Below, piece by piece: positions 1-37,752 of a stretch of DNA of 37,752 nucleotides (position 1 is the stretch's first letter; each line of letters starts with the position of its first letter). This stretch comes from Humidesulfovibrio sp. Lineage in GTDB: Bacteria; Desulfobacterota; Desulfovibrionia; Desulfovibrionales; Desulfovibrionaceae. A program made the translations under genes and the position numbers. Under the pieces are notes generated by a model. That model was not told the DNA's origin, did no database searches, and saw only the letters and a program-made list of their open reading frames with translations. The stretch is from contig NZ_JAVHLD010000030.1 of assembly GCF_031082295.1 (NCBI RefSeq), positions 1 to 37,752 on the forward strand. The letters are read 5' to 3'.

Positions 1-65
1 CCTAGAAAAGTCTGTATATATTTCTCTGTTGAGCAAAAGAAACGACTTAATTTCGGGGGGCTACC

Positions 66-338
66 ATGAACACGCAACGCAAGAGAATGTACACCGGCAA
101 GGTTGAACTGCACAACGGATGGGAGCTGCGGCCATATGCCTACCTCAACAGCGACGGCACCTATGTCCCCGAGCTGTCGGCCCGGAAACACCATCCTGGC
201 AGCGCCATCGACATCGTGACCATCGATGAGAAATGCTGCAGCAAGGACGACGCCTTCTCCGTGGCCCTGAAACGCGGCATGTGCCTGGTGGCCACCCTGG
301 CCATGGGCACCAGCATCGGCACCACCCTGAGCGCGTAA
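66..338 (+). CDS. Small hypothetical protein (90 aa)
   Basis: I do not recognise this family. The ATG is preceded by a G-rich stretch (GGGGGG, about 5 nt upstream) that can act as a ribosome binding site. The product is a soluble-looking 90-residue protein, mildly basic, with a Cys-Cys pair in the middle (DEKCCSKDD) and a Gly/Ala/Thr-rich hydrophobic C-terminal end. No signal peptide or convincing membrane helix is visible. It stands alone, followed by a hairpin at 404-435 and then by the regulatory region of the chemoreceptor gene. Codon use matches its neighbours, which supports a real gene, but no function can be assigned from the sequence. Confidence 0.6.
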   Translation: MNTQRKRMYTGKVELHNGWELRPYAYLNSDGTYVPELSARKHHPGSAIDIVTIDEKCCSKDDAFSVALKRGMCLVATLAMGTSIGTTLSA

Positions 339-403
339 GCCTCGAGCGGCCCGGACCGGCGCACACCCCGGCGTCGGCCCCGGTCTTTACCCCGCACAGT
401 GAC

Positions 404-435
404 GGGCGGCCCCCCCTGCCGTGGAGAGGCCGCCC
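404..435 (+). terminator. Hairpin, probable terminator of the 90-aa gene
   Basis: The arms GGGCGGCC (404-411) and GGCCGCCC (428-435) pair perfectly over 8 bp and are followed by TTTGTTTC. The hairpin is the same length (32 nt) as the one after the chemoreceptor at 2574-2605 and matches it at about 28 positions. Confidence 0.6.
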
Positions 436-481
436 TTTGTTTCGCCCCGGCCCAGGGGCGCAAGCGCGCGAAGTCCCGCCG

Positions 482-525
482 CCGTCACCAAGCCGTCACG
501 AACCTTTCACCAGCCAGCCACCCTT
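482..525 (+). promoter_or_regulatory. PHO-box-like array upstream of the chemoreceptor gene
   Basis: Units in exact 11-bp register are CCGTCACCAAG (482-492), CCGTCACGAAC (493-503) and CTTTCACCAGC (504-514), with a degenerate fourth unit CAGCCACCCTT (515-525). PhoB boxes are direct 11-bp repeats of the CTGTCAT plus four-base type, and the orientation here matches transcription toward the gene at 603. A very similar array lies upstream of pstS (11584-11627), which supports the reading. Control by PhoB is inferred. Confidence 0.65.
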
Positions 526-602
526 TTGCCTGCGCGCCGGGCTAAGCCGAGTCTCCAGGCGGGACACCACCCGCCGGAAACTCCCACCCGGAGCACAACG
601 CC

Positions 603-2549
603 ATGCGCAACATCCCTGTCTGGGGCAAAATCGCCCTGGGACTCGCCGCCGCCTCGGCCCTGACCCTGGCCATCACCGCCGGGGGCTACCTGGGCCTACT
701 GCGCACAGAGTCCGCCCTGGCCGAAATGGCCAGGCACCACATGCCCGCGCTGGAGGCGCTCGCCACCCTGCGCAATGCCCTAACCGCCATCCAGCGCGCG
801 GAGCGCACCCTGCTCATCGAGGAGACCTCCGAAAACCCTGCGGAAATAGCCCGCCAGAACAAGCTCATGGAGAAGTACCGGGCTCTGGCCCGGGCGGCCT
901 TCGCGGCCTACGAGGCCCTGCCGCAGACACGCGCCGAGACGAAAGCCAAGGCCGAACCGCAGCCCGTCTTCCAGGCGGGCGCCACCCCCGCAGATACCCC
1001 CGATTCCCATACTGGCGATGCACAAACCGCCGCTCCCCAGGCGGGAGCACCCGTGGCGGGCGACCCGGCCTGGCTGGAGCTGAAGGACGCCTGGGACTCC
1101 TGGCTGAAGCGCCACGACAAGGTGCTGGAGTTCTTGGCCTCGGACATGCGCATGGGCGCCATGGCCCTGTCCATGCGCGAAGCCAGGGAGTCCCTGCTGC
1201 GCGTGGAGGCCGCGCTGGACGCCATGCAGGCCCGGGAGCGCGACGAGGCGAACGCCTTTGTGGCCCAGGCCCTGCCCCAGGCCAGGCGCGACCGGCTGCT
1301 GCTGCTCGCGGCCTCGGCCCTGGCCCTGCTGACGTCCGCAGGCTTCGGCCTGCACGTGACGCGCAACATCAGCCGCCCCCTGAAGAAGACCCTGGACTTT
1401 GCCGAGCGCGTGGCCGCGGGCGACCTCTCCGCCGAGCTCACGGTCAAGCGCCGTGACGAGATCGGGAAAATGGCCGACGCCCTGCGGATCATGGTGCTGG
1501 CGCTGCAGAAGGAGATCGCCCTGGCCGAGGAGCGCGGGCAAGAGGCCGCGGCAGAGGCCGAGCACGCCCGCCAGGCCGTGGAAGAGGCCAGGCAGGCGGG
1601 CCTGCGCGCCGAGCTCTCGCGCCGCGAGGGCATGCGCCAGGCGGCCTCGCGCATGGGTCAGGTGGTGGAGCGCCTGGGCTCGGCCTCGCAGCAGCTGGCC
1701 GCCCAGGTGGAACAGAGCGCGCGCGGAGCCGAGGAGCAGTCGCGCCTGTCCATCCGCACGGCCACGGACATGGAGCGGCTCATCGCCTCCGTTTCCGGCA
1801 CCGACGCCGGGGCCGCCAGCGCCGCCACCACCGCCGACGCGGCCCGCGACAAGGCCCTCACCGGCGCCGAGGCCGTGGAGCTGGTGACCCGCGACGTGGC
1901 CGCGGTGCAGGAGCGCGCCGCCGTCCTGCGCGGGAGCATGGACGCCCTGCGCGCCAGGAGCGAGGACATCGGCCGCATCATCTCCGTCATTGACGACATC
2001 GCCGACCAGACCAACCTGCTGGCCCTGAACGCCGCCATCGAGGCCGCGCGGGCGGGCGACGCCGGGCGCGGGTTCGCCGTGGTGGCCGACGAGGTCCGCA
2101 AGCTGGCCGAGAAGACCCAGGCCGCCACCAAGCAGGTGGACGAGGCCATCCGGGGCATCCAGCAGGAGACCGGCGGCAGCCTCACGCAGGTGGAGCTGGC
2201 GGGCAAGGCCGTGGACGAGGCCACCGAACAGGCCGGAGCCTCGGCCAGCGCTCTGGCGGAGATCGTGGACCTGGCCTCCCGCGCCGCCGGGGAGGTGCGC
2301 GGCATCGCCCAGTCCGCGCGCGAGCAGGCCCAGTCCGGGCGCGAGGTGAGCCAGTCCGTGGAGGACATGCGGCGCATCAGCGAGGAGACGAGCCGGGTCA
2401 TGGAGGAAAGCGCCCGGGCCGTGAGCGAGCTGGCCCAGCAGGCGCACAACCTCGCGGGCATTGTCGACGACATCCGCGCCGACGCGGGCGAGGACGCGGG
2501 TGACAACGAGCTCCCGCACAGGATGGAGCTGCTGCGGCCCGCCGCCTAG
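603..2549 (+). CDS. Methyl-accepting chemotaxis protein (transmembrane chemoreceptor)
   Basis: This is an inner-membrane chemoreceptor that would control CheA through CheW. It has a transmembrane helix at about residues 9-33, a predicted periplasmic sensor region at about 34-230 and a second helix at about 231-250. A HAMP linker follows at about 252-304, then a long cytoplasmic signalling coiled coil. The conserved hairpin tip is at about 463-505 ([18 protein letters not shown]). The sensor region looks mostly helical, as in four-helix-bundle sensors, but is interrupted by an Ala/Pro/Gln-rich stretch at about 109-155. There is no C-terminal CheR-docking pentapeptide. The ATG has a modest upstream CCGGAG. 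The gene stands alone between two near-identical hairpins and has a PHO-box-like array about 80 bp upstream, so its ligand or expression may relate to phosphate; the ligand itself is unknown. Confidence 0.93.
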
Positions 2550-2573
2550 CGCTTCATCGCCACCAAACGAACC

Positions 2574-2605
2574 GGGCGGCCCCTCCAGTTGTGGAGAGGC
2601 CGCCC
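2574..2605. terminator. Hairpin between convergent chemoreceptor and pckA genes
   Basis: GGGCGGCC (2574-2581) pairs with GGCCGCCC (2598-2605). The stem continues inward with CTCCA/TGGAG around a GTTG loop, with one C-A mismatch. It lies between the stop codons of two convergent genes and could stop transcription from both sides. The U-tract is weak. Confidence 0.7.
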
Positions 2606-2631
2606 GTTGCCGTTTGTATCGGAGCGTTAAG

Positions 2632-4377
2632 CTACTCGGCTTCGCCGTTGTTCACGCGCAGCGAGTTGATGAGCGAGAGCAGCAGGCTCGGCTTGTCGTG
2701 CAGGTCGCTCGACTGCAGGAACATCATGCGCTGGCGGAAGCGGCTCTGCACGGTGGCGATATACGCCGCGCGGTTCTCCACGTTGTCCGGGTGGTAGGCG
2801 TCGTAGTAGTCGGGCAGGATGGCCTCCACGCTGGCGCGGGTGGGAATCTGCGCGCCGGGCAGCAGGTCCAGCTTCTCCCACTGGAGCTTGTCGAGCAGAA
2901 GCGCGGTCTGCAGCGTCAGCGAGGTCTTGAGCGGGATGGCCCGCAGGTCCAGGTCCGACGACTTCCAGAACCCGCTGGAGTTGAAGCAGTAGCCCACGGC
3001 CCCCTGGTGGAAGACCTTGGTGAAGGCCTGCACGTCGCGCCACAGCTCGTACACCCGGAAGGGGTTGGCGTAGGGCATGAACACCAGCTTCTGCAACTCC
3101 TCCTCGGGCACGTTCTCGGCCCGGTTGCGCCGGGTCATGAGGCTCGCGCCCATGGCCACGGCCAGGGACGGATCGTCGAAGCGCATGAGCGGCGGCAGGC
3201 AGGAGTCCTTCATGAGCCAGCAGATGATGTCCGGGAAGCCGCAGCGGTTCACGTACGCGCCGAGCAGGTCGCGGTCGAACAGGGCGCGGCCGTTGGAGTT
3301 GCGCAGGTCCTGGCCCAGCGGCAGAACCTTGCCGTCCACCTCGATGAGCCCGTGGTTCATGACCGAAATGATGTAGCGCCAGTCGTCTGAGCCGAGCGGG
3401 CGCGAGTCGGTCTTGTCGAAGAGCGTGGGCTCCCACACGCGGCAGACCTTCTCCTCGCAGTCGATCTGGAAGGCGTCGTCGTGCAGCACCACCTTCTTGA
3501 AGCCCTCGGGCAGGGTGCCGCCGTTGTCGGCGCTGTTGGTGTGCGAGCTCTTGCCCGTGCCGGAAAGTCCGAAGAAGGCGATGGAGCGCTTGCCCACGGC
3601 CTTGGCCGCCTTGTCCTTGCAGCCGGAGAAGTCGATCTCCTTGATGCCGCCGTGGCAGGCGGCCATGCCCAGGCGCATGCCCGAGGTCCAGGCCAGGGTG
3701 AGCGTGCCCTTCTTGCGCTCGCCGAAGTAGCGCATGCCCAGGTTGAAGATGACGTTGGCGGTCTCGTCCACCAGGGCCAGCTGCGGCCCGCCGTGGTTGT
3801 TGTAGAACGGGTCGGGGTTGTTCCACAGGTTGTCGCCGATGATGAGGATGTCCTGGATGGGCAGCTTGGGGCTCTTCTCGTATTCCTTGGCCAGCTCGTC
3901 GTACGGGGTGAAGTTGGCCAGCCAGTTGAACACGTTGACGGCGTCGTCCTCTCCGGCCACCAGGGTGGCGCGGATCATGAGGTCCTTGTCCAGGCCGAGG
4001 ATGGCGTGGGCCTTGATGAGCGGACGCTTCTGGAAGTCGAACATGGCCTCGCGGATGTCGCCCAGGACCTTCTGCTGCTCGGTGGGGGTGAGGGCGTTGT
4101 AGAAGCGCCTGGCGTTGGCGCTACGGCCCACGATGCGGCCATGGCAGTTGTTCAGCACCTTGGCGCCCTTGGGCAGGCCCAGGCGCTTGGCGGCCGGGGG
4201 GTACACGGGCATGTCGGTGACGGCCACGTCGTGCTGGGCCTTGGCGAGCTCGTAGGCCTCGGCCGCGCTGACCAGGCGCACGCGGGGATCGAGGATGAGC
4301 GTTTCGGCAAGGGCGCGCAGGGGGGGCATTTTAGACAGGTCGGGACCGTAGAACTCGTAGCTCGACTGGCTGGACAT
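2632..4377 (-). CDS. pckA: Phosphoenolpyruvate carboxykinase (ATP type)
   Basis: It catalyses the reversible ATP-dependent conversion of oxaloacetate to PEP and CO2, linking C4 acids to gluconeogenesis in the cytoplasm. The diagnostic kinase-type P-loop FFGLSGTGKSS lies at about residues 268-278, where the family usually has GTGKTT. An acidic metal-binding segment follows (VVLHDDAF). At 581 residues it is longer than the typical 520-540 of the ATP family and is a divergent member. The ATG at 4377 was chosen because GGAGG sits 8 nt upstream; an in-frame ATG at 4473 would add 32 poorly coding residues. It is transcribed alone on the minus strand, convergent with the chemoreceptor gene. The upstream gap (4378-4576) has no clear promoter. 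Confidence 0.88.
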   Translation of the reverse strand: MSSQSSYEFYGPDLSKMPPLRALAETLILDPRVRLVSAAEAYELAKAQHDVAVTDMPVYPPAAKRLGLPKGAKVLNNCHGRIVGRSANARRFYNALTPTEQQKVLGDIREAMFDFQKRPLIKAHAILGLDKDLMIRATLVAGEDDAVNVFNWLANFTPYDELAKEYEKSPKLPIQDILIIGDNLWNNPDPFYNNHGGPQLALVDETANVIFNLGMRYFGERKKGTLTLAWTSGMRLGMAACHGGIKEIDFSGCKDKAAKAVGKRSIAFFGLSGTGKSSHTNSADNGGTLPEGFKKVVLHDDAFQIDCEEKVCRVWEPTLFDKTDSRPLGSDDWRYIISVMNHGLIEVDGKVLPLGQDLRNSNGRALFDRDLLGAYVNRCGFPDIICWLMKDSCLPPLMRFDDPSLAVAMGASLMTRRNRAENVPEEELQKLVFMPYANPFRVYELWRDVQAFTKVFHQGAVGYCFNSSGFWKSSDLDLRAIPLKTSLTLQTALLLDKLQWEKLDLLPGAQIPTRASVEAILPDYYDAYHPDNVENRAAYIATVQSRFRQRMMFLQSSDLHDKPSLLLSLINSLRVNNGEAE

Positions 4378-4576
4378 CCGGTGGGCCTCCAAAAAAGTGC
4401 CGCGCGGTGCGCGGAAGGATATGCGGCGGGCCTGCCCCCGCTCCTTTCCAAGCGCAAGGGTGTCCGCCGTCAACTCCTACCATAAATCATGGCCGTGGGG
4501 GCGGTCAACGGAAGAGTTCCCGCGGATGTGTTTCCCCTCGGATTGCTCCCTGAAGAAGCCTTGGCGGCGCGGCCCC

Positions 4577-5623
4577 TCATCCCAGCCCGAATTCGGCCTC
4601 CGCCCACAGCTCCACCTTGAGCCCCAGCCCGGCGTAGTCTTTCGCCAATTCGTTGCCCTGGCCCAGCACCTCGCCCTGCCAGCGCGGCGGGACGAAGAGC
4701 GTCCGGGCGGGCGCGGGGAGCGTGGCGCGGAGGCCGCTCACGTGCAGGAACAACGCGCGGGCGCGGGCCATCTGCCCCAGGGCGGGGTGCCTCGGCCCGG
4801 CCAGAATGCGCAAGCCCGCCTGCTCGACCAGGCCCACGCGCGCCGCTGGCACTCCCGCCCCCCAGAGCGTGAGGAGCGCCCTCGCCAGGGCGTCGACGGT
4901 GGCCGGGAGTTCCCAGGGCGCATACGCCCCGGCGCGCCAAAGCTCGGCCAGGCCCGTGCCCTCCAGCACCAGGCAGGGGTACAGCCGCACAAGCTCGGGC
5001 GCGCCCCCCGGCGCGAGGCCCGCCACCGCGGCCACATCGCGGGCGAAGTCCTCCACCCCCTCCGGCCCGGACATGCCCGGCAGGCCCGGCAGGAGCTGGA
5101 CGCCCAGGCTGAAGCCCGCCTCCGCCACCATCCGGCAGGCGCCAAGGGCCGTGGCCCCGTCGTAGCCCCGGCGGGAGGCCGCAAGCGCCGCGTCCTGAAA
5201 GCTCTGCACCCCCAGCTCCACAAGGTCGAGCCCGCGCGCGCGCAGGTCGGCCAGCAAGGCCGGGGTCACGGCGTCGGGCCGCGTGGAGCAGCGCACCCGG
5301 CACACGCGTCCCAAGGCCCGCAGCTCCGCCGCGAGGTCGAGGAAGCGCTCCGGCCAGGGCGCGGGCAGGGCCGTGAAGGTGCCGCCGTAAAAGGCCAGCT
5401 CCACCGGGCCTGCGGCCTCGGGCCGGGCCAAAACATCGGCGCGGGCGCGGGCCAGCACGTCGGAAAGCGGGGCGTCCGTCGCGGAAAGGAGCGCCTGGCC
5501 GGTCTGGGCGGGCTGGTTGCAGTAGAGGCAGCAGCCGGGGCAGCCGGCCTGGGGCAGGAACACGGGAAAGACTGGCGGCCGGGGCTGGCGCGAAGGCTCG
5601 GGATGGGCGAAGCGGGCGGCCAT
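4577..5623 (-). CDS. Radical SAM protein (Elp3/HemN-like fold)
   Basis: This is a 348-residue radical SAM enzyme of unknown substrate. The CX3CX2C iron-sulfur motif is at Cys28, Cys32 and Cys35 (GCPGCCLYCNQ). It is followed by the SAM-binding strand ELAFYGGTFT and by the motif LVELGVQSFQD, which is typical of Elp3/coproporphyrinogen-oxidase-like members. The start at 5623 was chosen because it lies 11 nt past the stop of the upstream ABC ATPase gene. Earlier in-frame ATGs (5665, 5713) would overlap that gene, and no strong ribosome binding site decides between them. It is the last gene of the membrane-fusion/ATPase/radical SAM run, at the position where a permease gene would be expected. Whether it works with the transporter is unknown. 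Confidence 0.8.
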   Translation of the reverse strand: MAARFAHPEPSRQPRPPVFPVFLPQAGCPGCCLYCNQPAQTGQALLSATDAPLSDVLARARADVLARPEAAGPVELAFYGGTFTALPAPWPERFLDLAAELRALGRVCRVRCSTRPDAVTPALLADLRARGLDLVELGVQSFQDAALAASRRGYDGATALGACRMVAEAGFSLGVQLLPGLPGMSGPEGVEDFARDVAAVAGLAPGGAPELVRLYPCLVLEGTGLAELWRAGAYAPWELPATVDALARALLTLWGAGVPAARVGLVEQAGLRILAGPRHPALGQMARARALFLHVSGLRATLPAPARTLFVPPRWQGEVLGQGNELAKDYAGLGLKVELWAEAEFGLG

Positions 5624-5633
5624 GTCCGGGCGG

Positions 5634-6494
5634 CTAGGCGTCGGCTTCGCCGGGACCAGTCTCATCGTGGGCGGGCTCGTTGTGGGCGGGTTCGTCGCTG
5701 ACAATGCGCCCATCGGCCAGGCGGATGATGCGCTGGGCCTTGCGGGCCACGGCCTCGTCGTGTGTCACGAGCACGATGCTGGTGCCGCTCTCGTTGACCT
5801 GGGCGAACAGGCGCATGATCTCCTGGCTGGTGGCGGTATCCAGCTGGCCCGTGGGCTCGTCGGCCAGGATCAGCTCGGGCTCGTTCAGCAGCGCCCGGGC
5901 CATGGCCACGCGCTGCTGCTGCCCGCCGGAGAGGTTGGCGGGCTTGAAGTGCACGCGGTCGGCCAGGCCCACGCGGTCCAGCAGCGAGAGCGCCCGTTCG
6001 CGCAGGGCCGCGGGCGGCGCGCCGGAATACATGCCCGGCAGCAGCACGTTCTCCAGGGCCGTGGCGTAGGGCACCAGGTAGAAGCTCTGGAACACGAAGC
6101 CCAGCGTGGTGTTGCGCAGGTGCGAGAGTTCCTCGTCGGCCAGGCCGGACACGTCGCGCCCGAGGAGCCGGTACGTCCCGGCGGTGGGCTGGTCGAGCAG
6201 GCCGAGCAGGTGCAGCAGCGTGCTCTTGCCCGAGCCCGACGTGCCCTGCAGCGCAACGAACTCGCCGCGCCGGATGGTCAGGTTGATGTCCGAGAGGACC
6301 TCGACGCCCCCTTCGACCACGTCAGCCCCGTTGGCAAGGCCGTTCGCCCCCACTCCGGGCTGCGGCGCGGGCTGGGGCTTCCCGCGCGAGAACAGCCGGG
6401 CCATGACGCCCTGGCGCTCCTGCGGGGCCAGCACCTGCCGGAACACCTTGCGGATGCCGGAGAGCTCGATGACGCTTTCGCCGGACACGCTCAT
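5634..6494 (-). CDS. ABC transporter ATP-binding protein, MacB/LolD type
   Basis: This is the nucleotide-binding subunit of an exporter or lipoprotein-release type ABC system. Visible motifs are Walker A GTSGSGKST (about 84-92), signature LSGGQQQR (about 188-195), Walker B LILADEP (about 208-214) and switch His245 (VTHDE). Sequence after the Q-loop (VFQSFYLVPYATALENV) is typical of the MacB/LolD/FtsE group. Two oddities stand out. A Pro/Gly-rich insertion of roughly 40 residues (about 22-62) splits the first beta strand from the core, and the C-terminal tail repeats an EPAH motif. Its ATG overlaps the stop of the upstream membrane-fusion gene by 4 nt (ATGA), so the two are co-translated. No FtsX-like permease is present nearby. 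Confidence 0.9.
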   Translation of the reverse strand: MSVSGESVIELSGIRKVFRQVLAPQERQGVMARLFSRGKPQPAPQPGVGANGLANGADVVEGGVEVLSDINLTIRRGEFVALQGTSGSGKSTLLHLLGLLDQPTAGTYRLLGRDVSGLADEELSHLRNTTLGFVFQSFYLVPYATALENVLLPGMYSGAPPAALRERALSLLDRVGLADRVHFKPANLSGGQQQRVAMARALLNEPELILADEPTGQLDTATSQEIMRLFAQVNESGTSIVLVTHDEAVARKAQRIIRLADGRIVSDEPAHNEPAHDETGPGEADA

Positions 6495-7645
6495 CCGCCC
6501 TTCTTGGAGGCCTTGGCGGGCTTTGGCTTGGCGCCCTGGCCCACGCCGGGAGCGGCCTCGGCGGGCTTCTCCTGGCCGGAGAGCACGATCTGCGTGGCCA
6601 CCTCGTCGCCCTCATTCAGGCCCTCCAGCACCTCGCTCTTGTCCAGGCCGGGCAGGCCGAGCTTGGCCGCCACCGGGCGCACGCCACCGGGCGCGGCCTT
6701 GTCCACCACGAACACGGTCTGGGTGCCGCCCACCCACTTGAGGGCCTGGTTGGGCACGGTGAGCACGTTTTGGCGGGTGTCCACCACCACGCTGCACTGG
6801 GTGGTCATCTCGGGCCGCAGCAGCAGGGCCTGCTCGCGGTCCACGGTGACCAGCGCCTTGTAGTAGACGATGTTGTCGCGGATCTCGGGCTCGGGGTACA
6901 CGCGGTCGAGCCTGCCGCTGAAGGTCTTGTCCGGCTGGGAGTCCACGCGGAACTCCACGGGCAGGCCGGTCTTCACGCGGCCCACGTCGGTCTCGTCCAC
7001 GTAGATCCACATCTCCAGCCGCGCGGGGTCGAGCACGGTGACGAGGTTGGCCACCTGCAGGCCCGCCACGATGGTCTCGCCCTCCTGGGCCGTGACCTGG
7101 GAGACCACGCCGTCGATGGGGCTGACGATGCGGGTGTAGGAGATGCGCACATCAAGCGTGGCCAGGGCGGCGCGCGCGGCGGCGGCGTCGGCCCGGGCGA
7201 CCTTGTAGTTCTGGCGGGTCTCGTCGAGGATGCTCTGGGCCTGCATGCCCTGGGTGGTCAGGGCCTCGTTGCGCGGCAGGGTCTTGGCGGCGAACTCGGC
7301 CTTGGCCTCGGCCAGGCGCAGGCGGGCGGCGGCCTCCTGGCGCTGGGCCTGAAGCTCGCGCGCGTCGATCTCGGCCACCACCTGGCCCTTCTTCACCGGG
7401 TCGCCCACGCGCACGTAGATGCGCGAGATGGTGCCCGTGGCCCGCGCGCCGATCTTGACGCTGGCGCCCACCTGGGCCTTGATGATGCCCGTGGCCTCCA
7501 GCACGCGGCGCACGTCGCCACGCGCCACCACGGTCGTGGCCAGCACCCTGGTGGCGCCCGTGGAGCGGCCCTTCTTGTAGTAGTACGCGCCGCCAGCCGC
7601 CAAGAGCAGCGCCAGCGCCAGGTACAGAAGCTTCTTTCGTGTCAT
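6491..7645 (-). CDS. Periplasmic adaptor / membrane-fusion protein (HlyD/MacA type)
   Basis: This adaptor is predicted to be anchored in the inner membrane by one N-terminal helix (about residues 5-22, after MTRKK) and to bridge a transporter to an outer-membrane channel. It shows the family order: beta-barrel and lipoyl-like halves around ARATGTISRIYVRVGDPVKK, a coiled-coil hairpin at about 95-170 rich in Ala, Arg and Glu, then the second lipoyl half (IVSPIDGVVSQV) and a membrane-proximal domain. The last 30 residues are Lys/Ala/Pro-rich. The length (384 aa) is normal for MacA-like proteins. AGGAC precedes the ATG. It is translationally coupled to the ATPase gene downstream and separated from era upstream by a repeat-rich gap. 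Confidence 0.9.
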   Translation of the reverse strand: MTRKKLLYLALALLLAAGGAYYYKKGRSTGATRVLATTVVARGDVRRVLEATGIIKAQVGASVKIGARATGTISRIYVRVGDPVKKGQVVAEIDARELQAQRQEAAARLRLAEAKAEFAAKTLPRNEALTTQGMQAQSILDETRQNYKVARADAAAARAALATLDVRISYTRIVSPIDGVVSQVTAQEGETIVAGLQVANLVTVLDPARLEMWIYVDETDVGRVKTGLPVEFRVDSQPDKTFSGRLDRVYPEPEIRDNIVYYKALVTVDREQALLLRPEMTTQCSVVVDTRQNVLTVPNQALKWVGGTQTVFVVDKAAPGGVRPVAAKLGLPGLDKSEVLEGLNEGDEVATQIVLSGQEKPAEAAPGVGQGAKPKPAKASKKGG

Positions 7646-7681
7646 GTCGGTTGTCCTGTGTGCCTACGGTGGCCTGGGGCT

Positions 7682-7809
7682 CCGCCCCTGGACCCCGCCA
7701 AAGGGCCTGAGGCCCTCTGGACACCCCATTTGTTCGCGGCGGAGTGCGAGGCGGTCCCCACCCCGCACTCCGCCGCCAAACGAGGGGGGCTGGGGGGAAT
7801 CATCCCCCC
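7682..7809. repeat. REP-like palindromic intergenic cluster
   Basis: The 180-bp gap between era and the membrane-fusion gene holds two strong palindromes. One has a 13-bp perfect stem (7736-7748 with 7764-7776, core CGGCGGAGTGCG). The other is a 7-bp stem (GGGGGGA 7792-7798 with TCCCCCC 7803-7809). Just before them (7677-7690) is the short palindromic phrase GGGGCTCCGCCCC. None is followed by a good U-tract on the minus strand. They look like dispersed extragenic palindromes rather than a standard terminator. Confidence 0.5.
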
Positions 7810-7825
7810 GAAAATTCTTCCTCTT

Positions 7826-8740
7826 CTACTCGCCCAGGCCCATCTCGCGCAGGAACGAGGTGTCCTCGGTCCAGTCCTCGCGCACGCGCACCCAGAGCTC
7901 CAGGTGCACCTGGCGCTCCAGCATCACTTCCAGCTCGATGCGCGCCGCCGTGCCGATCTTCTTCAGAAGCTGGCCGCCCTTGCCGATGACCATGCCCTTG
8001 TGCCCGGCCCGGGCCACGTGGATGGCGGCGTTGATGCGCACGGGGCCTTCCTCCGGCTCCTCCCACTGCTCGATCTCCACGATGGTGTTGTACGGCAGCT
8101 CCTGCTCCAGCTCCAGGAACAGCTTCTCGCGGATGGTCTCCGCCGCCAGGAAGCGCAGGGAGGCGGTGGAGAGCTGGTCCTCGGGGTACAGGGCCTCGCC
8201 CGCGGGCAGGACCTTGATGAGCTCGGAGAGCAGGGTGTCCACGCCGTCGCCCGTGGCCGCGGACAGCGGGAAGATCTCCGCGCCGGGGAAGCTCTGGCCC
8301 ACGCGCATGAGGAAGGGCAGCAGCTTCTCCTTGGGGCGCACGCGGTCGGTCTTGTTCACGGCGATGAACAGCGGGCGCTGCACGCGCTGCACGGGATCGG
8401 CCAGGGGCTTGATCTCGCGGTCAAAGAGGTGCGGCTTCTTGGTGTAGAGTTCGGCGTCGAGGATGAGCACCACGGCGTCGGCCTGGTGCAGGGCGCCCCA
8501 GGCGGCCTCCAGCAGCAGGCGGTTCATGCGCCCGGCCATGCGGTGCACGCCCGGGGTGTCGAGGAACACCACCTGGGCCGCGTCGTTGGTCAGGATGCCG
8601 CTGATGGCGTTTCTCGTGGTCTGCGGCTTGGGCGACACGATGGCCAGCTTCTGCCCCAGGATGTTGTTCAAGAGCGTGCTCTTGCCGGCGTTGGGCGGCC
8701 CCATGAGGGCCACGTGGCCAAAGCGATGGTCGGTGGTCAT
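7826..8740 (-). CDS. era: GTPase Era
   Basis: This ribosome-assembly GTPase binds the 3' end of 16S rRNA. The G domain carries G1 GPPNAGKST (14-22), G3 DTPG (61-64), G4 NKTD (129-132) and G5 SAATG (160-164). The C-terminal KH domain is marked by VIGKGGQLLKKIG (about 251-263). At 304 residues it has the normal length for Era. The ATG has AAGGA about 8 nt upstream. It is read alone on the minus strand and separated from the upstream peptidase gene by 276 bp. Confidence 0.96.
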   Translation of the reverse strand: MTTDHRFGHVALMGPPNAGKSTLLNNILGQKLAIVSPKPQTTRNAISGILTNDAAQVVFLDTPGVHRMAGRMNRLLLEAAWGALHQADAVVLILDAELYTKKPHLFDREIKPLADPVQRVQRPLFIAVNKTDRVRPKEKLLPFLMRVGQSFPGAEIFPLSAATGDGVDTLLSELIKVLPAGEALYPEDQLSTASLRFLAAETIREKLFLELEQELPYNTIVEIEQWEEPEEGPVRINAAIHVARAGHKGMVIGKGGQLLKKIGTAARIELEVMLERQVHLELWVRVREDWTEDTSFLREMGLGE

Positions 8741-8927
8741 GCAAAATCCTTGGTGTGATTACAGTATGTTGCCGCAGCGGGGGCTGCGCGTGTTCTTCTG
8801 GCGCGGCATTGATGATAGCAGAGCTTTGCGCAGCCGTCGACGCAGGCCGGGCCGCGTTTCCCGGCGGGCGCGCGGGCCTTGCAGACTCTCCCTTCTTGGG
8901 CCTGTTTCCAAAAGATGAATTTTGTTT

Positions 8928-8987
8928 CCCTGGCGAGGAAAGGGGCGGCCCCCTTCGGGGCTTCACGGGCAAGCGGCACCGCCAGGG
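8928..8987. other. Nested inverted repeat in the era-peptidase gap
   Basis: CCCTGGCG (8928-8935) and CGCCAGGG (8980-8987) form a perfect 8-bp outer stem. Inside is a smaller GCCCC/GGGGC hairpin (about 8948-8961). It lies downstream of the M24 peptidase gene on the minus strand, where it may reduce read-through, but no U-tract follows. The rest of the 276-bp gap (8741-9016) shows nothing I can name. Confidence 0.35.
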
Positions 8988-9016
8988 TGTTGCATCACCT
9001 CTGCCTGCCCACGTCC

Positions 9017-10102
9017 CTACAGGGCCTTGCAGCCCTCCTCGGTCACCACCACCATGTACTCCCAGCGCACGCCGCCCCAGGCCGCGTCGTACAGGCCGGG
9101 CTCCACCGTGACCACCATGCCGGGCTTGAACTCGCCCTCGGTGCGGGGGCCCAGGCTCGGTCCTTCGTGGGTCTCCAGGCCGATGCCGTGGCCCAGGGAG
9201 TGCGTGAACAGCTCGGCCACGCCCGCGTCCTCGAAGACTCTGCGCGCGGCGTGATAGGCCTCGGCGATCATCGCGCCGGGCTTGATGACCTCCATGGCCG
9301 CCTTCTGCGCGTTGACGACCAGGCGCTTGGTCTCCTGGAAGCGTTCGCCGGGCTCGCGGCCCACCCAGAAGGTGCGCGTCTGGTCCGAGCAGTAGCCGTT
9401 CAGGCGGCAGCCGGTGTCCACCAGCACCAGGCAGTCCCTGGTGATCTTGGTTTCGCCCGGGATGGCGTGGGGCAGGGCTGCGTTTCTGTCCACGCCCACG
9501 ATGGACGGGAAGCTCATGCCCTCGGCCCCGGCCTCGCGAAACATGCGCTCGATGGCCCAGGCCGCCTCGATCTCGGTGACGCCGGGCTGGAGCACGTCGG
9601 GCAAGGCCCGCATGATGCGGTGGTTCAGCCCGCAGGCCGCGCGCAGCAGCTCGACCTCGCCGGGCTCCTTGATGAACCGCAGGCGCTCCACCAGCCCGCC
9701 AGCCGGGGCCAGCTCGAAATGTTCGCGCAGGGCGTCGTGGTCGTACACGCTGACGGCCTTGGGATCGTAGCCCAGGCTGGTGACGCCGCGCCCCTTGAGG
9801 AACTCGGCCATCATCGCGTGCTTGCCCGCGCTGTAGATGCACAGGTCTTCGCCGGGCCACAGGCGCAAGGCCGCGTCGGTGAAGCGCGCGTCGGTGAACA
9901 GGGCGTCGCGGCCGCTGGCGATGACCACCAGCCAGCCCACGGACTCGTTGCACTGGGAGTCGTGCAGCTCGAACCCGGAGAGGTAGAAGCGGTTGGCGGG
10001 ATAGCTCACCAGCAGGGCAGGCACGCCCTCGGCGGTCAACAGCGCCTTGAGGCGCTCGCGGCGGTTCTCGAACAGGATGCGGTCGGCGGCGTTCACTTCC
10101 AC
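9017..10102 (-). CDS. M24-family aminopeptidase (Xaa-Pro peptidase-like)
   Basis: This is a cytoplasmic dinuclear-metal peptidase of the pita-bread fold, likely removing N-terminal residues next to proline. It has an N-terminal creatinase-like domain and a catalytic domain. The ligand motifs are VDTGC (Asp), CSDQTRTF (Asp), HGIGLETHE (His), TVEPGLY (Glu) and VRWEYM (Glu), in canonical order. I place the start at the GTG at 10102, with GGAG 11 nt upstream, giving about 361 residues and a natural N-terminus before NRRERL. A GTG at 10096 would overlap the stop of the upstream oxidoreductase gene as GTGA. An ATG at 10147 would overlap that gene by 55 nt. It is probably co-translated with the oxidoreductase. 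Confidence 0.88.
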   Translation of the reverse strand: MEVNAADRILFENRRERLKALLTAEGVPALLVSYPANRFYLSGFELHDSQCNESVGWLVVIASGRDALFTDARFTDAALRLWPGEDLCIYSAGKHAMMAEFLKGRGVTSLGYDPKAVSVYDHDALREHFELAPAGGLVERLRFIKEPGEVELLRAACGLNHRIMRALPDVLQPGVTEIEAAWAIERMFREAGAEGMSFPSIVGVDRNAALPHAIPGETKITRDCLVLVDTGCRLNGYCSDQTRTFWVGREPGERFQETKRLVVNAQKAAMEVIKPGAMIAEAYHAARRVFEDAGVAELFTHSLGHGIGLETHEGPSLGPRTEGEFKPGMVVTVEPGLYDAAWGGVRWEYMVVVTEEGCKAL

Positions 10103-11463
10103 GTGTAGGTCTTCTCCGGTTGTTGGAGCATCATGCGCTCGGCCCATTCCACGCCCTGCATGACGCTGTGGTCCATGTTACCAACTTCGTACTTCCAGCC
10201 GCCAAAACGCCCGCGGGAGTAAATGTCCCTGGCCTCAAGCCAGGGCTGGAGCGTGCGCAGGGCCAGGTCGCGCTCCAGGCAGGGCACCGGGTAGCCGTAG
10301 TCCACCGAGAGCTCGAACCGGCTCTCGATCCTGCCCTTGGCCGAGGCTGGCAGAAGCTCCACGTTGCCCAGGCCGTCGATGGTGCGCCCCATGAGCGTGG
10401 CGAGGTCCTCCCGCTTGTGCTCGGAGAAGCTGGTCTCGCACAGGAACGCGGCCTTGCGCTCGTCGGAGTCCGGGACATTCGCGGGCGCGTAGTTGTGAAA
10501 ATTCGTCACGCGGTAGAACGGGCAGTCGTCCTCCGGGAAGTACATCCAGCAGCGCTTGTCGCGTTTGCCCTCGTGCAGGGGCCGCTCGCCCACGCCCACG
10601 CCCGCCACAAACACCCCGTTGTGCTTCAAGAGCCCGGCGGCCTCCACGCAGTCGTCCGGCGGGGTCAGCAGCTGATTGCGAATCAGCAGGTCCAGCGGGC
10701 CGGTGTTCAGCAGCGCGCCGTAGACGATCTTCTCGCCCGAGGCAGTGGTCAGGGTCTTGTTCGCCGCGTCGATGGAGGCCACGGGGTCGCCGTAGCGGAT
10801 GCGGCCGGAGAGCTTGGCCGCCATGCGCCGGAAGATCTCGCCGGTGCCGCCCTGCGAGGGGAACGCGAAGGCGTTGTTCGGCCCCCAGCCCACTTCGTCG
10901 AGCTCCAGGATGATGTTCTTGAGCACGCCCTCCAGGCCCACGATGCTGACGCGCTCGCCCACCCAGGAGGCCGACATGCGCTCGGGCGGGATGGCCCAGA
11001 CCTTGTAGTTGTAGGGCCACAAGAACACGTTGCCGATGCCCTCGCCGAACACGCAGTGGATCCACTCGTGAAAGTTCCTGGGCTGGGCCTCCGGGCGCTT
11101 GCCGGGCAGCAGCCCGCACACGCACTCCCAGCGGACGGGCTTGGGCAGGTGGCGGATGTTGTTCTGGAAGGGATAGGGCACCCAGGCCCCGCGCGCGCGG
11201 ATGTAGGCCCGGCGCTCATGCCGCAGCTGGTCCGCGCCGAGCAGCTCGTCGAGCAGCTTGTCGAAATACTCGTAGTGCGAGAACACCACGTGCCCGCCGA
11301 TGTCCCAGGTGTAGCCCTGGGGATCCTTGAAGCTGGCGGCCAGGCCGCCGGGGTGGGCATTTTTTTCCAGCACCACGAAGTTTTGCGCGCCAAGCTCCGC
11401 CAGCCTGCGCGCGGCCCCCAGGCCCGTTGGACCGGCCCCGATGATGGCATAGTCGACCTGCAT
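10093..11463 (-). CDS. FAD-dependent amine-oxidase-like oxidoreductase
   Basis: This is a 456-residue flavoprotein of the protoporphyrinogen-oxidase / UDP-galactopyranose-mutase-like superfamily. The N-terminal dinucleotide-binding motif GAGPTG lies at residues 9-14. It is followed by the Glu that binds the FAD ribose (VVLEKNAHPGG) and the motif WDIGGHVVF. The C-terminal part has FGGWKYEVGNMDHSVMQGV, which resembles relatives found in surface-polysaccharide or desaturase settings. The substrate cannot be named. The ATG at 11463 has AAGGGGA about 7 nt upstream; an earlier ATG at 11550 lacks support. Its 3' end overlaps the start of the M24 peptidase gene. It diverges from pstS across a 221-bp region containing the second PHO-box-like array. 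Confidence 0.82.
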   Translation of the reverse strand: MQVDYAIIGAGPTGLGAARRLAELGAQNFVVLEKNAHPGGLAASFKDPQGYTWDIGGHVVFSHYEYFDKLLDELLGADQLRHERRAYIRARGAWVPYPFQNNIRHLPKPVRWECVCGLLPGKRPEAQPRNFHEWIHCVFGEGIGNVFLWPYNYKVWAIPPERMSASWVGERVSIVGLEGVLKNIILELDEVGWGPNNAFAFPSQGGTGEIFRRMAAKLSGRIRYGDPVASIDAANKTLTTASGEKIVYGALLNTGPLDLLIRNQLLTPPDDCVEAAGLLKHNGVFVAGVGVGERPLHEGKRDKRCWMYFPEDDCPFYRVTNFHNYAPANVPDSDERKAAFLCETSFSEHKREDLATLMGRTIDGLGNVELLPASAKGRIESRFELSVDYGYPVPCLERDLALRTLQPWLEARDIYSRGRFGGWKYEVGNMDHSVMQGVEWAERMMLQQPEKTYTWK

Positions 11464-11583
11464 GGAAATCCCCTTGAGGCGGCGCGCGAATTTGGCGGCG
11501 GTCAAAATTGCCGCTTGCGCACCACGCACAGGTGTCCTATCACGGATCATGCCGGAATCTCGGCCTGACGGCTTGCGCCTTTC

Positions 11584-11627
11584 GCGTCACCCACCTTTCT
11601 CCCGGCCGTCACACAACCGTCACACGG
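11584..11627 (+). promoter_or_regulatory. PHO-box-like array upstream of pstS
   Basis: Four units keep an exact 11-bp register: GCGTCACCCAC (11584), CTTTCTCCCGG (11595), CCGTCACACAA (11606) and CCGTCACACGG (11617). The last two are the best matches to the PhoB direct repeat. A plausible -10 (TAGATC, 11634-11639) follows with no separate -35, as expected for PhoB-activated promoters. Position before pstS strongly supports the assignment. Confidence 0.8.
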
Positions 11628-11684
11628 CGTGGGTAGATCATGCCTCGTACAAACGTGAACATCAACCCTTTCGGAGGTTCATCC

Positions 11685-12530
11685 ATGAAACGTCTTCTTT
11701 CCGCAGCCCTCAGCGCCCTGGCCGTGCTCGGCCTGGCCGCCGTCTCCTTCGCCGGCGATCTCCCGGTCAAGGGCTCCACCACGGTCCAGCCCATCATGCA
11801 GAAGGCCGTCGAGGCCTTCATGGCCAAGAACAAGGACGTCAGCGTGTCCATCTCCGCCTCCGGCTCCGGCGACGGCGCCAAGGCCCTCATCGACGGCAGC
11901 TCCCCGCTGGCCATGATGAGCCGCGAGATGAAGGAATCCGAAATCAAGCAGGCCGAGGCCAAGGGCGTGCGCCCCAAGCAGATCGTGGTCGCCTATGACT
12001 GCATCATCCCGGTGGTCAACGCCGCCAACCCGGTCAAGAACATCACCATGGCCCAGCTGAAGGACATCTACACCGGCAAGGTCAAGGACTGGAAAGATTT
12101 GGGCGGCGCCCCCGGCCAGATCGTCGTCGTCTCCCGCGACTCCTCCTCCGGCACCTTCGAGTACTGGGGCGACCACGTTATGAAGAAGGAGCGCGTTTTC
12201 GCCCGCGCCCTGATGCAGGCCAGTAACGGCGCCGTGGCCCAGACCGTGGCCAAGAACAAGTACGCCATCGGCTACGTGGGCCTGGCCTACGCCAAGGCTC
12301 CCGGCCTGAAGGACCTCACCGTCGAGGGCGTCATGGGCAGCGTGGAGAACACCCTGAACGGCACCTACCCCATCTCGCGCGGGCTGTACCTCTACTCCAA
12401 CGGCGAGCCCGCCGGAGACGTGGCCAGGCTCGTGAACTTCATCCTGTCCGACGCCGGCCAGAAGATCGTGGCCCAGGTGGAGTACGTGCCCCTGAAGTCC
12501 AGCAAGACGGCCAAGAAGGGCAAGAAGTAG
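11685..12530 (+). CDS. pstS: Phosphate-binding periplasmic protein PstS
   Basis: This is the periplasmic solute-binding subunit of the high-affinity Pst phosphate ABC transporter. Residues 1-23 form a classical signal peptide (basic KR, then an Ala/Leu-rich core) with a likely cleavage after SFA. The mature protein starts with the family motif VKGSTTVQPI. Further signatures are SGSGDGAKALIDG, the SRDSSSGTFEYW phosphate-binding loop and IGYVGLAYA. At 281 residues it is a short-type PstS. The ATG at 11685 has CGGAGG 8-9 nt upstream. It is first in the pst operon, behind a PHO-box-like array, and is followed by a strong intercistronic hairpin. Confidence 0.96.
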   Translation: MKRLLSAALSALAVLGLAAVSFAGDLPVKGSTTVQPIMQKAVEAFMAKNKDVSVSISASGSGDGAKALIDGSSPLAMMSREMKESEIKQAEAKGVRPKQIVVAYDCIIPVVNAANPVKNITMAQLKDIYTGKVKDWKDLGGAPGQIVVVSRDSSSGTFEYWGDHVMKKERVFARALMQASNGAVAQTVAKNKYAIGYVGLAYAKAPGLKDLTVEGVMGSVENTLNGTYPISRGLYLYSNGEPAGDVARLVNFILSDAGQKIVAQVEYVPLKSSKTAKKGKK

Positions 12531-12573
12531 GCGTCTTCCCCGCGCCAAGACAGTTTCGGCCTTCCTCCCTTGG

Positions 12574-12619
12574 AACCCCTCCACCCAGTCCGGCCCGCGC
12601 GGACTTGGGTGGAGGGGTT
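12574..12619 (+). promoter_or_regulatory. Intercistronic stem-loop between pstS and pstC
   Basis: The arm at 12574-12591 pairs with 12601-12619 over 18 bp with a single bulged A, around a 9-nt loop. No U-run follows, so it more likely stabilises the upstream pstS message or attenuates read-through than terminates. That would let the binding protein be made in excess over the permease subunits. Confidence 0.6.
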
Positions 12620-12647
12620 GAACCGCAAGAGCACAGGAGTGACGCGC

Positions 12648-13538
12648 ATGCGCCGCAGCACCAGGGAAATCCTCATCAAACGGGCCTTCATGGCCACGGC
12701 CGTGACCTCGCTGGCAGTGCTGGCGCTCATCATGGTCTTCCTGTTCATGGAGGGCCTGCCCGCCTTCGGCTTCGTCAGCGTGAAGGACTTTCTGACGGGC
12801 ATGGACTGGTACCCCACGGACGAGGCCAACCCCGCCTACGGCATCCTGCCGCTCATCGCCGCCAGCGCCTCGGTGACGGCCCTGTCGTCGCTGGTGGCCA
12901 TCCCCCTTGGCGTCATGACCGCCGTGTACCTGGCCGAGATCGCCAGCCCCCGCGTGCGCGCCGTGGTCAAGCCCGTCGTGGAGATGCTGGCGAGCCTGCC
13001 CTCGGTGGTCATCGGCTTCTTCGGCATGGTGGTCATGGCCCCGTTCCTCCAGGACTATTTCGACATCCCCGTGGGCCTGAACCTGGCCAACGCCGCGCTC
13101 ATGCTGGCCTTCATGAGCGTGCCCACCATCGCCAGCGTCAGCGAGGACGCCATCTACGCCGTCCCGCGCGACCTCAAGGAAGCCAGCTTCGCCCTGGGCG
13201 CCACGCACCTGGAAACGCTTCTGCGCGTCACCATCCCGGCCTCGCTCTCCGGCATCGGCACGGCGGTGATCCTGGGCATGAGCCGGGCCATCGGCGAGAC
13301 CATGGTGGTGCTCATGGTGGCGGGCGGCGCGGCGGTGATCCCGGACTCGCTGTGGAGCCCGGTGCGGCCCATGCCCGCGAGCATCGCGGCGGAAATGGCC
13401 GAGGCGCCGTTTCGCGGCCACCACTACCACGCGCTCTTCGCCACGGCCATGGTGCTCTTCCTGGTGACGCTCAGCTTCAACATCCTGGCGGACTACATCT
13501 CCCACAAGCACCAGCAGACCGGCTCGGCCAGCCTGTAA
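12648..13538 (+). CDS. pstC: Phosphate ABC transporter permease PstC
   Basis: This is an inner-membrane permease subunit of the Pst system. The 296-residue protein starts with a short basic segment, then a first helix at about 14-33. It shows the usual set of six membrane segments. The binding-protein-dependent permease (EAA) loop is visible as REDLKEASFALGATHLET-like sequence in the C-terminal half, followed by GMSRAIGETMVVLMVAGGA, a PstC hallmark. The ATG at 12648 was chosen for GGAG 8 nt upstream; an earlier in-frame ATG at 12570 falls inside the intercistronic hairpin. It is followed 13 nt later by pstA. Confidence 0.95.
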   Translation: MRRSTREILIKRAFMATAVTSLAVLALIMVFLFMEGLPAFGFVSVKDFLTGMDWYPTDEANPAYGILPLIAASASVTALSSLVAIPLGVMTAVYLAEIASPRVRAVVKPVVEMLASLPSVVIGFFGMVVMAPFLQDYFDIPVGLNLANAALMLAFMSVPTIASVSEDAIYAVPRDLKEASFALGATHLETLLRVTIPASLSGIGTAVILGMSRAIGETMVVLMVAGGAAVIPDSLWSPVRPMPASIAAEMAEAPFRGHHYHALFATAMVLFLVTLSFNILADYISHKHQQTGSASL

Positions 13539-13551
13539 AGCGAGGCGAAAC

Positions 13552-14475
13552 ATGAACGTTGACGCGACCCTCTCCCTGCCCACGCCCCCGCGCCGTTCCC
13601 TGTCCGTCACCACGGGCCGCGACCGCGTGCGCAAGACCAAGCAGTGGCTGGCCTTCATGCTGCTGCGCGGGGCCATCCTCACCGTGGCCGCGGCGCTGGC
13701 CGTCATCATCGGCTTTTTGCTGGTCAACGGGCTGTCGTCCATCTCCTGGAGCTTTCTGACTGAAGTCCCGCGCAACAACATGACCGAGGGCGGCATCTGG
13801 CCGTGCATCGTGGGCACGGTGCTGCTGTCGCTGGGGGCCATGGCCGTGGCCCTGCCGCTGGGCGTGGCCAGCGCCATCTACCTGCACGAGTACGCCCAGC
13901 CGGGCAGGCTCATGCGCATCATCCGCCTGGGGGTGAACAACCTGGCGGGCGTGCCCTCGGTGGTGTTCGGCCTGTTCGGCCTGGGGCTGTTCGTCACGGT
14001 GCTCGACCTTGGCGTGTCGCTCCTGGCGGGCTGGCTGACGCTCGGCGTGCTGTGCCTGCCGGTGATCATCGGCACCACGGAGGAGGCGCTGAAGAGCGTT
14101 CCGGCCACCTATCGCGAGGCCTCCCTGGCCCTTGGCGGCACCAAGTGGCAGACCATCTGGCGCGTGGTGCTGCCAAGCGCGCTGCCGGGCATCCTCACCG
14201 GCTCTATCCTCGGCATCAGCCGCGCCGCGGGCGAAACCGCGGCCATCATGTTCACGGCGGCGGTGTTCTACACGCCCAAGATGCCCAGCTCGATGTTCTC
14301 CGACGTCATGGCCCTGCCCTACCACATCTACGTGCTGGCCACGGCGGGCACGGAGATCGAGAAGACCCGGCCCATCCAGTACGGCACGGCGCTGGTGCTC
14401 ATAGGCCTCGTGCTGGGCATGAACCTCTTCGCCATCTTCCTGCGCGCCTGGCTGCAACGCCGGGGCAAGCGCTAG
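13552..14475 (+). CDS. pstA: Phosphate ABC transporter permease PstA
   Basis: This is the second permease subunit of the Pst system, 307 residues, with about six membrane helices. Characteristic motifs are ATYREASLALGGTKWQTIW (the EAA loop), GISRAAGETAAIMFTA and LPYHIYVLAT near the C-terminus. A basic N-terminal tail (about 1-30) precedes the first helix. It lies 13 nt after pstC with a GAGGCG ribosome binding site. The operon ends here at a strong bidirectional terminator. The ATPase gene pstB and the regulator phoU, which usually follow, are absent from the window. Confidence 0.95.
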   Translation: MNVDATLSLPTPPRRSLSVTTGRDRVRKTKQWLAFMLLRGAILTVAAALAVIIGFLLVNGLSSISWSFLTEVPRNNMTEGGIWPCIVGTVLLSLGAMAVALPLGVASAIYLHEYAQPGRLMRIIRLGVNNLAGVPSVVFGLFGLGLFVTVLDLGVSLLAGWLTLGVLCLPVIIGTTEEALKSVPATYREASLALGGTKWQTIWRVVLPSALPGILTGSILGISRAAGETAAIMFTAAVFYTPKMPSSMFSDVMALPYHIYVLATAGTEIEKTRPIQYGTALVLIGLVLGMNLFAIFLRAWLQRRGKR

Positions 14476-14496
14476 GCCCCCCGCCAGGGCAAAAGA

Positions 14497-14520
14497 AAAG
14501 GGGGCCGACAGGCCCCCTTT
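14497..14520. terminator. Bidirectional terminator between pstA and the MucR-like gene
   Basis: AAAGGGGGCC (14497-14506) and GGCCCCCTTT (14511-14520) make a perfect 10-bp stem with a GACA loop. The A-rich and T-rich flanks suit termination on both strands. It separates the convergent pstA and MucR-like genes. Confidence 0.9.
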
Positions 14521-14542
14521 CGCTTCGCTCGGCACTCGCGCG

Positions 14543-14941
14543 CTATTTCTTGATGCGCTTTTCCCAGAGCTTCATGTCCTTCATCTTGTTGCGGCGCTGG
14601 CGCTGCAGCTCCTTGCACACCAGCGGGGTCTTCTTGGCGTAGCCCCACTTGGCGCGGTACTCGTCCGGGGTCAGCCCGAACTTCGCCAGGTGACGCTTGG
14701 TCAGCACCTTGAAGCTCTTGCCGCTCTCAAGACAAACGATGCTCTTCTCGCGGATGGCCTTCTTGGGGTCCGAGAGCGGGGCGGCGGCGGCCTCGTCCTC
14801 GTCTCCTCCGGTGGCCGCGCCAATCTTCCGGATGCCACTCTGTAGGCCCTTCACCATGGAGAGGATCTCGTCCTCCGTCATGGTGCGCACAGTGGCCTGG
14901 GCTTTGACGATATCGAGCGCTTCCTTCAAAAAATCATCCAT
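14543..14941 (-). CDS. MucR/Ros-family transcriptional regulator
   Basis: This is a 132-residue DNA-binding protein of the MucR/Ros family, which binds AT-rich promoters and often represses its own gene. The diagnostic core IVCLESGKSFKVLTKRHL is followed by FGLTPDEYRAKWGYAKKTPLVC and a basic C-terminal tail rich in Arg and Lys (KELQRQRRNKMKD). The second Cys of the Ros zinc finger is replaced by Ser (CLESG), as in several MucR proteins, so classical C2H2 zinc binding is doubtful. An Ala/Asp/Glu-rich linker lies at about 42-57. The ATG has GGAGG about 7 nt upstream. The upstream region is unusually AT-rich and holds a palindrome at 15041-15052. Confidence 0.85.
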   Translation of the reverse strand: MDDFLKEALDIVKAQATVRTMTEDEILSMVKGLQSGIRKIGAATGGDEDEAAAAPLSDPKKAIREKSIVCLESGKSFKVLTKRHLAKFGLTPDEYRAKWGYAKKTPLVCKELQRQRRNKMKDMKLWEKRIKK

Positions 14942-15040
14942 TACGGCCTCCTAGGGGGGAATTCTCCAGCTTCCGCCCGCACGGCACTGCTTGCGGTCAG
15001 AGGCGGACTCTGTGTTTTAATTACGAAATCGGCTTGCAGA

Positions 15041-15052
15041 TGTAAAGTTACA
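15041..15052. promoter_or_regulatory. Palindrome in AT-rich control region
   Basis: TGTAAAGTTACA is a 12-bp inverted repeat (TGTAA-N2-TTACA). It lies in the AT-rich segment (about 15015-15100) between the MucR-like gene on the minus strand and the CxxC protein gene on the plus strand. Near it are ATACGCA/AATACGCA direct repeats at about 15076-15090. Self-binding by the MucR-like protein is plausible but inferred. Confidence 0.35.
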
Positions 15053-15226
15053 ATCCGACATAATATTTACGAAGATATACGCAAATACGCAGAAATGAAT
15101 GCTCGCCCCACTTGCCGGGGGCCCACCTCGGAAATGGGGTTGCGAATTATCCCAAGAAGCTTATGTTTGACTTGGAGGAGATAAGCAGGCCAGAGGAGAG
15201 GGACCAACGACATCAGGGAGGTCGAC

Positions 15227-15490
15227 ATGGACACCAAGCGCTTCGACCCCGAACTGCTCTACGTGGAATGCGCGCGCTGCGGCCAACCCGTGCTTTGGAG
15301 TCCGGGAGACACCACGAACATCCTGGCCTGGGCGGGAATTGATTCCGGAACGCTGGACGAAAAGTGCATGATCGTTTCCGACGGCTGCCCTTCGTGCATG
15401 CCGGGCCAGAGCAGCTTCAGCACCCAGGTGGTGCGCCTGCGCAGAAACCCGGAAGGCCGCGCCCGCGCACAGGGCGCCCCCGTCAACTGA
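15227..15490 (+). CDS. Small CxxC / zinc-ribbon-like protein (87 aa)
   Basis: The family is not recognised. Two cysteine knuckles, CARCG (about 15-19) and CPSCM (about 54-58), plus an isolated Cys47 suggest a small zinc ribbon or redox-active protein. The tail is Arg-rich (VVRLRRNPEGRARAQ), as in nucleic-acid-binding or protein-interacting peptides. The ATG has a strong GGGAGG 7 nt upstream, and codon use fits the genome. It is a single gene, convergent with the diguanylate cyclase gene (69-bp gap without an obvious terminator). Confidence 0.7.
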   Translation: MDTKRFDPELLYVECARCGQPVLWSPGDTTNILAWAGIDSGTLDEKCMIVSDGCPSCMPGQSSFSTQVVRLRRNPEGRARAQGAPVN

Positions 15491-15559
15491 GAACGCCCGC
15501 TCCCAGCCGTCCACTGGTCAAGCCCACAGCTCACGTCAACCGATCACCCGCCGTTCACA

Positions 15560-17221
15560 TCAACCACGCGCCGGAGCAGGGAGCAGAGCAAGCGACTCGA
15601 CCCTGTTCCGGCCGTTTTTCTTGGCCTGGTACAGCGCGTCATCCGCCGCCGCCATGAGCGACTCCAGCGTGTTGCGCAGGTGCGGATGCTCCCCCCCGGG
15701 CTCCAGGCTCAAGGTCGCCGCGCCGATGCTGACGGTAATCGAAAGCGTGGTCTCCCCGGTCGAGGTCGGCACCGGCACCGGCAGCTCGGCCACGGCCGCC
15801 CGAATGCGCTCGGCCAGCTCGCAGACGGCCTCGCTCCCCGCGTTGGGCGCGAGCACCGCAAACTCCTCCCCGCCCACCCTGGCGAAGATGTCGGACTGGC
15901 GCACCTTGTGCTCCAGCAGGTCGGCAAAGGCCGCGAGCACGGCATCGCCCGCCGCGTGGCCGTAGGTGTCGTTGACGCTCTTGAAGTGGTCAAGGTCGAG
16001 CATGAGCAGGCTCACCGGCATGTCCGCCCGCAGGGCCGCGTCGATGAGGCGCGGGCCTTCCTGAAACAGGAGCTTGCGGTTGGCCGAGCCGGTCAGATGG
16101 TCCGTGAGGCTGGCCTGGCGCAGGGCGTCCAGCGTATCGCGCACGCGCTCCACCATGAGGCAATAGGCGACATTGAGGCGCTTGATCTCCACGGGGTCGC
16201 CCAGGTGCGGCTCCGGGTCGCACTGCACGTCGAAGTCGCCGCCCTCGATCTTGCGGGAGTGCTCCTCCAGGCGGCGCACCGGGCCTTCGAGCGAGCGCGC
16301 CAGCCTGAGCGCCACCGGGCCGAAGCCCAGGAACAGCAGCGCCGCGCCCAGCAGCGGGAAGCCCAAAATGCCCGCGTGCAGCCGCATGATCTCGCTCTCG
16401 GGCTTCTCGGCCACCAGCAGCCAGCGGTTGTCCAGGATCCAGCGGTAGACGCCCACCACGCGCTCGTCGTCGCGGTTGCGGTAGATGCCGGAGGGCAGCG
16501 TCCCGGCCTTGGCGCTGTCGTAGATCACGTCGCCGCCGTGCAGGCTGCGCAGGGGGCGCGCGTCGGGCTTGGCCGGGTTGCTGGCCGGACTCAGGAGGGT
16601 CCCCTTGGCGTCGAGGAGGAACGTGCGGCTGGTGGTGGCGGAGTACATGGCCTGCAGCAGGCCGAGCAGGGTGTCCAGGCGCACGGATCCGAAGACCAGC
16701 CCCTTGAACTGGCCCCGGGAATCCATCACCGGCGAGGCGACCACGATGATCTTGGCGCCGGTGGTGCGGCTGGTGATGACGTTCGAGATGGACCCCTGGC
16801 CCCTTTTGGCCGCCAGGAAATACTCGCGGTCCGACACGTCCACCCCGGTGGGGTGCTTGGGGTCGGCTTTGGTGCGTCCATTTTCGCCCACGTAGACCAG
16901 GTCGTCAAAGGCGGGTGTGGCGGCCAGCATGCCCGTGAGCATGTCGCGCAGGCTGTCTGGGGGCAGGAGCAGCACGCGGGGGTCGGCCGCAAGATAGCCC
17001 ACGTCCTTCGCGCGCTCCTTCACCCAGTATTCAATGAACTGCTGCTGCAGGGCCAGCGTGGCCTTCAGGTCCCGCTGGGTCTCCTGGTGCAGGGCCTGGC
17101 TGGAGTACAGCAGGAAAAAGGCCAGGCCCACCAGCAGCGGCACCAGGAACATGGCCCAGAGGATGAGCCGGAGCCTCTGCACCAGGCTATAGGAGCGATA
17201 GATTCTTGCCATTGGACACAT
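15560..17221 (-). CDS. Membrane diguanylate cyclase with Cache-like sensor
   Basis: It makes cyclic di-GMP from two GTP. A membrane helix at about 17-40 precedes a large periplasmic Cache/PDC-like sensor (about 45-275, with VSDREYFLAAK and VVASPVMDSRGQFKG). A second helix (about 283-305) leads to a HAMP-like linker and the GGDEF domain (about 370-545). The active site GGEEF is at 450-454, and the product-inhibition I-site RQSD is at 441-444, exactly five residues upstream, so the enzyme should be active and feedback-regulated. The start at 17221 has GGAAGGGG 9 nt upstream; further N-terminal extension would run into moaA. It lies 41 nt downstream of moaA on the same strand. Confidence 0.92.
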   Translation of the reverse strand: MCPMARIYRSYSLVQRLRLILWAMFLVPLLVGLAFFLLYSSQALHQETQRDLKATLALQQQFIEYWVKERAKDVGYLAADPRVLLLPPDSLRDMLTGMLAATPAFDDLVYVGENGRTKADPKHPTGVDVSDREYFLAAKRGQGSISNVITSRTTGAKIIVVASPVMDSRGQFKGLVFGSVRLDTLLGLLQAMYSATTSRTFLLDAKGTLLSPASNPAKPDARPLRSLHGGDVIYDSAKAGTLPSGIYRNRDDERVVGVYRWILDNRWLLVAEKPESEIMRLHAGILGFPLLGAALLFLGFGPVALRLARSLEGPVRRLEEHSRKIEGGDFDVQCDPEPHLGDPVEIKRLNVAYCLMVERVRDTLDALRQASLTDHLTGSANRKLLFQEGPRLIDAALRADMPVSLLMLDLDHFKSVNDTYGHAAGDAVLAAFADLLEHKVRQSDIFARVGGEEFAVLAPNAGSEAVCELAERIRAAVAELPVPVPTSTGETTLSITVSIGAATLSLEPGGEHPHLRNTLESLMAAADDALYQAKKNGRNRVESLALLPAPARG

Positions 17222-17262
17222 GTAAGCATGCCCCTTCCGCTGGCAAGGGTGGCCTCGTGTTT

Positions 17263-18283
17263 TCAGCCGCCGATGGCCGACATGGCCGTGCCGCAGACCC
17301 CCTGCCCGGCCCGGCGCGCCGCCAGAAGCTCGAACCCCAGGGGCTTGACCTGGCTGGCCAGGCGCAGGATGCGCTCCACGTGCCCCAGGCCGAGCTTCGG
17401 GTGGCGCAGGGCTCCGCGCAGGCGGTAGACCCTGTCGGAGAACAGGCAGGTGCGCAGCACGCCCCCGCTGGTGATCCGCAGGCGGTTGCAGGACCCGCAG
17501 AAGTGGTTGGAGAGCGGCGTGATGAGCCCGAAGCGCCCGGCCCCGCCCTCGATGGCGAACATCTGCGCCGGACCGGAATCGCCGCCGCCGCGCGTCACGG
17601 GGGTCAGCCCGGCCAGGGTCTTGGCCTCGGCCAGGATGTCCGTGGCGCGCCAGACCTGCTCCGGCTTCCACTCGCTGCCGCCCATGGGCATGTATTCGAT
17701 GAAGCGCACGTCGATGGGCAGCTCCCGCGCCAGGCCGAGGAATCCGGCCAGTTCGCCGTCGTTGACCCCGCGCATGGCCACGGCGTTCAGCTTCACGCGG
17801 ATGCCCGCGGCCAGGCAGGCGTCGATGCCGCGGCGCACCTCGGCGTAGAGGTCCTGCCCGGTGACCCGGGCGAAGGTGGCGGGATTGAGCGTGTCAAGCG
17901 AGATGTTGATGCGCGCGACGCCAGCGGCGGCAAGGCGCGTGGCGAAGGGCGCGATGAGCGTGGCGTTGCTGGTCAGGCGCAGGTCAAGCGTGGGAAAGCG
18001 CTCGCGCGCGGCCTCCAGGAACTCCATGAAGCCCTTGCGGGCAAAAGGCTCGCCGCCGGTGAGGCGCACCTTGCCGATGCCCAGGCGCACGCCCAGGCCC
18101 ATGAGGTCCAGGAACTCCTCGTAGCGCAGCACCTCATCGTGCTTGAGCCACTGGCGCATGCGGCTGTCGCAGTAGAGACAGCGCAGGTTGCAGCGGTCGG
18201 TGACGGAGAGGCGCAGGTAGCTGACGCTGCGCCCCCTGGTGTCCGAGAGGTGGCCCCCGGCGCCCTCGCCCCCAGCCGGGGGG

Positions 18284-18306
<23 letters not shown>
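17263..18306 (-). CDS. moaA: GTP 3',8-cyclase MoaA (molybdenum cofactor synthesis)
   Basis: This is a radical SAM enzyme that starts molybdopterin synthesis by cyclising GTP. The SAM cluster is CX3CX2C at Cys39, Cys43 and Cys46 (CNLRCLYC). The second, substrate-binding cluster uses Cys270, Cys273 and Cys287 (CGSCNRLR ... C). The protein ends in Gly-Gly, as required in MoaA. The ATG at 18306 has GGAGG 6-7 nt upstream and overlaps the 3' end of purE by 23 nt, indicating coupled translation; no alternative start lies between the purE stop and the conserved core. The first 20 residues are Pro/Gly-rich and not part of the fold. Molybdo- or tungsto-enzymes such as formate dehydrogenase would be the end users. 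Confidence 0.94.
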
Positions 18307-18796
<490 letters not shown>

Positions 18797-18810
18797 GTGT
18801 CGTCTCCTTG

Positions 18811-20088
18811 CTACTTTGTGCGATTGATGCCTTTGTCGCCGATGTCGCGGCGGAAATAACAGCCCTCGAAACCGACCTTGGCGACGGCCTCGTAGGCCTT
18901 GGCCTTGGCCTCGGACAGCGTCGCCCCCAGGGCCGTGACGCCGAGCACGCGTCCGCCGCTGGTGACGGTCTTGCCTCCGTCCACCTTGGTGCCCGCCTGG
19001 AAAACCTTCACGCCGGGCAGCTTGTCGGCTTCGTCGAGCCCGGAAATGGCCATGCCCTTGGGGTAGCTGCCGGGGTAGCCCGGCGCGGCCACCACCACGC
19101 AGAGGGCCGTCTCCGGCCGGACGCGAACCATGTCCGGCTTGAGGCTGCCCCCGGCGCAGGCGAACATGATGTCCACCAGGTCCGAGTCCAGGCGCATCAG
19201 GAGCGGCTGGCACTCGGGATCGCCGAAGCGCACGTTGTACTCCAGCACCATGGGCCCGTCCTTGGTGAACATGAGCCCGGCGTAGAGCACGCCCTTGAAG
19301 GGGTGGCCCGCGGCGGCCAGGTGGCGCAGAATGGGCCGGATGCACAGCTCGGCGGTCTCGGCGTATTTGGCCTCGGGCAGCACCGGGGCCGGGCTGTACG
19401 CGCCCATGCCGCCGGTGTTGGGGCCGGTGTCGCCCTCGCCCACGGCCTTGTGGTCCTGGGCCGAGGGCAGAAGCGCGTAGTTCTCGCCATCGCAAAAGGC
19501 CAGGAAGCTCGCCTCCTCTCCGACGAGGGCGTCCTCCACCACCACGCGGGCGCCCGCGGCGCCGAAACTTTTCGCCACCATCATGTCGTCGATGGCGCCA
19601 AGCGCCTCCTCGACGGTCCTGGCCACCACCACGCCCTTTCCGGCCGCTAGGCCGTCGGCCTTGACCACCAGCGGGGCGCCCTTCTCGCGCACGTAGGCCC
19701 GGGCGGCCTCGGCGTCGTCGAACACGCCGAAGGCGGCGGTGGGCACGCCGGCGGCGCGCATGACGTTCTTGGCGAAGGCCTTGCTGCCCTCAAGCTGGGC
19801 GGCGTAGGCGCTGGGGCCGAAGCAGGGGATGCCCTCAGCGGCCAGTGCGTCGGCCAGGCCCTTGACCAGCGGGGCCTCCGGCCCCACCACCACCAGCCCG
19901 ACCTTTTCGGCCTTGGCCAGCTTGATGAGCCCGTCGATGTCGTCGTCCTTCACGGCCACGTTGGTGGCCTCCCGCGCGGTGCCGCCGTTGCCGGGCGCGG
20001 CGAACACGCGGTCCACTTTTGCGGAATCATTGAGCTTCCAGCACAGGGCGTGTTCCCTGCCGCCGGAGCCCACAACAAGCACGTTCAT
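18811..20088 (-). CDS. purD: Phosphoribosylamine-glycine ligase PurD
   Basis: This ATP-grasp enzyme joins glycine to phosphoribosylamine in purine synthesis. The N-terminal loop [13 protein letters not shown], the ATP-grasp motif [16 protein letters not shown], the segment [12 protein letters not shown] and the metal-binding [14 protein letters not shown] are all visible. The length (425 aa) is normal. The ATG at 20088 has GGAGCAG close upstream; a longer frame to 20226 would add 46 residues unlike any PurD and was rejected. It is the first gene of the purD-purE-moaA-diguanylate cyclase run. The 192-bp divergent gap upstream also carries the promoter of the H1-like gene. Confidence 0.96.
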
Positions 20089-20194
20089 GGTCTGCTCCAG
20101 ATGGGTTGATTGGTGCCACAGGTCTAGTGAAATCGGCGCGAATTTGCAAGGCGGCCACCGGATGCGTATTTTTGGCACTGGATGCACATTTTGC

Positions 20195-20222
20195 TTGCGC
20201 TGCTTTGGCAAAGACCTATTAT
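20195..20222 (+). promoter_or_regulatory. Candidate sigma70 promoter for the H1-like gene
   Basis: TTGCGC (20195-20200) and TATTAT (20217-20222, five of six matches to TATAAT) are 16 bp apart. They lie about 60 bp before the ATG at 20281, in a locally AT-rich segment. Confidence 0.5.
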
Positions 20223-20280
20223 GCAATTTGTGATTTCCGCCATCGCCAAGGTACCATGCACCATTTCAAGGAGGTCAGCC

Positions 20281-20604
20281 ATGAGTATGATGAAGGCGTC
20301 GACAGGAAAGACTTCAACAAAGACGGCCCCCAAGGCCAAGGTTCCGGCAAAGGCCACGACAATGGCGGTGGCCAAGGTTCCGGCCAAAACCGTCGCGAAG
20401 ACTCCCGCAAAGGCCAAGGCTCCGGCGAAGAAGAAAAACAGCCGGGAGGCCATGCTGGCCAGGGTCGAGGCCGTGCGCCTGTCTCAGCGCAACGAGGGCC
20501 ATTTCGACTGCTTCGGCAGGGCCGGGGAAGGCTACTGCGACCAGGGCGAGTGCTCCTACCACTCCGAGTGCCTGAGCGTGTCGCGCATGCTCCACTCCAT
20601 GTAG
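20281..20604 (+). CDS. Histone H1-like small protein with C-terminal cysteine motif
   Basis: A 107-residue two-part protein. Residues 1-53 are a low-complexity Lys/Ala/Pro/Thr tail with repeated PAK, KAP and AKT units, like bacterial histone-H1/AlgP-type DNA-binding tails. Residues 54-107 are a compact segment beginning SREAMLARVEAVRLSQ. Cysteines follow in the pattern FDCFGRAGEGYCDQGECSYHSEC, which could bind metal. I cannot name the C-terminal family. The ATG at 20281 has a strong AAGGAGG 7-8 nt upstream; an upstream ATG at 20182 overlaps the promoter region and was rejected. A role in nucleoid binding with redox or metal sensing is only inferred. Confidence 0.8.
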   Translation: MSMMKASTGKTSTKTAPKAKVPAKATTMAVAKVPAKTVAKTPAKAKAPAKKKNSREAMLARVEAVRLSQRNEGHFDCFGRAGEGYCDQGECSYHSECLSVSRMLHSM

Positions 20605-20721
20605 CTGGGCTCCCAGCGCTGCCGCCTCTTGAACCGCCACCCCCCGGCGGCTCCAGATGGAATTGCCCCCCAAACAGGGCAGCCCTTTCCCTGCGCGGGT
20701 GAATCCTCTACAGTGCTGCCC

Positions 20722-21609
20722 ATGACGAACGAAAACGCCTTGAGCCCGCGCGCCAGCCTCCGGGGCTTCTTCTTCACCGTGCCCTGGAACCTGCTGCTGC
20801 TCACGGCGGGGTCACTCCTGGTGGCCTTCGCCGTGAAGTCCGTCGCCGTGCCGCACGGGCTCTTGACCGGCGGGGTCTCTGGCCTCGCGCTTCTGTGCTA
20901 TTACCTGCTCCCGGCGCTGGACCCCGGCATCTGGTATTTCCTGCTCAACGTGCCCATCATGCTGCTGGGACTCAAGCTGGTGAGCCGCCGCTTCGTGCTC
21001 TACAGCCTGTTCGGCATGGCCGCCACCAGCCTGTTCATCGACCGCATCACCTACGTGCTGCCCGTGGTGGACCCGTGGCTCGCGGTCATCGCCTGCGGCG
21101 TGAGCCTGGGCGCGGGCATCGGCGTGGCGCTGCGGTCGCTGGGGTCCACCGGCGGCGCGGACATCCTGGCCGTCATCGTGCGCGAGCGCTACAGCATGCC
21201 CATCGGGCGCTTCGAGTTCTTCTTCAACCTCATCGTCTTCGCCCTGGGCCTGGCCTTTTTGAAGATCGAGGCCGTGCTGTATTCCGTGGCCATGAACTTC
21301 CTGGTCAGCTGGGTGGCCGACGCCTGCCTCTCGCTCTTCAGCGAGCGGCGCATGGCGCTTGTCATATCCCAGCACCCGGAGGCCATCGTGCAGGCGGTGC
21401 TGCACACCCTGGGGCGCGGAGCCACCGTGCTCGACGCGCGCGGCGGCTGGAGCGGCGAGGACCGCAAGGTGGTCCTGACCATGCTGAACAACCTGGAAAT
21501 GAAACGCCTGGAGGAGTTGATCTACAACATCGACCCCGACGCGTTCACCATCATGGGCTCCGGCTTCCACGTCCTGGGCCAGGGCTTCTCCAAAAGGAAG
21601 GTGTACTGA
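20722..21609 (+). CDS. YitT-family membrane protein with DUF2179 domain
   Basis: A 295-residue inner-membrane protein. About five or six membrane helices cover residues 22-205 (for example WNLLLLTAGSLLVAFAV, IWYFLLNVPIMLLGL, LAVIACGVSLGAGIGVAL). A cytoplasmic DUF2179 domain follows at about 226-285 (GRGATVLDARGGWSGEDRK ... DPDAFTIMG). The family is widespread, but its transported substrate is not firmly known. No clear ribosome binding site precedes the ATG at 20722. A possible promoter (TTTCCC, 17 bp, TACAGT at about 20709-20714) would place the transcript start at or next to the ATG, so the message could be leaderless. It heads a tight run with the SAM hydrolase, cobS and sppA-like genes. 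Confidence 0.88.
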   Translation: MTNENALSPRASLRGFFFTVPWNLLLLTAGSLLVAFAVKSVAVPHGLLTGGVSGLALLCYYLLPALDPGIWYFLLNVPIMLLGLKLVSRRFVLYSLFGMAATSLFIDRITYVLPVVDPWLAVIACGVSLGAGIGVALRSLGSTGGADILAVIVRERYSMPIGRFEFFFNLIVFALGLAFLKIEAVLYSVAMNFLVSWVADACLSLFSERRMALVISQHPEAIVQAVLHTLGRGATVLDARGGWSGEDRKVVLTMLNNLEMKRLEELIYNIDPDAFTIMGSGFHVLGQGFSKRKVY

Positions 21610-21610
21610 C

Positions 21611-22426
21611 ATGCGCGCCATCGCCCTCTTGACCGACTTCGGCCTCACCGACCCCTACGTGGGGCAGCTGCACGCCGCCCTCACGCGGCTGGCGCCCGGC
21701 GCGCCGCTCATCGACATCAGCCACCAGGTGGAGCCCTTCGGCACCGCCCAGGCGGCCTTTTTCCTGGCCGCCAGCGCCCCCCACTTCCCGCGGGACACGG
21801 TGTTCATGTGCGTGGTGGACCCGCGCGTGGGCACCAGCCGAAAGATCCTGGGCGTGCAGGCGGGCTCCCAGAGCTTCCTGGCCCCAGACGGCGGCCTGCT
21901 GGACCTGCTGCTCGACACCCCGGGCCTGCCCCCGGCGCGCATTTATGACCTCGCAGGGGCGGCGACGGACTATGGCCACTCCGCCACCTTCCACGGCCGC
22001 GACATCTTCTCGCCGCTGGCGGCCCGGCTCTCGGCCGGGGAGGCCATGGAGACCCTGGGCTCGCCCCTGACCCGCGAGGACGTGATGCGCCAGACCTGGG
22101 CCAAGCCCCAGGTGGAGGACGGCGGCGTGCTGGCCCATGTGCTGCATGTCGACCACTTCGGCAACTGCGTGCTCTCTCTGCGCCAGGGCTTCCCCTTCGC
22201 CGAGGAGGTGGCGGGCTTGTCGCTGGCGCCGGGAGAGAGCATGCCCCTGCGCCGGGTGCGCGCCTACGCCGAGCTCGGCCTGGGCGAGCCGGGCCTGCTG
22301 CTGGGCAGCCAGGGCTTCTACGAGCTGGCCGCCTTCCAGGACTCCGCCTCAATGCGGCTGACTTTGAGCCCCGGCGACCCGGTGCGCATCCTGTTCGCCA
22401 GGGGCCTGGAGCTTTTGAAGGTATGA
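21611..22426 (+). CDS. SAM hydrolase / SAM hydroxide adenosyltransferase (DUF62)
   Basis: Family members hydrolyse S-adenosylmethionine to adenosine and methionine and are related to fluorinase and chlorinase. Visible motifs are LLTDFGLTDPYVGQL at the N-terminus, DISHQVEPF, FHGRDIFSPLAARL in the middle and VDHFGNCVLSL in the C-terminal barrel. One change stands out: the usual VVDPGVG loop reads VVDPRVG here, placing an Arg at a conserved Gly. At 271 residues the length is normal. The ATG lies one base after the yitT-like stop, with AGGAAGG upstream, and the stop overlaps the cobS start (ATGA). Confidence 0.88.
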   Translation: MRAIALLTDFGLTDPYVGQLHAALTRLAPGAPLIDISHQVEPFGTAQAAFFLAASAPHFPRDTVFMCVVDPRVGTSRKILGVQAGSQSFLAPDGGLLDLLLDTPGLPPARIYDLAGAATDYGHSATFHGRDIFSPLAARLSAGEAMETLGSPLTREDVMRQTWAKPQVEDGGVLAHVLHVDHFGNCVLSLRQGFPFAEEVAGLSLAPGESMPLRRVRAYAELGLGEPGLLLGSQGFYELAAFQDSASMRLTLSPGDPVRILFARGLELLKV

Positions 22427-23175
22427 GCGCGCCCGCCCGCTTCCTGGGCACGCTGGGCTTTTTGTCGCGGCTGGCGCCCGCCCGCGTGCTGCCCGAGGCC
22501 GACCTGAGGCGCATGATGTTCCACCTGCCCCTGTGCGGGCTGGTGATCGGCGCGGTCATCGTCTTGGCGATCGGGGCCCCGGCGGCGCTGGGGCTCCTGG
22601 CGGGCAGGCCGCTGGTGCTGGCCTGGCTGGCCGTGGCGCTGCTCGCGTGGGTCACGCGGGGGCTGCACCTGGACGGCCTGGCCGACGTGGCCGACGGAGC
22701 CGCCGCCCATGTGGAGCCGGAGCGCTTCTGGGCCATCATCAAGGACAGCCGCTCCGGGGCCTTTGGCGTGGCCGCCATGGTGCTGGCCCTGGGCGGGCAG
22801 GGCGTGCTGTTCGGCGAGATGCTGAAGGACGGCCACTGGTGGGGCGTGATCTGGGCCGTGGTGTTTGGCCGCTGCTGCGCCGTGGTCTTCGGGTTCACCG
22901 CGCGGGCGCATGTGCGCCCTGGCCTGGGCGGACTGTTCCTGGCCGGGGCGACCCCGGCCGCCACTGCCTGGGCCGTGGCGGCGGCGCTGGCCCCGGCGCT
23001 CTGGCTGCGGCCGCTAGCCGCGGCCTGGGCCGTGGCGTTGGCGCTCGCGGCGCTGACACCGTTGCGGCGGCTGGTCACCGCCGTGGGCGGCGTCAACGGC
23101 GACTTTCTCGGCGCGGCCATAACTATCGGCGAACTCTGCGCCGGGCTGGGATTCGTCCTGGCCGCAACCGTCTGA
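22423..23175 (+). CDS. cobS: Adenosylcobinamide-GDP ribazoletransferase CobS
   Basis: This membrane enzyme joins adenosylcobinamide-GDP to alpha-ribazole in the last part of cobalamin assembly. The hallmark HLDGLADVADGAAAH is at about 82-96 and is followed by IKDSRSGAFGV, both close to the catalytic metal site. The rest is a series of Ala/Leu/Val-rich membrane helices. The length (250 aa) is typical. The start overlaps the preceding SAM hydrolase stop by 4 nt. Its product supports the B12-dependent reductase NrdJ found 9 kb away. No other cob gene is in the window and no cobalamin riboswitch precedes the operon. Confidence 0.93.
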   Translation: MSAPARFLGTLGFLSRLAPARVLPEADLRRMMFHLPLCGLVIGAVIVLAIGAPAALGLLAGRPLVLAWLAVALLAWVTRGLHLDGLADVADGAAAHVEPERFWAIIKDSRSGAFGVAAMVLALGGQGVLFGEMLKDGHWWGVIWAVVFGRCCAVVFGFTARAHVRPGLGGLFLAGATPAATAWAVAAALAPALWLRPLAAAWAVALALAALTPLRRLVTAVGGVNGDFLGAAITIGELCAGLGFVLAATV

Positions 23176-23197
23176 ACCTCCACGCGAGGAGGCACTC

Positions 23198-24214
23198 TTG
23201 CCAGATTCCATCCGCAACCCAAAGTCGATGTTCACGGCGGCGTCCAAGGCGGCGGCCTGCCTGGCGCTGCTGGCCTGCCTGGGCCTTTCGGGCTGCGTGC
23301 AGGCCAACCTGAGCCTCTTCGGCGAGCCCGGCAAGCCCTACAAGGAGCAGCGGCTCGACGGCGACGGGCCGGACAAGGTGCTGCTGCTCGGCGTGGACGG
23401 CCTGATCAGCGAGCACACGCGCGGCCTGCTGCGCAACAGGCCCAGCACCGTGCAGGAGCTGGTGGCGCAGCTCAAGCTGGCGCGCGAGGACAAGGACATC
23501 AAGGCCGTGGTGCTCAAGGTCGACTCGCCCGGCGGCTCCACAACGGCCAGCGACATCCTCTACCACGAGCTCATGACCTACAAGGACGCCAGCAAGGTCA
23601 AGATGGTGGCGGCCATGATGGGCCTCGCCGCCTCCGGCGGGTACTACGTGTCGCTCCCGGCGGACCACATCCTGGCCCACCCGACGACCATCACCGGCAG
23701 CGTGGGCGTCATCTTCCTGCAGCCCAGGGTGGCCGGGCTGATGGAGAAGCTCGGCCTCGGCGTGGACGTGAGCAAGTCCGGCACGCTGAAGGACATGGGC
23801 TCGCCCTTCCGGGCCGCCACGGCGGAGGAGAAGCGCCTCGTGGACGCCATGACCAGGGCCCAGGCCACGCGCTTTCTGGAGCTGGTGCAGCTGCACCGGC
23901 ACCTGGACCCCGCGGCCCTGGGCATCGTCGCCTCTGCCCGGGTGTTTACCGCCGCCGAGGCCAAGGACCTGGGGCTCATCGACTCCGTGGGCTACCTGGA
24001 CGACGCCCTGGCCAAGGCCAAGGAGCTGGCCGGGCTGCCCAAGGACGCAACGGTGGTGACCTATCGCCGCCGCGAGAATCCCGACGGCACCTACTACCTG
24101 CCCGGCGTGGAGGCCGAGGGCGCGCGCCCGGCGGTCATCAACCTGGACCTGGAAGGGCTGCTGCCGCCGCAGGCGGGCCTGTACTACCTCTGGACCCCGG
24201 GCTACGGGCAGTAA
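23198..24214 (+). CDS. S49 signal peptide peptidase (SppA-like lipoprotein)
   Basis: This membrane-anchored serine protease of the ClpP fold degrades cleaved signal peptides. The N-terminus carries a lipoprotein signal with lipobox LSGC (Cys33), so the enzyme is probably lipid-anchored and faces the periplasm. The catalytic dyad is Ser146 in GLAASGGYY and Lys198 in SGTLKDMG, as in single-domain SppA. KVDSPGGSTTASD is the oxyanion strand. The start is a TTG at 23198 with AGGAGG 5 nt upstream; an ATG at 23228 is an alternative that would shorten the positively charged leader. The gene lies 22 nt after cobS and probably ends the operon. The last 60 residues are less conserved. Confidence 0.9.
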   Translation: MPDSIRNPKSMFTAASKAAACLALLACLGLSGCVQANLSLFGEPGKPYKEQRLDGDGPDKVLLLGVDGLISEHTRGLLRNRPSTVQELVAQLKLAREDKDIKAVVLKVDSPGGSTTASDILYHELMTYKDASKVKMVAAMMGLAASGGYYVSLPADHILAHPTTITGSVGVIFLQPRVAGLMEKLGLGVDVSKSGTLKDMGSPFRAATAEEKRLVDAMTRAQATRFLELVQLHRHLDPAALGIVASARVFTAAEAKDLGLIDSVGYLDDALAKAKELAGLPKDATVVTYRRRENPDGTYYLPGVEAEGARPAVINLDLEGLLPPQAGLYYLWTPGYGQ

Positions 24215-24232
24215 ATGATTTCCCGACCCTCC

Positions 24233-24261
24233 TTGTGCTAGGCTACGTAATCGGCTAGATT
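24233..24261 (+). promoter_or_regulatory. Candidate sigma70 promoter for the hybrid kinase
   Basis: TTGTGC (24233-24238) and TAGATT (24256-24261) are separated by 17 bp, about 75 bp ahead of the kinase ATG. Both boxes are partial matches to consensus. Confidence 0.45.
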
Positions 24262-24337
24262 GTCACGGTCCGCATCAGCTGGAGAGTCACGTCCAGAGTT
24301 GGGCGCCGCCAGGGCGCTCCCAAATTAAAGGAAGGGC

Positions 24338-27300
24338 ATGCCGTCCTTTTCGAGTCCGCGCCGATCCCTTGCCGCCAAGGTGCTCCTGGGGCTGTTGCTC
24401 ATGGGGCTCTCTGTCGTCGCTATCTTCGTGGGCGGGCGCTTCCTCAACATCAGGGCCTCCGTCGTCGAGCGCGAGAGCAGCCACGCGCTGCTCCTGGCCG
24501 AGCCCATGCGCTTCGCCCTGGAGAACCTGGCCGAGCGCCACCCGGAAATCACCACCCAGACGGAGAGGCTCCAGCGCCTGGTCGAGAACCTGGGCCGGAC
24601 AAAAGGCCTGGTCGCCGTGGCCGTCACCGACCCCTCGGGCCGCCGCTTCCTGGCCGCCTCCGGCGAGCCCTCCACCCTGCACGGCACCGGCGGCGACCTG
24701 CCCCAGCGCACCCTGAGCGTCAACCTCCCCCTCACCGAGCCCACCCCGGACGGCAAGTCCCTGCTCGTGGGCATGCCGCTGCACAGGCCGCCCGTGGGCG
24801 ACAATCCGCCGGAAATCTTCGGCGTGCTGGTGGCGCAGCACGACCTCGCCGGCCCCGTCGCCGAGCGCCAGCGCCAGAGCCTGTACGACTCCGGCGTCAT
24901 GGCCTTGGGGATGCTGCTCATGCTCCTGGTGGCCCTGGCAGGGCTGCGGGTCTCCATCCTCACCCCGGTGTCCCGGCTGGCGGCGCAGGCCGCGGCCCTG
25001 GGCGCGGGCGACCTCACGGCGCGCAGCGGCCTCTCCCTGCCGTCCGGCGGGGGCGACGAGATCGAACGCCTGGCCGCCGGGTTCGACCGCATGGGCGCCG
25101 AACTGGAGGCCGCAGCCGAGGCCCAGGCCCGCCTGCACGACGAGCTTCGGGCCAGCGAGGCCAGAGTCCGCGCCGTGTTCCGGCACGCCAGCGTGGCCAT
25201 CTCCCAGGGCGACCGCGAGGGACGCATCCTTGACGCCAACCCGGCCTTCCTGAACCTCTGGGGCTACACCCTGGAAGAGCTCAAGGGCGTGCGCTGGATC
25301 GACCTGACGCACCCGGACGACCGCCCCGAGAGCATGCGCCAGAGCATGCGCCTGCTGGCCGGCGAGATCGACGGGTTCGCGCTGGAGAAACGCTATCTGC
25401 GCAAGGACGGCCAGGTCGTCTGGACCAGCGTCAACGTGGCCTCCATGCGCGACGAGGACGGAGAGGTGCAGACCCTCGTCCTGGTGGCCGAGGACATCAC
25501 CGCGCGCAAGGCCGCCGAGCAGGCCAAGGCCGAGCGGGAGGAGCTGTTCCAGGCCATGTTCGAGGACAACCTGGCGGTGCAGCTCCTGGTGGACCCGGCG
25601 AACGGGGCCATCATCGACGCCAACCGCGCCGCGAGCGCCTTCTACGGCTACAGCCAGGAAGAGCTGCGGAGCATGGGCATCGGCGACATCAACACCAGCC
25701 CGCCCAAGGTCATCCGCGATGCCCTCTCCGAAGCCGGGGCGCGGGGCGGCGTGTTCCGCTTCGTGCACCGCCTGAAAGATAACAGCCTGCGCGACGTGGA
25801 AGTGCGTTCTGGCCCGTTCAGGACGGGCGGACGCGCGTTGCTCCTGTCCTCCATCCAGGACGTGACCGAGCAGCTGCGCGCCGCAAAGAGCCTGAAAGAG
25901 ACCGAGCAGCGCCTGCGCGAGCTCGTCAACCACATGGACGAGGGCGTGGTGCTGACCGACCCCGGCGGCCTGCTCCTGTTCGCAAATCCCGCCCTCTCAC
26001 GCATGACCGGCACGCCGCTTGAGGACATTGTCGGCCACTCCCATTTCGATTTCTTGGCCCCGGACGACGCCAAGGCGCAGCGCGACCTCATGGAGGCCCG
26101 ACGCCAGGGTTCGCGCCAGCCCTACGAGGCAAAATTCCTGCACAACAACGGCAGCGAAATGCTCTTCCGCATCACGCCCTGGCCTCTTTTCTCCCCCGAA
26201 GGCGAGTACCAGGGCGCCTGCGCCATCATCCAGGACATCACCGAGGCCCGCGCCCGCGAGGAGGCCGAGCAGCTTCGCCGCCTGCGCCACAGCGCGCTGC
26301 TGCGCCTGAACGAGATGCACAACGTCTCCCGCGAGGACCTGCTGGACTTCGCCCTGGAGCAGATCCAGGCCCTCACCCAGAGCCCGCTCGGGTATGTGTA
26401 CGAATACGATGACGTGCGCCGTGAGTTCAACCTGCACTCCTGGTCGGCGGGCGCGATGGAACAGTGCAAGGTGCAGGACAGGCGGACCCGGTACAACCTG
26501 GACGCCACCGGCATCTGGGGCGACGCCGTGCGCCTGCGCGAACCCATCATCCTGAACGACTTCGCCGCGCCGGACCCGCGCAAGAAGGGAATGCCCGAGG
26601 GGCATGTTGAGCTCTCGCGGTTCTTGACCCTGCCGGTGATCCGCGCCGGGCGCGTGGTGGCCGTGGTGGCCGTGGGCAACAAGCAGGCGCCCTACGACGA
26701 CGAGGACGTGACCCAGCTCAAGCTCTTCACCGACGGCCTGTGGAGCGTGCTGGAACGCCAGGAGGCCCAGGCCCAGCTTTCCGCCATCAACGAGCGCTTC
26801 CATCTGGCCGTGCGGGCCGGGCGCATCGGCCTCTGGGACTGGAACCTCGCCAGCGGGGCCATGCACCTCGACGCCTACATCGAGAAGAGCTTCGGCCTGT
26901 CCCAGCGCGACCTTACCGGCACCCCGGAGGACTGGCTCTGCCGCGTGCACACCGAGGACCGCCCGCGCGTGCGCGAAGCCCTTGAGCTGGCGCGAGCCAC
27001 CGGCGAACGTTTCGAGCAGTCCTTCCGCGTGGTCACGAAAAACGGCGTGCTGCACGTGGACGCCCTGGCCGTGACCTACCTGGGGGTCGACGACCAACCC
27101 ATGCGCATGGTCGGCGTGTTCATCGACGTGACCAGCCAGCGCGAGGCCGAGGAGCAGGTGGCGGAGAGCCAGCGCTTCCTCCAAACCGTCATCGACACCC
27201 TTCCGGCGCCCTTCGCCTGCAAGGACGCAGAAGGCCGCTACCTGCTGGTGAACCAGGCCTTCCTCCAGCTCTACGACCTGCCGCCGGAGGCGTTGCTGGG

Positions 27301-29953
27301 CCACACGCTGGACGAATTCAGCCCGGCCCAGGACGCGCGCACGCACATGGCCCACGACAGGCAGCTCCTGGACGCCCCCTCGGGCTCTCCCGTGGAATAC
27401 GAAATCACCTTCGCCAGGCCTGGCGAGGAGCCGCGCCACTGGTTCGTGGTCAAGTCGCTCCTGCCGCTGTCCGGCGGGCGCAAGCAGGGCCTGGCGGCCA
27501 TGGCCGTGGACATCACCGCGCGCAAGGAGGTCGAGGAGGCCCTGCGCAAGAGCGAGTCGCGCTTCCGCGAGCTGGCCGCCATGCTGCGCCTTATGTGCGA
27601 CAACGTGCCGGACATGATCTGGGCCAAGGACCTGGAGAAGCGCTACCTCTTCGCCAACAAGGCCCTGTGCGAGGGCCTGCTGAACGCGACGGACACCAGC
27701 GAGCCCGAGGGCAAGACCGACCTCTTCTTCGCCCGGCGCGAACGCGACTCGCACCCCGAAGACCCCGCCTGGCACACCTTCGGCGAACCCTGCCAGGACT
27801 CCGACAACATCGTGATGCGCCAGGGCGCGCCAGGGCAGTTCGACGAGTACGGCAACGTCAAGGGCAAGTTCCTGTACCTCGACGTGCGCAAAACGCCCTT
27901 CGTCAACGACAAGGGCGACATCCTCGGCACCGTGGGCTCCGCCCGCGACATCACCGAGCAGAAGCGCGCGGAAGAGGCCCTGCGCACCAGCGAGGAGCGC
28001 TTCCGCGACCTCTTCGTGGACGCGCCGCTGCCCTACCAGTCCCTGGACGAGAACGGCAACCTGCTGCTGGCCAACCAGGCCTGGCTTGAGACTATGGGCT
28101 ACTCTCGCGAGGAGGTCATCGGACAGAACTTCGGCAAGTTCCTGCTGCCGGAAGGCGTCGCGCGCAGCATGGAAGTATTCCCCAAGTTCAAGGAAACAGG
28201 CGTGCTCGCAAGCGAGGAGTTCACCATGGTCCGCAAGGACGGCTCCACCCTGCTGGCCTCCTTCAACGGCCGGGTGAGCCGCGATGAGCAGGGGCGCTTC
28301 GTGCGCACGCACTGCACCTTCCAGGACATCACCGAGCGCCGCAAGACCGAGGAGACCCTGCGCCGGGCCAAGGCCGTGGCCGAGGCCGCCACCCTCACCA
28401 AGGCCCAGTTCCTGGCCAACATGAGCCACGAGATACGCACACCGCTGGGCGGGGTCATCGGCGCGGCGAAGCTCCTGGCCCAGTCCAACCTCTCCGCCGA
28501 CCAGCGCCAGCTGGCCGACATGGCCGTGGAGTCCGGCCGGGCGCTGCTCGCCATCGTCAACGACATCCTCGACTTCTCCAAGATCGAGGCCGGACGGCTT
28601 GACCTCAGGCCCGCGCCCTTCGCCCTCAAGCCCGACCTGGAGGCCGTGGTCGCGCCCTTCCGCATGCTGGCCGAGCAGCGCGGCCTCAAGCTCGACCTCC
28701 TGCTCGACTTGCACGTGCCCGAGGTGGTGGTGGGCGACAGCGGACGCCTGGACCAGGTGCTGCGGAACCTCCTGGGCAACGCCGTGAAGTTCACCGAGAC
28801 CGGCACGATCACCCTGGAGGTCATCTCCGACCTGTTCTGCCCGAAGCCCAAGAGCTCGGCCTGCCTGCGCTTCACCGTGCGCGACACGGGCATCGGCATC
28901 CCCGCGGACTTCCTGCCGCACCTCTTCGAGAGCTTCAGCCAGGCCGACGACTCCTTCGGCAAGCGCCACGGCGGCACCGGCCTGGGCCTGGCCATCAGCA
29001 GGAGCCTGGTGGAGCGCATGGGCGGCACCCTCAAGGTCACCAGCACCCAGGGCGAGGGCAGCGCCTTCAGCTTCACCTTGTGCCTGCCCGTGGGCGCACC
29101 AGAGCAGCTCCAGGCTGAGTCCAGGGCTGCCACAGGCGGCTCGGAGACCAGCCAGACCCGCCAGCTGCGCGTGCTGCTGGCCGACGACAACGACATCGGC
29201 CGCACCCTTCTGGAGCGCATCCTGAAGGACGCCGGGCACGCCGTCGTGAGCGCCACCGACGGCAACGAGGTCTTGGCGGCGCTGGCCCGCGAGACCTTCG
29301 ACCTTGTGCTCATGGACGTGCAGATGCCCGAGCTGGACGGCGTCTCCGCCACGCGGATGATCCGCCAGGGCAAGGCCGGTGCGCACAATGCCAAGATTCC
29401 CGTGGTGGCCCTCACGGCCTATGCCCAGGCCGAGGACCGCGAGCGCTTCCTGTCGGCCGGCATGGACGACTACGTGCCCAAGCCAGTGGAGGAGGACGTG
29501 TTGCTGGAGGCCATCCGGCGCGTCATGAACCCGTCCGGGGGCAATGGCGGCGCGCCCGCCGCGGCCGCGGCCAGCCAGGCCCCGTTCGATCCCGCCGCAA
29601 GCCCGCGCTTCGACCTGGGCTTTCTTGGGCGCTCCTTCGGCGAACGCAGCGACCTGCTGCGCGACATGCTGACCCAGTTCCGTTCCGCCAGCTTGCCCGA
29701 GATCGAGGGCAACCTGCACAAGGCCCTGCAGGACAAGAACCTGCACAAGGCCCAGCGGGTGGCGCACAAGGCCAGAGGCACCTTCGGCACCGTGGGCGCT
29801 CGCCGCGCCGTGCTGCTGGCCCAGGCCACCGAGAAGGCCGCCGCCAGCGGCGACGTGAAGGGCCTGCGCAAGCATGCCGAGGCGCTCTTGGCAGAGATCG
29901 CCGGGCTGGAAGAACACCTGCGCCTGGGCAAGCCCTGGCCTGACGCCGAGTGA
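24338..29953 (+). CDS. Giant hybrid sensor histidine kinase (7 PAS, GAF, HisKA, REC, HPt)
   Basis: A 1871-residue inner-membrane phosphorelay kinase. Helices at about 13-32 and 187-207 enclose a predicted periplasmic sensor; HAMP follows at about 208-262. Seven PAS domains lie at about 275-392, 401-514, 522-637, 818-936, 942-1065, 1078-1207 and 1218-1336, with a GAF domain at about 655-805 between the third and fourth. The transmitter has phospho-acceptor His1364 (NMSHEIRTPL), N-box Asn1481, G1 DTGIGIP (1516-1522) and G2 GGTGLGLAIS. The receiver has acidic pair Asp1616/Asp1617, phospho-Asp1660 and Lys1715. The HPt domain has His1810 (VAHKARGTFGTVGA). All four phosphorelay steps are thus in one chain. 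AAGGAAGGG precedes the ATG. The output regulator is not in the window. Confidence 0.95.
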   Translation: MPSFSSPRRSLAAKVLLGLLLMGLSVVAIFVGGRFLNIRASVVERESSHALLLAEPMRFALENLAERHPEITTQTERLQRLVENLGRTKGLVAVAVTDPSGRRFLAASGEPSTLHGTGGDLPQRTLSVNLPLTEPTPDGKSLLVGMPLHRPPVGDNPPEIFGVLVAQHDLAGPVAERQRQSLYDSGVMALGMLLMLLVALAGLRVSILTPVSRLAAQAAALGAGDLTARSGLSLPSGGGDEIERLAAGFDRMGAELEAAAEAQARLHDELRASEARVRAVFRHASVAISQGDREGRILDANPAFLNLWGYTLEELKGVRWIDLTHPDDRPESMRQSMRLLAGEIDGFALEKRYLRKDGQVVWTSVNVASMRDEDGEVQTLVLVAEDITARKAAEQAKAEREELFQAMFEDNLAVQLLVDPANGAIIDANRAASAFYGYSQEELRSMGIGDINTSPPKVIRDALSEAGARGGVFRFVHRLKDNSLRDVEVRSGPFRTGGRALLLSSIQDVTEQLRAAKSLKETEQRLRELVNHMDEGVVLTDPGGLLLFANPALSRMTGTPLEDIVGHSHFDFLAPDDAKAQRDLMEARRQGSRQPYEAKFLHNNGSEMLFRITPWPLFSPEGEYQGACAIIQDITEARAREEAEQLRRLRHSALLRLNEMHNVSREDLLDFALEQIQALTQSPLGYVYEYDDVRREFNLHSWSAGAMEQCKVQDRRTRYNLDATGIWGDAVRLREPIILNDFAAPDPRKKGMPEGHVELSRFLTLPVIRAGRVVAVVAVGNKQAPYDDEDVTQLKLFTDGLWSVLERQEAQAQLSAINERFHLAVRAGRIGLWDWNLASGAMHLDAYIEKSFGLSQRDLTGTPEDWLCRVHTEDRPRVREALELARATGERFEQSFRVVTKNGVLHVDALAVTYLGVDDQPMRMVGVFIDVTSQREAEEQVAESQRFLQTVIDTLPAPFACKDAEGRYLLVNQAFLQLYDLPPEALLGHTLDEFSPAQDARTHMAHDRQLLDAPSGSPVEYEITFARPGEEPRHWFVVKSLLPLSGGRKQGLAAMAVDITARKEVEEALRKSESRFRELAAMLRLMCDNVPDMIWAKDLEKRYLFANKALCEGLLNATDTSEPEGKTDLFFARRERDSHPEDPAWHTFGEPCQDSDNIVMRQGAPGQFDEYGNVKGKFLYLDVRKTPFVNDKGDILGTVGSARDITEQKRAEEALRTSEERFRDLFVDAPLPYQSLDENGNLLLANQAWLETMGYSREEVIGQNFGKFLLPEGVARSMEVFPKFKETGVLASEEFTMVRKDGSTLLASFNGRVSRDEQGRFVRTHCTFQDITERRKTEETLRRAKAVAEAATLTKAQFLANMSHEIRTPLGGVIGAAKLLAQSNLSADQRQLADMAVESGRALLAIVNDILDFSKIEAGRLDLRPAPFALKPDLEAVVAPFRMLAEQRGLKLDLLLDLHVPEVVVGDSGRLDQVLRNLLGNAVKFTETGTITLEVISDLFCPKPKSSACLRFTVRDTGIGIPADFLPHLFESFSQADDSFGKRHGGTGLGLAISRSLVERMGGTLKVTSTQGEGSAFSFTLCLPVGAPEQLQAESRAATGGSETSQTRQLRVLLADDNDIGRTLLERILKDAGHAVVSATDGNEVLAALARETFDLVLMDVQMPELDGVSATRMIRQGKAGAHNAKIPVVALTAYAQAEDRERFLSAGMDDYVPKPVEEDVLLEAIRRVMNPSGGNGGAPAAAAASQAPFDPAASPRFDLGFLGRSFGERSDLLRDMLTQFRSASLPEIEGNLHKALQDKNLHKAQRVAHKARGTFGTVGARRAVLLAQATEKAAASGDVKGLRKHAEALLAEIAGLEEHLRLGKPWPDAE

Positions 29954-29967
29954 CCGGAGGACGTGGC

Positions 29968-30582
29968 ATGAGCGGAGCGATGCGGGGCAACGGCGACATC
30001 AACGACAACCCCAACGACGACTTCAACGGCGGAATCAACGGCGGAATCAACGGCGGAATCGGCGGCGAGATCGACGAGGAGGTCAGCGCCATCATCCGCG
30101 AGCTGGGCCTGGTGCCCCTGCCCGAGGAGGGCGGCCTGTACGCCGAAACCTACCGCTCCGCCTCGGTCATCCCCGGCGGGGCCATCCCCGGCCGCCACAG
30201 CAGCCCCAGGCGATGCGCCACGGCCATCTACTACCTCATCACCCCGGAGCGGTTTTCCGCCCTGCACCGCGTGAGCAGCACGGAGATCTTCCACTTCTAC
30301 CTGGGCGACCCCGTGGACATGCTGCAGCTCTACCCCGACGGCACCGGCGCGCACACGACCATCGGCACCGACCTGCTGAACGGGCAGCGGCCCCAGGTGG
30401 TGGTGCAGCGCGGAGTCTGGCAGGGCACGCGGCTTCTGCCCGGGGGGCGTTACGCCCTGCTCGGCTGCACCGTGTCGCCGGGGTTCGAGTTCGAGGACTA
30501 CGAGCACGGCAACCGCGCCGGGCTCACCGCCCGTTACCCGGCCTTTGCCGCGGACATCGCCCTGCTGACGCCCGAAGGCTGA
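29968..30582 (+). CDS. Cupin-domain protein (DUF985 / cupin_5 family)
   Basis: A 204-residue protein. The first 35 residues are an Asn/Gly/Asp-rich tail, with three INGG-type units encoded by three identical 12-bp repeats (30025-30060). The cupin core runs from about residue 40 (IIRELGLVPLPEEGGLYAE). It includes AIYYLITPERFSALHRVSS and IFHFYLGDPVDMLQLYPDG, the family's two beta-barrel motifs, then GYALLGCTVSPGFEFEDYE-like sequence near the end. The enzymatic role is not known with certainty. The ATG at 29968 has GGAGG 7 nt upstream and lies 14 nt after the kinase stop, so the gene is probably co-transcribed with the kinase. Confidence 0.85.
   Translation: MSGAMRGNGDINDNPNDDFNGGINGGINGGIGGEIDEEVSAIIRELGLVPLPEEGGLYAETYRSASVIPGGAIPGRHSSPRRCATAIYYLITPERFSALHRVSSTEIFHFYLGDPVDMLQLYPDGTGAHTTIGTDLLNGQRPQVVVQRGVWQGTRLLPGGRYALLGCTVSPGFEFEDYEHGNRAGLTARYPAFAADIALLTPEG
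30025..30060 (+). repeat. Three perfect 12-bp tandem repeats inside the cupin gene
   Basis: AACGGCGGAATC occurs three times in a row and encodes Asn-Gly-Gly-Ile units in the flexible N-terminal tail. Because the unit is a multiple of three, copy-number changes would keep the frame. Confidence 0.9.
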
Positions 30583-30618
30583 GCCGGCCCGCCCGGCCAG
30601 TGCGGCCAAGCAGCCCGG

Positions 30619-31032
30619 CTATTCCGCGCCGTCCTCGTCCAGGGCCGAGAAGTCCACCTCAAGCTCCACCACCCGCCCCGGTCCCGCCACGGCAGGCTCC
30701 TTCCCGCCCGCATAGCGCGACGGCTTCAGGGTCTTCAGCAGGAACATCAAGAGCTGGTCGGAATGCTTGACGGTGTTGCCGCACTCGCGCCCCTGGTGAA
30801 ACACCGGCACCTCGACCCCGGTGAGCGCGCGCCGCACGGCCTCGGACTCCAGGGCGGCCACGGCCCGGCCCAGGTCGTCGCGCTCGCCCTGGTCCGAGAG
30901 AGCCGGGGGGGGCGTCTCGTCGCGCAGACGCCTGGCCGCGTCCAGGGGTATCTCCGCCGCCCTTGCCGCTGCCGCCATGCTGCCCGTCGCGGCGAACGTC
31001 TTGCGAAACAGCATGATCTTCCTCTTATCCAT
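30619..31032 (-). CDS. Orphan phage terminase small subunit-like protein
   Basis: A 137-residue protein. Residues 1-40 look like a helix-turn-helix (MLFRKTFAATGSMAAAARAA followed by a recognition-helix-like segment). The middle is acidic (DQGERDDLGRAVAALESEA). The C-terminal part carries VPVFHQGRECG and KHSDQLLMFLLKTLKPSRY, which closely resembles the conserved end of phage small-terminase-like proteins (YSDTLLIFLLKxxxPEKY in that family, from memory). No large terminase, portal or other phage gene is nearby, so it is an orphan, possibly a domesticated DNA-binding protein. The ATG has GAGGAGG about 8 nt upstream. It converges with the cupin gene across only 36 bp. Confidence 0.65.
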   Translation of the reverse strand: MDKRKIMLFRKTFAATGSMAAAARAAEIPLDAARRLRDETPPPALSDQGERDDLGRAVAALESEAVRRALTGVEVPVFHQGRECGNTVKHSDQLLMFLLKTLKPSRYAGGKEPAVAGPGRVVELEVDFSALDEDGAE

Positions 31033-31196
31033 AATTATTTTCCTCCTCTGGCCCGCGCCCGCCGCAGGGGAATACCCCGCAAAACGGCCCAGGCCGCTGA
31101 TACTGTTTCAACTAATTCTAGACGATTACGTAACTAGCTGACGGGAATGGCAATAATTCCCTTGCTTCGGCTCGGCGGAGTGATAGATATGCACAT

Positions 31197-31220
31197 GCGG
31201 GAAAGGATGGGCCTTCCCGC
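31197..31220 (+). promoter_or_regulatory. 5' leader hairpin of the Lys/Ala-rich peptide gene
   Basis: GCGGGAA (31197-31203) pairs perfectly with TTCCCGC (31214-31220), about 30 nt before the ATG at 31252. A second palindrome (GGGAAT/ATTCCC, 31143-31161) lies just upstream. They may stabilise the message or be regulator sites; a promoter could not be placed with confidence. Confidence 0.35.
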
Positions 31221-31251
31221 AATCACCACCACTTTCCAAGGAGTTATTGTC

Positions 31252-31452
31252 ATGAAGAAAGCCATCATCGCCATGTCCATGGTCCTCGCCTTCGCCGGCG
31301 TTTCCTTCGCCTCCGACGCCGCCGCCCCGGTTGCCGAGAAGCCCGCCGCCGAGGCCGCCGCTCCCGTGAAGAAGGAGAAGAAGGCTGTCAAGAAGGCCGC
31401 CAAGAAGGCCGCCAAGAAGGAAGCCGCCGCCGAGAAGAAGGCCGCCGAGTAA
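31252..31452 (+). CDS. Secreted Lys/Ala-rich small peptide (66 aa)
   Basis: Residues 1-20 are a textbook signal peptide (MKKAII start, hydrophobic core, VSFA before the predicted cut). The mature part of about 46 residues is made almost only of Ala, Lys, Glu, Pro and Val. It begins with an Ala/Pro/Glu segment (APVAEKPAAEAAAPV) and ends in Lys/Ala-rich repeats (KKAAKKAAKKEAA) likely to form a strongly basic helix. No family is recognised. The ATG has AAGGAG about 8 nt upstream, and a strong intrinsic terminator follows 61 nt after the stop, so this is a well-defined, probably abundant, monocistronic message. Confidence 0.75.
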   Translation: MKKAIIAMSMVLAFAGVSFASDAAAPVAEKPAAEAAAPVKKEKKAVKKAAKKAAKKEAAAEKKAAE

Positions 31453-31512
31453 TCACGGCCTGAAAAGGACCAGGGGCGTTCTCGCCGCTGGGCTTCTCAC
31501 CAGACATTCCGG

Positions 31513-31549
31513 ACGGGCTCCCGGGGTTTTCCCAGGAGCCCGTTTTTTT
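31513..31549 (+). terminator. Strong intrinsic terminator
   Basis: ACGGGCTCC (from 31513) pairs with GGAGCCCGT, then GGG with CCC after one mismatch, around a GTTTT loop. Seven T residues follow (31543-31549). It ends the Lys/Ala-rich peptide transcript. Confidence 0.93.
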
Positions 31550-31556
31550 CGCCGCC

Positions 31557-31634
31557 AGTATAGCACGGGTTTTCGCCCCGGACAAAAATGGACGCTTTTT
31601 GGCCGTAAAAAAGACAAAAATTCCGGGTTGACAG
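31557..31634 (-). repeat. Duplicated 78-bp promoter-like element, copy A
   Basis: It matches the opposite strand of 37253-37330 without gaps; 56 of 68 positions in the core are identical. On the minus strand it carries a sigma70-like promoter: TTGTCC (31585-31580), 17 bp, TATACT (31562-31557). Two TTTTTGTC boxes lie 32 bp apart, flanking the conserved TTTTTGGCCG segment. On the plus strand its other end carries a perfect TTGACA (31628-31633) facing nrdJ, without a good -10. Confidence 0.8.
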
Positions 31635-31901
31635 CCTCCCTGGCAGCCCTGTTTTCAGGGCCTCTCCGCTCATTCAAGGCGGGCTTTCCGGCAGCCGAGA
31701 GGAAAAAAGTGCTCCCCCCGCAGCCCTTGCGCTCTGCGGATTTGCGCCATAAGTCCTTGCCCCGCCTGCGTCGCCAGCGGCTGGATTTTTCTAGAGATAG
31801 TTGATAAAGTACGTAGACACTGGCCATCCGACCAATTTGACCAAAATATATCCGCAGATTCCGTGTTCTCGAACCCTCAAGCTGTTGCAAGGATACCCTC
31901 A

Positions 31902-34172
31902 ATGACCGCGACCCCTTCTGCCGCCGACCTGCCCCTCATGCCCTCCGACCTGCCCGATGTGGTCCTGAACGACAACGCCAAGGTGGTGCTCGCGCGCCGC
32001 TATCTGCGCAAGGACGCCGAGGGGAAGCCCTACGAGCTGCCGCGCGAGTTGTTCTGGCGCGTGGCGGCCAAGATCGCCGCCCAGGAGGCCAACTTCAAGG
32101 GCGGCAAGAGCAAGGTGGCGGCGCGCGCGCGCGAGTATTACGACCTCTTGACCAGCTTCAAGTTCCTGCCCAACTCGCCCACGCTGATGAACGCCGGCAC
32201 CGACCTGGGCCAGCTGGCCGCCTGCTTCGTGCTGCCCGTGGGCGACTCCATCGAGCAGATTTTCGACGCAGTGAAGCACGCCGCGCTCATCCACAAGTCC
32301 GGCGGCGGCACGGGCTTCTCCTTCTCGCGCCTGCGCCCCACCGACGCCCGCGTGGGCAGCACCGGCGGCGTGGCCTCCGGCCCGTTGTCGTTCCTGCGCA
32401 TCTTCAACACCGCCACAGAGCAGATCAAGCAGGGCGGCACCCGGCGCGGCGCCAACATGGGCATCCTGCGCGTGGACCATCCGGACATCCTGCGCTTCAT
32501 CCGCGCCAAGGAGCGCGAGGGCGAGCTGAACAACTTCAACCTGTCGGTCGGCCTCACCGAGGCCTTCATGCAGGCCGTGGACAAGGACGAGGAGTACGAC
32601 CTCGTCGCCCCGCACAACAAGAGCGTCGTCGAGCGCCTCAAGGCGCGCGAAGTCTTCGCCCTGCTGGTGCAGAAGGCCTGGGAGTCGGGCGATCCGGGCA
32701 TGGTCTTCCTCGACCGCATCAACCGCGACAACCCCACCCCGCAGCTGGGCGAGATCGAGGCCACAAACCCCTGCGGCGAGCAGCCCCTGCTGCCCTATGA
32801 GGCCTGCAACCTGGGCTCCATCAACCTGGCCGCCTTCTACAACGCCGACGCCCGCGAAGGCATCGACTGGGAGGGCCTCAAAACCGTCATCCACCAGAGC
32901 GTGCGCTTCCTCGACAACGTCATCGAGGCCAGCGTCTACCCGCTGGAGCAGATCTCCGAGATGGTGCGCACCAACCGCAAGATCGGCCTTGGCCTCATGG
33001 GCTTCGCCGACCTCTTGTACCAGCTGGGCGTGGCCTACAACTCCCAGGAGGGCGTGAGCCTGGCCGAGCGCCTCATGGCCTTCATCCAGGACGAGTCCAA
33101 GCTGGCCTCAAAGGCCCTGGCCGACGAGCGCGGCCCCTTCCCCTCCTTTGATGGCAGCACCTACGCCGCCAAGAAGCAGGGCCCGTACCGCAACGCAACC
33201 ACAACGACCATCGCCCCCACGGGCACGCTCTCCATCCTGGCGGGCTGCTCCTCCGGCATCGAGCCCCTGTTCGCGCTGAGCTTCACCCGCACCGTCATGG
33301 ACAACGACAAGCTCATCGAGGTGAACCCCTACTTCGAGGCCGCCGTGAAGGCCGCGGAAGCCTATAGCCCCAAGCTCATGGAGGAGGTCGCCAAGGTCGG
33401 CTCCGTGCAGAAGCTGGAGCTCCTGCCCCCCGAGATCCGCCGCGTGTTCGTCACCGCCATGGACATCGAGCCCATCTGGCACCTGAAGATGCAGGCCGCC
33501 TTCCAGAAGTTCACCGACAACGCCGTGTCCAAGACCGTGAACCTGCCCTCCAGCGCCACCCAGGAAGACATCTGGGACATCTACTGGAAGGCCTACGAGT
33601 ACGGCTGCAAGGGCGTCACCGTGTACCGCGACGGCTGCAAGGCCTCCCAGGTGCTCTGCACCGGCGACGGCCAGGAGAAGAAGGACGGCGCGGCGGAGGA
33701 CGGCAAGCCCAAGACCGTCGTGCGCAAGCGCCCGGACATCGTCTACGGCTTCACCCAGAAGGTCGACACCGGCCTTGGCGCGCTCTACCTCACCATCAAT
33801 GAGCAGGACGGCAAGCCGTTTGAGGTCTTCGCCACCATCGGCAAGTCCGGCAAGTCCATCACCGCCAAGGCCGAGGCCATCGGGCGCCTGGTGTCGCTGG
33901 CCCTGCGCTCCGGCGTGGAGGTGCGCGACATCGTGGAGCAGCTCAAGGGCATCGGCGGCGAGCACCCCAAGTTCCAGAAGAAGATCCTGCTCCAGTCCAT
34001 CCCCGACGCGGTGGCCTGGGTGCTGGAGAACCGCTACATGTCCGGCGAGAAGCACGCCAGCGCCCACGCCAACGGGCTGGTCAAGGAGACCTGCCCCGAC
34101 TGCGGCGAGGTGCTGACCTTCGAGGAAGGCTGCAACTGCTGCAAGGCCTGCGGCTACACCAAGTGCGGGTAA
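31902..34172 (+). CDS. nrdJ: Adenosylcobalamin-dependent (class II) ribonucleotide reductase
   Basis: It reduces ribonucleotides to deoxyribonucleotides using a B12-generated thiyl radical. The core has NSPTLMNAGT (91-100), the radical-site motif NPCGEQ (289-294; Cys291, Glu293) and redox Cys108 and Cys302, the latter spaced 11 residues from Cys291 as in characterised class II enzymes. The C-terminal tail (about 730-756) has a cysteine cluster (CPDCG ... CNCCKACGYTKCG) that may bind zinc or shuttle electrons. At 756 residues it is a typical NrdJ with Zn tail and no separate ATP-cone. The ATG at 31902 has AAGGAT about 8-9 nt upstream. The leader is long and contains a duplicated promoter-like element. 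It depends on cobalamin, for which cobS is present at 22.4 kb. Confidence 0.95.
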   Translation: MTATPSAADLPLMPSDLPDVVLNDNAKVVLARRYLRKDAEGKPYELPRELFWRVAAKIAAQEANFKGGKSKVAARAREYYDLLTSFKFLPNSPTLMNAGTDLGQLAACFVLPVGDSIEQIFDAVKHAALIHKSGGGTGFSFSRLRPTDARVGSTGGVASGPLSFLRIFNTATEQIKQGGTRRGANMGILRVDHPDILRFIRAKEREGELNNFNLSVGLTEAFMQAVDKDEEYDLVAPHNKSVVERLKAREVFALLVQKAWESGDPGMVFLDRINRDNPTPQLGEIEATNPCGEQPLLPYEACNLGSINLAAFYNADAREGIDWEGLKTVIHQSVRFLDNVIEASVYPLEQISEMVRTNRKIGLGLMGFADLLYQLGVAYNSQEGVSLAERLMAFIQDESKLASKALADERGPFPSFDGSTYAAKKQGPYRNATTTTIAPTGTLSILAGCSSGIEPLFALSFTRTVMDNDKLIEVNPYFEAAVKAAEAYSPKLMEEVAKVGSVQKLELLPPEIRRVFVTAMDIEPIWHLKMQAAFQKFTDNAVSKTVNLPSSATQEDIWDIYWKAYEYGCKGVTVYRDGCKASQVLCTGDGQEKKDGAAEDGKPKTVVRKRPDIVYGFTQKVDTGLGALYLTINEQDGKPFEVFATIGKSGKSITAKAEAIGRLVSLALRSGVEVRDIVEQLKGIGGEHPKFQKKILLQSIPDAVAWVLENRYMSGEKHASAHANGLVKETCPDCGEVLTFEEGCNCCKACGYTKCG

Positions 34173-34227
34173 GAGAGAAAGCGTAGGCTTCGGGGGTCGG
34201 CTGGCCCCTGGACCGCCAGCAACACGA

Positions 34228-34262
34228 AAGGCCCCTCCCGCCAACGCGCCGGGAGGGGCTTT
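34228..34262 (+). terminator. Terminator after nrdJ
   Basis: GCCCCTCCC (34231-34239) pairs with GGGAGGGGC (34251-34259), extended by AAG/TTT pairs to about 12 bp. It is followed by a weakly T-rich tail. Confidence 0.8.
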
Positions 34263-34336
34263 CTGCTTTGCCTACGCCGTCGCAACGCCATCAAACCCTT
34301 CTATGAGGAATCATCTATAGCGATATGTGATAGCTC

Positions 34337-34380
34337 TTGACATGACGACACCAATTCCGTGTATAGCAACAGTGGAATTG
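34337..34380 (+). promoter_or_regulatory. Candidate promoter and operator of the HD-GYP gene
   Basis: A perfect TTGACA (34337-34342) is followed by TATAGC at 34362-34367 (19-bp spacer; TGTATA at 17 bp is an alternative). A 7-bp inverted repeat, CAATTCC (34352-34358) and GGAATTG (34374-34380), straddles the -10 region and could be a repressor site. Confidence 0.45.
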
Positions 34381-34505
34381 CAGTTGGCCAGTGGCACCAC
34401 AACCAAGCACAACGACGGTCCTATGGACAGCTTGGGCATCGCCCTGTCATCATGTTTCGCCCACCACCCCCCTGACGCCGCGCCTCGGCGCGACCGGGGC
34501 CGTTG

Positions 34506-35672
34506 ATGCTTCGGCTGCTGCGCAGGCGCGACCTTGAGGTGGGCATGTTCCTGGCCCACTACGGCCAGGGAACACCCGAAAGCCCCATCATCCCCATCGG
34601 CAAGCCGATCCTCTCGCCCCTGAACGTCGACGAATTCGTGCCGCCCGAGGTGGACGAGATCTACGTCGACGACAAGCTGACCCTGCACGTCATCAACAAG
34701 CTCCACAAGGACCGGACCCGGGCGGCGCAACAGGAGGCCGTGCCCCTGGCCGAGGAGTTGCCCGTGGCCGAGAAGCTCTACTCCGAGGCCCTGGAGCACG
34801 CCCACGAGTTCATGAACGACGTGCGCAAGGGCAAGGACGTGAACTACCACGACGCCGAGCCCGTGGTGGACGGCTTCATCGAAAGCGTCTTCCGCAACGA
34901 GTCCGCCGCCGTCACCCTGTTCAAGCTCCGGCGTTTCGACGAATACAGCTACACCCACTGCATAAACGTGGGGGTGCTCTCCATCATCCTGGGGAAATTC
35001 CTGGGGCTCGACAAGGACACGCTGCGGCTGCTCGGCCTCTCCGGGCTGTTCCACGACGTGGGCAAGGCGCGCATTCCCGAGGACATCCTGAACAAGCCAG
35101 CCAGCCTCACCCCGCGTGAGATGGAGATCATCAAGACCCACCCGCTGGAGAGCTTCAAGATCATCTCCGCCACGGACGGCCCGGCCAAGGACATTCTGCG
35201 CGGCGCAGTGGAGCACCACGAGCGCTTCGACGGCACGGGCTACCCGCGCGGCCTCTCCGGCAAGGACATCGGCATCTTCGGGCGCATCATCAGCATCGTC
35301 GACGTGTACGACGCGCTGACCAGCAAGCGCTGCTACAAGGCCGCCATGCCCACCTCCAAGGCCTTGAGCCTCATGTACCAGTGGCGCGACTCCACCTTCG
35401 CACCCAACAGCATCGAGCACTTCATCAAGTGCATCGGGGTGTACCCGGTGGGCAGCTTCGTGCGGCTCTCCACCGGCGAGTACGCCGTCGTCACGGACAA
35501 CAACTCCTCCAACGCCTCCAGGCCGATGGTCAAGATCCTCTTCGACGCCTCGCTGCGGCGCAAGGCGTCCGTGGAGGTGGACCTGCTCAAGGACCCGAGC
35601 GGGCTGGAGATCAAGGAATGCCTGAACCCGGCGGGCTACCCCGTCGACCTGGCCCGCCTGCTGCTGGTCTGA
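34506..35672 (+). CDS. HD-GYP domain cyclic di-GMP phosphodiesterase
   Basis: It hydrolyses cyclic di-GMP. The 388-residue protein has an N-terminal DUF3391-like region (about 1-75), then the HD-GYP domain at about 125-320. Metal-binding residues are in place: His183-Asp184 (FHDVGKARIP), His212, His237-His238 (VEHHERFDGTGYP), and Asp268 in IVDVYDALT. The signature Gly245-Tyr246-Pro247 is intact, so activity is expected. The C-terminal part (about 325-388) is a short beta-rich extension. Start choice between TTG 34503 and ATG 34506 is unclear and only a weak GGGG precedes them, suggesting modest translation. The gene is monocistronic and converges with glnA. Confidence 0.92.
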   Translation: MLRLLRRRDLEVGMFLAHYGQGTPESPIIPIGKPILSPLNVDEFVPPEVDEIYVDDKLTLHVINKLHKDRTRAAQQEAVPLAEELPVAEKLYSEALEHAHEFMNDVRKGKDVNYHDAEPVVDGFIESVFRNESAAVTLFKLRRFDEYSYTHCINVGVLSIILGKFLGLDKDTLRLLGLSGLFHDVGKARIPEDILNKPASLTPREMEIIKTHPLESFKIISATDGPAKDILRGAVEHHERFDGTGYPRGLSGKDIGIFGRIISIVDVYDALTSKRCYKAAMPTSKALSLMYQWRDSTFAPNSIEHFIKCIGVYPVGSFVRLSTGEYAVVTDNNSSNASRPMVKILFDASLRRKASVEVDLLKDPSGLEIKECLNPAGYPVDLARLLLV

Positions 35673-35686
35673 GCTTCCACACCCGC

Positions 35687-35717
35687 AAAAAAGGGGCGGA
35701 CCCTGCGGCCCGCCCCT
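35687..35717. terminator. Bidirectional terminator between HD-GYP gene and glnA
   Basis: AGGGGCGG (35692-35699) and CCGCCCCT (35710-35717) form a perfect 8-bp stem. Six A residues at 35687-35692 give a U-tract on the minus strand, so it is a good intrinsic terminator for glnA and a weaker one for the HD-GYP gene. Confidence 0.85.
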
Positions 35718-35741
35718 CGTTCTGCTTCCTCTATCCCCGCG

Positions 35742-37085
35742 CTACAGCACCGGCAGATACCGGCTCAACTCGTACTGCGTCACCTGGGTGCGGTAGCTGT
35801 CCCACTCCATGATCTTGTTCTCGTAGAGCTTGTGGAAGATGTGATCACCCAGGGTCTCGCGCACCAGCTCGCTCTTCTTCATCTCCTCCGCGGCCTCGAA
35901 CAGGCTGCCGGGAAGCGAGGTGATGCCGTGCGCGTCGAGGGTCGCCTGGTCCATGTGGAAGATGTCGCTCTCCACCGGGTCGGGCAGCACGTAGTTCTGC
36001 TCCATGCCGCGCAGGCCCGCCGCCAGCATCACTGCGAAGGTCAGGTACGGGTTGGCCGCCGGGTCCGGGCAGCGCAGCTCCATGCGCGTGGCGGCCTCCT
36101 TGCCGGGCTTGTACATGGGCACGCGCACCAGGGCCGAGCGGTTCCGGCGCGCCCAGGCCACGTACACCGGGGCCTCGTAGCCGGGCACCAAGCGCTTGTA
36201 GCTGTTCACCCACTGGTTGGTCACGCAGGCGAACTCCCGCGCGTGCTTCAAGATGCCCGCGATGTAGCTCTTGCCCTCGGGCGAGAGGTGGTACTGGTCC
36301 GCCGGGTCGAAGAAGAGGTTCCGGCCGTTCTTGAACAGGCTCTGGTGCACGTGCATGCCGGAGCCGTTCTGGCCGTAGATGGGCTTGGGCATGAACGTGG
36401 CGTAGGCCCCGTGCTTGCGCGCCACCTCCTTGACCACCACGCGGTAGGTCATGGTGATGTCGGCCATCTTCAGCGCCTCGGCGTAGCGCATGTCGATCTC
36501 GTGCTGGCTGGGGGCCACCTCGTGGTGGCTGTACTCGATGGCGATGCCCATCTTCTCCAGGGCGAAGATGATGTCGCGGCGGATGTTGTTGCCGAGGTCC
36601 AGCGGCGGCGCGTCGAAATAGCCGCCCTGGTCCAGCAGCTCGGTGCCCTTGTCGTTTCCGAACAGGAAGAACTCCAGCTCCGGCCCGCAGTAGTAGGTGT
36701 AGCCCTTTTCCGCGCACTTGGAGAGCACCCGGCGCAGGCAGTAGCGAGAGTCCGCGGCGTAGGGCTGGCCGTCGGGGGTGTGGATGTCGCAGAACATGCG
36801 CGCCACCGGGCGGTCGCTGGGGCGCCAGGCCGCCACCTGGAAGGTGGTGGGGTCGGGCATGGCCACCATGTCGGACTCGTCGATGCGGCAGAAGCCCAGG
36901 ATGGACGAGCCGTCGAAGCCCATGCCCTCCTCGAAGGCGGCCTCCAGCTCGCGGGGGGTCACCTGGAAGCTTTTCAGCGTGCCCAGGATGTCCACGAACC
37001 AGAACTGCACGAAGCTGATGTCATAGTCCTTGACCGCGCGCAGCACGTCGTCGGCGTTTTTGCAGTTGAAGACCGGAGTGTTCAT
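35742..37085 (-). CDS. glnA: Glutamine synthetase type I (GSI-alpha-like)
   Basis: It makes glutamine from glutamate, ammonia and ATP. The N-terminal beta-grasp is followed by GFDGSS (56-61), the catalytic PELEFFLF, the ATP-site segment YATFMPKPIYGQNGSGMHVHQS and NRSALVRVP. At 447 residues it matches the shorter GSI-alpha class. The region that carries the adenylylated tyrosine (NLYDLP) in GSI-beta enzymes instead reads FHMDQATLDAHGITSLPGS, so control by adenylyltransferase is unlikely. The ATG at 37085 has AGGAGG 8 nt upstream; an ATG at 37157 is not supported. A weak sigma70-like promoter may lie at 37189-37161 (TTTACA, 17 bp, TAGGAC). No sigma54 site was seen. Confidence 0.94.
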   Translation of the reverse strand: MNTPVFNCKNADDVLRAVKDYDISFVQFWFVDILGTLKSFQVTPRELEAAFEEGMGFDGSSILGFCRIDESDMVAMPDPTTFQVAAWRPSDRPVARMFCDIHTPDGQPYAADSRYCLRRVLSKCAEKGYTYYCGPELEFFLFGNDKGTELLDQGGYFDAPPLDLGNNIRRDIIFALEKMGIAIEYSHHEVAPSQHEIDMRYAEALKMADITMTYRVVVKEVARKHGAYATFMPKPIYGQNGSGMHVHQSLFKNGRNLFFDPADQYHLSPEGKSYIAGILKHAREFACVTNQWVNSYKRLVPGYEAPVYVAWARRNRSALVRVPMYKPGKEAATRMELRCPDPAANPYLTFAVMLAAGLRGMEQNYVLPDPVESDIFHMDQATLDAHGITSLPGSLFEAAEEMKKSELVRETLGDHIFHKLYENKIMEWDSYRTQVTQYELSRYLPVL

Positions 37086-37252
37086 GAGCTGGCCTCCTTG
37101 GGGCGTATGGTTGCCCGCGCCGCTTGAGGGAGCGGCCCTGCGGGGGTGTGTCCTCATGCTGTCCTAACGCCGCTGGACAATTCTGTAAAGCTCGGCAGGG
37201 CGATCAGGGCCGCGTACCTGCGAAATTGTCGGGAAGGCCCTCTTTCCAAACC

Positions 37253-37330
37253 CTGTCAATGGGGAATTTTTGTCCTTTTTGCGGCCAAAAACGGGTGATT
37301 TTTGTCCGGGCCGAAAACCGGGGGTACAAT
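37253..37330 (+). repeat. Duplicated 78-bp promoter-like element, copy B
   Basis: Inverted copy of 31557-31634. TTTTTGTC boxes (Gs at 37272 and 37304) are 32 bp apart, as in copy A. The plus-strand promoter is TTGTCC (37302-37307), 17 bp, TACAAT (37325-37330). The minus-strand end carries TTGACA (37259-37254) facing glnA. Confidence 0.8.
37302..37330 (+). promoter_or_regulatory. Sigma70-like promoter of the RHS-repeat gene
   Basis: The -35 TTGTCC and -10 TACAAT (five of six matches) are separated by 17 bp. The transcript would start near 37337, about 46 nt before the ATG. The same -35/spacer/-10 layout is kept in copy A of the element. Confidence 0.7.
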
Positions 37331-37382
37331 GGGCCATTTGCGACGGGCAGCCCGCCTGTTGCGCAAACCCTAGGAGACCCCC

Positions 37383-37752
37383 ATGCCTCAGCCCTCCCAC
37401 CTTTCCCTCAAACGCGACCAGCAGGGCCGCATCGCCGAGCGCACGATTCGCTTTGGCAACGTGGCCGAAACCCGGCGCTACGCCTACGATTCCGCAGGGC
37501 GGTTATCACGCGTCACGGACGCATCCGGCGCGCTGTGCGAGTCCTACCAGTACGACCCGCAGGGCCGCCGCCTGGCCGAGATCAACCCGGCCCGCTTTCG
37601 CGGCGAGCGGCGCTACACGTATCTCTCCGGCAATCGCCTGGGCCAGGCTGGCCAAACCCAGTACGGCCACGACCGCGCGGGCTTCCGCAACCTCAAGGTG
37701 GCGGGTGACGCCGAAACGCACTACCGCTACGAGCCGAGCGGCCTGCTCATGC
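37383..37752 (+). CDS. RHS/YD-repeat protein, 5' part only (runs off the window)
   Basis: The ATG at 37383 has AGGAG 6-7 nt upstream and opens a frame with no stop before the window ends (123 codons seen). The translation begins MPQPSHLSLKRDQQGRIAER and soon enters YD repeats: YAYDSAGRLSRVTDASG, YQYDPQGRRLAEI, YTYLSGNRL, YGHDRAGF and YRYEPSGLL. Such repeats build the shell of RHS/Tc-toxin-like proteins, which often carry a polymorphic C-terminal toxin. No signal peptide is visible at this start. Because the C-terminus is outside the window, toxin function cannot be judged. It lies behind copy B of the duplicated promoter-like element and diverges from glnA. Confidence 0.85.
   Translation, partial: MPQPSHLSLKRDQQGRIAERTIRFGNVAETRRYAYDSAGRLSRVTDASGALCESYQYDPQGRRLAEINPARFRGERRYTYLSGNRLGQAGQTQYGHDRAGFRNLKVAGDAETHYRYEPSGLLM

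Follow-up and report, generated by a model that had tools for sequence, protein, structure and literature searches.

The chemoreceptor gene at positions 603–2549 (plus strand) of the window, by which we mean the whole 37,752-nucleotide stretch of Humidesulfovibrio sp. DNA analyzed here, is preceded by an array of direct repeats that resembles a Pho box and that has been retained upstream of every ortholog of the gene found in its genus. The same box stands in front of pstS and other genes of the phosphate response. We consider it very likely that the array is a PhoB site and that this methyl-accepting chemotaxis protein (MCP) is under PhoB control. We assign a probability of roughly 60% to the broader reading that this Pho-regulon MCP, probably transcribed alone, most likely steers cells toward a phosphorus source. 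The array, its conservation, the motif common to Pho genes, the promoter phase, and the predicted fold are read from the sequence, and from these we infer PhoB binding, activation, and phosphate as the driver.

A conserved direct-repeat array upstream of the chemoreceptor gene

The array occupies positions 482–525 on the plus strand and is oriented toward the MCP gene. It consists of four direct repeats of about 7 bp in exact 11-bp register, as is typical of Pho-regulon promoters, with units at 482–492 (CCGTCACCAAG), 493–503 (CCGTCACGAAC), 504–514 (CTTTCACCAGC), and 515–525 (CAGCCACCCTT), the last of which is weak. The first-pass annotation of this DNA had described such a register upstream of a lone MCP gene, and the unit starts at 482, 493, 504, and 515 bear this out. 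When the window was searched for three units of KTCACn6, 6 bases apart, with at most one mismatch, only two arrays were recovered, the one described here and a second in front of pstS (11584–11627). No three-unit array appeared in 200 dinucleotide shuffles of the window, whether the 0- or the 1-mismatch form was scored. Across the 3.45-Mb genome, in which the window is contig C23, the pattern gives eight matches at one mismatch or fewer and its reversed control gives none. These matches fall at five sites, namely the MCP gene, the pstS gene of the window, an alkaline phosphatase gene, an EAL/GGDEF gene, and a site on contig C71 without an evident target, and the MCP array is one of the two zero-mismatch sites in the genome. 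Downstream of the array lies a putative −10 element, TAAGCC (543–548, plus strand), whose TA falls exactly 28 nt after unit 4 begins; the element is TATG-like in several orthologs. No promoter of the TTGACA/TATAAT type was found within positions 330–2700.

To determine how widely the gene occurs, we searched 59 genomes, 15 of the genus and 44 from outside it. A close ortholog of the sensor region is present in 10 of the 14 other genus genomes, with best pieces that are 61 to 88% identical. The remaining four (G001, which is 99% complete, G008, G011, and G014) gave no close ortholog, so the MCP is not essential to the phosphate response. Among the matches listed for the 44 non-genus genomes, all begin at residue 135 or later and show 30 to 49% identity, and among those listed for all 59 genomes close orthologs occur only in the genus of the window. 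The named relatives of the protein come from eight metagenome-assembled genomes that carry the labels Deltaproteobacteria, Proteobacteria, Desulfovibrionaceae, Desulfovibrionales, Desulfovibrio, Humidesulfovibrio, and Desulfocurvus, which probably places the genus at or near Humidesulfovibrio.

The array is found in register upstream of all 11 MCP genes of the genus, 114 to 136 nt before the start codon. Invariant across the 11 orthologs are the G and T of GTCAC in unit 1; the G, T, A, and last C of GTCAC in unit 2; the second T, the A, and the last C of TTCAC in unit 3; and the A, C, and next C of unit 4 (columns 38–40). The TA of the −10 element is likewise invariant (11/11), and its 28-nt distance from the start of unit 4 never changes. 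Core columns carry 1.34 bits of information on average and spacers 0.67, compared with 0.50 bits in the 41 nt that follow the array and 0.23 in the diverged 60 nt that precede it. With one mismatch or fewer over three units, 8 of the 11 MCP arrays are detected, those of G004, G009, and G010 being weaker. A position weight matrix for the unit, trained on 26 windows of non-MCP boxes, places its best four-unit position at the array in each of the 11 upstream regions. The scores range from 11.8 to 31.2 bits, with 12.4 for G004, 11.8 for G009, and 16.8 for G010, against a 99.99% background quantile of 0.9 over 176 kb of the window's genome. In those 176 kb the MCP array ranks third, behind two pstS arrays; the training set included several competing sites of this genome, which favors those sites and not the MCP. 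The conservation check that the first-pass annotation had proposed for orthologous MCP genes therefore came out positive in 11 of 11 cases, three of them weak, and its Pho-box interpretation is strongly supported by the orthologs, by the other Pho genes, and by the whole-genome scan.

The array stays with the MCP gene while the gene neighbors change from genome to genome. A PEPCK-like gene, which scores under the Pfam cut-off, lies downstream in G000, G002, and G012, and other genes take its place in G004, G006, and G009. In G007 the MCP gene is convergent with a phoB-like gene that carries its own box (L131), and in G013 it is divergent from a boxed OlsF-like gene (L129), with a boxed GAK-type gene cluster and a pstS also present on the same contig.

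The same box at other Pho genes and its probable regulator

The pstS array of the window (11584–11627, plus strand) reads GCGTCACCCAC CTTTCTCCCGG CCGTCACACAA CCGTCACACGG and is followed by a putative −10 element, TAGATC (11634–11639, plus strand), which lies 17 nt beyond the first base of the last unit, and by pstS itself (11685–12530, plus strand; PF12849). A pstC-like gene (12648–13538), named by its position and by eye, and a pstA-like gene (13552–14475; PF00528) come next. The four-unit layout is common to 16 pstS upstream regions, GCGTCAC.... CTTTCTC.... CCGTCACACAA CCGTCAC with small variations, and in 14 of these TA sits at the same 17-nt distance, the other two having TT there. A second pstS copy in the window's genome, on contig C3, has a weaker array that is missed at one mismatch or fewer. 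The earlier observation that the same register precedes pstS thus holds, with the refinement that the spacing to the −10 TA is 28 nt at the MCP gene and 17 nt at pstS.

Summed over the 15 genus genomes, the three-unit pattern gives 70 matches, compared with 6 for its reversed control. The other boxed genes in the genus encode an alkaline phosphatase (PF00245), an EAL/GGDEF/CBS protein, a PhoB-like regulator whose best NCBIfam model is PhoB (230 bits, below the cut-off of 296), an OlsF-like ornithine-lipid synthase (403 bits, below the cut-off of 620), and a GAK-system XXXCH protein. Among the 27 distinct non-MCP sites of the genus, with distances counted from where the last unit begins, TA lies at 17 nt in 9 and at 28 nt in 13, for 21 sites in all, one of which has both; 4 of the 27 have CA at 17 nt, and 2 have neither TA nor CA. 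Because 28 is 17 plus 11, the two spacing classes share the same helical phase. The MCP promoter belongs to the 28-nt class together with the OlsF-like, alkaline phosphatase, and phoB-like promoters, and it lacks the unit nearest the −10 element that the pstS promoter has. Its −10 element is in fixed helical phase with the repeats and a −35 consensus is absent, as is characteristic of the Pho regulon.

A regulator suited to such sites has been described in Desulfovibrio vulgaris, where PhoB (DVU1083) recognizes the direct-repeat box GTTAC-n6-GTTAC, as confirmed by gel shift. It shifts AGGTTACAGCATAGTTAC, which lies upstream of por, and when phosphate is low it activates pstS (PMC6456213). The array in the window matches this validated PhoB site. 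The D. vulgaris PhoB targets include HD/EAL genes (PMC3333781, PMC6456213); the available text of these papers names no chemoreceptor among them, and the abbreviation MCP occurs in the legend of Figure 6 in PMC3333781. The close orthologs of the Humidesulfovibrio MCP gene, among the matches listed for the 59 genomes, are confined to its own genus, a point of difference from the D. vulgaris regulon. Four OmpR-type DNA-binding domains are encoded in the window's genome, and two of them belong to PhoB-like regulators, one on contig C3 beside pstB and phoU and the other on contig C50, both 67–68% identical to the PhoB-like regulator of G007 over the aligned part.

Three readings compete with activation by PhoB. 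We reject a chance resemblance with no regulatory role, since the shuffled windows contain no such array and the repeats persist in all 11 orthologs against diverged flanks, even though short-unit direct repeats can arise by chance in GC-rich DNA and the reversed pattern still produces its 6 matches in 15 genomes. That another OmpR-family regulator with a similar direct-repeat site reads the array is improbable. Members of this family can generally bind direct repeats and the genome has four candidate domains, but two of the four proteins are themselves PhoB-like, the genus carries this array, in this phase, in front of its pstS, alkaline phosphatase, and phoB-like genes, and the spacing equals that of the D. 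vulgaris PhoB site. We regard it as very unlikely that bound PhoB represses the MCP gene instead of activating it: the same long spacing is found at the alkaline phosphatase, OlsF-like, and phoB-like promoters, which as Pho-regulon promoters are expected to be active at low phosphate, and this outweighs the overlap of unit 4 with the place of a −35 element and the additional 11 bp that separate the repeats from the −10 element relative to pstS. Under the favored model of activation by PhoB, scarcity of phosphate would lead phosphorylated PhoB to occupy the four direct repeats as tandem dimers and to bring RNA polymerase to a promoter with a −10 element but no −35 consensus, and the receptor would thereby be made when it is needed.

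The receptor and its candidate ligands

The gene encodes a protein of 648 aa in which the models place a transmembrane helix, a four-helix sensor, a second transmembrane helix, a HAMP domain, and an MCP signaling domain (PF00015, PF00672, PF02203, PF12729). The periplasmic sensor domain spans residues 31–233 (693–1301, plus strand) and matches the Pfam families TarH and 4HB_MCP_1 barely above their cut-offs. In Foldseek searches with a model of the sensor only, Vc1313, Tsr, and Tar rank higher than NarQ, which a longer model also matched, and the matches include receptors whose structures were determined with serine, aspartate, quinate, malate, citrate, and D-amino acids. By its predicted structure the sensor is a four-helix bundle of the Tar/Tsr type, the fold that a CtpH-type receptor calls for, and fold alone shows no ligand. 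Twenty-one polar, charged, or aromatic residues of the sensor are invariant in 10 orthologs, including R57, R65, R68, R170, H171, R183, and R192. The unusual Ala/Pro-rich insert remarked on in the first-pass annotation is present as a loop between helices 2 and 3 (residues 108–156; 924–1070, plus strand), but it is not a conserved feature, because the stretch from P107 to W157 varies from 7 to 49 residues in the 10 orthologs. The pLDDT is under 50 over most of this stretch, and its hypervariable length rules the insert out as a conserved ligand site.

GC-rich hairpins flank the gene at 403–442 and at 2573–2606, the latter called on the minus strand and the former seen by eye at a place where a terminator scan limited to loops of 8 makes no call; they suggest that the MCP gene is its own transcription unit. 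The next gene (2632–4377) is convergent with it. An operon with the small upstream ORF at 87–338 is unlikely, as the GC-rich hairpin with a T-rich tail at about 403–442 stands between the two and no such ORF is called beside several of the orthologs.

Most of what is known about phosphate taxis comes from Pseudomonas, and two receptors of P. aeruginosa offer the closest parallels. CtpL (PA4844) is downregulated by phosphate and rises when phosphate is low (PMC9864684), it mediates taxis to low phosphate, and its ligand-binding domain (construct residues 27–324) binds PstS-phosphate and not phosphate (PMC4926252). The MCP described here resembles CtpL as a chemoreceptor with low-phosphate expression, predicted in its case from the promoter sequence, and differs in its smaller sensor, a four-helix bundle of about 155 residues plus the loop, for which PstS binding is putative. 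CtpH (PA2561) has a four-helix-bundle sensor that binds phosphate directly with a Kd of 22 μM, and its expression is downregulated by phosphate (PMC4926252, PMC9864684). The likeness to CtpH lies in the four-helix-bundle sensor and is drawn by description rather than by sequence comparison; the MCP of the window comes from a distant bacterial lineage, and phosphate is a candidate ligand. Like CtpH, the receptor could bind phosphate or another phosphorus compound directly, or like CtpL it could bind the abundant PstS-phosphate complex. If the gene is indeed under Pho control, we think it reasonably likely that the ligand is a phosphorus compound or PstS.

Pho control does not by itself prove the ligand, because other receptors also rise at low phosphate in P. 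aeruginosa, where McpB/Aer2 and PA2573 do so besides CtpL (PMC9864684). The MCP could accordingly be Pho-controlled as part of a general foraging response to starvation and respond to a carbon source, an electron acceptor, or redox, and the structure matches agree with this in that four-helix-bundle sensors bind very varied ligands. We consider such a non-phosphorus cue possible but unlikely, since the wiring is kept in all 11 orthologs found and is targeted to one receptor. The genome has 20 places with an MCP signaling domain, and none of the other 19 genes lies behind a match in the whole-genome scan at one mismatch or fewer or has an array at two mismatches or fewer in the loci examined.

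Pho-controlled chemoreceptors as in Pseudomonas are a known kind, of which the MCP of the window is a further member. Our searches of the literature on PhoB or Pho and chemoreceptors or chemotaxis, on phosphate taxis, and on Humidesulfovibrio and phosphate, which covered the field in part and went by titles and the starts of abstracts, returned no sulfate reducer with a chemoreceptor under Pho control. In Desulfovibrio alaskensis G20, the MCP Dde_3561 is among 91 genes important under phosphate limitation or starvation, with scores of −1.26 and −0.90 at 0 and 10 μM compared with −0.39 at 500 μM after 5 d, and of −1.37 and −1.60 compared with −0.26 after 10 d (PMC5193443). The available part of that source presents it by fitness score, without a promoter or ligand, and its likeness to the MCP studied here is one of description. 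In Agrobacterium tumefaciens GW4, the receptor Mcp senses arsenite and is controlled by AioR, the response regulator of its ligand's pathway (PMC7533571); there too a receptor gene is under a pathway regulator, which is AioR and not PhoB. If the reading proposed here is correct, the retention of a Pho-controlled receptor across a genus of sulfate reducers would point to phosphorus-directed swimming as part of the starvation response in anoxic habitats, and the window supplies a single gene with one mapped site, along with pstS as a ready-made positive control.

Boxes and chemoreceptors beyond the genus

In 75 genomes outside the genus, the three-unit pattern gives 118 matches compared with 45 for the reversed control (both summed), so many of the out-of-genus sites may be due to chance. 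We sampled 110 site rows, representing 109 of 113 distinct sites, and asked whether anything within 1.7 kb matched the Pho-type proteins of the genus set. Such a match is found in the direction of the box in 30 rows and in the opposite direction in 1. When rows that depend on PstB alone are omitted, as these may be other ATPases, 27 of 110 still have one in the box direction. MCP genes are no commoner behind the boxes, with one in the box direction and one on the opposite strand. Judged from sequence, the motif marks Pho genes across the family, with noise. A strict pattern of three units plus TA proved too stringent when applied to 119 family genomes, matching 3 of them, including 1 of the 6 genus genomes.

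The single MCP in the box direction is that of G033, a member of another genus (L280:2378–6805, contig C5). It is a 592-aa protein (PF00015) whose gene starts about 140 nt behind a box with one mismatch and is followed by phnG, phnH, and phnI, recognized by Pfam, and by phnJ, recognized by eye, which are C–P lyase genes. A comparison of its sensor with that of the MCP in the window found no match, its box lacks TA at both the 17- and the 28-nt distance, and two distant homologs of the protein (34% identity in G066 and 27% in G068) have no array at one mismatch or fewer in their loci, the best having 3 to 5. G033 is one genome of 128 searched, and by our rough estimate one MCP among 110 rows is about the chance level, so it is the C–P lyase neighborhood and not the count that carries the lead. 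The G033 protein is possibly a phosphonate chemoreceptor, a lead with a weak promoter case. A wider scenario, which we advance tentatively and regard as doubtful, is that anaerobic sulfate reducers of this family have brought chemoreceptors under Pho control on more than one occasion, with the four-helix-bundle receptor of the genus serving starvation-induced phosphate taxis independently of Pseudomonas and the G033-type receptor, wired to C–P lyase, serving phosphonate taxis.

Several other boxed loci emerged from these scans. EAL/GGDEF-type genes have a Pho-type box in several genera (L135:2354, L136:2069, L144:1955; L195–L197, L229, L247, L257), and these boxes link phosphate and cyclic-di-GMP in this family. 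Genes of the GAK-system type, encoding an XXXCH protein, lie behind Pho-type boxes with a weak PhoU match nearby (L129:14007–16112, L137:4608–6719), and the GAK system may be a member of the phosphate response. A conserved zero-mismatch box at L133:2631 (minus strand), found also at L140, L146, and L138, has no evident enzyme behind it; it is followed by a leader of low conservation and, at three of these four loci, by a similar short coding-like stretch (a 64-aa ORF in L133), and it possibly drives a Pho-controlled small gene or RNA. Finally, two genus genomes share, at 99.8% identity, a 15.7-kb stretch with phnD-like, pstS-C-A-type, phoU, pstB, phoB-like, and alkaline phosphatase genes (L134, G000 C3:13000–28724; L165, G001 C51), which reflects either recent transfer or cross-binning of contigs.
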